NCBI GenBank assembly: GCA_028691695.1
Contig: JAQUYU010000003.1
Coordinates: 1 to 49,928 of the forward strand
Source of the DNA: Sphaerochaetaceae bacterium
GTDB lineage: Bacteria; Spirochaetota; Spirochaetia; Sphaerochaetales; Sphaerochaetaceae
Direction: 5' to 3'
DNA length: 49,928 bases
Of the stretch, positions 1 through 49,928 are shown piece by piece. A program made the translations under genes and the position numbers. The notes under the pieces are model-generated. The model ran no database searches. It saw only the letters and a program-made list of their open reading frames with translations, and was not told where the DNA came from. Position 1 is the stretch's first letter. Every line of letters starts with the position of its first letter.

Positions 1-131
1 TCCAGTATGCTTTTCGCATGTTGAATGGCAGTCGTTGTCTTGCCGCACCATTTTGGTCCGACTATGCATGCGGCTCCGAAGGTCTCTAATTTGAAACACA
101 ATAAATCATCTGCAATTCGTTTATAATACAT
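1..131 (-). CDS. ATPase (AAA, DUF4143-type family), N-terminal fragment truncated by window edge
   Basis: Reverse complement from ATG at 131 reads MYYKRIADDLLCFKLETFGAACIVGPKWCGKTTTAIQHAKSILE with a Walker A (GPKWCGKTT) typical of this ATPase family; absent from the ORF track because truncated. Confidence 0.75.
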   Translation of the reverse strand, partial: MYYKRIADDLLCFKLETFGAACIVGPKWCGKTTTAIQHAKSIL

Positions 132-180
132 AAAAGGTATCCATAGATATTATTACTTTATTGTTAAAGAGTTGTCAATA

Positions 181-246
181 TCTGTTACGGACTTTTGGGG
201 CATTCTGTTACGGACTTTTGGGGCATTCTGTTACGGACTTTTGGGA
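181..246. repeat. Three tandem copies of a 23-bp unit (TCTGTTACGGACTTTTGGGGCAT)
   Basis: Copies start at 181, 204 and 227; the first two are identical, the third diverges after GGGA. Confidence 0.95.
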
Positions 247-314
247 TGATGGCTTCTTCGATAATGAATGCTTGAGGGCTTGGAGATGAGAAGGGAAACG
301 GATACAATCTGAGC

Positions 315-1013
315 ATGAGCACTTTCTATGTTGTTGCAACGCCGATTGGCAATCTTGAAGATATCACATACAGAGCCGTCAGGATTCTGGGCGAAGTGGA
401 TACCATCGCCTGCGAAGACACCAGACATACCCAGATTGTACTGAGCAAGTACAATATCACAGGCAAGCGTTTGATTGCATGCCATGCCCGCAATGAGGCC
501 AATTCCGCCGCTGGAATCGTAAAGCTGCTGGAAGAAGGTCATGACATTGCCTATGCAAGCGATGCTGGCACTCCAGGGATTAGCGATCCCGGCAGCAGGG
601 TCGTCAAGGCTGTCCGCGAGGCGGGCTTTCCTGTGGTTCCGCTTCCCGGACCGAGTGCAGTGGCTGCCCTGGTTAGTGCAGCCGGCTGCTGTAGCAAGAG
701 CTTCACTTTCGAAGGCTTTCTCAGCCCAAAGGGCGGAAGGCGCAAGAGCAGGCTCACCGAGCTACTGGGACGTGAAGAGGCATTTGTGATCTATGAATCT
801 CCATATAGAGTGGAGAAAACGCTTGCCCTTCTGGCCGAGATGGCTCCTGACAGGATCATAACCGCCGGACGCGAGATGACCAAGGCATTCGAGGAATTCG
901 AGACTGGAACGGCTTCTGAGCTGCTTGGTGGAAGAATCCGCAGCTTCAAGGGCGAGTTTGCAATGCTTGTGCATCCCCAGTTCGAATCCGCCGAGCAAGA
1001 GGATGAGGAATGA
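315..1013 (+). CDS. rsmI: 16S rRNA (cytidine1402-2'-O)-methyltransferase RsmI
   Basis: MSTFYVVATPIGNLEDITYRAVRIL...ACEDTRHTQ...SDAGTPGISDPG...PGPSA are RsmI/SAM-methylase hallmarks. Confidence 0.96.
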   Translation: MSTFYVVATPIGNLEDITYRAVRILGEVDTIACEDTRHTQIVLSKYNITGKRLIACHARNEANSAAGIVKLLEEGHDIAYASDAGTPGISDPGSRVVKAVREAGFPVVPLPGPSAVAALVSAAGCCSKSFTFEGFLSPKGGRRKSRLTELLGREEAFVIYESPYRVEKTLALLAEMAPDRIITAGREMTKAFEEFETGTASELLGGRIRSFKGEFAMLVHPQFESAEQEDEE

Positions 1014-1777
1014 TCACGGTCCGCAAGCTCCGGACACTTAGCCCTCTGGGAAGAATGCGAAAGTGCGCTGCAATCTTCCACTATGGAGCACTTGGAAAAG
1101 AGGAGAAGCCTTACCTTTGCGATGTTTCTTCGGTAGCATTGGAGACTGCGTCTGAGCTGAATCTTGATTCCAGAAGGTTGCAGATGCTTTGCTTGAAGCC
1201 TTATGACAGCACAGTATGTGCAGATATCTGCTATGAGATCCTGCATCTGATAGGGGCCGAGCCTGCCGATTGGGACTTCGTTACCGATGAGGGCGATGGA
1301 ACAGAACTTGACTCTGGCGCCAGACAGGTGCTTCCGATTACTCTTGTGCTTGATAGGGTGCGCTCGCCTTTCAATGTAGGTTCTATCTTTCGCACAGCGG
1401 ACAGCTTCGGTGTTCAGGAGATCATACTGATTGACGGGACTGCCTCGCCGGAGCACAGCAGGGCTATCAGGACCTCTAGAGGCACTGAAGAAACTGTTCC
1501 ATGGCTTTTCATGTCCGAAGCGGATGCTGTGGCGAAGATCACGGGTTTGGCCAGACCAGTGATTGCCCTTGAGCTCGGAGGAACACCGATTGGCAAGCTT
1601 GATTTCCCCTCTTCAGGTGTCGGGATTGTCGGCAGCGAAGAGTTCGGAGTATCACCTGCCTTGCTGAAGGCTGCATCGATTAGGGCAAGCATTCCGCTTG
1701 GCGGCTGCAAGGGTTCGCTGAACGTTTCAGTAGCAACAGGAATATTCCTTTATAGCTGGTTTTCCAAGATAGTCTGA
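1010..1777 (+). CDS. TrmH/SpoU-family RNA methyltransferase
   Basis: LVLDRVRSPFNVGSIFRTADSFGVQEIILID, VGSEEFGVSPALL and IPLGGCKGSLNVSVATGIFLY match the SPOUT motifs; ATGA overlap with rsmI. Confidence 0.92.
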   Translation: MITVRKLRTLSPLGRMRKCAAIFHYGALGKEEKPYLCDVSSVALETASELNLDSRRLQMLCLKPYDSTVCADICYEILHLIGAEPADWDFVTDEGDGTELDSGARQVLPITLVLDRVRSPFNVGSIFRTADSFGVQEIILIDGTASPEHSRAIRTSRGTEETVPWLFMSEADAVAKITGLARPVIALELGGTPIGKLDFPSSGVGIVGSEEFGVSPALLKAASIRASIPLGGCKGSLNVSVATGIFLYSWFSKIV

Positions 1778-1796
1778 GTTGGTAAAATTTACCAAC
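1778..1796. promoter_or_regulatory. Perfect palindrome GTTGGTAAA-A-TTTACCAAC, candidate enhancer/UAS for the PspF-like activator
   Basis: 9-bp perfect arms ~80 bp upstream of the sigma-54 promoter; the GGTAAAATnTACC core recurs at 4010-4022 upstream of the second psp promoter. Confidence 0.6.
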
Positions 1797-1878
1797 TGGT
1801 GGCAAATTCAGTCATATCTGTCTCTTCTGTGACACGTGCTATTAATAGGTAATAGCAGGACGGTAGCTTTTTTAAAGT

Positions 1879-1894
1879 TGGCACGGGTCTTGCA
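1879..1894 (+). promoter_or_regulatory. Sigma-54 -24/-12 promoter of pspA1
   Basis: TGGCAC-N5-TTGCA (tggcacgggtcttgca), 45 bp upstream of the pspA1 ATG. Confidence 0.88.
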
Positions 1895-1938
1895 ACTATG
1901 GTCTGTGTGAAGAAAACAACTTTTCAAGGAGCAAAGAT

Positions 1939-2634
1939 ATGAAATTTTTCAGCAGAATCAGAGACATCGTCAGTTCAAACGTGAACAGCGCGCTGGACAA
2001 GCTTGAGGATCCGCAGAAGATGATCAAGCTGATGATAGACGAAATGGGCGATACCTTGGTAGAGGCAAGAACCTCTCTGGCCGCCACGATGGCAAGCCGC
2101 AAGCGCTGCGAGAGCGAGAAAAAGGTTCTCGATGAGAGCATAATCCGCTGGGAGAACAGAGCAAGCATGGCTGTGGAGAAGGGGCTTGATGACCTAGCCC
2201 GCGAGGCGCTTTCCGAGAAGAAGAACCTTCTCGCAAAGGAAGATGCGATTGCCAAGGAGCTTGCTACATACGAGAGCATCATCTCAAGCAAGCAGGAGCA
2301 GATTTCCAAGCTTGAGACCAAGCTTCAGGAGATGAAGGACAAGTCCAATACGATCACTGCCCGTGCCCAGAATGCCGAGGAGAAGATCAAGACCGAGAAG
2401 AAGATCAACGAGACCGACGGCTCCGAGATCATCCGCAAGTTCCAGGAGTTCGAGAACAAGGTTGACAAGCTTGAGGCCGAGGCCGAGATGACCAGCTTCC
2501 ATGGCTCAGAGACTTCAGAATCGAAGTTCACGGCAATGGAGCAGGATTCACAGATTGAAGCTGAGCTTGCTGCGCTCAAGTCAAAGATGGGCAAGAACAG
2601 TGTTCCGGCAAAGCCGGCCAAGGAGAGCAAGTAA
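1939..2634 (+). CDS. pspA: PspA/IM30 family phage shock protein (paralog 1)
   Basis: MKFFSRIRDIVSSNVNSALDKLEDPQKMIKLMIDEMGDTLVEARTSLAATMA..., coiled-coil PspA signature. Confidence 0.95.
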   Translation: MKFFSRIRDIVSSNVNSALDKLEDPQKMIKLMIDEMGDTLVEARTSLAATMASRKRCESEKKVLDESIIRWENRASMAVEKGLDDLAREALSEKKNLLAKEDAIAKELATYESIISSKQEQISKLETKLQEMKDKSNTITARAQNAEEKIKTEKKINETDGSEIIRKFQEFENKVDKLEAEAEMTSFHGSETSESKFTAMEQDSQIEAELAALKSKMGKNSVPAKPAKESK

Positions 2635-2850
2635 ATGTCGAGGGACTATTATGAAGGGCAGAGAGGATCCTGCAAGCTCAGGCGCGGCAGAGGACTTGTC
2701 TTCGGCCTGTGCGAAGGGCTTGGACGCTGGATCGGAATCGCTCCGTGGATATTCCGGGTGATCTTCATCATCATGATGTTCTCATGGGGATTCTTCCAGA
2801 CAGTCGGGGTTTATGTTCTGGCTTCCATTCTGATCCCTTCAGCTTACTGA
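2635..2850 (+). CDS. PspC-domain small membrane protein
   Basis: LRRGRGLVFGLCEGLGRWIGIAPWIFRVIFIIMMF...YVLASILIPS is a PspC domain; start overlaps the pspA stop (TAAATG). Confidence 0.9.
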   Translation: MSRDYYEGQRGSCKLRRGRGLVFGLCEGLGRWIGIAPWIFRVIFIIMMFSWGFFQTVGVYVLASILIPSAY

Positions 2851-2930
2851 TCAAAGCAGTTTCCATGCCAGGGGCATGAGAAAATAAGGATATCCGACAG
2901 ATTCGAGTCAAATTAGAATACCATCCACAC

Positions 2931-2970
2931 CAACAAGAGGCTTTCATTGCAAATGATGGCCTCTTGTTTT
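2931..2970. terminator. Bidirectional hairpin terminator between convergent pspC and pspF
   Basis: CAAGAGGC...GCCTCTTG stem followed by TTTTGT on + and preceded by purine-rich sequence for -. Confidence 0.7.
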
Positions 2971-2973
2971 GTA

Positions 2974-4005
2974 TTATATGGCAGTTTTCTTCGAATGTTT
3001 CCTAATAAGCCCTCGTATCTGGTCATAGGAAAGTCCCATTAGCTTTGCCGCTTCCTTCTGGTTTCCTCCGGCTTCTTTCATTGCACGATTCAGCAACAGC
3101 ACTTCGGTCCTGTTCTTCACTGCATCGAGGTCTGAAAGCGGGACTGTGGCCAGCAATGATTCCAGAGTCGTGGCAGCTGGAATTGCCTTCGGGGCGGCCT
3201 GGACTTCCTTGGAAACCGGCGGAGTGGAATTGAATGGATTCAAGAACGGATCGAGCTGCAGCGTTCTGATCTCGGGTTCCTTGCTTCGGTACACGGCTCT
3301 TTCCACTGCATTCTTCAGTTCACGTACGTTGCCTGGCCAGCTGTAGGAGTTCATGATTTCAATCGCTTCCTGGCTGAAGTACGGGGTGAATTCAAGGTGG
3401 CATTCGATTGCCATTTTCGCTGCAAAGTAATTGGCCAGCAGCAGGATGTCATCGCCGCGGTCTCTGAGAGGAGGGACGAAGATCACTTCGAAGCTCAGCC
3501 TGTCCAGAAGATCCTGCTTGAACTTGCCTTCCTTGCATAGATTCGGCAGGTCCGAGTTGGTCGCTCCGATGATCCTGACGTTTGATTCGTGGGTCTTGGA
3601 TGAACCGACTCTTTCATAGGTTCCGTATTCGACCACGCGGAGGATCTTCTCTTGGACTTCCAGCGGGATCAGACCTATCTCATCGAGGAAGATCGTTCCG
3701 CCTTCGGCTTCCTCGAAGCGGCCTTTTCGAAGCTTCTGTGCTCCGGTGAAGGCTCCGGCCTCATAGCCGAACAGCTCGGATTCGATCAGCGACTGAGGAA
3801 GCGCTGCGCAGTTGACTGTCACCAGCGGGTTCTGCCAGCGTGAGGAGAGGTAATGGAGCCTTCCGGCTGCTATTTCCTTTCCTGATCCACGTTCGCCGAT
3901 GACAAGAACGCTCCTGTCCACTTTTGCAGCATCTGAGAGGCGATTGAGGAAGTCGAGGAATATCTCCGACTCTCCTATGTAGTTCTTTATGCTTCCTTCA
4001 TCCAT
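2974..4005 (-). CDS. pspF: Sigma-54-dependent transcriptional activator, PspF-like
   Basis: GERGSGKE Walker A, ESELFGYEAGAFTGAQ (GAFTGA loop), GGTIFLDEIG, C-terminal Fis-type HTH (GNQKEAAKLMGLSYDQIRGLIRKH). Start placed at 4005 (MDEGSIKNY) because the longer ORF start (4092) overlaps the divergent sigma-54 promoter. Confidence 0.9.
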   Translation of the reverse strand: MDEGSIKNYIGESEIFLDFLNRLSDAAKVDRSVLVIGERGSGKEIAAGRLHYLSSRWQNPLVTVNCAALPQSLIESELFGYEAGAFTGAQKLRKGRFEEAEGGTIFLDEIGLIPLEVQEKILRVVEYGTYERVGSSKTHESNVRIIGATNSDLPNLCKEGKFKQDLLDRLSFEVIFVPPLRDRGDDILLLANYFAAKMAIECHLEFTPYFSQEAIEIMNSYSWPGNVRELKNAVERAVYRSKEPEIRTLQLDPFLNPFNSTPPVSKEVQAAPKAIPAATTLESLLATVPLSDLDAVKNRTEVLLLNRAMKEAGGNQKEAAKLMGLSYDQIRGLIRKHSKKTAI

Positions 4006-4009
4006 TATA

Positions 4010-4022
4010 GGTAAAATATACC
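4010..4022. promoter_or_regulatory. Candidate activator-binding palindrome GGTAAAATATACC
   Basis: Same core as the 1778-1796 palindrome; in the divergent pspF/pspA2 intergenic region, 65 bp upstream of the -24/-12 element. Confidence 0.5.
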
Positions 4023-4086
4023 ACTTGTTGGGCAATTCTGCTAGGCGAAGCATCGGGATTTGGCCAGAATAAAGGAAAAAACGTGT

Positions 4087-4102
4087 TGGCATGGATTTTG
4101 CA
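4087..4102 (+). promoter_or_regulatory. Sigma-54 -24/-12 promoter of pspA2 operon
   Basis: TGGCAT-N5-TTGCA (tggcatggattttgca), 33 bp upstream of the ATG at 4135. Confidence 0.85.
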
Positions 4103-4134
4103 ACATTGAATGCGTGGAAAATTAGGAGTAGATT

Positions 4135-4797
4135 ATGGGAGTTTTCTCTAGATTCATGGATATCGTCAATGCCAATATCAATTCGATGCTGGACAAGGCG
4201 GAAGATCCTGAAAAGACAATAAAGCTGATGCTTCAGGAAATGGAAGACACGCTTATCGAGATGAAGAGTTCATGCGCCGCCAAGATGGCTCGCCGTGCGA
4301 AGACTCACAGGGCAATTGAAGAGCAGCAGGCGCTTTCGGACCGGTGGCAGAGCCGGGCTGAGCTTGCAGTGAACAAGGGATTCGATGACCTTGCCCGTGA
4401 AGCGCTGATTGAGAAGAAGAATGCCGATGAAGAGCTTTCCAAGCTCAAGGCAGAACAGGCTCGCTGTGATGATTTGATTCAGCTTTCCAAGAATGATATA
4501 GTCAAGCTTGAGGATAAGCTCGGGGCTGTCAAACTCAAGTATCAGAGCATTCTCGAGAAGGCTCAGAGAGCACGCGAGGAGCAGAAGGCCAATGAGGCTT
4601 TCCGTGAGGCTTCCGAATCGGAGACTCTCAAGCGCTTCAGGGACATGGAAGATAGGATTGATCGTATGAATGCTGACAATGACATGAACAGGACTGCACC
4701 GGCGTCGAAGTCGACTGAGGAGAAGTTCAAGGACCTGGAAGATTCTGCTGATATAGAGAAAGAACTTGATGAGCTTAGGCGCAAGTCGGGAAAATAA
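4135..4797 (+). CDS. pspA: PspA/IM30 family protein (paralog 2)
   Basis: MGVFSRFMDIVNANINSMLDKAEDPEKTIKLMLQEMEDTLIEMKSSCAAKMA... Confidence 0.95.
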   Translation: MGVFSRFMDIVNANINSMLDKAEDPEKTIKLMLQEMEDTLIEMKSSCAAKMARRAKTHRAIEEQQALSDRWQSRAELAVNKGFDDLAREALIEKKNADEELSKLKAEQARCDDLIQLSKNDIVKLEDKLGAVKLKYQSILEKAQRAREEQKANEAFREASESETLKRFRDMEDRIDRMNADNDMNRTAPASKSTEEKFKDLEDSADIEKELDELRRKSGK

Positions 4798-4812
4798 AGC
4801 GGGGAGTTTTTG

Positions 4813-5082
4813 ATGGAACAGTTTATTGGACTTGTGGCAGTTGTTCTGACTTTTGTTGTTATTCTTGTGATCATTCACAATATTCATCAGCTTCTGATGA
4901 AGAAAAAGGACGACAGTACGGTCAGAAATAAGGCAAAGGCATTTGCCGAAAAGAAAAAAGCAGAGAAAGACGATCCTTCGGACATGAGCCGCGAAGATCT
5001 CCTGAGGGAGATGGCCCGCCTCAACGAGCGGATCGAGAATATGGATATCATACTTAAGGAACGGAACAAAAATGGCAACTAG
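4813..5082 (+). CDS. PspB-like small membrane protein
   Basis: Single N-terminal TM (VVLTFVVILVIIHNIHQLL), then a coiled-coil end (REDLLREMARLNERIENMDIILKER) resembling PspB; operon position supports. Confidence 0.65.
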   Translation: MEQFIGLVAVVLTFVVILVIIHNIHQLLMKKKDDSTVRNKAKAFAEKKKAEKDDPSDMSREDLLREMARLNERIENMDIILKERNKNGN

Positions 5083-5551
5083 GAAATTGTATAGGTCTAA
5101 CTATGGTGAGATCTTCGGTGTATGCAAGGGCTTTGCCCAATGGAGGGACCTCCCGGTCGGAGGGGTGAGGCTCGTGGTCATTCTGATTGCGGTTTTCACT
5201 GCTGTCTTTCCATGCCTCATTGCATATGTGATTCTTGGAATCTTCATGCCGGCCAATCCCGACGAGAGGCCTTCGAAGGCCGATGAGAACGGCGACGGCA
5301 ATAATTACAGGCGAGGTTCAGGCAGCCGTAGCGGTCACTTCTATTCGGATTATGAGTCTTCGAGGAAGTCCTCCGATTATGCATCTCCTGATGAGTACGA
5401 AGATGTTTCAGATTCGAAGGATGCAGATGAAAGCGATGAAGCTCTGCGCAAGAGATATGAGGAGCTGAAGAAGAAGGTCGAGAAGATGGAAGAGTCTGTC
5501 CTGGACAAGGAGAACGACTGGGACCAGCGTTTCAAGGACGAAGAGAAGTAG
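5072..5551 (+). CDS. PspC-domain protein with acidic C-terminal extension
   Basis: LYRSNYGEIFGVCKGFAQWRDLPVGGVRLVVILIAVFTAVFPCLIAYVILGIFMP is a PspC domain; remainder charged/coiled coil. Confidence 0.85.
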   Translation: MATRKLYRSNYGEIFGVCKGFAQWRDLPVGGVRLVVILIAVFTAVFPCLIAYVILGIFMPANPDERPSKADENGDGNNYRRGSGSRSGHFYSDYESSRKSSDYASPDEYEDVSDSKDADESDEALRKRYEELKKKVEKMEESVLDKENDWDQRFKDEEK

Positions 5552-5554
5552 GCA

Positions 5555-6439
5555 ATGAGCAAGAAATTCAAGGATTCAATCTGGTTCAAGGTTGCCCTGC
5601 TTGTGGTCCTGGCGGTTGTCTGGATCTTGTGGCTTGCTCCTTCTGGGTGCAATGTCAAGGTAGGCGAGTCGGCCAAGGGGGAAGTCATGGAATTAGGGAC
5701 AGCAAAGAATGTGGAGATTTCCACAAAATTCAATTCAATAGATGTGAAGGTTTCCAGTCAGGTGACTGAAATCGTGGCCGCAGCGAACGGATCCGGCAGG
5801 TCGTTTGATCAGGTTTCCACCAGCCGTGACGGCGATACCATTCGAATAAGCATAGATACAGAGAACAATTGGTGGGAGTTCTGGAAGATGGGGCTCAAGT
5901 CAAGGACTCTTGAGGTGATGATTCCTTCTTCTATGGTTCTTGATAACCTTACTGTGAAATCGGTTTCCGGAAGAGTTGTGGTCGAATCGGTCGGAGCGGA
6001 TGACAGCATTGACGTTTCAAGCGTGTCAGGTTCTGTCGATGCAGATCCTCTTGCTGCGAAGAATGTCACGGTCGCTTCTACAAGCGGCGGCATCGATGTT
6101 GCTTCAATCAAGGCTGATAAAGCTTCGGTTGTCTCGATAAGCGGTTCTGTGGAGCTTGGATGGTTCGATGGCGGTTCGCTTACTATGTCATCGACTTCAG
6201 GTCATGTCGATCTGTATGATTCAGGTGATTTCGACAGCCTCGATCTCAGATCCGTAAGCGGTCACATAGATGCCGAGGTGGGCTGCAAGTCTGCTCCGTC
6301 GGTTGTCGCGTCCAGCACTTCCGGCTCGGTTGAGATAAACGGCGAGGATTATGGCTCAAAGGTTCACCTGGAGACTGCAGGTCCTGTCGTGAAGGCAGAG
6401 ACGTCCTCAGGCGGAATTGAGATCAAGTTCGCAAGATAA
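5555..6439 (+). CDS. DUF4097-type beta-strand-repeat protein, membrane anchored
   Basis: N-terminal TM followed by repeated SVSGxxx..STSGxxx strands, as in DUF4097 proteins associated with PspC. Confidence 0.8.
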   Translation: MSKKFKDSIWFKVALLVVLAVVWILWLAPSGCNVKVGESAKGEVMELGTAKNVEISTKFNSIDVKVSSQVTEIVAAANGSGRSFDQVSTSRDGDTIRISIDTENNWWEFWKMGLKSRTLEVMIPSSMVLDNLTVKSVSGRVVVESVGADDSIDVSSVSGSVDADPLAAKNVTVASTSGGIDVASIKADKASVVSISGSVELGWFDGGSLTMSSTSGHVDLYDSGDFDSLDLRSVSGHIDAEVGCKSAPSVVASSTSGSVEINGEDYGSKVHLETAGPVVKAETSSGGIEIKFAR

Positions 6440-6465
6440 CTATCCCTTTTTCATATAGCAAAAAT

Positions 6466-6500
6466 AAAACCAGGCTGCACGTTCTGCAACCTGGTTTTGT
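6466..6500. terminator. Bidirectional Rho-independent terminator
   Basis: AAAACCAGG-c-TGCA...TGCA-a-CCTGGTTTT hairpin between the psp operon end and the convergent ankyrin gene. Confidence 0.85.
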
Positions 6501-6525
6501 TTTGTCATCATGCAGGACTGAATGC

Positions 6526-7038
6526 TTAGTTTGCACCCATCTGCTTGAGTGTGTTGATCAGGTATGTGCGCTTGTTGAGCTTTGCATACTCAAGAACGCT
6601 GTGACCCTGGTAATCCCTGTCGTTGATGTTGGCACCGGCCTTGATCAGAGCAGTGACGACTCTTGCTTCAGGATTGGTGTTGACTGCCATGATTATGGCT
6701 GTCTCTCCGAGGTAGTTGCGCTCATCAAGCTTTGCGCCTGCACCAAGCAGGGCTTCGACGATCTTCGGATTGGTGGTCTTGTTGCAGGCCAGAAGAAGAA
6801 CGTTGGAGCGGTACTTCGGTTCCTGATCATGGATGTCGGCTCCAGCTGCAATCAGTGCATTGAGCACTGCAACAGATGGATTGTACTGAGCTGCAAGCAT
6901 CAGAGGGGAAAGACCCCATTCGTTCTTGCAGTTGATTTCAGCACCCTGTGATAGAAGGTCTTTCACTTCCTTTGCCTTGGCAGCGGAAACAGCGGCTGTC
7001 AGCAGTTTCTTATTCAGAGAATCTGTGTTTTTCTTCAT
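6526..7038 (-). CDS. Ankyrin-repeat protein
   Basis: Repeats of the type GLSPLMLAAQYNPSVAVLNALIAAGADIHDQ. Confidence 0.92.
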   Translation of the reverse strand: MKKNTDSLNKKLLTAAVSAAKAKEVKDLLSQGAEINCKNEWGLSPLMLAAQYNPSVAVLNALIAAGADIHDQEPKYRSNVLLLACNKTTNPKIVEALLGAGAKLDERNYLGETAIIMAVNTNPEARVVTALIKAGANINDRDYQGHSVLEYAKLNKRTYLINTLKQMGAN

Positions 7039-7189
7039 TTTTATGCTCCTTACTATTTCTAGTATTGAATCAATTTACAAGAAACAGTATTTAGATTTCT
7101 TAAAAAATAGTAAATAGTGCAGAGCAGTTTTCTGCACACTTTTATATGAAATTTGATGAAAATATGCGTGAAGCTATGTTTTTTCCGGT

Positions 7190-7963
7190 TCAAGCCATGA
7201 TCCGGTGCAGTTCTTCTGAGAGCTTCTCAAGGCTTGCTGCGATGCCATCTGTATTGATTGAATCAAAGGCTAGGTTGATATCATGTTCGAAGTGGTCCGG
7301 CAGGATCCGGCATAGTTTCCTGGCGTACGGCACAAGCTTCTTCTCCCCGGGGTGCGGCTGCCGGTTGACGGCAAAGAGAATGTCGAAGTAAGAGGCGAAG
7401 TATGTGGCAGTTCTGTGAATTATGCTGTTCCTGTCGCCACGCTTGATGGCGCAATTGATCTGGGCAAGCAGAAGATCCTCTTCCTTTGGATCGATCAAAG
7501 GCCAGTTCTTGCTTATTATGTTGTGTGCAAGGGCATCAGGATACGGAGTCATGATTTCATTTCTGAGGTCAGTGAGCCTGCCGTTTCGGTCGAATAGAAT
7601 TTCTGAGTGCTGAAGGTTGAAAACGAAGCATGTGGTGTAGCCTGTTCGTGCATTGTGGCTGTGCCAGACGTCACGGATTTCATTCTCAATCCAATCGAAG
7701 GAACGGTACATTATATCGAACAGTCCTTCGGAAGTGACTCCATTGTCTGTTTCTTCATAGATTGAGTTGCCCAGCGAGCTTTTCACAAACAGAGGTTCAA
7801 GCACTTTCCTTCGCTTTTCGAGAGGAACCGGAATTGATGAATAAACATACAGATCGAAATCCGACAGCTGATCCTGGATCAGGTCCCCCTGTCCTTTTGA
7901 GCCTGAGAGTGCAAGAGCCTCTGCCTCTTCTAATGTCTTGAATGCTTGGATGACTTGTTTCAT
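7190..7963 (-). CDS. Nucleotidyltransferase-like protein (DUF4037-type)
   Basis: N-terminal ALSGSKGQGDLIQDQLSDFDLYVY resembles a GSx..DxD nucleotidyltransferase active site. Confidence 0.6.
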   Translation of the reverse strand: MKQVIQAFKTLEEAEALALSGSKGQGDLIQDQLSDFDLYVYSSIPVPLEKRRKVLEPLFVKSSLGNSIYEETDNGVTSEGLFDIMYRSFDWIENEIRDVWHSHNARTGYTTCFVFNLQHSEILFDRNGRLTDLRNEIMTPYPDALAHNIISKNWPLIDPKEEDLLLAQINCAIKRGDRNSIIHRTATYFASYFDILFAVNRQPHPGEKKLVPYARKLCRILPDHFEHDINLAFDSINTDGIAASLEKLSEELHRIMA

Positions 7964-8004
7964 AGGTGAATCTTAGCAGAATATGTGGTTGATATGCAAC
8001 TTAA

Positions 8005-9969
8005 TCAGCTGGCAGGACGCGATAGGGTGCAGAGATTCTTCAGATGAGTCTCGATGATGTTGTTCACAGTGTTCTGAGGGAACGTGCCACGGACGCTGCG
8101 TTCACCGCTTGGCCGGTTTGTGAGGATCTCCATTCCTTCGTCTATTGTCTGAATGGCATAGATGTGGAATTTGCCTTCGCGTATCGATGAAAGCATATCA
8201 GAGGGCAGAAGAAGCGATGGCAGGTTCTTGCGTGGGATTATCACACCTTGTCGTCCTGTCAGGCCGGTTAGGCGGCATATTCTGTAGAATCCGGTTATCT
8301 TTTCGTTTATCCCACCGACAGGCTGGATGTCACCGAGCTGGTTCACCGAACCTGTTACGGCAATCTCCTGCCTAAGTGGGATGTCGCCGACAGCCGAAAG
8401 AAGAGCGAACAGCTCAGCCGAAGAAGCGCTGTCTCCGTCGACTTCCGCATAAGACTGCTCGAAGCATATTCCCGCATACATCGAAAGTGGGAAGTTCCGG
8501 GCATAGTGCTTGCGAAGATATCCTTCGAGAATCAAAAGCCCCTTGTCGTGTATTTCACCGGACAGTCCAGCCTCATGCTCGATATTGACTATGCCTTCTG
8601 TTCCGGGTGCTACAGAAACCGAAATCACCGTCGGTGTTCCGAACGAGGCATTGCCACGGTCCATGATTGCCAGACCGTTGATTACACCGACCTTTGATCC
8701 GGAGAGCGAGATGATCATCTCGCCGCTTGTTATTTCCTCGTTTATCTTTGTTTCTGTCAGGCTGTTCATGTAGTCCCGCATCGAAACTGCCTTGTCGATG
8801 GATTTTGAGTTGATTGAGCTCTGCGATGCCTGCCGTGCCCAATAGTCTGCCTCATGCACCAGATCGCCGAGGAATGAAAGCTTCGTCGTGAGCTCGCCGC
8901 GGAGTTCGGCATACCAGCTGCTGTAGAACAGGAGACGTGCTATGCCATCGTCGGTGACTTGAAGAAGGCTGTCCGAGCGGACAGTCCGGTCTATGTATCC
9001 GGCTGTTGCGATGATGTTGTCAGGAGTCGCCGGCATTGAGAAATCGAATTCGGCCGAGATATTGAACAGGTCGAGGAAGCTCTCGTCTATTTCGCAGAGC
9101 TTGTCATAGATTGCATCGGTTCCGATGAGAATTACCTTGAGCGGCGCATGTATTGCTGTAGGCTTGATTATGAAGCCTTCGGGACTGGAAATGCTCCGAT
9201 GTATGAGAATGGTTCCGAAGTCGAGGAATTTCTTGAGGTTGTCCCATAGCCCGGCCTGTGAGAGCAGCTGTTCGGCGTCAATTGCCAGGAAGCCATCAAT
9301 TGCATCGACTACCGATCCAGGGCATAGCGACATATGAACAAGCGGGCTTTCGTCTGATACCTGCCCGAAGAGGTTAGCCTGGGTAGGATGTGATTCGAAT
9401 ACCAGCGGGCGCACCGGTGAGATCGCCTTGCTGCATACAAGGTTGATTCTGATGCGGTCTGCTTCCAATGGTTTGACTTCGCCATGCTGAATCGCTTTTG
9501 ATGCGGATTGAAGGAATGCTGCCAGATCTGAGCCCGTGGAGGTTTGTTTCTGAAGCTCTTCGATGGCCGAAATAGCCTCTTCCGGCTTAGTATTACGTAT
9601 CAAAGTACTGATTTCGTCCATCGTTCTTGCAACAGATGGACCTGTTCCAGATTCGAGTACCAGTGATAGTGGTGACTGGGGCTTGATGAAATTAAAAGCG
9701 AAAGCTATGTCATGAAGAGTGGCAGGATCCGGAGATGGAAGCGAAGCCGCAACCTGGCGTATTGCTTCATGGCGTCCGCTTCCTGGGTCGCCTGAAAGGA
9801 AGATGTTGTAGTTGCGTGCCATCAGGCTCATTCCCATCTTCAAGGCATCGATTGCACGAGGCTGGCCTATGAACTTGTTGTTCTGGGCTGCATCCTTTCT
9901 CTGCGTGCTGAATATCGATTCATCATATGAGAATTCCAGCTGCTCTGATTTGACTTCATTTTTTTCCAT
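8005..9969 (-). CDS. LonB-type (COG1067) AAA/S16 peptidase
   Basis: C-terminal Lon protease domain with Ser in EVDGDSASSAEL and Lys in VGGINEKITGF; N-terminal P-loop-like NIFLSGDPGSGRHEAI. Confidence 0.9.
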   Translation of the reverse strand: MEKNEVKSEQLEFSYDESIFSTQRKDAAQNNKFIGQPRAIDALKMGMSLMARNYNIFLSGDPGSGRHEAIRQVAASLPSPDPATLHDIAFAFNFIKPQSPLSLVLESGTGPSVARTMDEISTLIRNTKPEEAISAIEELQKQTSTGSDLAAFLQSASKAIQHGEVKPLEADRIRINLVCSKAISPVRPLVFESHPTQANLFGQVSDESPLVHMSLCPGSVVDAIDGFLAIDAEQLLSQAGLWDNLKKFLDFGTILIHRSISSPEGFIIKPTAIHAPLKVILIGTDAIYDKLCEIDESFLDLFNISAEFDFSMPATPDNIIATAGYIDRTVRSDSLLQVTDDGIARLLFYSSWYAELRGELTTKLSFLGDLVHEADYWARQASQSSINSKSIDKAVSMRDYMNSLTETKINEEITSGEMIISLSGSKVGVINGLAIMDRGNASFGTPTVISVSVAPGTEGIVNIEHEAGLSGEIHDKGLLILEGYLRKHYARNFPLSMYAGICFEQSYAEVDGDSASSAELFALLSAVGDIPLRQEIAVTGSVNQLGDIQPVGGINEKITGFYRICRLTGLTGRQGVIIPRKNLPSLLLPSDMLSSIREGKFHIYAIQTIDEGMEILTNRPSGERSVRGTFPQNTVNNIIETHLKNLCTLSRPAS

Positions 9970-10054
9970 GACTGAATATTAGGTTGTGCTTAAGAGTCTG
10001 TCAACTGCGTCTCTGTGCTTCATGAAAAAGGATTTGTCGTGTATAATCGATTGC

Positions 10055-10807
10055 ATGAAACTCAAGAATCTAGAGCAATTGCTTAACCAGACGCTGCGGC
10101 CTGAGGATTTTGAAGCTGCGGATATTTCACTCAACGGCCTTCAGGTCGGTAATCGCGAGAGCGAAGTGCACAAGGCGTGCTTTGCTGTCGATGCCTGCAT
10201 GGATAGCTTCGAAGCTGCTTCGCAAGCTGGCTCCGATGTGCTTGTCGTCCATCATGGGCTGTTCTGGGGGCATCCTCTTGCAATAACCGGAACCCATTAT
10301 GAGAGGGTGAAGTTCCTCATGGATCATAATCTGGCTCTTTATGCATGCCACCTTCCGCTTGATGCTCATCCTGTTCTTGGGAACAACGCCCAGATTGCAT
10401 CTGCCCTTGGACTGAAGCATGTTGAGCCTTTTGCCGAGTACCATGGGAAGATGATCGGATTCAAAGGCATCCTCCCGGAGCCTATGCCCATGGAAAAGGT
10501 CGGCGAAGTGCTTGGGTTTGGCCAGGAAAGCTATATGATCGAGTTTGGCAGAAAGCTCTGCCGGACAGTCGGAATAGTTTCAGGAAGTGCCGCAGATGAT
10601 GTCTCGCAGGCAATAGATGATGGCCTGGATCTGTTCATAACAGGCGAAATAAGCCATCAGGTCTATCATCTTTGCGAGGAAAGCCATATGAATATGCTCT
10701 GTCTTGGCCATTATAATACTGAAACCTTCGGGGTGAAGGCGCTTATGGAGATTGTTCTCAAGATGGGGATTGAGACGGCTTTTGTTGATGTTCCGACTGG
10801 TCTGTAG
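10055..10807 (+). CDS. Nif3-like dinuclear metal center protein (GTP cyclohydrolase I type 2 homolog)
   Basis: SLNGLQVGN, DVLVVHHGLFWG, YACHLPLDAH, LFITGEISHQVYH, LGHYNTETFG motifs. Start at 10055 preferred over 9986. Confidence 0.93.
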   Translation: MKLKNLEQLLNQTLRPEDFEAADISLNGLQVGNRESEVHKACFAVDACMDSFEAASQAGSDVLVVHHGLFWGHPLAITGTHYERVKFLMDHNLALYACHLPLDAHPVLGNNAQIASALGLKHVEPFAEYHGKMIGFKGILPEPMPMEKVGEVLGFGQESYMIEFGRKLCRTVGIVSGSAADDVSQAIDDGLDLFITGEISHQVYHLCEESHMNMLCLGHYNTETFGVKALMEIVLKMGIETAFVDVPTGL

Positions 10808-10819
10808 TATATTGTTTCT

Positions 10820-11362
10820 ATGTCAGAAACCAATCGAACAAGCCTGAAATACCGCCTGATGCCGTTTGCTTTGAGCATCGGCCTGCTGATCCTCGATCAG
10901 ATCACCAAGGCCATAGTTGTTGCGAAGATGCCCATCGGGGTGATCCATAAGCGGATATTCGGTGATTTCATCTGGCTGGTTCATGTACGCAACACAGGCG
11001 CGGCGTTCTCCATAGGTGCGGACAGCAGCGTTGCTGTGAGGATCATTGTCCTGATTCTGCTTCCGCTTGCAGTGATGGCTCTGGTATCATGGGCTATCGC
11101 CTCTAAGAAGATGATTCTTCATGGTGCACAGCGCTGGTTTGCAGCAGGAATCCTCGGCGGTGGCATGGGTACTATCTGCGACCGGATCTTCCGGTTCGAC
11201 GAAGGCGTTGTGGACTTTGTGAGCGTCAATGTATATGGGCTGTTCGGAATGGATCGATGGCCTACTTTCAATGTAAGCGACAGCTGCGTTGTGGTATTCG
11301 TCATCCTGCTGGCATTGTCCATGCTGTTTGAGAAGAAAGGTGATAAGGAGAAGGAAAGATAA
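10820..11362 (+). CDS. lspA: Lipoprotein signal peptidase (signal peptidase II)
   Basis: DQITKAIV, VRNTGAAFSI, GGGMGTICDRIFRFDEGVVDFV, FNVSDSCVV catalytic Asp motifs. Confidence 0.95.
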   Translation: MSETNRTSLKYRLMPFALSIGLLILDQITKAIVVAKMPIGVIHKRIFGDFIWLVHVRNTGAAFSIGADSSVAVRIIVLILLPLAVMALVSWAIASKKMILHGAQRWFAAGILGGGMGTICDRIFRFDEGVVDFVSVNVYGLFGMDRWPTFNVSDSCVVVFVILLALSMLFEKKGDKEKER

Positions 11363-11706
11363 TGGATGAGAAATCTGAAAAGAAACCGATGAACAAGAAG
11401 GCCAATACTGCCATCTTCATGATAGTTGCGACAGTGGTGAACCTTGTGTTCATCATCCTGTTTGCTATCCTTGGGCTTTATATATTCAGCCTGATCTTCC
11501 CTGATACATCAGCGGAAGCAGGAGTAGGGATGCCTGTAGCGCTGTTCGGGCTGTGCTTCATCCTTCCTGTGGTGCTGAGCTGGCTTCTTTACAACTTCCT
11601 CATAAAGATATTATCCAAGAAATTCCATCTCGAGGACAAGCTTGCTCCAATCTTCAACCGAAAGAAGAAGCCTGTCCGTACTGATGACCCCAGCGTGAAG
11701 GGATAG
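11362..11706 (+). CDS. Small two-TM membrane protein (spirochaete 'leader peptide processing enzyme'-like)
   Basis: Two hydrophobic segments; start overlaps lspA stop (TAATGG). Confidence 0.5.
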   Translation: MDEKSEKKPMNKKANTAIFMIVATVVNLVFIILFAILGLYIFSLIFPDTSAEAGVGMPVALFGLCFILPVVLSWLLYNFLIKILSKKFHLEDKLAPIFNRKKKPVRTDDPSVKG

Positions 11707-11708
11707 CA

Positions 11709-12731
11709 ATGCAGCCGATTGAGAAACTTGATGGCATTTCATGGTTTCCGTTCAGTGACGAGCCACTTCTGCACGGTGAGTTCATAATTCCTGCATTCTG
11801 CGACCCGCAGCTGTTGCTTCCTGAAGAATCCATCGATCGCAAGTGGCATCTGTTCGTTCATTCATGGATTGGACTTCATCACTATACAAGCGACTCCGGC
11901 ATCGCATGGGAGCCACGCAACATGATTGAGGTCCGTTCCCATTCGCCTTTCATCTATATCGAGAGAGGCGTGTACTATCTGCTTTATGAAAAGCATGACC
12001 GCAAGATCCCGCTTGTCGGTCAGAAGCACTCGTACCGCAGCAACGAGAAAGATGATGATTCAAGCCGGATTGAGATGTGTTCTTCCACAGATCTTGTGAC
12101 TTGGAGCCGTCCGAGGATCCTGCTGGACAGCCGTTCGGTCTCTTATTCTGCCGATTACAACCGCTCGCCGAGGATCTCCCGGCCGCAGCTTGTGAAGATC
12201 GGTGATACCTACAGGCTTTATTTCGGAGTCTCGCACGTTCATCTTCCCGATACTTATCAGAAAGTCTCCCGTTATTTTTCATATGCAGAATCACAGACGA
12301 TTGACGGACTTTACAAGAGTTCAGACCGCGGCCCGCTCCTGTCCCCGGTTCCTGACGATCCTCTGATGAACCTCGGAGTGGGCAGCATAAGGGTGCTTCA
12401 AGGTCAGGATGGCTTTTCCGCTTTTCAATGCAGTGCATTCTGGGACGAGGAGCATAGCCGTTCCCGCACTGCCATGTTCCTTCTGTCGTCTCCCGATGGT
12501 CTTCGCTGGAAGAGAGTCTCGTCACGACCCATATTCTTCCCTCCGGAGAAAGGCTGGGCAAGCGACTACATAATGGGCTGCGATGCAAGATACAAGGCAT
12601 CTGAGAACTGCTGGTACTGCTACTATTCAGCAAACCGGCAGAACAGCCTCGGAGTAACCGAGGAGTCAGTGGGACTCCTTCTCGGGCAGGTTCCGGCTCT
12701 TCGTGAGCTTAAGGCAACAAGAGAGTCTTGA
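11709..12731 (+). CDS. Beta-propeller glycoside hydrolase-like protein (GH43/32/DUF4975-like fold)
   Basis: Repeated YLLYEK/YRLYFGVS/WYCYYSAN propeller-strand signatures; family not resolvable by eye. Confidence 0.5.
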   Translation: MQPIEKLDGISWFPFSDEPLLHGEFIIPAFCDPQLLLPEESIDRKWHLFVHSWIGLHHYTSDSGIAWEPRNMIEVRSHSPFIYIERGVYYLLYEKHDRKIPLVGQKHSYRSNEKDDDSSRIEMCSSTDLVTWSRPRILLDSRSVSYSADYNRSPRISRPQLVKIGDTYRLYFGVSHVHLPDTYQKVSRYFSYAESQTIDGLYKSSDRGPLLSPVPDDPLMNLGVGSIRVLQGQDGFSAFQCSAFWDEEHSRSRTAMFLLSSPDGLRWKRVSSRPIFFPPEKGWASDYIMGCDARYKASENCWYCYYSANRQNSLGVTEESVGLLLGQVPALRELKATRES

Positions 12732-12784
12732 TTCAAGGTTTTGGGTAACTATTCAAGAGAATATTTATAAAAGAGGCTATTGTT

Positions 12785-13309
12785 ATGAAGAAAGCCCTAG
12801 TGGTTGTGGATTATCAGAATGACTTTGTGAACGGAGCTCTTGGCTTTCCAGGTGCAGAGAAGATCGATAGCATCATAGCATCGAAGATCAAAAGAGCAGC
12901 ATCAGAAGGTGATGATGTAATCTTCACTTTGGATACCCATCACAGCGACTACCTGAAGACAAGCGAAGGCCGGCATCTTCCCGCTGTCCATTGCATAGAA
13001 GGCACTGAGGGCTGGCAGCTGTTCGGAGAGACTGCAAAGCAGGCTTCGTCATGCCATGCTTCTTTCCTGAAGAAGGGACAGTTCGGTTCTCTTGAACTTG
13101 GGCGCATTCTCTCTGAGGGAGCCTATGATCTGGTTGAGCTATGCGGTCTTGTATGCGACATCTGCGTCGTTTCCAATGCACTGATTGCAAAAGCGGCTTT
13201 GCCTGAAGCCCGCATTGTGGTTGATTCCTCGGCCACAGCTTCATTCGATCCTGAGGCATTCAAGGCTGCACTGAAGGTCATGAGAAGCTGCCAGATAGAA
13301 ATAATCTGA
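12785..13309 (+). CDS. pncA: Isochorismatase-family cysteine hydrolase, probable nicotinamidase
   Basis: ALVVVDYQNDFVNGALGFPGAE, HCIEGTEGWQLF, VELCGLVCDICVVSNAL. Confidence 0.85.
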   Translation: MKKALVVVDYQNDFVNGALGFPGAEKIDSIIASKIKRAASEGDDVIFTLDTHHSDYLKTSEGRHLPAVHCIEGTEGWQLFGETAKQASSCHASFLKKGQFGSLELGRILSEGAYDLVELCGLVCDICVVSNALIAKAALPEARIVVDSSATASFDPEAFKAALKVMRSCQIEII

Positions 13310-13394
13310 TATTCTGAAACCCCAATTTTGTCTAAGACAGCAGGCTGTTTCTATTTTCTTGATATTAATGCATAACTTATAGTAGTATAGGCAT

Positions 13395-14438
13395 GTGGAT
13401 GATTTGAATTTTTCCGGCAGGACCAATAAAGTTCTCAAGCTTTGCAGAAAAGCCGGTGTGGATTGCTTCTCGGAAGAGATGACTCAGGAGCAGATTGAGG
13501 ATTACAATCACAAGCCGCTTTTGGACAACAAGGTTTTGATGAGCATTTCACCGCGCCCTGATTCGGATGTGTATACCAAGACCTTCCTTATCCCGGTAGA
13601 TGGCGGATTGGTCACAGGCTATTACTTTGAAAAGCTGGTGAACAACACTGGCGGCGGGCTTAAGTCCCTGATTATTTGCTTTCATGGCGGCGGATGGACG
13701 TTCGGCAACATGGACGGGAACAGCATCTTCTGCAATCATGTGTGCAGCATAACAGGAGCTTCGATTCTGAGCGTCGACTACAGGCTTGCGCCTGCTTTCA
13801 AGTTCCCGACAGCTCTGGATGACTGCTATGCAACGCTTGTCTGGGCGGATAAGGGAACCCGTTACTGGGGCGTCGATCCTGACAAGATCTATCTCATGGG
13901 CGAGGGTGCCGGCGGCAACCTTGCAATCGGAGTTTCCAAGATGGCTCGTGATCTCAAAGGCCCGCACATTGCAGGAATGGCTCTTCTATGTCCGATCACC
14001 GATTGCAGGATGAGGACTAAAAGCTATGAGGAATTCGCCGACGGACCTGTTCTGACTGCCAAGGTCATGGCGGCTCTGATCAAAAACTATCAGAGAGAGC
14101 CCAAGGACATAATGGATCCCAAGTTCTCTCCATTGCTTTCGAAGGATCTTTCAAGGCTTCCTGGAACGCTTGTGTTCGTTGCAGATCATGATGTTCTCAG
14201 CGATGACGGAAGGCTTTTTGCCCAGGCTCTGATGGATGCAGATACTCCTGTGAAGCTTCTGGAGATCAAGGATACGTTCCATGGGTTCTATCAATATCCA
14301 GAGGCGACCGGCACTGAGGAGTTCGACAATGCCCTGAGGCAGTTCTTCGGAGGAAGGAACCTCTCGAATATCGAGCTTCTTACAAACAAGCAGCGGCGCA
14401 GAATTGAGAATAACAAGGTCAAGACACTGTTCGGATAG
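13395..14438 (+). CDS. Alpha/beta hydrolase fold protein (HSL/esterase-like), nucleophile Ser replaced by Gly
   Basis: HGGGWTFG oxyanion motif, VDYRLAPAFKFPTALDDC, LMGEGAGGNLA where GDSAGG is expected, DHDVLSDDG and FHGFYQ; GTG start. Confidence 0.85.
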   Translation: MDDLNFSGRTNKVLKLCRKAGVDCFSEEMTQEQIEDYNHKPLLDNKVLMSISPRPDSDVYTKTFLIPVDGGLVTGYYFEKLVNNTGGGLKSLIICFHGGGWTFGNMDGNSIFCNHVCSITGASILSVDYRLAPAFKFPTALDDCYATLVWADKGTRYWGVDPDKIYLMGEGAGGNLAIGVSKMARDLKGPHIAGMALLCPITDCRMRTKSYEEFADGPVLTAKVMAALIKNYQREPKDIMDPKFSPLLSKDLSRLPGTLVFVADHDVLSDDGRLFAQALMDADTPVKLLEIKDTFHGFYQYPEATGTEEFDNALRQFFGGRNLSNIELLTNKQRRRIENNKVKTLFG

Positions 14439-14449
14439 GAGATGATTTT

Positions 14450-14662
14450 ATGGAAAAGCATCAGTATGTGTGCCCAAAATGCGGCAATACACATTTCATC
14501 GAGGACAAGCTTCAGGCAACAGGCGGAAACTTCGCCAAGCTGTTTGATGTCCAGAACAAACGCTTCGTGACGATTTCATGCACAAGATGCGGCTATACGG
14601 AGCTGTTCAGGCAGGATGAGTCAGTCGGATTGAACATACTTGATTTCTTCATGGGCAATTGA
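14450..14662 (+). CDS. Zinc-ribbon small protein
   Basis: CPKCGNTHF...CTRCGYTELF. Confidence 0.85.
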   Translation: MEKHQYVCPKCGNTHFIEDKLQATGGNFAKLFDVQNKRFVTISCTRCGYTELFRQDESVGLNILDFFMGN

Positions 14663-14709
14663 ATCAGGGATTGGCCAGAATCAAGAATAAATATATAGAA
14701 GGTGAAAAC

Positions 14710-15732
14710 ATGAGCATACTTATAACAGGCGGAGCAGGATTCATCGGCTCGCATACATGCGTAGAGCTGCTTGGAAAAGGCTATGACGTGGTCGTAGTGG
14801 ACAATCTTTCAAACAGCCACGACCAGTCGCTTCAGAGGGTGAAGAGCATCACAGGCAAGGACGTGAAGTTCTACAAGGCTGATGTGTGCAGCCGCACCGA
14901 GATGGAAAAAGTCTTTTCTGAATGCAGCATCGACTGCGTGATTCATTTCGCCGGACTCAAAGCTGTGGGTGAGAGTGTCTCCAAGCCTCTTGAATACTAC
15001 TCTAATAACCTTGAGTCCACACTTAACCTGCTTTCGGTGATGAGAGCGCACAATGTGAAGAGCATCGTGTTCTCTTCCAGTGCTACGGTGTACAGCGGCG
15101 ATAATGAAATGCCGCTTTCCGAAGAGAAAAGCCATACTGGCAACTGCACGAACCCGTACGGCTGGACCAAGTACATGCAGGAGATCATCCTCAAGGACAT
15201 GAGCCAGGCGGACACTGATCTCTCTGTCGTCCTTCTGAGATACTTCAACCCGGTCGGAGCCCATCCAAGCGGGCTTATTGGCGAGGATCCGCAAGGAATT
15301 CCAAACAATCTGATGCCATACATAAGCCAGGTGGCTATCGGGAAGCTCAAGTGTCTTTCGGTCTACGGTAATGATTATCCTACTCCTGATGGAACAGGGG
15401 TGCGTGATTACATCCATGTCGTCGATCTTGCAAAAGGCCATGTTCTTGCCGTTGACTACGCTGTGAACCATAAGGGCTGCGAGGTGTTCAATCTTGGAAC
15501 CGGTCATCCGGTAAGCGTGCTTGAGATGGTTGCCGCCTTCTCCAAGGCTTCTGGAAGGCAAGTTCCATACAAGATCGTTGGACGCAGGCCTGGAGATCTC
15601 CCGACTGTGTACAGCGATACCGAAAAAGCATTCAGGGTGCTCGGTTTCAAGACCGAGAAGACGCTGGATGACATGTGCCGTGACGGATGGAACTGGCAGC
15701 AGAAAAATCCGAACGGCTTCAGAGAAAGGTGA
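14710..15732 (+). CDS. galE: UDP-glucose 4-epimerase
   Basis: MSILITGGAGFIGSHTCVELLGKGYDVVVVDNLSNS, SSSATVY, NPYGWTKYMQE, LRYFNPVGAHPSGLIGEDP. Start at 14710. Confidence 0.96.
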   Translation: MSILITGGAGFIGSHTCVELLGKGYDVVVVDNLSNSHDQSLQRVKSITGKDVKFYKADVCSRTEMEKVFSECSIDCVIHFAGLKAVGESVSKPLEYYSNNLESTLNLLSVMRAHNVKSIVFSSSATVYSGDNEMPLSEEKSHTGNCTNPYGWTKYMQEIILKDMSQADTDLSVVLLRYFNPVGAHPSGLIGEDPQGIPNNLMPYISQVAIGKLKCLSVYGNDYPTPDGTGVRDYIHVVDLAKGHVLAVDYAVNHKGCEVFNLGTGHPVSVLEMVAAFSKASGRQVPYKIVGRRPGDLPTVYSDTEKAFRVLGFKTEKTLDDMCRDGWNWQQKNPNGFRER

Positions 15733-15931
15733 ATTTTCGGATAATCCTGGTGGCTGATAAACCGTTTTGAGTAATATTTATGCATTAAACATTCATTTAT
15801 CAGTTGCATTTTTCCGGATTTCATTTTAATACTTGCATAATAGCCTCTGTGGGACTTACAATTCCAAGAGTGTTATAGAAAGAAGTCCGAAATGAAGGAT
15901 TTTGGACATGTCATTATTCTAGGAGGAAGAT

Positions 15932-17953
15932 ATGAAGAAATTATCAACAGTGCTTTTCATTCTGTTGGTATGCATCTGCTCGGTTTTCGCCCAGGGAGCC
16001 AAAGAAGCTCCGGCAGCGGCAGCTCCAGCAGCTGAAACCACAGTAGCCACACCGAAACAGGCTGACAAGACTCTTGTCGTTGCAGTTCCTGCTGACTTCG
16101 AAGAGAAGTGGAACCCGATTCTTGCAGAAAGCGCATATGACCAGCTGGTCATGGAGCAGATTTTCGTCGCTCCGCAGCGTGTCAATGCAAACAACGAGCC
16201 GATTGACTGGGGCGGATCCATCAGGTCTGAAGAGACTTCTGATGGCGGAGTCCTGTACACTGTTACCTGCAACAAGGGCATGGTGTTCTCAGACGGCGAG
16301 CCTGTTACCATCGATGACTACATCTATGCAATCTATCTCTGCTCCGATCCGACTTATACCGGACCGCAGACAATTGCTCAGGATGATATCGAAGGCATCA
16401 AGGAGTATTTCTATGACAACCCGAACATTGCAAAGGTTCAGCAGATGGTTGCAGAGAAGTACACCGTTGATACCATCAGCATGGATGATTACATCACATA
16501 CATGGAATCCGAGCTTCACAGCCTGTTCTGGGATGACCCGAGATTCGAAGCCGATCCATGGGGAGTTGACTGGGTAACCTATATCAAGGATTACTGCGGA
16601 CTTTCCGCTGAGGACAACGCTGCAGTCGACAAGGCTGTTGCTGCTGGCGACAAGGACACATTCTTCTATTATCTCGCAAAGGGCGAAGTCAACAGCTGCT
16701 GGAATGACTATGATCCTTCCGCATGGTGGACTGAAAAGCTCAACAACGATATGAAGACCGGAGAGGTTGTCTCCACAATCACCGGTATCAAGAAGATTGA
16801 CGATTACACCTGTACCGTGAAGTACAATTCAGTCAACATCTACGGCGACAGAGACATCAACATCTACTTCATTCCTGAGCACTACTATGGAAAGCTCGAG
16901 AAGGGCAAGGTTGGACAGCTTCAGCAGACCAATATGGTTCCGCTTGGGTCAGGTCCGTACAAATGGGTAAGTTTCGCCGATAAGATCGTCACCTGCGTTG
17001 CCAACCGGCTTTACTTCGAAGGATGCCCATGCATCGGAACAGTGAAGTGGCAGTACGTTCCAGGAGCAGATACAATCGGAAGCCTTGCCTCCGGAGCAAT
17101 CGATATTGCAAATCCGACAGGAACCAAGGAGAATGTCGAAGAGCTTGATGCCGAAGGCATTGCCTATGACCTCATAGACTTCGCTGGATACGGCTATTGC
17201 GGATTCAACTGTGAGAACCTCCCGCTCAACGTCAGAAAGGGAATGTTCTGCCTTATGATCAACAGAACCCCTGCTGTGAAGGGCTACTATGGAAAGATTG
17301 CAGGCGTTATCGAACGTCCGATGACCACAGTTCTTGCTGAGTATCCAAAGGATGCAAAGCAGTATTATCCGTACAGCAAGGAAGAAGCTCTCAAGTACTT
17401 CAATGCTGCTGGATATACCCAGAAGAATGGAAAGCTTGTGAACCAGAAGGGCGAGCAGCTTATAGTCAACGCATACATCGGCGGCGACGGAATCGGAGAC
17501 CATCCGACATTCGCAATGCTGGTGCAGGCTGGAGAAGATCTCAAGTCACTCGGCGGAGAGCTCCAGATTCAGGATGTCCCGTTCAACGTTCTCCAGAGCG
17601 CAATGAACGACGGCACTGCTGATATCTTCACTCTTGCCTGGGGCAATGTGACCACATGCGACAAGACTACTCAGTTCCACACTGGCGCAGGTCAGAACAG
17701 ATACAAGATCAGTGATACCGAGATGGATGCACTTCTTGAGAAGATTGTCGTCACCATCGACCTTACCGAGAGAAAGGCGCTTGTTTCCCAGATGCTGGAC
17801 AAGGCAATGGATCTCTGCATTGAGATGCCTGTCTACCAGAGAAAGGATATCATCGCCTACAACAAGAATACCTTGAATCTTGCCACTCTTCCTGAAGAGA
17901 CAACAACATTCTGGGATTATTCTGACATCCTCTGGAAAGTTGAGATGAACTAG
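15932..17953 (+). CDS. oppA: Peptide/nickel-type ABC transporter substrate-binding protein (SBP family 5)
   Basis: Signal peptide ending VFAQGAKE; SBP_bac_5 features; immediately upstream of Opp permeases and ATPases. Confidence 0.88.
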   Translation: MKKLSTVLFILLVCICSVFAQGAKEAPAAAAPAAETTVATPKQADKTLVVAVPADFEEKWNPILAESAYDQLVMEQIFVAPQRVNANNEPIDWGGSIRSEETSDGGVLYTVTCNKGMVFSDGEPVTIDDYIYAIYLCSDPTYTGPQTIAQDDIEGIKEYFYDNPNIAKVQQMVAEKYTVDTISMDDYITYMESELHSLFWDDPRFEADPWGVDWVTYIKDYCGLSAEDNAAVDKAVAAGDKDTFFYYLAKGEVNSCWNDYDPSAWWTEKLNNDMKTGEVVSTITGIKKIDDYTCTVKYNSVNIYGDRDINIYFIPEHYYGKLEKGKVGQLQQTNMVPLGSGPYKWVSFADKIVTCVANRLYFEGCPCIGTVKWQYVPGADTIGSLASGAIDIANPTGTKENVEELDAEGIAYDLIDFAGYGYCGFNCENLPLNVRKGMFCLMINRTPAVKGYYGKIAGVIERPMTTVLAEYPKDAKQYYPYSKEEALKYFNAAGYTQKNGKLVNQKGEQLIVNAYIGGDGIGDHPTFAMLVQAGEDLKSLGGELQIQDVPFNVLQSAMNDGTADIFTLAWGNVTTCDKTTQFHTGAGQNRYKISDTEMDALLEKIVVTIDLTERKALVSQMLDKAMDLCIEMPVYQRKDIIAYNKNTLNLATLPEETTTFWDYSDILWKVEMN

Positions 17954-17974
17954 AACTGATTGTAGAAATCATTC

Positions 17975-18008
17975 ATTCCACCTGCGTTCTGCGCAGGTGG
18001 AATTTTGT
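17975..18008 (+). terminator. Hairpin between oppA and oppB (terminator/attenuator)
   Basis: ATTCCACCTGCG-ttctg-CGCAGGTGGAAT followed by TTTGTTCCTT. Confidence 0.8.
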
Positions 18009-18066
18009 TCCTTGTATGAATTTAAATATTATCATGTAAAAAATAAAACCATTATCTGGAGAAAAA

Positions 18067-19047
18067 ATGCGCCAATACATAATACGCCGTATTCTGATTT
18101 CACTGATTGTTCTGCTGGGAGTTTCTCTGATGCTTTACACATTGGTGAGGGCTATGCCCGCAGATTACGTATCGCTTGCGACATCTGCATCACCTAAGAT
18201 GACTGATGAGATGAGAAATCACCTCAGAGAGATCTACGGTCTCAATAAATCAATCATCGGAGGGTACTTTGACTGGCTGGGATCAGCCTTGAAAGGGGAT
18301 CTGGGAACATCTCTCATGTTTGCCCGCCCTGTTACCGAGGTTATCAAGCAATATGCCCCGGTTACATTCACAGTGGCTTTGATAGCTCTGGTTCTTGAGC
18401 TTCTTATTTCCATACCACTGGGAATCCTTGCTGCAAGGAAGCAGTACTCGAGAACGGATTACATCATTACAATCTGTGTCTTCATCGGGATTTCAGTTCC
18501 GATTTTCTTCCTCGCTGCGCTTATGAAGAAAGCTTTCGGCTACTATGGCCTTAATATATTACCTGTTTCTGGCATGCTGGATGCACGAAAGACGTATCCT
18601 GCCGGATTCAGCTTTGCAAAGTTCGGAGACTATGCAAGACATTTTGTAATGCCTATTGCATGCTTTGTCATCACAGGATGCGGAAGCATGCTCCGATACA
18701 CAAGAACGAATATGCTCGAAGCTCTGAATGCAGACTATGTCCGCACTGCAAGAGCCAAGGGCGTTCCCGAGCATCAGGTAGTCTACTCTCATGCTTTCAG
18801 AAATACCCTTATCCCGATTGTGACGCTTCTTGGGTCATCCCTTCCTGGGCTGTTCTCAGGAGCTGCAATAACCGAAGGGCTGTTTGCGCTTGAAGGACTT
18901 GGAAACATAGCTCTCAGGGCTGCGAACATGGCGGATGTCCCGTATCTCATGGGCTTCAATATGTTCCTTGCCGTTCTGACCGTTCTCGGATATCTGATTT
19001 CGGACATCCTTTATGCCGTGGTAGATCCGCGTGTCAGACTCAGCTAG
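18067..19047 (+). CDS. oppB: Peptide ABC transporter permease OppB
   Basis: MRQYIIRRILISLIVLLGVSLMLYTLVRAMPADY...YVRTARAKGVPEHQVVYSHAFRNTLIPIVT. Confidence 0.93.
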   Translation: MRQYIIRRILISLIVLLGVSLMLYTLVRAMPADYVSLATSASPKMTDEMRNHLREIYGLNKSIIGGYFDWLGSALKGDLGTSLMFARPVTEVIKQYAPVTFTVALIALVLELLISIPLGILAARKQYSRTDYIITICVFIGISVPIFFLAALMKKAFGYYGLNILPVSGMLDARKTYPAGFSFAKFGDYARHFVMPIACFVITGCGSMLRYTRTNMLEALNADYVRTARAKGVPEHQVVYSHAFRNTLIPIVTLLGSSLPGLFSGAAITEGLFALEGLGNIALRAANMADVPYLMGFNMFLAVLTVLGYLISDILYAVVDPRVRLS

Positions 19048-19059
19048 GAGGAAGCTTTC

Positions 19060-20178
19060 ATGATCAAGAAAAATCAAGATGATATAAAGAAAGCCTCGAA
19101 TTCCAGAATAGAGGATGCCGAGGATATTGCAGCAAAGACGATGGCTGATACAGATGTGACAATGGAGAATGACAAGGCTGCTGAAGATGATTCGGTTGCA
19201 TCGGTAGAGTCATTCTCACAGGAAGATATTGCAGCAGGTCAGGTGTTCCTGACTCCTGGTCAGATGGTTCGCAGGCAGTTCTTCAGAAACCGCCTTGCTG
19301 TGGCTGGAATCATAGTCCTTGCCGTTATCGCAGTGTTCTGCTTCCTAGGCCCTGCTTTCTCGAAGTACACCGAAACGGAGATCTTCTATATTGATGAAGA
19401 CACAGGCATGGAAGTTCGCATGGCGGATCTGGAAGACTATCCGAACGCGGTTCTCAATACGAAAGCTGCACCTACGAAGGAACACGTCCTCGGAACCAAT
19501 GAGATGGGACAGGATCAGCTTGCCCGTCTTATGTATGGCGGCAGAATCTCGCTCATGGTAGGATTCGTCGTCGTCATAGTTGAGATGCTTCTTGGAGTTA
19601 CTCTTGGAGGCATGGCAGGCTATTACGGAGGCTGGGTAGACATGGTGATAATGAGGCTTGTCGAGATGTTCGTCTCGATTCCTTTCATTCCATTGATGCT
19701 CATAATATCGTCTCTGCTGATTTCCCTGAAGATTTCTCCGCAGTACAAGATCTATTACACCATGTTCATCATGGGCATCATCTACTGGGCTGGCGTTGCT
19801 CGAATGATTCGCGGCAACATTCTTTCTCTTAGGGAGATGGAATACATGCAGGCATGCGAAGCCACAGGAATAAGAACCCGCAAGAGGATATTCAAGCATC
19901 TCATTCCAAACACTATGCCTTTGATCATAGTCATGGCCACGATGGATCTCGGTGGGGTTATCCTGATGGAATCCACGATGAGTTTCCTTGGAATCGGAGT
20001 CGGTGTCCCATATGCCAGCTGGGGCAACATGGTGAGCTCTGTCAAGGACAACGTCGTTATGAGAAACTGTCCTTGGATATGGGTTCCGCCTGGATTGATG
20101 ATTCTGTTCACCGTTCTTGCCTTCAATTTTGTCGGCGATGGTCTCAGGGATGCTTTCGATCCGAAGATGAAGAGGTAG
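19060..20178 (+). CDS. oppC: Peptide ABC transporter permease OppC with acidic N-terminal extension
   Basis: RMIRGNILSLREMEYMQACEATGIRTRKRIFKHLIPNTMPLIIV; RNRLAVAGIIVL first TM. Confidence 0.93.
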   Translation: MIKKNQDDIKKASNSRIEDAEDIAAKTMADTDVTMENDKAAEDDSVASVESFSQEDIAAGQVFLTPGQMVRRQFFRNRLAVAGIIVLAVIAVFCFLGPAFSKYTETEIFYIDEDTGMEVRMADLEDYPNAVLNTKAAPTKEHVLGTNEMGQDQLARLMYGGRISLMVGFVVVIVEMLLGVTLGGMAGYYGGWVDMVIMRLVEMFVSIPFIPLMLIISSLLISLKISPQYKIYYTMFIMGIIYWAGVARMIRGNILSLREMEYMQACEATGIRTRKRIFKHLIPNTMPLIIVMATMDLGGVILMESTMSFLGIGVGVPYASWGNMVSSVKDNVVMRNCPWIWVPPGLMILFTVLAFNFVGDGLRDAFDPKMKR

Positions 20179-20181
20179 GAT

Positions 20182-21459
20182 ATGGCAGAAATCACTGAAA
20201 AAAAGAATGTCATGAAGAACACCCTGTTCCACAAGACTGAAAAAGAAAAAGAAAGACTACGCCGCATCAAGGAAATCAAGAAGTACAATCTTAGAAAGTA
20301 CAAGGCCTTGAACAAGGCAAAGAAGCGCAAGAATGTGCCGCAGTCAGAGTACTTGAGCAAGATGCGTGATCCGAACAACATCCTGGAGATTGATAATCTT
20401 CATACCAGCTTCTACACGGATATCGGGACGGTGAAGGCCGTAGATGGCGTTACATTCGATATTCCTCGTGGAAAAACTGTAGGAGTAGTCGGAGAAAGCG
20501 GCTGCGGAAAGAGCGTGACAAGCCTATCTGTGATGAGGATCCTTCAGGAGCCTCAAGGTCAGATTTCGGCTGGACAGCTCAGGTTCAACCAGATAGACTG
20601 TAATAGGGTAATCGACTTGGTCAAGACGCCTGTCAAGGAAATGGAAAAGATCCGAGGTGATGAAATCTCGATGATCTTCCAGGAACCTATGACTACGCTC
20701 AACCCTGTATTCTCGATAGGAAAACAGTTGGACGAGGCAATCAAGCTTCATTCTGCGAAGATGAGCAAGAAGGAACTGACTGCAAAGAGCATCGACCTTC
20801 TCAAGCTGGTCGGAATTGCCAACGGTGAGGGCGTATACAAGATGTATCCGCATGAACTTTCCGGTGGAATGAGACAGAGAGTGGTAATTGCCATGGCTCT
20901 GGCTTGCAACCCGCAGCTTATCATTGCTGATGAGCCGACTACAGCTCTTGATGTAACGATCCAGGCTCAGATTCTCGATCTGCTTCGTGATCTGAAAGAC
21001 AAGATCAATGCTTCGATCATGCTCATTACACACGACCTTGGCGTCGTGGCGGAGATGGCTGATTTCGTCGTGGTCATGTATGCAGGACGCATTGTGGAGA
21101 TGGGCACAGCTCGTGACATCTTCCATCATCCGATGCATCCATACACGCTTGGATTGATGAAGAGCAGACCGAACTTCGTTGGTTCGGATGACAAGCTTTA
21201 TTCGATCCCTGGCAGCGTTCCGAACCCGATTGATCTTCCGAACCATTGCTTCTTCCGCAACCGCTGCGAGAAAGCTGTGGCAAAGTGCGCCAATGCTTAT
21301 CCTTGCATGAGAAGCGTCAGCCTGACCCATAAGGTCGCCTGCTATCTGTTCAATGAAGATGGCTCTCTTCTGGATCCGAACATGGTGATAGAATCTCCGC
21401 TTTCTCTTCTCAAGAAAGCCGAAAGCGAACTGGATAAATCAAAAGGAGCAGCCAAATGA
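20182..21459 (+). CDS. oppD: Peptide ABC transporter ATPase OppD with basic N-terminal extension
   Basis: GVVGESGCGKSVTSLS, HELSGGMRQRVVIAMAL, IIADEPTTALDVTIQAQIL. Confidence 0.94.
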   Translation: MAEITEKKNVMKNTLFHKTEKEKERLRRIKEIKKYNLRKYKALNKAKKRKNVPQSEYLSKMRDPNNILEIDNLHTSFYTDIGTVKAVDGVTFDIPRGKTVGVVGESGCGKSVTSLSVMRILQEPQGQISAGQLRFNQIDCNRVIDLVKTPVKEMEKIRGDEISMIFQEPMTTLNPVFSIGKQLDEAIKLHSAKMSKKELTAKSIDLLKLVGIANGEGVYKMYPHELSGGMRQRVVIAMALACNPQLIIADEPTTALDVTIQAQILDLLRDLKDKINASIMLITHDLGVVAEMADFVVVMYAGRIVEMGTARDIFHHPMHPYTLGLMKSRPNFVGSDDKLYSIPGSVPNPIDLPNHCFFRNRCEKAVAKCANAYPCMRSVSLTHKVACYLFNEDGSLLDPNMVIESPLSLLKKAESELDKSKGAAK

Positions 21460-22484
21460 GTGCAAAAGAACTGAAAGAATATGATGATGCTCCAGAAGAT
21501 ATCAAAGTCCCGGACAATGTCCTTCTTCGCGTCTCAGGACTGAAGAAGTACTTTCCGATCAAGGCTGGAGTAACTCAGCGCATTGTCGGATACGTGAAGG
21601 CTGTTGATGGAGTTTCCTTCGATCTTGAAAGGGGCAAGACCTATGGCCTTGTCGGAGAGAGCGGCTGTGGAAAGACAACTATCGGAAGGACTATTCTGCG
21701 TCTGACCGAGCCTACTGCCGGCCATGCCTACTACAAGGGACATGATCTTTTCGCCTTGAAGAAGAAGGAACTCCGGGTGCTTCGGCCTCAGCTCCAGATG
21801 ATATTCCAGGATCCGTATTCTTCGCTTGATCCTAGGATGCCTATTGGAGAGATCATCGGTGAAGCAGTGAAGGAGCACAATATTGTTCCCCTTTCCGAGT
21901 GGCATGACTATGTATTGTCCGTAATGAAGGACTGCGATCTGAAGACTTACCAGATTGACCGTTACCCGCATGAATTTTCAGGCGGGCAGCGTCAGAGAAT
22001 CTGCATTGCACGTGCTCTTGCCCTGAATCCTGAGCTTATCGTTGCAGATGAACCTGTATCGGCGCTTGATGTATCGATTCAGGCTCAGGTAATCAACCTG
22101 ATGAAGGACCTGCAGCAGAAGAGGGGACTTGCCTACCTGTTCATCTCGCATGACCTCAGCGTCGTTGAATATATCTCCGATGTCGTTGGCGTCATGTACC
22201 TTGGCTCGCTTGTTGAGATGGCTCCGAAAGAGCAGCTGTTCAAGGCTCCTCTTCATCCGTACACTCAGGCGCTGCTGTCGGCAGTTCCTGTTCCGGATCC
22301 GGATTACCATATGAACCGTGTCGTGCTGCAAGGCGACCTACCGTCGCCTGCAAATCCTCCAAAGGGGTGCAAGTTCCACACAAGATGCCAGCATTGCATG
22401 GAGATCTGCAAGGAAGTTGTTCCTGAATACAAGGATATCGGGAACGGACACTTCTGCGCATGTCATCTGTTTGACAAGCAATAA
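21456..22484 (+). CDS. oppF: Peptide ABC transporter ATPase OppF
   Basis: GLVGESGCGKTTIGRTILRL, HEFSGGQRQRICIARALAL, VADEPVSALDVSIQAQVINL. Confidence 0.94.
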   Translation: MSAKELKEYDDAPEDIKVPDNVLLRVSGLKKYFPIKAGVTQRIVGYVKAVDGVSFDLERGKTYGLVGESGCGKTTIGRTILRLTEPTAGHAYYKGHDLFALKKKELRVLRPQLQMIFQDPYSSLDPRMPIGEIIGEAVKEHNIVPLSEWHDYVLSVMKDCDLKTYQIDRYPHEFSGGQRQRICIARALALNPELIVADEPVSALDVSIQAQVINLMKDLQQKRGLAYLFISHDLSVVEYISDVVGVMYLGSLVEMAPKEQLFKAPLHPYTQALLSAVPVPDPDYHMNRVVLQGDLPSPANPPKGCKFHTRCQHCMEICKEVVPEYKDIGNGHFCACHLFDKQ

Positions 22485-22491
22485 TGGTTTT

Positions 22492-22520
22492 GAGAGCTTC
22501 AGCAATGGAGCTCTCGTTTT
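22492..22520 (+). terminator. Terminator after opp operon
   Basis: GAGAGCT-N10-AGCTCTC followed by GTTTTAA. Confidence 0.65.
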
Positions 22521-22554
22521 AATTGTGATTTTCCTTTTCAGCTTCTAGGCACTC

Positions 22555-25500
22555 ATGATACAATCAAGCATCATGGAAAATGATTCTGTTTCCCTGCTTG
22601 AAATCATCAATTGTTCGACGGCAGGTGTTGTAGTAAAGGATCCTCATACTTTTGAAATCCTCTTTGTCAATCAGGCTGCAATTGATTTGTTTGGGAAACC
22701 GGCTCCAGGCGTGAAATGCTATGAATACGAGCGGGCAAACTCTGACATCTGCGATGATTGCCCGCTTTATCATGCAGAATACGGCAAGGACTACACTACT
22801 GATGCGCCCCAGGCTGCCCTTTCAGATTACTATACTATCTGCATGAGGCTGATTGACTGGAAGGGAAAGCCTGCTGTCGTCGAATTCTGGCGAAAGAAGG
22901 CAGGCGATTCACGATCGATTGAAGATCAGAAGAATTTCATTGACGGGATTCCTGGCGGAATCGGAATCTACCATTTCTATGACAATGGCACGATTGACCT
23001 TGTATATGTGAATGAAGGCTATTTCCGCATGATCGGGCAGAATGGAATACGCCGCAAGTACAGCGGAACGAAAGTGTCCGAAGCTATTCATCCGGATGAC
23101 AGAGCCAGCCTGGGCGAGTATATGAAGAAGCAGGTTGCTTCTGGCCAGCTCATCGACTTTGATCTTAGGATTCACGATGGCGATGATCACTACCGCTGGT
23201 ACAATATCAAAGGCAGAGTCACTGAGCGCATCAAAGACATGTCTGTCCTCTATGCATCGTATTCCGACATAGATCAGCTCAAGACAGCAAAGCTCAAGCT
23301 TGAAGCAAATGAGAAGATGCTGGAAACAGCAATATCTTCCCAGAAAATGCTGTTCTGGATTTATGATCTTGACAGCAGGACTGTTTTCAGTGAGTTTTCA
23401 AGCCTTGGAAAAGTCGGGCTTCCTGATGTGATTCATGACGTGCCTGATTTCCTGGTGAAGCAAGGTTCAGTGCTTCCTGAGTGTGCTGATGAATTCTGCC
23501 AAATGTATCAGAAGATTCTTGATGGAGCGGACAGTGCTGAGTCTGAATACAAAGGACGTAACTACAAAGATGGAAGTGTCTCATGGAATCATTCTGTTCT
23601 GACCCGTCTTCCGGACCATGATGGAAGGCGGACCGCCATCGGTATTGCAATGGATATCAGTCTTGAGATGGACAATAGGCTCAAGTATGAAAACGAATTC
23701 AAGCTTCGGCAGAATCTGATAAGCAATTCTTTCCGTTATATCCGGATGAATCTTTCGTCTAGGGTAGTTGAAGAGCTGCATGTGAATGGTGGAGATAGCT
23801 TTCCTAAGCAGGCGCCATTCAATGTTGATGACAGTGTCATCGATTTCATTCTTGAGGGAATACCTGATGACTATTGCAGGAAATTCCGTGATTCCTTTTC
23901 TTTGGAGTCGCTTTGCACAGCCTTTCTTGCTGGCCAGTCAGCAGTAAGTCTTGAATATCCCAGAGTAATCAATAAGGAAACCGGCGAGTCACATTGGTTC
24001 AGATCAGAGGCAAACTTGAATCTGCGGCCGGATGGCGATATTGAAGCCTTCATCCATTCTGATGATATAGAAGACGAAAAGAAGAACAAGCTTGCCATAG
24101 ACAGCATCGCCGATGAAGAGATTGAAAGCATCCTGATAGTAAGCAGGATCACGAAGCTTGTTCATTTTGTCAAATTCAACGGAAGAACGATAGCAAAGAG
24201 TGAAATTCCGCTGAAAACGTATCTGGAATCAGAGGTTTATCCATTCATCAATCCAGATGACAAGAAGAAAGGAAGGAATTTCTTCAATCTTGATGCCCTT
24301 GTCAGGCGTCTTGAAAAACAGGATTCGGTTGAGCTTGTTTATTCGCTTGAATACATGAATGCCAGCCGCAAGAAGATCAGAGCCTTCTTCCTGGATGATT
24401 CGAAGCAGGATGTTGTTTTTGTTAAGCGTGATGTGACTGATGAATACAACAGGACTGAAAGAAGGCATCGTGTTCTTGCAAAAGCGCTTCGGGCAGCCAA
24501 AGGCCAACAGGGCAAAGAGCGAGTTCATATCACGCATGAGCCATGACATCAGAACTCCCCTCAATGCAATAATCAATCTGTCTGGTTCACAGATGCTTGA
24601 CAATGCCGATGAAGCGACGAAGGCACAATACATCACTGATATCCATGAGGCTGGAGAATACCTTCTTGGAATCATCAATGATGTCCTTGATATGTCCAGG
24701 ATTGATAACGGGAAGCTTGTCCTTTCGCCTTCTGCTTATCGTCTAGAGGATTTCCGGGCAGTGCTTCAGTCGGTCATCGGGGAACAGTGCAAGGCAAAAG
24801 GGCTTGCTTTCGTCTGTGATTTTGATGAAAGACTTCCAAAATGCATCATGATTGACAGAGTGCGGCTGAACCAGATATTTGTGAATCTGCTTTCCAATGC
24901 AATCAAGTTCACGCCTAAGGGCGGAACGATTACTTTCATTGGGAAGGTTCTTTCATGCAATCCGGGTTGTGTGGGTTCAATGTTCTCTGTCTGTGATACC
25001 GGGATAGGAATGAGCAAGGAGTTTCAGGCTCATGCCTTTGAAAGCTTCACGCAGGAGCAGCGTGATGAGAATCATCAAGGTACGGGTCTAGGGCTTGCTA
25101 TCGTCAAGACGCTTGTTCAGCTGTTAGATGGAAGGATAGAGCTTCATAGCGAGATTGATAAGGGGACAAGGTTCGATGTGCAGCTTGATCTTCCTATTGC
25201 CGAAGAAAAGCTCAATCCAGAAGCCCCTGCCGATGTCCGGATTCTTGATGGTCTGCGGATTCTTCTTTGCGAGGATAATGCTCTCAATGCAAAGATATGC
25301 ATGAGTCTTCTTCAAAGCAAAGGATGCATTGTCGACATTGCCTCAAACGGTAAAGAAGGTGTTGAGAAATATTCAAAGGGAAGTCATGACTTGATTCTGA
25401 TGGACATCAGAATGCCTGTCTTGGATGGGCGAGAGGCTGCTAAGCAGATTCGAGCGCTTGATAGACCAGATGCAAAGACCATCCCAATTGTGGCTTTGAC

Positions 25501-25636
25501 TGCTGATGCTTTCGATCAGGACGAAAAAGCTTCTCTTCTTGCTGGAATGAATGCTCATATTGCAAAGCCGATAGTTCCTGATGTGCTTTTCGGAACGATA
25601 GCCGGCTTGGTTGACAACACCGCCAAAGATTCTTAG
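22555..25636 (+). pseudogene. Hybrid sensor histidine kinase/response regulator with PAS domains, interrupted by a +1 frameshift at ~24499-24501
   Basis: ORF 22555-24546 has PAS domains and ends exactly where ORF 24440-25636 supplies RAKSEFISRMSHDIRTPLNAI (H box), N/G boxes and a receiver domain (LILMDIRMPVLDG). Dropping one A from AAA 24499-24501 restores ALRAAKANRAKSEFISRMSHDIRTP. Confidence 0.88.
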
Positions 25637-25652
25637 AATACTACTTGAAATC

Positions 25653-25726
25653 GCTCTGATAGCTCAGCTGGATAGAGCACATCCCTCCTAAGGATGGGGT
25701 CGGGAGTTCGAATCCCCCTCGGGGCA
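25653..25726 (+). tRNA. tRNA-Arg, anticodon CCU
   Basis: Cloverleaf: acceptor GCTCTGA/TCGGGGC, D arm GCTC..GAGC, anticodon stem CATCC/GGATG with loop CTCCTAA, T loop TTCGAAT; CCA not encoded. Confidence 0.92.
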
Positions 25727-25736
25727 TAGCATTTCG

Positions 25737-25768
25737 CAGCAGGTCTGAATGTCCTGCTGTTTTTTTTC
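25737..25768 (+). terminator. Rho-independent terminator after tRNA-Arg
   Basis: CAGCAGG-N9-CCTGCTG followed by T8. Confidence 0.92.
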
Positions 25769-25883
25769 TACAGGTACAACTGAAATCCATGCTAAGCCTG
25801 ATAAGTACTGTTCAATTGCTTTCAATGATCAGACTGCTACTCGGGAATGAATTGTTCTCTGACATGCAGAATTCGACTTTGTT

Positions 25884-26092
25884 GTTGGCCAATCCCTCAT
25901 TCTTCGCCAAAGCTTGGTTTTCCTCATGAAAAAATAGACTTTCCTTATTTAGGGAAATATTCACGCCGAAAACAGTGAAAACTTCCCGAATTTTACAGGT
26001 CAGGCAGGAACGGCTTGAACGGTTTGAACGGTTTGGGAACGGTTTGAACGGTTTGAAGGGTTTGGAAAGCTGGCCAATTCTATTCCTCTCGA
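25884..26092. repeat. Composite intergenic element A: GGCCAATCCCTCATTCTTC motif, AAAACTTCCCGAA block, then 9-bp AACGGTTTG minisatellite
   Basis: Shares the module order with element B (42507-42750); minisatellite ~26007-26067. Confidence 0.75.
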
Positions 26093-26153
26093 AAAGTATT
26101 AGGCTTGGTACTCATTCTGAACTGCTGGATAAAAACTGTATCCAGTCTGGCAG

Positions 26154-27818
26154 TTAAATTGATTTCGGGAATTCAACTGTTATTGCGGTGCCTTTTCCCA
26201 GTGTGCTTGAAAGGCTGATTGATGCATGATGGTATTCCGCAGCATGCTTGACTATTGAAAGGCCAAGCCCTGTTCCACCGGTTTCCCTGAAGTGGCTTTT
26301 GTCTACACGGTAGAACCGTTCGAATACCCGGTTCTGATCTTCTTTCGGTATTCCTATTCCAGTATCCTTCACTTCAAGCATGATCTTCCCATCAGAATCC
26401 GAGACAGTGACTGTTACGCTTCCATCTGGCTTGTTGTAGCGGATTGCATTGTCCATCAGGTTGAAGGTCAGCTGCTCCAGCAGGTGCTTCACTCCATGGA
26501 TTGAAGCATGGATGCCCTGGACTCGAATGCTGATGCCGTTTCTTGCCGCATGCTGCTCAAGGCTTCGCGCTGATGACTGGGCAATGTCGAGAAGGTCAGT
26601 ATCTTCGAAAGCCATTGGAGTGTTTTCATCGAGCTGGGAAATCTGGATGATGTCATTGACCAGCGAAATCAGTCTTGCTGCTTCCGCTCTTATGCGGGCG
26701 TAGAACAAGGGTTTGTCCATATCCTTTACCAGACCATTTTCAAGCAGCTCGGCGGATCCGGAGATTGTCTGTAGGGGAGTCTTGAGCTCATGTGAGACAT
26801 TTGCAGAGAATTCGCGGCGGATCTTTTCGGCCAGACTTTTCTGGGTGATGTCAAGAATCAGAATTGCGGTCCCGGAAACCTTGCCGCCAAAGCAGATCGG
26901 GCTTGCATCCATCTGGTAGACCTTGGAGTCAATCTCAATCTTCTGCTCGCAATGACTTGCTTGCGAGGCTTTTTCGATGAGAGCCTGCATCTGTAGGCTC
27001 CTGTTGAGATTGAGAATATTCTCGCCTCTGATGTTGCCGGAAACATGGAACAGACGTTCTGCTGCACGGTTGATGCTAATGATGCTCTTGTCTCTATCGA
27101 GCAGAACGAGCCCTTCTTCCATATTGTCAGCGATTAGATTGAATTCATCCTGACGCTGCTGCAATGTCTTGATCTGTGAAGCAATCTGGCTGTTCTGGTC
27201 CCTGATTCTTGAAATGAGAGGAGCAATTTCATCGTATGCTTCATCTGCTGATGGAGCTGCCAGGTCGATTCTGTTTATTGGACCGACGATGGCCTGGCTG
27301 AGCCTTCTAGCCAAGAAAAACGATAGCAGAATGACAATGAAGAGCATTATCAGAAGTGGCTCAAAACTTTGGAGAAAGAGGTTTGCAACAGTTTTCTGGT
27401 TTGTTGAAATGCGTAGAACCGAACCGTTTGAGAGAAGCTTGGCTTCATAGATTGTTTTTTCAGACAGGGTGGATGAATATCTTTCGCTTTTTCCAATGCC
27501 TGATTTCTGAGCTTCGATGAATTCTTCCCGTGTGCTGTGGCTTTCCATCGTTGAGGCATCCGCGACTGAATCGTAGAGGACTGAACCGTCAGGGCCTATC
27601 AATGTGAAACGGAAATCTTTGCTTCGAAAAGACGAGAGCGGAAGATCTTCACTGCTTTCAACTTCAGATGAAGCAAGCTGGAGCTGTGCATGAAGCGAGT
27701 TCTGGATTGCGCCATCGTAGTTATGGTAGGTGATAAGAGCTGCCATGGCAGTTCCAATGACCAAAGAGGAGATCACTGAAATCATTATCGCCTTGAATAT
27801 CCTGCGTGTCATCTTCAT
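26154..27818 (-). CDS. phoR: PhoR-like sensor histidine kinase
   Basis: FSANVSHELKTPLQTISGSAELLENG, NLMDNAIRYNKPDG, DTGIGIPKEDQNRVFERFYRVDKS, GGTGLGLSIVKH; in the pst-pho operon. Confidence 0.92.
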   Translation of the reverse strand: MKMTRRIFKAIMISVISSLVIGTAMAALITYHNYDGAIQNSLHAQLQLASSEVESSEDLPLSSFRSKDFRFTLIGPDGSVLYDSVADASTMESHSTREEFIEAQKSGIGKSERYSSTLSEKTIYEAKLLSNGSVLRISTNQKTVANLFLQSFEPLLIMLFIVILLSFFLARRLSQAIVGPINRIDLAAPSADEAYDEIAPLISRIRDQNSQIASQIKTLQQRQDEFNLIADNMEEGLVLLDRDKSIISINRAAERLFHVSGNIRGENILNLNRSLQMQALIEKASQASHCEQKIEIDSKVYQMDASPICFGGKVSGTAILILDITQKSLAEKIRREFSANVSHELKTPLQTISGSAELLENGLVKDMDKPLFYARIRAEAARLISLVNDIIQISQLDENTPMAFEDTDLLDIAQSSARSLEQHAARNGISIRVQGIHASIHGVKHLLEQLTFNLMDNAIRYNKPDGSVTVTVSDSDGKIMLEVKDTGIGIPKEDQNRVFERFYRVDKSHFRETGGTGLGLSIVKHAAEYHHASISLSSTLGKGTAITVEFPKSI

Positions 27819-28486
27819 AGCTGCTGCAGACGATAACCAACGCCCCTCACTGTTTCTATGCAGTCGCTGTAACTGCCGATCTTCTCGCGAAGGGTGCGGA
27901 TATGAACATCAACTGTTCTGGTTTCAACCGAAAAATCCATATTCCACACTGATTCAAGAAGCTTCTCCCTTGAAAAAACCACCCCAGGATTCTCCATGAG
28001 AAGTTCCAGAAGGTTGTACTCTTTCAAGGTCAGCGTCAGTGCTGTTCCATCTGCCCACACGCAATGGGCGCTTCGGTCAAGGCGGATTCCTTGGTATTCC
28101 AGCACTGATGACGGCTCGGCAGGGTGGCTTCTCCTCAGGACTGCCTTGACTCTGGATACCATCTCCATCATCCCGAACGGCTTGGCTATGTAGTCATCAG
28201 CCCCAAGATCCAATGCCTGCACTTTGTCGAATTCCTCGCCTTTTGCCGTCGCCATGATCACAGGTATTTCTGCTGTCTGACTGTGCATCCGAAGCTTCTT
28301 GAGAATCGATATTCCATCCTCGTCAGGGAGCATGATATCCAGAATAACAAGCTGTGGCTTTTCATTCTTCAGAGCCTGTTCAAGCTCCTTTGCATTTGCA
28401 AGTCCTATTGCATCAAGTCCAGTTGCCTTAAGGGTGTAGACTTCGATGTCTCTAATGCTTGCATCATCCTCTACGCAGAAAATCAT
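27815..28486 (-). CDS. phoB: PhoB-like response regulator
   Basis: Receiver (LVILDIMLPDEDGISILKKLR, LGADDYIAKPFG) plus winged-helix (TVDVHIRTLREKIG...ETVRGVGYRL). Confidence 0.94.
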   Translation of the reverse strand: MIFCVEDDASIRDIEVYTLKATGLDAIGLANAKELEQALKNEKPQLVILDIMLPDEDGISILKKLRMHSQTAEIPVIMATAKGEEFDKVQALDLGADDYIAKPFGMMEMVSRVKAVLRRSHPAEPSSVLEYQGIRLDRSAHCVWADGTALTLTLKEYNLLELLMENPGVVFSREKLLESVWNMDFSVETRTVDVHIRTLREKIGSYSDCIETVRGVGYRLQQL

Positions 28487-29133
28487 AGCTCCGTTTCCCC
28501 TTTATGGACTCCGGTGACTGAGAAGACCACCCAGCTGGCGATGTTGACCGCATTGTCCCCAATGCGTTCGTAATGCTTGGCAATCATCAGAAGATCCAGT
28601 GCATATCCACCATTATCCGGGTTTTTTGCAATCATGGCAATAAGCGCCTGCTTGACCTTCAGAAAGGCTTCATCCACCTTGTCATCGTCATCGATCACCT
28701 TCTGTGCCAGAATGGTGTCCTGCTTTATGAAGGCATCGATGCTCTCTGAGACCATTGTGATTGTGAATCCGGCCATTTCCACTATCAAAGAGCAATCACG
28801 TTCGTTTCGGTGGATAAGGTATCCGATGATTTCGGCAATGTCATCGGCCTGATCTCCAATCCGTTCCATGTCGGTGATCATTTTCAATGCTGCGGAAATC
28901 TGCCGCAGGTCCCCAGCTACAGGCTGCTGAAGCAGCAGAAGCTTAAGGCAAAGCGATTCTATTTCACGTTCCATCTGTTCGATCTTCGCTTTTAGAAGCG
29001 AAACGTTTCCAAGCGTGATTGTGTCTATTGCAAGAGCCTGTGAAGAAAGCTTGATTGCCTCCTCGCAGAAAGAACCCATCTCGATGAGCTTTGTGTGCAG
29101 CTCAGAAAGCTGCTTTTCGAATGCATTTCTCAT
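28483..29133 (-). CDS. phoU: Phosphate transport regulator PhoU
   Basis: MRNAFEKQLSELHTKLIEMGSFCEEAIKLSSQAL, MITDMERIGDQADDIAEI, KHYERIGDNAVNIA. Start at 29133. Confidence 0.94.
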   Translation of the reverse strand: MRNAFEKQLSELHTKLIEMGSFCEEAIKLSSQALAIDTITLGNVSLLKAKIEQMEREIESLCLKLLLLQQPVAGDLRQISAALKMITDMERIGDQADDIAEIIGYLIHRNERDCSLIVEMAGFTITMVSESIDAFIKQDTILAQKVIDDDDKVDEAFLKVKQALIAMIAKNPDNGGYALDLLMIAKHYERIGDNAVNIASWVVFSVTGVHKGETEL

Positions 29134-29134
29134 A

Positions 29135-29896
29135 TCAGCCGAACCTCCCTGTGATGTAGTCTTCGGTACGCTTGTCATGCGGATGAGAGAAAACCTGTTC
29201 GGTATTTCCGGATTCGACCAGTTCTCCCAGAAGGAAGAATGAAGTCGTGTCCGAGCTCCGCATGGCCTGCTGCATGTTGTGAGTGACTATGATTATTGTG
29301 AATTTTTCCTTGAGCACCGACAGAAGTTCCTCTATCTTTGCAGTCGAGATAGGATCAAGTGCTGAAGTAGGCTCATCCATCAGCAGCACCTGCGGCTGAA
29401 CCGCTATTGCACGGGCGATGCATAGCCTCTGCTGCTGCCCGCCAGACAGACCCATGGCGCTCTTTCTAAGACGGTCGCTTGTCTCGTCCCAAAGAGCTGC
29501 CGACTTGAGTGCGTTCTCGACGATATCGTCAAGCTCTGAGCGGTTCCTGATTCCATGAGTCCGCGGCCCGTATGCTATGTTGTCGTAGATGCTCATCGGA
29601 AAAGGATTGGGTTTCTGGAACACCATTCCAATTTCCTTTCGAAGATCGGTCACATCAAGTCCGGGGTCTCTGATCTCAGTATTCCGGTAAAACACTTCCC
29701 CCTCGGTTCTGACTTCCGAAATCAGATCGTTCAGCCGGTTGAGAGTCTTGATGAATGTTGATTTCCCGCAGCCTGAAGGACCTATGAGTGCATTCACTGA
29801 GTTGGGGTAGAAATCAATTGTGATATCCTTGAGTGCCTGAGTCTTCGAATACCAAAGGCTCAGCTTCCTGCATCTGATTATCGGTTCCTGTTTCAT
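29135..29896 (-). CDS. pstB: Phosphate ABC transporter ATPase PstB
   Basis: [56 protein letters not shown]. Start at 29896. Confidence 0.96.
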
Positions 29897-30732
29897 ATTT
29901 GCTTCTTCTTTGCCTTTGCTATCATCATCGCTGCCAGGTTGATCAGGAATGTAATGATCAAAAGCATTATGGCGATGGCGAAAGCCACTCCGAATTCTCC
30001 CTGTTCCTTTGCATATACGTACAATGCCACGCTCAGGCTGGCGCCGGGAGAAGAAAGCGCCTCTGAAAGCGGGACAAGCGAATGGGCGAACCCAGCCGTG
30101 AACAGAAGCGCCGCAGATTCGCTTGTGACTCTTCCTGCACTCAGGATGCATCCTGACATGATTCCATCAATCGCATTCGGCAGCACAACTGTCCATATCG
30201 TGTGCCCTTTCCCCGAGCCAAGAGCCAGTGCTCCCTCTCGATAACTCTGGGGAACTGTCTTCAGGCTTTCCTGGACAGTCCTTATCACCGTAGGGATGTT
30301 CATGATTGCAAGCGTGCATGCACCAGCTGCTAATGATGTCTTGAAATTGAATAATTGACAGAAAACAAGCATTCCTACAAGACCGTAGATTATCGATGGG
30401 ATTCCTGAAAGGGTTTCAATGGCGAACTCTATGCAGCTTTCGATTTTTCCGGGATGTGCATATTCAGTAAGATAAATCGCGCTGATCACTCCGATTGGAA
30501 GTGCGAGAACCAAGCTGAACAGCAGGAGGTAGATTGTGTTCGCTATGTCAGGCAGGATTCCAATCGTCCCGTTCAGGTAGCTTGGAGTTGTAGAAATGAG
30601 CTGCCATGTAAGGCTTCCTGCGCCTCTGCCAACCACTTCGCAGATGATGAAGGCGAGAATGGCAATCACAATTGTCGCCGAAGCTAGGACCAGAATCCTT
30701 GAGCATATTCCTGCTGCTTGTCTTCTATTCAT
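29893..30732 (-). CDS. pstA: Phosphate ABC transporter permease PstA
   Basis: [60 protein letters not shown]. Confidence 0.95.
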
Positions 30733-31609
30733 GCTTCTTTCCCTTCTTGAGAATCAGATGAAGCAAGGCATTGACTATCATTATAAAGGCAAACAGCACC
30801 AGGGCGATTGAGAACAGTGCCTGACGCTGAAGTCCTGATGAGTATGACATCTCGCTTGCAATTGCAGTTGTGAGGAACCTCACGGATCCGAAGAGAGAGG
30901 GCATGTTGGCTACGTTTCCAGAGACCATCATTATCGCCATAGCTTCTCCTATTGCCCTTCCGATTCCAAGAACTATTGAGGCAATGATTCCGCTTCGGGC
31001 TGCTGGAATGCTTACATGAAGGTATGCTTCCATCGGAGTTGAGCCAAGAGCCAGCGAGGCCTCCTCGTACTCTTTCGGAACCGAATCCAGCGCCACTGCC
31101 GAGAGCTTGATTATCGAAGGCAGGATCATCACAGCAAGCACGATTATCGCTGCCAGCAGGGAAGCCCCATCCGGCAGCCCGAACAGTTTTCTTATCCCTG
31201 GAACCAGTGTGAGCATCCCGATAAGTCCGTAGATCACCGATGGAATCCCTGCAAGAATGTCGATTGCGCTTGTAAGAATCCGCTTCACTGGTCCTTTTGC
31301 AATCTTTGAAAGGAAAACTGCTGCTCCTATCCCAATCGGAACTCCTATCAGTATTGCACCGAACGTCCCATAGACTGAGGTCAGGATGAAAGGAAGAATC
31401 CCGAACTTAGGGTTGCTGGATGTCGATGCCCATTCTTTGCCCAACAGAAAGTTTCCAAGTCCTATTTCACTGATTGCAGGCAATCCTGCCCACATCAGGT
31501 AAACAGTTATGAGCAGGACTGCAGCAACGCAGACTAGCGTCACTGCAAGAAGCAATGCAGAGATCGAGACCTCGCGGGTCTTGCTACTTGGCATCGACTG
31601 CTCCGGCAT
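30725..31609 (-). CDS. pstC: Phosphate ABC transporter permease PstC
   Basis: LLGKEWASTSSNPKFGILPFILTSVYGT, AGIPSVIYGLIGMLTLVP, SIVLGIGRAIGEAMAIMMVSGN. Confidence 0.95.
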   Translation of the reverse strand: MPEQSMPSSKTREVSISALLLAVTLVCVAAVLLITVYLMWAGLPAISEIGLGNFLLGKEWASTSSNPKFGILPFILTSVYGTFGAILIGVPIGIGAAVFLSKIAKGPVKRILTSAIDILAGIPSVIYGLIGMLTLVPGIRKLFGLPDGASLLAAIIVLAVMILPSIIKLSAVALDSVPKEYEEASLALGSTPMEAYLHVSIPAARSGIIASIVLGIGRAIGEAMAIMMVSGNVANMPSLFGSVRFLTTAIASEMSYSSGLQRQALFSIALVLFAFIMIVNALLHLILKKGKKHE

Positions 31610-32390
31610 TGGATATGATGGATTCTGTTCCTGCGCTCATTGCAAAGTCGAAGAATGCCTGGGCGCTTGGACTGAGTGTCCTTGCATTTGATGTCACCAT
31701 AATGAATGGTCGCTGGATCTTGTAAGTCTCATCCGCGATTGACTGTTCGCTGGGAATCACTCCATCGACCTTCAGAGTCTTCACTGTGTCTTTTACAGAC
31801 GAAAGGGAAGCATATCCGATAGCGGCTGGATTCTGGCTTATGGAAGCGATGACATCCCCTGTGCTTGTAAGTTCCTGTCGGTAGAGGCAGCTTTCCTTTG
31901 TGCCTGTTATCGTTTCGAATCCATCTCTTGTTCCTGAACCTGCTTCCCGTCCGATCACAACGATGGTCTGGTCGTTTCCGCCAACTTCTTTCCAGTTTGC
32001 AATCTTGCCTGTGAAGATCAATGCAAGCTGCTCAATTGAAAGCCCTGTAACAGGGTTGCTGTTGTTCACCACGATTGAAATTCCATCATATGCCAGAACC
32101 GTCTGGTTTAGGCCTTCTGCGATTTCGCTGTCGTTCAGAGCCCTGGAAGAAAGCCCGATATCGCATCGTCCTTCCTTGACTGCCGAGATTCCTGATCCGG
32201 ATCCGGTGGGGTTGTATGTGAACTTGATTCCGGGATTCTGGTTCATGAAGGCTTCGCCAAGTGCGCCGATGACTTTTTCCATCGATGTCGATCCATCTGT
32301 GGAGACTGATGCCTTTTCCTTTGCTCCGCCGGCCAGAACGATTGACATGCCCATGATCAGGCAGATTCCGATTGATAAGATTCTTTTCAT
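31584..32390 (-). CDS. pstS: Phosphate-binding protein PstS
   Basis: STDGSTSMEKVIGALGEAF, YNPTGSGSGISAVKEGRCDIGLSSR, REAGSGTRDGFETI. Start at 32390 (MKRILSIG). Confidence 0.94.
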   Translation of the reverse strand: MKRILSIGICLIMGMSIVLAGGAKEKASVSTDGSTSMEKVIGALGEAFMNQNPGIKFTYNPTGSGSGISAVKEGRCDIGLSSRALNDSEIAEGLNQTVLAYDGISIVVNNSNPVTGLSIEQLALIFTGKIANWKEVGGNDQTIVVIGREAGSGTRDGFETITGTKESCLYRQELTSTGDVIASISQNPAAIGYASLSSVKDTVKTLKVDGVIPSEQSIADETYKIQRPFIMVTSNARTLSPSAQAFFDFAMSAGTESIISNAGAVDAK

Positions 32391-32424
32391 TTTTTCTCCT
32401 AACAGATTCAGCGTAGGGCATCGA

Positions 32425-32465
32425 TGTAAAGAGAAATCAGATGAAATTGTAAAGATTCTGTAAAG
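32425..32465 (-). promoter_or_regulatory. Candidate Pho box(es) upstream of pstS
   Basis: Minus strand CTTTACA-gaat-CTTTACA (11-bp period, 32448-32465) plus a third CTTTACA at 32425-32431; 35-75 bp upstream of the pstS start. Confidence 0.7.
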
Positions 32466-32484
32466 CTTCTTTTCTGGCCAATCC

Positions 32485-33360
32485 CTAGTTCTTCGAGTCC
32501 TCTGCGGCAAGAAACGCACCAGCGGCCATGATTGCAAGGGCAAGGAAATAAGTCCATTGAACCTTCTCGCCGAGAATCATGAACGAAAGCGCCGCTCCGA
32601 TGAACGGAGAGACTGCATAGAATGTGCTTGTCTTGGCCGCACCCAGGTCTCTCTGGGCTCTTATGTAGAAATAGATGCTGAGCCCATAGGCGACGAATCC
32701 AAGAACCAGGGCAATTGCAATATAAAGGCCATCCCAGGCGGTCTGCCCGATGATAAATGCAATCACTAGCGATCCTGTTCCAGAACCGAAGCCCTTGATG
32801 ATCACAGTCTGCATAGGATCCTTCGATGAAAGATTCCTCGTGCAGTTGTTCTCCAGTCCCCAGCAGGTGCTTGCAAGAAGCACAAGAAGTGAACCGGTCG
32901 AGAATGAGAAGCTGGAAGCATCCTCAACTGAGAGGATTATGCTTGCCCCTGTTACCAAAGCAATTGCGAACCATAGTCTTGTGGAGATCTTCTCTTTGAA
33001 GAATAACAAGGCTATAAGCGAAGTGGCCACGATCTCGAAGTTGTTCAGAAGCGATGCGTTGGCGGCCGCTGTGCGCTGGAGCCCGAGCATCAGAAAAATC
33101 GGAGCTGCGATATCCAGTACGACCATAAGCACGACCCAGACCAGATCGCTGCGTTCAAGAGGCTTTTCAGCCGGACTGCTGGTTCTCTTCTCGACCATGC
33201 TTACAATTGATATCCCGATTCCTGCCCCCAGATACAAAAGGGCTGCAAGGAATGTGGCCGGAAGCTTCTGAAGAAGAATCTTTGATATCGGGGTGCTTGC
33301 TGCATACAGTGCAGCTGCAAGAATGGCAAAGAACACCGCCTTGCCTTGTCTGCTTTTCAT
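32485..33360 (-). CDS. EamA/DMT-family transporter
   Basis: Ten hydrophobic segments, ALYAASTPISKILLQ..., duplicated EamA repeats. Confidence 0.88.
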   Translation of the reverse strand: MKSRQGKAVFFAILAAALYAASTPISKILLQKLPATFLAALLYLGAGIGISIVSMVEKRTSSPAEKPLERSDLVWVVLMVVLDIAAPIFLMLGLQRTAAANASLLNNFEIVATSLIALLFFKEKISTRLWFAIALVTGASIILSVEDASSFSFSTGSLLVLLASTCWGLENNCTRNLSSKDPMQTVIIKGFGSGTGSLVIAFIIGQTAWDGLYIAIALVLGFVAYGLSIYFYIRAQRDLGAAKTSTFYAVSPFIGAALSFMILGEKVQWTYFLALAIMAAGAFLAAEDSKN

Positions 33361-33402
33361 GAGACTGATTCTATCAGCAAACCATTATTGTTTAAAGGGG
33401 AC

Positions 33403-33936
33403 TCAGCCGATGATTGCCGAGACTGCCTTCTCGAACTTGCCCGCATCATACTCGATGTGGAAGGTGTATTTGGTTCCTTTGTCTTCGGATTTTATTGTGA
33501 TATCCAGAAACTTGCAGCTCTTGAACTGGTTGTACACACGCATCATGTCGTTCTCCTGCACCGTGAGCGGGCAGTTGTCAAACATGTTCTCTGGCTCGAT
33601 TCTGATAGTCCGGCCATAGTCCAGCTTGATTGCAATCTCTGTTGCTTCCTTTCGCCCGAATTCCACTGGATCCTTCGAGCCGTTCTCGGTGATGAAGAAA
33701 CCAAGCGCTGGCCCGTTCTTTGTTCTGAAGAAGCGCAGCACGATGCTTCCTTTAGAGGTCTTTCCAGTGGAAGATGTTATGGTGACATCCACGGGGTCGC
33801 TTGCAACGCTCTTGACTGTCTTTCCAGTACCAATGTAATCGTTCCAGTCCGCAGCGGTGAACTTCGTTGCGGCGAACACGCTTGATGCTGCAAGGATAAG
33901 CACCAGAATTGCTATGATGAATCTTTTCGTCTTCAT
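33403..33936 (-). CDS. Hypothetical exported protein
   Basis: Signal peptide MKTKRFIIAILVLILAASSVFAA; start at 33936 with AGGGAGGGAT upstream. Confidence 0.6.
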   Translation of the reverse strand: MKTKRFIIAILVLILAASSVFAATKFTAADWNDYIGTGKTVKSVASDPVDVTITSSTGKTSKGSIVLRFFRTKNGPALGFFITENGSKDPVEFGRKEATEIAIKLDYGRTIRIEPENMFDNCPLTVQENDMMRVYNQFKSCKFLDITIKSEDKGTKYTFHIEYDAGKFEKAVSAIIG

Positions 33937-34068
33937 GATAAATCCCTCCCTATATTTCGCTTCTTGATTTTGTGTAACTATACAAAGAAACAAATAAGCT
34001 GTCAATTCTGCCGTCGGCGGGTTGAAATAGTTTTTGCTCTTATTGTAGAATCCAAGCGGAGAAAGCCA

Positions 34069-37000
34069 TTGATTTACATAAAGCCCTACACCGATTCTTA
34101 TTTGCCATATGGTCTTGATGCGAAGATGCTTGATCTTAAGCTTGACGATATCGTATGCGATTCTGATTCAATACATATCAATGCCAATTTTTCTGAAAGC
34201 GGGAATGTTTGCTTGGTTCCTTTGACCATCACGCTTCCAGAACAGATCTTGTCGTTTGATTATTCGAAGTTTCCGAAGTTCAGGATTGTAAAACCTCGGT
34301 TTTCATGGGACTCCACACCTGAACTGACCCAGGAGGAAGCCTGTCAAGCCATTGCGGAATGCACACTGTCGCAGCTCTCGAAAGCGGTTGGCAAAGGCAA
34401 GGTCAATGACATCGCATTCTATCCGACAACCAGCACTACTGTAAGTGATGCGATAAGAAAGACAGAGGACAGTCAGCTGGGCGATATCTCGGATCAGGTG
34501 TTCTTTCAGAAGGCCAACCCTGGCTCTGTGGTCTTTGATGTTCATGTGGATATTGATCTGAAAGCCTCTATGTCCTCTAGCCGTTATCCCTTGATGATGA
34601 AAGGCACTGTAGGTACCCAAAGCAGACAGTACGTCATAAAAAGCCCTGAGGATTTTTTATGGAGAGTCGACAGCCATACGGTATTCATTTACGGAAAAGG
34701 TTTTTCATGGAACCACAACATTGCAGATCTTGATGAGAAGAGCCGTATTCGCTATGAACTCTACCGAAGCTGCTTCACGAAACAGCAACGAAAGGCAAAC
34801 GACTTCCCGCTTAGTTCGGAAGAGCTGGTAAAATACATAGCAGTTGCCTGCCGGCATGGTTTTCCTGTGAATATCGATGGTGTTGCTATAAGTGACATTG
34901 CATTTCAGAAGCCAGTCATCCGAGGCCGTATCACCAAAGGCGGATGCAACAGCATAAAAGTTGCCATGTCCGCCCCCGGCGGGATGATCCCGCTTGGAAT
35001 CGGACCGCGTTTCGTCCTGTTTCGGTCACGTGACTGCCTAAGGGCTGCATGCGGTGACTTGAAATGGATAGCAGCTCTTCATATTCCTTCGTTCTTCGCA
35101 AAAGGCGGTCTTTCTGTCGCAGAGACTGATATCAGGAAGTTTGTTCAATTCCTCCTTCCTGAGCTGGAGAAGCATGTGAAATTCACAGGAAAGGAGAATA
35201 TCCCTGAGGATCTGATTCCTGAGTACGGCGACTATTATTTCACTTTGAAGCCCTGCGGGACGTCTATCTACTTTCTGAAGCTTGAAGCTGTTGTGAAGTA
35301 TGGAGACAGTGAATACAACCTATTTGTGAATACCGGTCTGGGCGAACGCAACGGAGCAGATGAGATGCGGGTGATTTCAGAGCTTGAGCTGTTCTGCGGT
35401 GCGTATCTTGGCTTCAACGGAAGCCTTTCATGTGATCCGGACCAGACAGATGATTTCATGAACATGATGACAGCGCTTCCCGCCAAGCTTTCAGAGTTCG
35501 GCGAAGTATCTCTTTCTGATGATTTTCGGAAACTGTTTTCTGTCTGCTCAACAGCTTCGAAGATCCTGACAGACATCGAAGAAGGCGGGCTTTTAGATCT
35601 GACGTTTGAGATAAGCGATGAATTCATTGAACAGATTCCAGCAATTCTTCGTGCATTCCATGAGAATTCCAGGTATTATCTGATACCTGGCGGCGGAGTG
35701 CTTGATCTCAAGAACGATAGCCTTGGAAGCATATTAAACTTGATGCAATCACTTGGACTTGATCCTAAGGCTATCGGAAATAAGTCTATCCAGATTCCTT
35801 CCTACCGTGCAATGTTCATGGATTCAGAAATTTCCGCACTGGGAAATATCCAGGTTTCACGGTCAGATGCCTTCCGCAGTCTGGTGGGAGCAGTCAAGAC
35901 GTTCAGTGAAAACAGCTGTGCTGTTCCATCAGGACTCAATGCTACCCTGCGAGAATATCAGAAGGCTGGTTATTCCTGGATGCATTGCCTCTATTCTCAT
36001 GACCTCTGCGGGATTCTGGCCGATGACATGGGACTCGGGAAAACTCTTGAAACTCTGACCATGCTTTCGCTTTTCAAGCAGGAAAAAGGCAAACTGAGGG
36101 CATTGGTAGTGGCTCCTGCCTCGTTGATTCTGAATTGGCGCGACGAAGCAGCTAGGTTTGTCCCAAACCTGAAGATCCAGCCGATGATGGGAGGCTCCAG
36201 ACTTGATCTTGAGGCTGATGTGATAGTCACAAGCTACGGTCTTGTCAGCCGCAATGCTTTGGATTACTCATGCATAACCTTCGATTTCATCATTCTGGAT
36301 GAGGCTCAGAACATAAAGAACGGCGCCACTGCAGCTGCCAGGTCTGTAAAGACGATTCCATCTGTTCATCGGTTTGCATTGACTGGAACTCCGGTTCAGA
36401 ACAGCTTGACAGACCTCTGGTCTCTGTTTGATTTCCTCATGCCTGGATTCCTGTACACGCAGTCCGAATTCAAGAGCCGTTTCATGAGCAAGAAGAAGGA
36501 TTGCAATGCGCTTCTTCAGAAAATGGTTTCTCCGTTTGTCCTGAGGCGGATGAAATCCGAAGTACTGACTGAGCTTCCTTCAAAGACCGTATCGGTTCGC
36601 AAGGCGGAGATGGAGAGTGACCAGTTCGACCTTTACAAGGCCAATCTTGTTGCTTCGAAGAAAGAATTCAGGCGGCTTCTGGCCGAGAAAGGTCTCAAGC
36701 AATCACGTATAGAGGTCCTTGCGCTTCTGATGAAGCTGCGGCAGATCTGCTGTGATCCTAGTCTTGCCTATGGTGACTACAAGGGAAACAGCGCAAAGAG
36801 AGCGATGTGCCTTGATCTGGTGCGAGAGGCTATCTCGGGTGGTCACAGCGTGCTGCTGTTCTCTCAGTTCACAAGCATGCTCGATATCATTCAGAAGGAT
36901 CTGGAAGAAGAAGGAATCTCGCTTGTAAGGCTTGACGGATCGACATCCAAGATCGAGAGACGGCTCAGAGTAGAGTCATTCCAGAATGATGAAACTTCTG

Positions 37001-37296
37001 TGTTCCTGCTTTCGCTCAAAGCCGGAGGTCTTGGTCTGAACCTTACCAAGGCGGACATAGTGATCCTCTATGATCCATGGTGGAATTCCGCTGCCGAAGA
37101 GCAGGCGATGGATCGCAGCTATAGAATGGGACAGGAGAAGCCTGTGGAGGTGTACCGCCTCATTGCATCTTCCTCGGTGGAGGAGAAGATCCTTGAGCTT
37201 CAGGAGAAGAAGATAGGGCTTTCATCGGTTCTTGGCGATGGCTCTGACAGCCTTGGCGATATGACCGAAGAAGAGTGGCTGTCTCTATTTGATTGA
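34069..37296 (+). CDS. SNF2-family DEAD/H helicase
   Basis: DDMGLGKTLETLTML, DEAQNIKN, LTGTPVQNSLTDLWSLFDFLMPG, SLKAGGLGLNLTKAD, DRSYRMGQEKPVEVYRLI. TTG start at 34069 preferred (RBS GGAGAAA). Confidence 0.93.
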   Translation: MIYIKPYTDSYLPYGLDAKMLDLKLDDIVCDSDSIHINANFSESGNVCLVPLTITLPEQILSFDYSKFPKFRIVKPRFSWDSTPELTQEEACQAIAECTLSQLSKAVGKGKVNDIAFYPTTSTTVSDAIRKTEDSQLGDISDQVFFQKANPGSVVFDVHVDIDLKASMSSSRYPLMMKGTVGTQSRQYVIKSPEDFLWRVDSHTVFIYGKGFSWNHNIADLDEKSRIRYELYRSCFTKQQRKANDFPLSSEELVKYIAVACRHGFPVNIDGVAISDIAFQKPVIRGRITKGGCNSIKVAMSAPGGMIPLGIGPRFVLFRSRDCLRAACGDLKWIAALHIPSFFAKGGLSVAETDIRKFVQFLLPELEKHVKFTGKENIPEDLIPEYGDYYFTLKPCGTSIYFLKLEAVVKYGDSEYNLFVNTGLGERNGADEMRVISELELFCGAYLGFNGSLSCDPDQTDDFMNMMTALPAKLSEFGEVSLSDDFRKLFSVCSTASKILTDIEEGGLLDLTFEISDEFIEQIPAILRAFHENSRYYLIPGGGVLDLKNDSLGSILNLMQSLGLDPKAIGNKSIQIPSYRAMFMDSEISALGNIQVSRSDAFRSLVGAVKTFSENSCAVPSGLNATLREYQKAGYSWMHCLYSHDLCGILADDMGLGKTLETLTMLSLFKQEKGKLRALVVAPASLILNWRDEAARFVPNLKIQPMMGGSRLDLEADVIVTSYGLVSRNALDYSCITFDFIILDEAQNIKNGATAAARSVKTIPSVHRFALTGTPVQNSLTDLWSLFDFLMPGFLYTQSEFKSRFMSKKKDCNALLQKMVSPFVLRRMKSEVLTELPSKTVSVRKAEMESDQFDLYKANLVASKKEFRRLLAEKGLKQSRIEVLALLMKLRQICCDPSLAYGDYKGNSAKRAMCLDLVREAISGGHSVLLFSQFTSMLDIIQKDLEEEGISLVRLDGSTSKIERRLRVESFQNDETSVFLLSLKAGGLGLNLTKADIVILYDPWWNSAAEEQAMDRSYRMGQEKPVEVYRLIASSSVEEKILELQEKKIGLSSVLGDGSDSLGDMTEEEWLSLFD

Positions 37297-37373
37297 TGTA
37301 AGGTAAAGTTGACTATTTATCCGTATGGAAGTATCGTTGGTTAGTCTGTTCTAACAGAACACGAGGAAAGCAT

Positions 37374-37739
37374 ATGAAGAAAGTTCATGAATCTTCAGAG
37401 GATTATCTGGAAGCTATATTGAAGCTTCACTTTGAGAAAGGGGAAGTGCATGCTATAGATGTTGTCAATGACCTGGGCGTGTCCAAGCCTTCTGTAAGCG
37501 TTGCTCTCAAGCATCTGAGCGAAGAGGGATACCTGACTGTCGATGAATTCCGCCATATCATACTGTCCAGAAAAGGCCAGGAGCTTGCTTCCAGGATACT
37601 GAACCGTCACGTGACTATTGCTTCTTTTTTAGAGAAGCTTGGCGTGAGTGAGGAGAATGCTCTTCTTGATGCATGCAAGATGGAGCACGATATAAGCGAA
37701 GAGTCGTTTGCAAGGATCCAGGATTTCCTGAAGAAGTGA
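37374..37739 (+). CDS. DtxR/MntR-family metal-dependent regulator
   Basis: MKKVHESSEDYLEAILKLHFEKGEVHAIDVVNDLGVSKPSVSVALKHLSEEGYL...ACKMEHDISEES. Confidence 0.85.
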   Translation: MKKVHESSEDYLEAILKLHFEKGEVHAIDVVNDLGVSKPSVSVALKHLSEEGYLTVDEFRHIILSRKGQELASRILNRHVTIASFLEKLGVSEENALLDACKMEHDISEESFARIQDFLKK

Positions 37740-37740
37740 T

Positions 37741-38586
37741 ATGAAGCGTATTGAATTCGATGATTCTCTTGTGAACCTTCACTGCCACAGCCATTACTGC
37801 GGGCATGGAAGCGGCGAAGTGGAAGAGTTTGTCCAGGCAGCGATTGATGCGGGAATGAAGATCCTGGGAGAGAGCGAGCACTGCCCTGTCCCTGATGGGC
37901 ACTATGCGTCGACACGTATGCCGCTTGGGGATCTTGATTCCTACATCGAGGATAGCCGTGATGCGGCAAGAAAGCACCACGACGAGATAACGATGCTCTG
38001 CGGAGCTGAATGTGACTGGAAAGAGTGCTATAAAACCTATTATGAGGATACTATTCTTGGTTCCAAGGCTTTGGACTATGCTCTGATGTCCATCCATTAT
38101 GTTGTTGACGAGAATGGATATGATGTACTTGTCGTGCACAACCGTGACAATAATCCTAAGTTCCTGTCCCAGTATACAGACAGGTATATCAAGGGTCTGG
38201 AATCAGGGCTGTTCCTGTTCGGATGTCATCCTGATCTGTTCGGGATGATGTATGAAACATGGGATGACCAGGCAGAGAGCTGCTCGCGGGCGATAATCGA
38301 TGCGGCCAAGGCGCTTGACATGCCGCTGGAAATCAACGGGCTTGGAATGATGCGGAAGATTCAGAAATCCGAGGATACTTCCAAGTCCGAGGATCATATG
38401 TATCCGATTCCCCAGTTCTGGGAGATGGCCTCAGCCTCAGGAATCAGGACTGTTGTCAGCAGCGATTCCCATCATCCGGAGGATGTTGCTGGTAAAGGAC
38501 GCAAGGAAGCCGAGAAGTTTGCATCTCGCTTTGGCATCACGCCGGTGAAGGTTTCCATCGAGAATGGGCATCCGGTTCTGATCTGA
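37741..38586 (+). CDS. PHP-domain phosphatase (histidinol-phosphatase HisK-like)
   Basis: NLHCHSHYCGHGSG, MKILGESEHCPVPDG, LMSIHYV, SDSHHPEDVAG. Confidence 0.8.
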   Translation: MKRIEFDDSLVNLHCHSHYCGHGSGEVEEFVQAAIDAGMKILGESEHCPVPDGHYASTRMPLGDLDSYIEDSRDAARKHHDEITMLCGAECDWKECYKTYYEDTILGSKALDYALMSIHYVVDENGYDVLVVHNRDNNPKFLSQYTDRYIKGLESGLFLFGCHPDLFGMMYETWDDQAESCSRAIIDAAKALDMPLEINGLGMMRKIQKSEDTSKSEDHMYPIPQFWEMASASGIRTVVSSDSHHPEDVAGKGRKEAEKFASRFGITPVKVSIENGHPVLI

Positions 38587-38670
38587 TTGAAAAAAACTCT
38601 CACAATCCGTTGAGCTTATGATATAATATCAGTGCAGGAAGCAGGGACTGCTGCTTCAAGGGAGCGCTGT

Positions 38671-39288
38671 ATGTCCAAGATCATCACTATCGGAAGAGAG
38701 TTCGGAAGCGGGGGACGCCTTATCGGGCGGAGCCTTGCACAGAAGCTCAATGTGCCGTTCTATGACAAGGAAATAGTTCACAAGGCTTCAGAAATTTCTG
38801 GGCTGGATGAGAAATTCGTTGAGGATATGGAACAGAAGCTTAATACAAGGCTGCTGTTCAATGTGACTTCGAACGGTCACTTCTTCTCTTCGGCTCCAGA
38901 CAGCCAGTTTCCTCCGTTGGAGGATCAGGTGTTCTTTGCCGAATGCAAGGTGATCCGTGCTTATGCGGACAAAGGCCCGTGCGTAATAGTCGGACGCTGT
39001 GCGGACTTCATCCTGAAAGACAAATATGACAGCTTCAATATCTTCATCTATGCTCCAGTGGAGCAGAGAGTTGAAAGGCTCAAGAAGTACTATCAGCTGG
39101 ACAGCGATGACTACGAAGAGCGTATCAAGAAGATTGACAAGCTTCGCTCCCGCCATTACGAATTCTACACCGACAGGAAATGGGGAATGATCGAGAATTA
39201 TGATCTCTTGATTGACTCCGGCAAGTTCGGAATCGAAGGAACAACTGAGATCCTTGCTGCCGCTGGCGCCCAGTTCTTCAAGAACTGA
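38671..39288 (+). CDS. Cytidylate kinase-like family protein
   Basis: MSKIITIGREFGSGGRLIGRSLAQKLNVPFYDKEI, CVIVGRCADFIL, RHYEFYTDRKWG. Confidence 0.88.
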   Translation: MSKIITIGREFGSGGRLIGRSLAQKLNVPFYDKEIVHKASEISGLDEKFVEDMEQKLNTRLLFNVTSNGHFFSSAPDSQFPPLEDQVFFAECKVIRAYADKGPCVIVGRCADFILKDKYDSFNIFIYAPVEQRVERLKKYYQLDSDDYEERIKKIDKLRSRHYEFYTDRKWGMIENYDLLIDSGKFGIEGTTEILAAAGAQFFKN

Positions 39289-39379
39289 ATCAGTTTTTCC
39301 GCATGTGAATCAGTCCTCTGCAATCTCAGGACTTAGGTTTTGCTTATCTTAGGATCTTCTTGCTTTCCAAGGCTGCGTG

Positions 39380-39394
39380 GGTGATTTTATCACC
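39380..39394. promoter_or_regulatory. Palindrome GGTGATTTTATCACC upstream of the SufC/SufB-like pair
   Basis: GGTGAT-TTT-ATCACC perfect 6-bp arms, 67 bp upstream of the ATG at 39461. Confidence 0.4.
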
Positions 39395-39460
39395 TCATCC
39401 GATGTTGTTCATTTAATGGATTATCGGTATATTCATCTTGTAAAGGATATAAACGATACT

Positions 39461-40159
39461 ATGGTAGAACTTAAAGATATTGGAATTGCCAAGGGCGGGA
39501 AGCAGATACTTCATGATATAAGCTTCAAGATTCCTGACAATGAATTCATTGCAATAACAGGTCCCAACGGTTCTGGCAAGTCAACTCTTGCCAAGATCAT
39601 CATGGGAATCGACAAGCCTGATACAGGCAGCATCCTGCTTGACGGGGTGGATATCACAGGTCTTTCCATGGTCGAGAGAGCAAAGAAAGGAATTGCCTTT
39701 GCATTCCAGACTCCTGTGACTTTCAAGGGAATCACTGTGAGGCGGCTTATGGAGCTTGCTTCCGGCAAGAAGCTTGAGAAGAGCGAAGTGTGCACGTTCC
39801 TTTCCAAGGTCGGGCTATGTGCGAACAACTATCTTACCAGGGAAGTGGATTCGTCACTTTCTGGAGGAGAACTCAAGAGAATTGAAATCGCATCGGTTCT
39901 TGCTCGCAAGGCCAGGGTGTCTATCTTCGATGAGCCTGAGGCTGGAATCGACCTCTGGAGCTTCAAGAACCTGATTGAGGTATTCGGTGAGCTTCGGTCT
40001 GAAGTGGAGGGAAGCATCGTGGTGATCTCCCATCAGGAAAGAATACTGAATATTGCAGACAGAGTTGTGCTTCTGGAAAATGGAACTATTGACAAGGTAG
40101 TGAAGCAGGGTGAGAAAAACAGTCTTTTCACCGACGAGCTTCGCTGCTGCAAATGCTGA
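39461..40159 (+). CDS. sufC: SufC-like (SmsC) ABC ATPase
   Basis: MVELKDIGIAKGGKQILHDISFKI..., GPNGSGKSTLAKIIMG, FAFQTPVTFKGITVRRLM, SGGELKRIEIASVLARKARVSIFDEPEAGIDLWSF. Confidence 0.9.
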   Translation: MVELKDIGIAKGGKQILHDISFKIPDNEFIAITGPNGSGKSTLAKIIMGIDKPDTGSILLDGVDITGLSMVERAKKGIAFAFQTPVTFKGITVRRLMELASGKKLEKSEVCTFLSKVGLCANNYLTREVDSSLSGGELKRIEIASVLARKARVSIFDEPEAGIDLWSFKNLIEVFGELRSEVEGSIVVISHQERILNIADRVVLLENGTIDKVVKQGEKNSLFTDELRCCKC

Positions 40160-40167
40160 GGAATATT

Positions 40168-41124
40168 ATGGAAAATACTGATAAAGAAAAAAGCAAGCTT
40201 GATGAAGAGCTTCTTGGGACCATACTGTCCAGCAAGAGCCTTTCCGGCGATACTGGCCTTGAAGAAGGAGCTCACAGTCTTCGGAAGAACGGCTGCTCGA
40301 TAGAGCTCAGGAGTACTCCGAACGTAAGGATTGAACGGAAGACAGACCATCCAGGCATCAATGTCTATGTGAAGGATGGGGCCCCGCTTGAGTTCGTCCA
40401 TGTTCCGGTGATTATTACAAAGGGCGGCTTCGATGATGTCGTGTACAACGACTTTCATGTGGGAAAGAATGCCCATGTGATCATAGTCGCTGGCTGCGGA
40501 ATCCACAACGACGATGACTGCAATGCCCAGCATGATGGAATTCATCGCTTCTTCCTTGATGAGGGAGCCGATGCCCAGTATGTTGAGAACCACTATGGCG
40601 AAGGAACCGGAACAGGAGAGAGAATCCTGAACCCTGAGACAGATGTCCAGCTTGGCAAGAGCGCCACGCTTCGGATGGAGATGGTTCAGATCAAAGGCGT
40701 TGATTCAACTGTACGCACGACAAATGCCGAGCTTGGCGAGAAGGCGACGCTTCTGGTGACTGAAAAGATAATGACGACCGGAAAGCAGACTGCGAAGACG
40801 ATTTTCAATGTGAAGCTCAATGGCAAGGACTCGAAATGCCAAGTAACTTCCAGAAGCTATGCCATTGATGATTCAAAGCAGACCTTCGTTTCCAACGTCG
40901 AAGGCAATGCAAAGTGCTTTGCTCATGTCGAATGCGATGCTATAATAAGAGATCACGGCAAGGTGACCTCTGAACCGGCCATAACTGCCAATGATGTTGA
41001 TGCCAGCATGATCCATGAGGCTCAGATTGGAAAGATTGCAGGGGAGCAGCTTACCAAGCTGATGACCCTGGGACTTACGGAGAAGCAGGCAGAGCAGGAA
41101 ATCATCAATGGTTTCCTTGCTTAG
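40168..41124 (+). CDS. sufB: SufB/SufD-family (SmsB-like) scaffold protein
   Basis: Beta-helix SufBD core: FVSNVEGNAKCFAHVECDAIIRDHGKVTSEPAITANDVDASMIHEAQIGKIAGEQL. Confidence 0.9.
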   Translation: MENTDKEKSKLDEELLGTILSSKSLSGDTGLEEGAHSLRKNGCSIELRSTPNVRIERKTDHPGINVYVKDGAPLEFVHVPVIITKGGFDDVVYNDFHVGKNAHVIIVAGCGIHNDDDCNAQHDGIHRFFLDEGADAQYVENHYGEGTGTGERILNPETDVQLGKSATLRMEMVQIKGVDSTVRTTNAELGEKATLLVTEKIMTTGKQTAKTIFNVKLNGKDSKCQVTSRSYAIDDSKQTFVSNVEGNAKCFAHVECDAIIRDHGKVTSEPAITANDVDASMIHEAQIGKIAGEQLTKLMTLGLTEKQAEQEIINGFLA

Positions 41125-41154
41125 GCGGACTATTTTATTTTGAAGGAGCACGTA

Positions 41155-42459
41155 ATGGGCTTGATTGAAAACTATATTGATTTTCTCAGCAACTGCAAGA
41201 CTGAGCGAAAATGCATCACTCAGATTGAGAAGGAAGCACGATCTAAAGGCTTTGCAAGCATTGATGAGGTCAAGGATCTCAAGGCTGGAGACAAGGTCTT
41301 TGTTTCCAAAATGGGGAAGAGCATTGCTCTGTTCGTCATTGGAAAGAAGGACATCGCCGAGGGAATGAACATTCTCGGTGCTCATCTTGATTCGCCTCGC
41401 CTTGATGTGAAGCAGAATCCAGTCTACGAGAAAGAGGGCATCGTTTACCTGAACACCCATTACTACGGCGGTATCAAGAAGTATCAGTGGGTCGCTCTTC
41501 CGCTTGCCATCCACGGGGTGGTATGCCTTGTTGACGGCCGCAAGATCGATGTAAACATCGGCGATGAAGAGGGCGATCCTGTTTTCTGCGTTTCTGATAT
41601 CCTGCCGCATATTGCACAGGAGCAGATGAAGAAGACTGCCGCTGAGTTCATTGAAGGCGAGAAGCTTGATCTGGTTCTTGGCGCCTATCCTGAAGAGAAT
41701 ACCGGCAAGGACAAGATCATTGCCATTCTCAAGGACAAGTACGGCATCGAGGAAAAGGACTTTGCTTCTTCTGAGCTTGAAGTTGTTCCTGCTGGCAAGG
41801 CTCGTGAATGCGGGCTGGATCGCAGCCTGATCCTTGGCTATGGTCAGGATGACAGAGTGTGCGGCTATACTTCGCTTGAGGCTATTCTCGATTCCAAGCC
41901 AGCTGACAGGACTTTGTGCTGCCTTCTGGTGGACAAGGAAGAGATTGGAAGCTGCGGAGCAACCGGCATGAGATCCAGATTCCTGGACAATGCTGTTGCT
42001 GATGTTGTTTCTCATCTTTCAAAGGATTATTCAGAGTATTCAGTGCGCAAGGCTCTTGAGAACTCCATGATGCTTTCAAGCGATGTGAACGCCGCCTATG
42101 ATCCGCTGAACAGCGATCTGTATGACAAGCAGAATTCTTCTTTCCTTGGAAAGGGAGTTGTGTTCAACAAGTACACGGGTTCTCGTGGAAAGAGCGGTGC
42201 AAGCGATGCAAACCCTGAGTTCATTGCAAAGCTCCGCGGCCAGCTTGATGAGCACAAGGTGGTTTACCAGAACGCTGAGATGGCAAAGGTAGATGTCGGC
42301 GGTGGCGGAACCATCGCGCTTTATGCAGCCTACTATGGGATGCAGGTCATTGACTGCGGTGTTTCCGTTCTGAGCATGCATGCTCCTTGGGAAATCACAA
42401 GCCGCTTTGATATCGAGCAGGCATATGCAGCTTACAAGGCTTTCCTGCTTCTGAAGTAG
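41155..42459 (+). CDS. apeA: M18-family aminopeptidase
   Basis: GAHLDSPRLDVKQNPVYE, YYGGIKKYQW, DDRVCGYTSLEAI, DKEEIGSCGATGM, MHAPWEITSRFD. Confidence 0.93.
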   Translation: MGLIENYIDFLSNCKTERKCITQIEKEARSKGFASIDEVKDLKAGDKVFVSKMGKSIALFVIGKKDIAEGMNILGAHLDSPRLDVKQNPVYEKEGIVYLNTHYYGGIKKYQWVALPLAIHGVVCLVDGRKIDVNIGDEEGDPVFCVSDILPHIAQEQMKKTAAEFIEGEKLDLVLGAYPEENTGKDKIIAILKDKYGIEEKDFASSELEVVPAGKARECGLDRSLILGYGQDDRVCGYTSLEAILDSKPADRTLCCLLVDKEEIGSCGATGMRSRFLDNAVADVVSHLSKDYSEYSVRKALENSMMLSSDVNAAYDPLNSDLYDKQNSSFLGKGVVFNKYTGSRGKSGASDANPEFIAKLRGQLDEHKVVYQNAEMAKVDVGGGGTIALYAAYYGMQVIDCGVSVLSMHAPWEITSRFDIEQAYAAYKAFLLLK

Positions 42460-42482
42460 ATAAAACTGATCAACCATTGCAG

Positions 42483-42506
42483 GCCGCCCCATGAAGGCGG
42501 CTTGCT
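42483..42506 (+). terminator. Possible terminator after the aminopeptidase gene
   Basis: GCCGCC-ccatgaa-GGCGGC then TTGCTTCT (weak U tract). Confidence 0.5.
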
Positions 42507-42750
42507 TCTGGCCAATCCCTCATGCTTCTTCCCATTGGTTCTGCCATTTCCCTAAATATGCCAAATACCGGAAAACTTCCCGAAATATTCAGTTCGGCAG
42601 TTCGGCAGTTCGGCAGTTCGCTTCCAGTTCGGTTAGATCGGTTAGTTCGGTTAGTTCGGCAGTTCGGTTAGTTCGGCAGTTCGCTTCCAGTTCGGTTAGT
42701 TCGGTTAGATCGGTTAGATCGGTTAGTTCGGTTAGTTCGGCAGTTCGGTA
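42507..42750. repeat. Composite intergenic element B: TTCTGGCCAATCCCTCATGCTTC motif, GGAAAACTTCCCGAA block, then ~160-bp minisatellite of GGCAGTTC/GGTTAGTTC/GGTTAGATC/GCTTCCAGTTC units
   Basis: Direct reading; minisatellite 42591-42750 with 8/9/11-bp unit variants, including a repeated ggcagttcgcttccagttcggttag phrase. Confidence 0.9.
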
Positions 42751-42888
42751 TATACGGTTTGAAGTTGTAGATAGCTTAGGGTTTGAGGATGTATTGATCA
42801 AATGAAAAACCAGTTGCCGGTTCAATGGAAACAATCATTTTCGGATTACGATCAATCTCTATTGAATCTCTATTGACTTGCATGTTGA

Positions 42889-42917
42889 TTGACACCTGTA
42901 TTTGCGGGTGTTAGAAT
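42889..42917 (+). promoter_or_regulatory. Sigma-70 promoter of deoC-cdd
   Basis: TTGACA-N17-TAGAAT; spacer holds an inverted repeat ACACC...GGTGT that could be an operator. Confidence 0.7.
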
Positions 42918-42950
42918 TAAATCCACTCAAAAGAATACAAGGAGTTTTTC

Positions 42951-43598
42951 ATGACAATAGATCAGATTGCAAAACACATTGACTACACTATGCTCAAGGC
43001 ATTTTCAACATGGGACGATATCAAGGCACTCTGCGATGAGGCTGCTGCCCATCACACTGCATCGGTATGCATTCCTCCTTCATTCGTGAAGCCTGTTCAT
43101 GAAGCCTATGGACCGAAGATCCGTGTTTGCACAGTCATCGGATTCCCTCTTGGATACAATACAGAGGAAACCAAGGTTTTTGAAGCCAGAAAGGCCATCG
43201 AAGAAGGCGCCGAGGAAGTAGACATGGTGGTAAATATCGGAGATGTGAAGATGGGCAAGTGGGACAAGATCACTACAGAGATTGCAGCCCTTCGCAGGGC
43301 TTCCAAGGGAAAGATCCTGAAAGTCATCATCGAGACCTGCTATGATACCGAAGAAGAGAAGATCCATCTGTGCAAGTGCGTGACCGATGCCGGGGCCGAC
43401 TACATCAAGACCTCCACAGGATTCGGAACTGCAGGTGCATCGCTTGAAGACATCAAGCTCTTCAAAGAGCACATCGGACCGAATGTGAAGATCAAGGCCG
43501 CCGGTGGAATCAGAACAAAGGCAGCAATGGAAGCATTCATTGAGGCTGGCTGTGACAGAATCGGCGCAAGCGCCAAATTCGATACTCTCAAGGACTGA
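42951..43598 (+). CDS. deoC: Deoxyribose-phosphate aldolase
   Basis: IAKHIDYTMLKAFST, VCTVIGFPLGYNTEETKVFEARKAIEEGAEEVDMVVNIGDVKMG, KVIIETCYDTEEE, YIKTSTGFGTAGA, KAAGGIRT. Confidence 0.96.
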   Translation: MTIDQIAKHIDYTMLKAFSTWDDIKALCDEAAAHHTASVCIPPSFVKPVHEAYGPKIRVCTVIGFPLGYNTEETKVFEARKAIEEGAEEVDMVVNIGDVKMGKWDKITTEIAALRRASKGKILKVIIETCYDTEEEKIHLCKCVTDAGADYIKTSTGFGTAGASLEDIKLFKEHIGPNVKIKAAGGIRTKAAMEAFIEAGCDRIGASAKFDTLKD

Positions 43599-43600
43599 CG

Positions 43601-44044
43601 ATGGAAACCAATGATGAGCAGGGAAAAGAACTGATTCAGAAACTCATTCTCACTGCACTTGATTCAAGAAGACGCTCCTATGTCCCTTATTCAGGGTTTT
43701 CCGTAGGGGCTGCTCTTCTTGGAAAGAGCGGGAAGATCTATTGCGGATGCAATATCGAGAACTCAAGCTTCGGAGCTACGAACTGCGCCGAAAGGACAGC
43801 TTTCTTCTCTGCTGTCAATCAAGGAGAGAAGGAGTTCGATGCTATTGCAATCGTCGGGGGAAAAGCTGAGAACGGGCCGTCAAGTTACTGCCCGCCTTGC
43901 GGAATCTGCCGCCAGGTGATGCTTGAGTTCTGCGACCCTGACAAGTTCAGGATCATCCTTGCAAAATCAAAAGATGATTTTTGCATCTATAAGCTTTCTC
44001 AGCTGATTCCTGTCTCATTCGGACCAAAGGATCTGGGGAAATAG
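43601..44044 (+). CDS. cdd: Cytidine deaminase
   Basis: YVPYSGFSVGAALL, GCNIENSSFGATNCAERTAFFSAV, PPCGICRQVMLEF. Confidence 0.96.
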   Translation: METNDEQGKELIQKLILTALDSRRRSYVPYSGFSVGAALLGKSGKIYCGCNIENSSFGATNCAERTAFFSAVNQGEKEFDAIAIVGGKAENGPSSYCPPCGICRQVMLEFCDPDKFRIILAKSKDDFCIYKLSQLIPVSFGPKDLGK

Positions 44045-44047
44045 CCA

Positions 44048-44842
44048 GTGGAAATCAAAGTCCTGTTTTCTCCATCCGATGAAGTTCAAGCTGTGCAGCT
44101 TCAGAAGAAGTGCGATGTCAAAGATCTATCTATGGATACATCGCTCAACTGCAGCAAGGATCTTCCTCCATTCTACGAGTGCTACGAAAATGGCAAGCTT
44201 GTTTCATTTCTTACTTTGTTCTTTCCTCATGAAGGAGAGGTCGAAGCAACCGCTTTCACCGATCCTGCATTCAGAGGGCAAGGTTTCTTTGGCCTTCTTG
44301 TGAAGAAAGCAGCTGAACAGAGCCTGAGATGCGGCTTTCAGAAGATGATCTTTGCCATTGAAGGCGAAAGCGAAAGCGGTAAGGCTGCTGTGAAGCATTT
44401 TCCAGCAAGCTATTCGTTCAGCGAATATGCGATGAAGCTTGATTCGGTCAATGCTCCTGTTTCAAGACTGCCTCGGATTACGCTTGAAAAGGCAACAGAA
44501 GAGCTGTATGCCCAGCTTGAGTCAGAACCATTGATCCAAACTCCCCAGCGCATCATGTACATCGCCATGGAGAATGGCCGGCCTGTCGGTCATGCTGCTC
44601 TTTGCCCGGATGGAGATGATATCTGGATCTACCATCTGTGCATTGCTTCGCCATTGCGCGGAAAAGGGCTTGGCGAATCATTGATGAGGGCTTTGATAGA
44701 GGAAGCTCATCCGCGAAAACCGATTCTTGAAGTTGATACGAATAACATTCCTGCGCTTTCTCTGTACATGAAGCTTGGGTTCAAGCCTGTATCAACGATG
44801 GATTACTTCAGCATGGATTTGCGAGCTTTCAAAGAATGCTGA
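44048..44842 (+). CDS. GNAT-family N-acetyltransferase (two-domain)
   Basis: FTDPAFRGQGFFGLLVKKA and HLCIASPLRGKGLGESLMRALIEEA...LEVDTNNIPALSLYMKLGFKPV; GTG start. Confidence 0.88.
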   Translation: MEIKVLFSPSDEVQAVQLQKKCDVKDLSMDTSLNCSKDLPPFYECYENGKLVSFLTLFFPHEGEVEATAFTDPAFRGQGFFGLLVKKAAEQSLRCGFQKMIFAIEGESESGKAAVKHFPASYSFSEYAMKLDSVNAPVSRLPRITLEKATEELYAQLESEPLIQTPQRIMYIAMENGRPVGHAALCPDGDDIWIYHLCIASPLRGKGLGESLMRALIEEAHPRKPILEVDTNNIPALSLYMKLGFKPVSTMDYFSMDLRAFKEC

Positions 44843-44904
44843 CAGCCATGACTGTATTTCTCTAGGTGTGAACGGTGCGGCCGTTTACCCAAATATTCAG
44901 GCAT

Positions 44905-44932
44905 TTGACTTAGCTTGAAAGTTGTTTATAAT
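44905..44932 (+). promoter_or_regulatory. Strong sigma-70 promoter driving a small RNA
   Basis: TTGACT-N16-TATAAT, expected start near 44940. Confidence 0.75.
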
Positions 44933-44939
44933 AATCAAA

Positions 44940-45014
44940 GAGGCATTGCTGCAAGGCAACGACCTCAGTTTTATACGGAAACCCGCCTGAGCTGAGATGT
45001 CACGGCGGGTTTAT
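44940..45014 (+). ncRNA. Candidate structured antisense RNA (type I antitoxin-like)
   Basis: GAGGCATTGCTGCAAGGCAACGACCTC hairpin (GAGG/CCTC, TTGC/GCAA) followed by AAACCCGCC-N16-GGCGGGTTT hairpin; own promoter; overlaps the 3' end of the opposing 24-aa ORF. Confidence 0.6.
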
Positions 45015-45085
45015 CTGTCTCTATGATGCAAGTTGCATATTGCAACTATCAAGCTCATGATTGAAATAACAAGAAAATCACTCAA
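45011..45085 (-). CDS. Small hydrophobic peptide, Hol-Tox/type I toxin-like (MSDFLVISIMSLIVAICNLHHRDR)
   Basis: TTG start preceded by AGGAGGTGG at 9-nt spacing; single TM-like segment with charged tail; stop TAA just inside the GC-rich hairpin. Too short for the ORF track. Confidence 0.6.
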   Translation of the reverse strand: MSDFLVISIMSLIVAICNLHHRDR

Positions 45086-45120
45086 CCTTAACCACCTCCT
45101 GCATTCGAGCGCTGATTGCC

Positions 45121-45160
45121 TTGACTATTCCGGTTTTATGTATATACTAGTATATACTAG
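45121..45160 (+). promoter_or_regulatory. Promoter/operator of the AbrB-PIN toxin-antitoxin operon
   Basis: TTGACT-N16-TATACT with palindromic GTATATACTAGTATATACTAG (two TATATACTAG repeats, 45141-45160) over the -10. Confidence 0.65.
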
Positions 45161-45169
45161 GTGGCAGAT

Positions 45170-45436
45170 ATGGTACTTCAGATCAAGAAATGGGGAAATT
45201 CTCAAGGAATTAGGATTCCAGTTGAGCTTCTGAACGAAACAGGTCTTTCTGTCAATGACAGACTTGCTGTTACTTCTTCAGAACATGGAAAGATTGAAAT
45301 CACGAAGATAGATTTGCCGCATAAAGCACTCAAAGCTGCTGGAATGCTTCATCGGTTTGCAGACCCTGAACTGCGGAAGAAGGAGAAAGATGCTTTTGCC
45401 GATGCCATGAAGGAGAAGTACGGAATTGCTGATTGA
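45170..45436 (+). CDS. AbrB/MazE-type antitoxin
   Basis: MVLQIKKWGNSQGIRIPVELLNETGLSVNDRLAV swapped-hairpin AbrB motif; ATG at 45170. Confidence 0.88.
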   Translation: MVLQIKKWGNSQGIRIPVELLNETGLSVNDRLAVTSSEHGKIEITKIDLPHKALKAAGMLHRFADPELRKKEKDAFADAMKEKYGIAD

Positions 45437-45788
45437 TACCAATGTCATACTGAGATACTTGCTTGAAGATGATAAGGAATCTTTTGAAATCGCCTCAAGG
45501 CTCATCAGCGATGGGGCTTCCACGCTTCCAGAAACAATTCCTGAATTGATTTATGTTCTGACTAAGGTCTATAGCATTGACAGAATTACTGCGGCAGATG
45601 CAGTTCTTTCTGTTCTGGAGGATGTAGATGTGGAAAACGTGAAGTCAATCAAGTCAGCTCTAGAGCTTTTCAGAAAAACAGGACTAGATTATGTTGATTG
45701 CCGATATGCAGTTCTTGCTATTGAAAACAGGTATGATGTCTTCACATTTGACAAAAAGCTGGTATCTTTCATAAGAAATGGAAGATAG
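45426..45788 (+). CDS. vapC: PIN-domain toxin (VapC-like)
   Basis: MLIDTNVILRYLLEDD...ELIYVLTKVY...DYVDCRYAVLAIENRYDVFTFDKKLV; TTG start overlapping the antitoxin by 11 nt. Confidence 0.88.
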   Translation: MLIDTNVILRYLLEDDKESFEIASRLISDGASTLPETIPELIYVLTKVYSIDRITAADAVLSVLEDVDVENVKSIKSALELFRKTGLDYVDCRYAVLAIENRYDVFTFDKKLVSFIRNGR

Positions 45789-45901
45789 CAGCTGTTTTAT
45801 GATGACACTATTTCCAAAAGCGTAATTTTTCGGTATATTCAATCAAATCAGTACAGTAATTTTCTGCACTGGAAATAAGCTTCAAGGGTTTGGCCAGAAA
45901 A

Positions 45902-48817
45902 ATGCTCAGAGTGGGAATCGATGTTGGATCCACGACGCTCAAGTGCATCGCATTGGATGAAAACGGGAATCTTGTCTTCTCACGCTACCAGAGGCACATG
46001 TCCAAGATCAGGGAAACTTCGGCGGCGATGATTTCAGAATTGACCAGCGCTGTCGGTGACCAGACTGCCTCGATCGGAGTCAGCGGATCGGCGGGAATGG
46101 GAATGGCGCAGGATCTTGGACTGGCGTTCTCACAGGAAGTCTATGCCGAACGCAAAGCAGTGCTTGATGAATTCCCGGACGCCTCTGTCGTGATCGAGCT
46201 AGGCGGCGAAGATGCCAAGATCCTGTTTCTCAAAGGTCAGCTTGAAGTCCGGATGAACGGATCGTGCGCGGGCGGGACTGGCGCATTCATCGACCAGATG
46301 GCAAGCCTCCTGAATGTTCCATCCGACAAGATTGAAGCCCTTGCACATGAAAGCAAGCAGTGCTACACGATTGCATCACGCTGCGGAGTGTTTGCAAAGA
46401 CAGATGTCCAGGCTCTGATAAGCCAGGGCGCGAAGACCGAGGATATTGCATATTCGGTGCTTCAGTCTGTTGTGAACCAGACGATTTCAGGGCTTGCCCA
46501 GGGACGACGGATCGATGGTCAGGTAGTGTACCTCGGCGGCCCTCTGACATTCATTCCCACTTTGCGGTCGTGCTTTGACAAGACGCTTGGGGTCTCTGGT
46601 GTATGCCCGGCCAATTCCCTGTACTTCGTTGCAATAGGTACGGCGTTGCTGTCAGAAGGCAGCTACAGCCTGTCCGGTCTTAGACAGATGCTTGAGAATT
46701 ACGTTCCCAACAAGCGCTTCACTTCGCTCAAGCCGCTTTTCGAAACCGATGAGGATTATCAGAAATTCAAGGCTCGCCATGGCAAGGACTTCATCCCTGT
46801 AGCCGACCCGTCTTCGTACAAGGGCAATGCCTATGTTGGAATTGATGTTGGCTCTACCACAGTGAAGGTCTGCGTGGTCTCGAGCGACAAGAAGCTGCTG
46901 TATTACACATATCAGAAGAACAATGGCACTCCGGTGACAGCAGTGAAAGATTCGCTTCTATCCTTCATGGAGAAATACCCTGATATCCATATCGTCCGTG
47001 GATGCAGCACTGGCTATGGAGAGAACCTTGCAAAGGCTGCATTCGGGCTGAGCGATGGAATCGTTGAGACTGTGGCGCATCTTTATGGTGCCCGATTCTT
47101 CTATCCTGAAGTTGATTTCATCATTGATATCGGCGGACAGGACATCAAGTGCTTCAAAGTCAACGATGGGGTAATCGATGACATCTTTCTTAATGAAGCG
47201 TGTTCTTCAGGTTGCGGGAGCTTCCTTCAGACATTCTTCGGTTCGCTTGGATACACCGCTGAGGAGGCTTCGGCTCTTGCCTTGAAGGCCAGGCATCCTG
47301 TGAACCTCGGATCACGTTGCACCGTGTTCATGAACAGCCTGGTGAAGCAGGCTCAGAAGGATGGTGCGAGCGTTCCGGATATCTTCGCAGGACTTGCAAT
47401 CAGCGTTGTGAAGAATGCCTTGTACAAGGTGATCCGCTGCTCTGATCCGAGCAAGCTTGGAAAGCATATAGTGGTCCAGGGTGGAACATTCCTGAACGAT
47501 GCAGTGCTTCGCTCTTTCGAGCAGGAGCTTGGACTTGATGTAGTGCGTCCTGACAAAGCCGAGCTTATGGGAGCTTTCGGATGTGCCCTGTATTCTCTCG
47601 GAAAAGGGCAGGGAGAAGGAATCATCACTCTCGAAGAACTTCAGAGCTTCCAGTATTCCGCCCATGGCGTTGTCTGTCAGGGATGCACCAACCATTGCCA
47701 GCTGATGATAAGCACATTCTCTGGAGGAAGGCGCTTTGTAAGCGGAAATAAATGCGAGCGCATGGTCAATCCATCAGCGTTCATCAAGAACCCTGAAGAA
47801 CTTGATATGTATGCATTCAAGCAGCAATACATGGCTGGTCTTGATCTTGGATCAGGGCAGGGGCGTGAGAAGATTGGAATTCCCATGGTGCTCAACATGT
47901 GGGAACTGCTTCCGTTCTGGTCTGCTTTCCTAACAAGCCTGGGATATGAAGTCGTCGTCTCGGATCCTTCAAGCCGTCAGACATACCTCGATGGTCAGAT
48001 GACCATCCCAAGCGATACAATCTGCTACCCAGCAAAGCTTGTCCACGGGCATGTGCAGAATCTCGCCGACAAGGGCGTCAAGAAGATATTCTATCCATGC
48101 TCGAGCTACAATATCGACGAAAAGAAGGGCGACAACCATTTCAACTGCCCGGTTGTTGCATATTATCCCGAAGTTCTAAGACACAACATCCCGTTCTTCG
48201 AGGATGGCAGCATTGAGCTCATAAGCCCATATGTAAGCATCGCTCGCCCTGTGAAGTTCATAAAGCGCATGCATGAATGCCTCGGTCTTCCGTATGCCAG
48301 GCTCATCGCAGCTTCTGATCTGGCCTATGAAGCATACCGCAAATACATTGATGCAATCAGGATGCATGGAAAGAAGATCATTGCCAACGCCTCAGAGAGG
48401 AGCATGCCTATCTTCGTCCTCGCCGGCCGCCCTTATCATGCAGACAAAGAAGTTAACCATGGACTTGATGGCCTGATTCTCCAATGCGGGGCTGCAGTTC
48501 TGTCTGAAGACAGCGTTGCGTACCTCGAAAAGAAGCAGAAGCGAAACGTTCTCAATCAATGGACCTACCATGCACGCATGTATGACAGTGCACGCTACGT
48601 CCTGACTCAGCCTGATATGAATCTGATTCAGCTGGTTTCCTTCGGATGCGGTCTTGATGCCGTTACTTCCGATGAGGTGCGGAAGATCATCAACAATGGC
48701 GGGAAAATCTACACCCAGCTTAAGATTGATGAAATCGCCAATCTCGGTGCGGTGAAGATCCGTGTCAGGAGCCTTCTTGCCACTTTGGATGACAACGGCA
48801 GAGGAGAGAAGAAATGA
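45902..48817 (+). CDS. Acyl-CoA dehydratase activase (two BadF/BcrA-type ATPase domains plus DUF2229)
   Basis: VGIDVGSTTLKCIALDENG and YVGIDVGSTTVKVCVVSSDKK duplicated ATPase domains; NGSCAGGTGAFIDQMA; NEACSSGCGSFLQTF; C-terminal DUF2229 (GIPMVLNMWELLPFWSAFLTSLGYEVV). Confidence 0.92.
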   Translation: MLRVGIDVGSTTLKCIALDENGNLVFSRYQRHMSKIRETSAAMISELTSAVGDQTASIGVSGSAGMGMAQDLGLAFSQEVYAERKAVLDEFPDASVVIELGGEDAKILFLKGQLEVRMNGSCAGGTGAFIDQMASLLNVPSDKIEALAHESKQCYTIASRCGVFAKTDVQALISQGAKTEDIAYSVLQSVVNQTISGLAQGRRIDGQVVYLGGPLTFIPTLRSCFDKTLGVSGVCPANSLYFVAIGTALLSEGSYSLSGLRQMLENYVPNKRFTSLKPLFETDEDYQKFKARHGKDFIPVADPSSYKGNAYVGIDVGSTTVKVCVVSSDKKLLYYTYQKNNGTPVTAVKDSLLSFMEKYPDIHIVRGCSTGYGENLAKAAFGLSDGIVETVAHLYGARFFYPEVDFIIDIGGQDIKCFKVNDGVIDDIFLNEACSSGCGSFLQTFFGSLGYTAEEASALALKARHPVNLGSRCTVFMNSLVKQAQKDGASVPDIFAGLAISVVKNALYKVIRCSDPSKLGKHIVVQGGTFLNDAVLRSFEQELGLDVVRPDKAELMGAFGCALYSLGKGQGEGIITLEELQSFQYSAHGVVCQGCTNHCQLMISTFSGGRRFVSGNKCERMVNPSAFIKNPEELDMYAFKQQYMAGLDLGSGQGREKIGIPMVLNMWELLPFWSAFLTSLGYEVVVSDPSSRQTYLDGQMTIPSDTICYPAKLVHGHVQNLADKGVKKIFYPCSSYNIDEKKGDNHFNCPVVAYYPEVLRHNIPFFEDGSIELISPYVSIARPVKFIKRMHECLGLPYARLIAASDLAYEAYRKYIDAIRMHGKKIIANASERSMPIFVLAGRPYHADKEVNHGLDGLILQCGAAVLSEDSVAYLEKKQKRNVLNQWTYHARMYDSARYVLTQPDMNLIQLVSFGCGLDAVTSDEVRKIINNGGKIYTQLKIDEIANLGAVKIRVRSLLATLDDNGRGEKK

Positions 48818-49928
48818 AAGGACAGAAGATGACTTTTCTCATACCGAACATGGCGCCGATTCACTTCGGCCTTATACGTGAGGTATTCAATAATTTCGGC
48901 TATGACAGCGTGCTGCTTGAAAACACAAGCTCTCGTGTTCTGGATGCAGGACTCAAGTATGTTCATAATGACATCTGCTATCCAGCACAGCTGGTCATCG
49001 GTCAATTCATCGATGCTCTTTCTAGCGGGAAGTATGATCCAAAGCATACTGCGCTTTTCATCTCGCAGACCGGCGGGGGCTGCCGTGCAAGCAACTATTA
49101 CTTTCTTCTCAAGAAAGCCCTGAAGCGAAGCGGCTACGGCGACGTAGAAGTGGTGAGCCTTAATCTGAAAGGCATGAACAGAAGCTCAAGCTTTCATCTG
49201 AGGCCTGTAATGCTTGTTCAGGCTTTCGTGGCATTGATCTATGGCGATCTTCTGATGATGCTTTCAAATCAGACTAGGCCTTACGAAGTGAACAAAGGTC
49301 AATCCGATGCCCTTGTTGCCAAATGGCTTGAAATCCTTGGTGGGAAATTTGCCCGCAACCGTGGCTATCTTAGCAAAGCGATGCGGGTCAATATGAATGC
49401 AATTGCCAAGGATTTCGCAGCCGTTGAGCGCCGCAAGGAAACTAAGATCAAGGTCGGGATCGTTGGCGAGATCTACATGAAGTACTCGGAGCTTGGCAAT
49501 AATCATCTTCAGGATTTCCTTGAGAGCCAGGGCTGTGAAGTAGTCCTTCCAGGAATCACAGGTTTCGTGTTCTATGGCTTTGACAATGTTCCTAATGACC
49601 GGCATTACTATGGCGGAAAGTTCCTAAGCAGCATTGGCTCGCTTCTTATGATGAAGCTCATGACCCGCATCGAGCGCAATATGCTCTCTGTCGTCAGATC
49701 GCAAGGATGCTTTGAGGTTCCATCGACTTACCATGAGCTGAAGAAGCGCGCAGAGGGTCTGATTGACTACGGGGTGAAGATGGGCGAGGGATGGCTCCTT
49801 CCTGCTGAGATGCTGGACCTTGCCGAGACGGGTACCCCAAACATTGTATGCACCCAGCCTTTCGGATGCCTTGCAAACCATATTGTTGCAAAGGGAATGA
49901 TCCGCACTGTGTCGGCGAGAACCGGAGC
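48814..49928 (+). CDS. 2-hydroxyacyl-CoA dehydratase family/DUF2229-like protein, truncated at right edge
   Basis: ATG overlaps previous stop (ATGA); MKGQKMTFLIPNMAPIHFGLIREVFNNFGYD...VHNDICYPAQLVIGQF...SQTGGGCRASNYYFLLKKAL...IVCTQPFGCLANHIVAKGM. No stop in window, so absent from the ORF track. Confidence 0.88.
   Translation, partial: MKGQKMTFLIPNMAPIHFGLIREVFNNFGYDSVLLENTSSRVLDAGLKYVHNDICYPAQLVIGQFIDALSSGKYDPKHTALFISQTGGGCRASNYYFLLKKALKRSGYGDVEVVSLNLKGMNRSSSFHLRPVMLVQAFVALIYGDLLMMLSNQTRPYEVNKGQSDALVAKWLEILGGKFARNRGYLSKAMRVNMNAIAKDFAAVERRKETKIKVGIVGEIYMKYSELGNNHLQDFLESQGCEVVLPGITGFVFYGFDNVPNDRHYYGGKFLSSIGSLLMMKLMTRIERNMLSVVRSQGCFEVPSTYHELKKRAEGLIDYGVKMGEGWLLPAEMLDLAETGTPNIVCTQPFGCLANHIVAKGMIRTVSARTG

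What the first reader, a model, noticed from the sequence alone, without database searches (positions are those of the whole stretch)
44905..45100. Unannotated type I toxin-antitoxin-like locus: 24-aa hydrophobic peptide facing a structured antisense RNA
Minus strand: AGGAGGTGGTTAAGGTTG starts MSDFLVISIMSLIVAICNLHHRDR, a short TM peptide with a charged tail. Plus strand: a near-consensus promoter (TTGACT-16-TATAAT) drives a ~75-nt RNA with two strong hairpins whose 3' end is complementary to the peptide ORF's end. This convergent, 3'-overlapping layout matches BsrG/TxpA/Hol-Tox-type loci known mainly in Firmicutes. From memory, the RNA segment GAGGCATTGC..GCAAGGCAACGACCTCAGTTTTA resembles sequences that follow Hol-Tox genes in gut Firmicutes; I could not verify this. 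In a spirochaete-like genome it would suggest transfer or an undescribed family.
Basis: partly seen in the sequence, partly recalled or inferred. Interest (0 to 1): 0.85.

Follow-up and report, generated by a model that had tools for sequence, protein, structure and literature searches.

The report
Spirochaete type I toxin–antitoxin module, decayed copy
This stretch is a worn copy of a tiny toxin gene facing an RNA that should silence it, and it belongs to a large, unannotated family of such self-poison/antidote pairs in spirochaetes, a phylum not among those in which a 2025 paper says such pairs have been found.

Summary
A TTG-started 24-codon hydrophobic ORF with a strong Shine-Dalgarno (minus strand, 45011-45085) converges on an RNA gene with an 11/12 promoter and two hairpins (plus strand, 44905 to ~45016). 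The ORF's stop codon lies in the shared terminator stem.

It is not a one-off. The same genome has a second copy (85% identical, 28-aa peptide) and an antitoxin remnant. A peptide profile finds the module in 53 of 141 genomes of the family, up to 7 copies each, and in a Treponema-like family. Across 92 distinct sequences the peptide is under purifying selection (pN/pS 0.18). The antisense promoter is present in 89 of 101 modules against 15 of 400 controls. Layout and profile match Firmicutes Hol-Tox/BsrG/TxpA-type type I toxin-antitoxins, but Pfam, NCBIfam and Rfam miss it.

The window copy itself looks decayed. It has lost the ~110-nt toxin leader and promoter that relatives carry (copy 2 keeps the leader as far as its contig reaches), and four conserved residues (EILM). 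Its antitoxin is intact and may act in trans on copy 2. Also seen: toxin leader and antitoxin begin with the same hairpin. Toxicity and expression are untested.

The parts
44905..44932 (+). Antitoxin promoter, TTGACT-16-TATAAT (11 of 12)
   Evidence: An antisense promoter of at least 9/12 occurs in 89 of 101 related modules versus 15 of 400 control stretches.
44938..45016 (+). Antitoxin RNA gene (about 80 nt; both ends predicted)
   Evidence: Fold z -3.55; mean z -2.27 over 45 related modules, 27 below -2.
44940..44966 (+). Antitoxin 5' hairpin GAGG..TTGCTGCAAGGCAA..CCTC; family consensus GAGGCACTGCCGATAGACGGCTGACCTC
   Evidence: The closing stem varies with both sides changed: GAGG/CCUC, GAAGC/GCUUC, GGG/CCC, GGA/UCC.
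44979..45012 (.). Terminator hairpin AAACCCGCC...GGCGGGTTT shared by both strands; the toxin stop codon lies in its stem
   Evidence: the same stop-codon/terminator junction (TAAGCCGCCC...) is in most relatives.
45011..45085 (-). Toxin ORF MSDFLVISIMSLIVAICNLHHRDR, TTG start; lacks the EILM present in copy 2
   Evidence: Relatives under purifying selection, pN/pS 0.18.
45092..45100 (-). Shine-Dalgarno AGGAGGTGG
   Evidence: SD found in 63 of 66 independently retrieved modules.
45106..45107 (.). Breakpoint: homology with copy 2 and with family leaders ends; the toxin leader and promoter are missing beyond it
   Evidence: copy 2 leader aligns to family leaders (score 35, shuffled 12), window upstream does not (14, shuffled 11).
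45161..45788 (+). Neighbouring, divergent VapBC-type pair (MazE/AbrB-fold antitoxin 45161-45436, PIN toxin 45426-45788); its upstream DNA occupies the place of the lost leader; not part of the module
   Evidence: Pfam MazE_antitoxin 36.1 bits, PIN 52.7 bits.

Best explanation
The locus is a decayed member of a chromosomal, multicopy type I toxin-antitoxin family of spirochaetes, related to the Hol-Tox/BsrG/TxpA group of Firmicutes. In an intact module a promoter ~110 nt upstream of the ORF makes a toxin mRNA. Its structured leader hides the Shine-Dalgarno. The ORF encodes a 22-36-aa membrane peptide, and the stop codon runs into a terminator hairpin. A convergent promoter makes an ~80-nt antitoxin RNA that ends at the same hairpin from the other side. 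The two RNAs are complementary where they overlap (the terminator and whatever the toxin mRNA reads beyond it); they would pair there and the duplex would be cut by RNase III, keeping the toxin off (as txpA/RatA). Lost or reduced antitoxin would let the peptide enter the membrane and stop growth. In the window copy the toxin's leader and promoter have been replaced by the DNA upstream of vapBC and four conserved residues deleted, so the toxin is probably silent and weakened, while the antitoxin gene is intact and could still act in trans on copy 2. Shown: sequence anatomy, homology, selection, decay. Inferred: transcription, pairing, RNase III step, toxicity, trans action.
For: Second copy and antitoxin remnant in the same genome. 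Peptide-profile hits in 53 of 141 family genomes, 6 of 22 genera, 1-7 copies, and in a second family of the class. pN/pS 0.18 over 298 pairs; SD in 63 of 66; antitoxin fold z mean -2.27. Antisense promoter 89/101 versus 15/400. Native leaders lower the SD's unpaired probability to 0.08 against 0.25 with shuffled leaders, lower in 56 of 69. Profile-profile match with Bacilli Hol-Tox, probability 91%, E 9e-7. The window peptide ranks first of 585 small ORFs of the window against a Hol-Tox profile, 11 of 2000 shuffles as good. Near-identical peptides and the same layout on staphylococcal phage/plasmid DNA. The genome has RNase III. Window antitoxin with copy-2 mRNA: -131 kcal/mol versus -167 with its own target and -41 with unrelated DNA. 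Mechanism of relatives: PMC6562991, PMC3531473.
Against: No expression or toxicity data. The window copy and copy 2 are the only full copies in this species, and none was found in two other genomes of the genus. Direct complementarity of the antitoxin 5' hairpin to the SD is at chance level, so a translation-blocking role is not supported. U-tracts after the terminator stem are short. Decay is inferred from comparison: an undetected promoter within the DNA upstream of vapBC could still drive the toxin, and the genome is a fragmented 86%-complete assembly.
Confidence: 0.8

Rival explanations
1. The peptide is a small functional membrane protein (regulator or stress peptide) rather than a toxin, and the convergent RNA only tunes its level or terminates transcription.
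For: Nothing here measures toxicity. Many copies per genome and strong purifying selection would also fit a useful peptide.
Against: Every anatomical sign of tight silencing is present: strong antisense promoter, SD-sequestering leader, stop codon at a shared terminator, and homology to a family with proven toxins (PMC6562991). Patchy presence (6 of 22 genera), tandem copies and broken copies are typical of toxin-antitoxin turnover.
Confidence: 0.13
2. The window copy is a working toxin-antitoxin pair whose toxin is driven from the vapBC promoter/operator region in divergent orientation.
For: A weak promoter-like site ends 63 nt upstream (8 of 12); the ORF is open with a strong SD; antitoxin promoter intact.
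Against: 8/12 is what random stretches give; no minus-strand site of 9/12 or more lies just upstream; the leader is missing; EILM is deleted, whereas the other 30 aligned family peptides have no gap there.
Confidence: 0.2
3. A repeated non-coding element (for example a mobile repeat or a terminator/regulatory RNA) in which the ORF is accidental.
For: Three copies in one genome, one without the ORF.
Against: pN/pS 0.18, in-frame indel, conserved SD and start codon across 92 distinct sequences; shifted frames have stops in 92 and 69 of 92. Copy ends show no terminal inverted repeats (inspection).
Confidence: 0.03

Closest known systems
Hol-Tox (Pfam PF16935) loci of Lactobacillaceae plasmids and Firmicutes phages
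   Same: Order leader-SD-short hydrophobic peptide-stop codon at terminator-convergent RNA with a CCG..GACGG hairpin; N-terminal M-S/T-x-Y/F-E/D/Q motif. Some of these leaders also repeat part of the antitoxin sequence.
   Different: Spirochaete peptides are mostly shorter (22-26 aa), score below the Hol_Tox cut-off (best about E 0.02) and lack the FG core; their antitoxin starts directly with the single hairpin, while the Bacilli antitoxins have an extra 5' hairpin (inspection).
BsrG/SR4 and TxpA/RatA of Bacillus subtilis
   Same: Small membrane peptide, antisense RNA overlapping the 3' end, SD hidden in mRNA structure, RNase III available.
   Different: The txpA/RatA overlap is longer (~120 nt) and these pairs sit on prophages (PMC3531473); here often tandem, in another phylum; no functional data.
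Unannotated staphylococcal plasmid/phage peptides such as MTDYEMLMIVLTIIGLVLISNNQKK (L161) and MSDFEILMIVFTVIGLVMINENHKK (L160)
   Same: Peptide nearly identical over the first ~18 residues; terminator and CCGTCTTT..GAACGG hairpin downstream.
   Different: Firmicutes mobile DNA; extra 5' hairpin in the RNA; different C-terminal tail.
Fst/par (pAD1) of Enterococcus
   Same: Convergent toxin mRNA and antitoxin RNA sharing a terminator, with repeated elements in both (from general knowledge).
   Different: Here the repeats have the same polarity in the two RNAs (inverted in DNA), so they are not an obvious pairing site; peptide relatedness was not tested by profile.

Membership tests
Type I toxin-antitoxin module (general) | Small hydrophobic peptide ORF under selection, with ribosome-binding site | tested here: met
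   pN/pS 0.18 over 92 distinct sequences, SD in 63 of 66
Type I toxin-antitoxin module (general) | Antisense RNA gene with its own promoter overlapping the toxin mRNA | tested here: met
   By sequence only: promoter 89/101 vs 15/400, overlap at terminator. Transcription itself not tested
Type I toxin-antitoxin module (general) | Peptide toxic when expressed, RNA neutralises it | not testable with these tools
   Needs expression experiments
Hol-Tox (PF16935) | Pfam score above the curated cut-off of 23.3 bits | tested here: not met
   0 hits for the window peptide and copy 2; 10 of 31 relatives match weakly, best E 0.017; a control Lactiplantibacillus peptide scores 62.2
Hol-Tox (PF16935) | Remote homology by profile comparison | tested here: met
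   hhalign probability 91.3, E 9.4e-7 for a pairwise comparison; window peptide first of 585 ORFs
Hol-Tox (PF16935) | Convergent RNA with terminator at the stop codon and CCG..GACGG hairpin | tested here: met
   the window's own hairpin has the same shape but a diverged loop
BsrG/SR4, TxpA/RatA mechanism | RNase III-dependent decay of the toxin mRNA paired to the antitoxin | not testable with these tools
   RNase III gene present; duplex predicted
Fst/par | Antitoxin pairs with the toxin SD region through dispersed repeats | tested here: not met
   Antitoxin 5' hairpin to SD duplex at background level: 41% of random stretches as good; family mean z -0.40
Any Rfam RNA family | Covariance-model match | tested here: not met
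   None at gathering threshold; only chance matches up to E 10

The most novel reading that the evidence does not exclude
Spirochaetes carry a large type I toxin-antitoxin family in which toxin mRNA leader and antitoxin begin with the same hairpin, a shared regulatory handle not described before to our knowledge, and broken copies such as this one persist because their antitoxin protects the cell in trans against the intact copies.
Probability: 0.3. Interest if true: 0.75.

Novelty: new variant of a known kind. Interest (0 to 1): 0.62.

Why it matters
A 2025 paper states that type I systems were known only from Proteobacteria, Firmicutes and Tenericutes, and adds Cyanobacteria (PMC12390103). 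A conserved multicopy family in Spirochaetota would widen that range and shows that current protein and RNA models miss whole lineages of such modules. It gives ready test loci (for example three tandem copies in one genome), links Firmicutes and spirochaete modules, and raises a concrete question about why both RNAs start with the same hairpin.

Tried and rejected
Anti-SD pairing by the antitoxin 5' hairpin: an 8-of-9 match was seen by eye, but random stretches do as well and the family mean is z -0.4; dropped. DNA-pattern searches for the hairpin in 85,488 genomes and in viral contigs: the 14 genome hits and one viral hit were chance matches on inspection. DNA searches of relatives, phages and plasmids found only the own genome; only the two-sequence peptide profile reached the family. 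Hol_Tox Pfam search of relatives: no hit over the cut-off and hits mostly inside long frames. Rfam and PADLOC: nothing. The first covariance model was not needed. MAFFT-based covariation of the whole antitoxin was poor because the loops shift; stem changes were read from individual folds instead. Mobile-repeat reading rejected by coding selection.

Full report
OBSERVATION. The minus-strand ORF (TTG 45085-45083, TAA 45013-45011) encodes MSDFLVISIMSLIVAICNLHHRDR behind AGGAGGTGG; the plus strand has TTGACT-16-TATAAT at 44905-44932 and a two-hairpin RNA. Only 1 of 200 shuffles folds as well as the RNA. The stop codon lies in the terminator stem shared by both strands.

OTHER COPIES IN THE GENOME. 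The window is contig C81 of a 1.88-Mb, 86%-complete assembly. A second copy lies on C157:54-270 (85% identity) and a remnant of the antitoxin hairpin on C125:3926-3982. Copy 2 encodes MSDFEILMIVVSIMSLIVAICNLHHRDR: relative to it the window copy lacks 12 nt in frame, and of four substitutions three are synonymous. Remnant 3 has a degraded promoter and no ORF. Homology between copies 1 and 2 runs from 44902 to 45106 only.

THE FAMILY. DNA searches of relatives, phages, plasmids, viral contigs and 85,488 genomes found no other copy. A profile of the two peptides did: hits starting at residue 1 in many genomes of the same family and in another family of the class. Fetched loci showed the same module again and again: SD AGGAGGTGATG, peptide MSDYELLMIVFTVIGLVIA..., stop codon running into a GCCGCCC...GGGCGGC-type hairpin, then the reverse of GAGGCACTGCCGATAGACGGCTGACCTC and a reverse promoter. 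A 31-peptide profile then matched 53 of 141 family genomes, 6 of 22 genera, with up to 7 copies, and genus g80 of family f25 at phylum level. Tandem copies occur (three within 1.4 kb in G115:C5 and within 1 kb in G080:C94).

TESTS ON THE FAMILY. Over 298 pairs among 92 distinct sequences pN/pS is 0.18; shifted frames contain stops in 92 and 69 of 92; SD in 63 of 66 modules not used for the profile; antitoxin fold z mean -2.27 with 27 of 45 below -2. These pairs are not independent of one another. An antisense promoter of 9/12 or better stands in 89 of 101 modules, against 15 of 400 random stretches of the window scanned the same way. Closing stems change on both sides (GAGG/CCUC, GAAGC/GCUUC, GGG/CCC, GGA/UCC).

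LEADER. Toxin-side promoters cluster 100-120 nt upstream of the start codon (28 of 52 sites of 9/12 or better). With native leaders the SD is unpaired with probability 0.08, with shuffled leaders 0.25 (lower in 56 of 69), as expected for a translation-poor full-length toxin mRNA. Unexpectedly, many leaders begin with nearly the same sequence as the antitoxin (GGCACTGCC..GACGGCTGACCTC): in 63 of 105 modules the same-polarity similarity beats all 20 shuffles, against 6 of 105 for the opposite polarity. Firmicutes loci show a weaker version (for example L044 and L160). The role is unknown.

THE WINDOW COPY IS DECAYED. Copy 2's upstream stretch aligns with family leaders (score 35, shuffled at most 12) although its contig ends inside the leader; the window's upstream stretch does not (14, shuffled at most 11). 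There the DNA upstream of a vapBC-type pair begins. The 12-nt deletion removes EILM; none of the other 30 aligned peptides has a gap there. The antitoxin gene, by contrast, keeps a promoter of the best-scoring class (11/12). Its RNA is predicted to pair with copy-2 toxin mRNA at -131 kcal/mol, against -167 for its own target and -41 for unrelated DNA. So the simplest reading is a broken toxin with a surviving, possibly trans-acting antitoxin. Broken copies occur elsewhere in the family too (L073, L104, L111, L156).

TAXON. FlaA (PF04620), found by the tool in none of 14 control genomes, is present in 44 of 60 genomes of the class and in none of the 4 genomes of the window's own family examined. 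With general knowledge this means Spirochaetia and a non-flagellate family such as Sphaerochaetaceae; genome sizes suggest that f25 is Treponema-like.

COMPARISON WITH KNOWN SYSTEMS. Hol-Tox loci from Lactobacillaceae plasmids and Firmicutes phages were fetched and have the same order of parts. Profile-profile comparison gives 91% probability, E 9e-7; the window peptide ranks first of 585 small ORFs of the window against a Hol-Tox profile, with 11 of 2000 shuffles as good. But no member tested reaches Pfam's cut-off while a true Hol_Tox scores 62 bits, so it is not filed as Hol_Tox. The closest peptides outside spirochaetes are on staphylococcal plasmids and a Mammaliicoccus phage. In B. subtilis such RNAs pair at their 3' ends; SR4 also hides the SD, RatA works through RNase III (PMC6562991; PMC3531473). 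RNase III is encoded in this genome. Direct SD pairing by the antitoxin hairpin is at background, which favours the RatA-like route.

NOVELTY. PMC12390103 (2025) lists type I systems only from Proteobacteria, Firmicutes and Tenericutes and adds Cyanobacteria. Full-text searches found no paper naming both Sphaerochaeta and toxin-antitoxin; the search pairing type I systems with spirochaete terms gave none that mentions type I systems among its 15 listed papers. The library is partial, so earlier mention elsewhere is possible.

LIMITS. No expression, toxicity or pairing data. Many related genomes are fragmented assemblies. Firmicutes chromosomes could not be searched, so direction and age of any transfer are open.

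Noticed in passing
window 42591-42749: A short tandem array of a 9-bp unit (AGTTCGGTT/AGATCGGTT, ~18 copies, also readable as 63-bp units) lies in the gap before the gene at 42951.
   Followed up: no
window 45121-45160: The vapBC-type pair has its own promoter (TTGACT-16-TATACT) overlapping a TATATACTAGTATATA palindrome, probably its operator, where the toxin leader of the type I module is missing.
   Followed up: partly
L002 (G000:C157) 1-53 and 872-1770: The contig with copy 2 ends inside the toxin leader, perhaps because of the inverted repeat; on the other side lies a gene that reads like a TIR-domain protein (by eye only).
   Followed up: no
Family modules, e.g. L083, L065, L080; Firmicutes L044, L160: Toxin mRNA leader and antitoxin RNA start with the same hairpin in the same polarity (inverted repeat in DNA); function unknown.
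   Followed up: partly
L063 (G115:C5), L146 (G080:C94), L125 (G152:C18), L087 (G334:C20): Tandem arrays of two or three modules within 0.4-1.4 kb.
   Followed up: no
L159 (IMG/VR contig) 11300-12050: A viral contig carries the identical antitoxin core ACCGTCTATCGGCAGTGCC and a similar leader but a different peptide (MSIVDLIAVISFGLTCFGIGYSIGKDSNNTQK) with no Pfam match.
   Followed up: partly
L160, L161: Staphylococcal phage/plasmid peptides almost identical to the spirochaete ones, annotated only as hypothetical proteins, with the same convergent RNA layout.
   Followed up: partly
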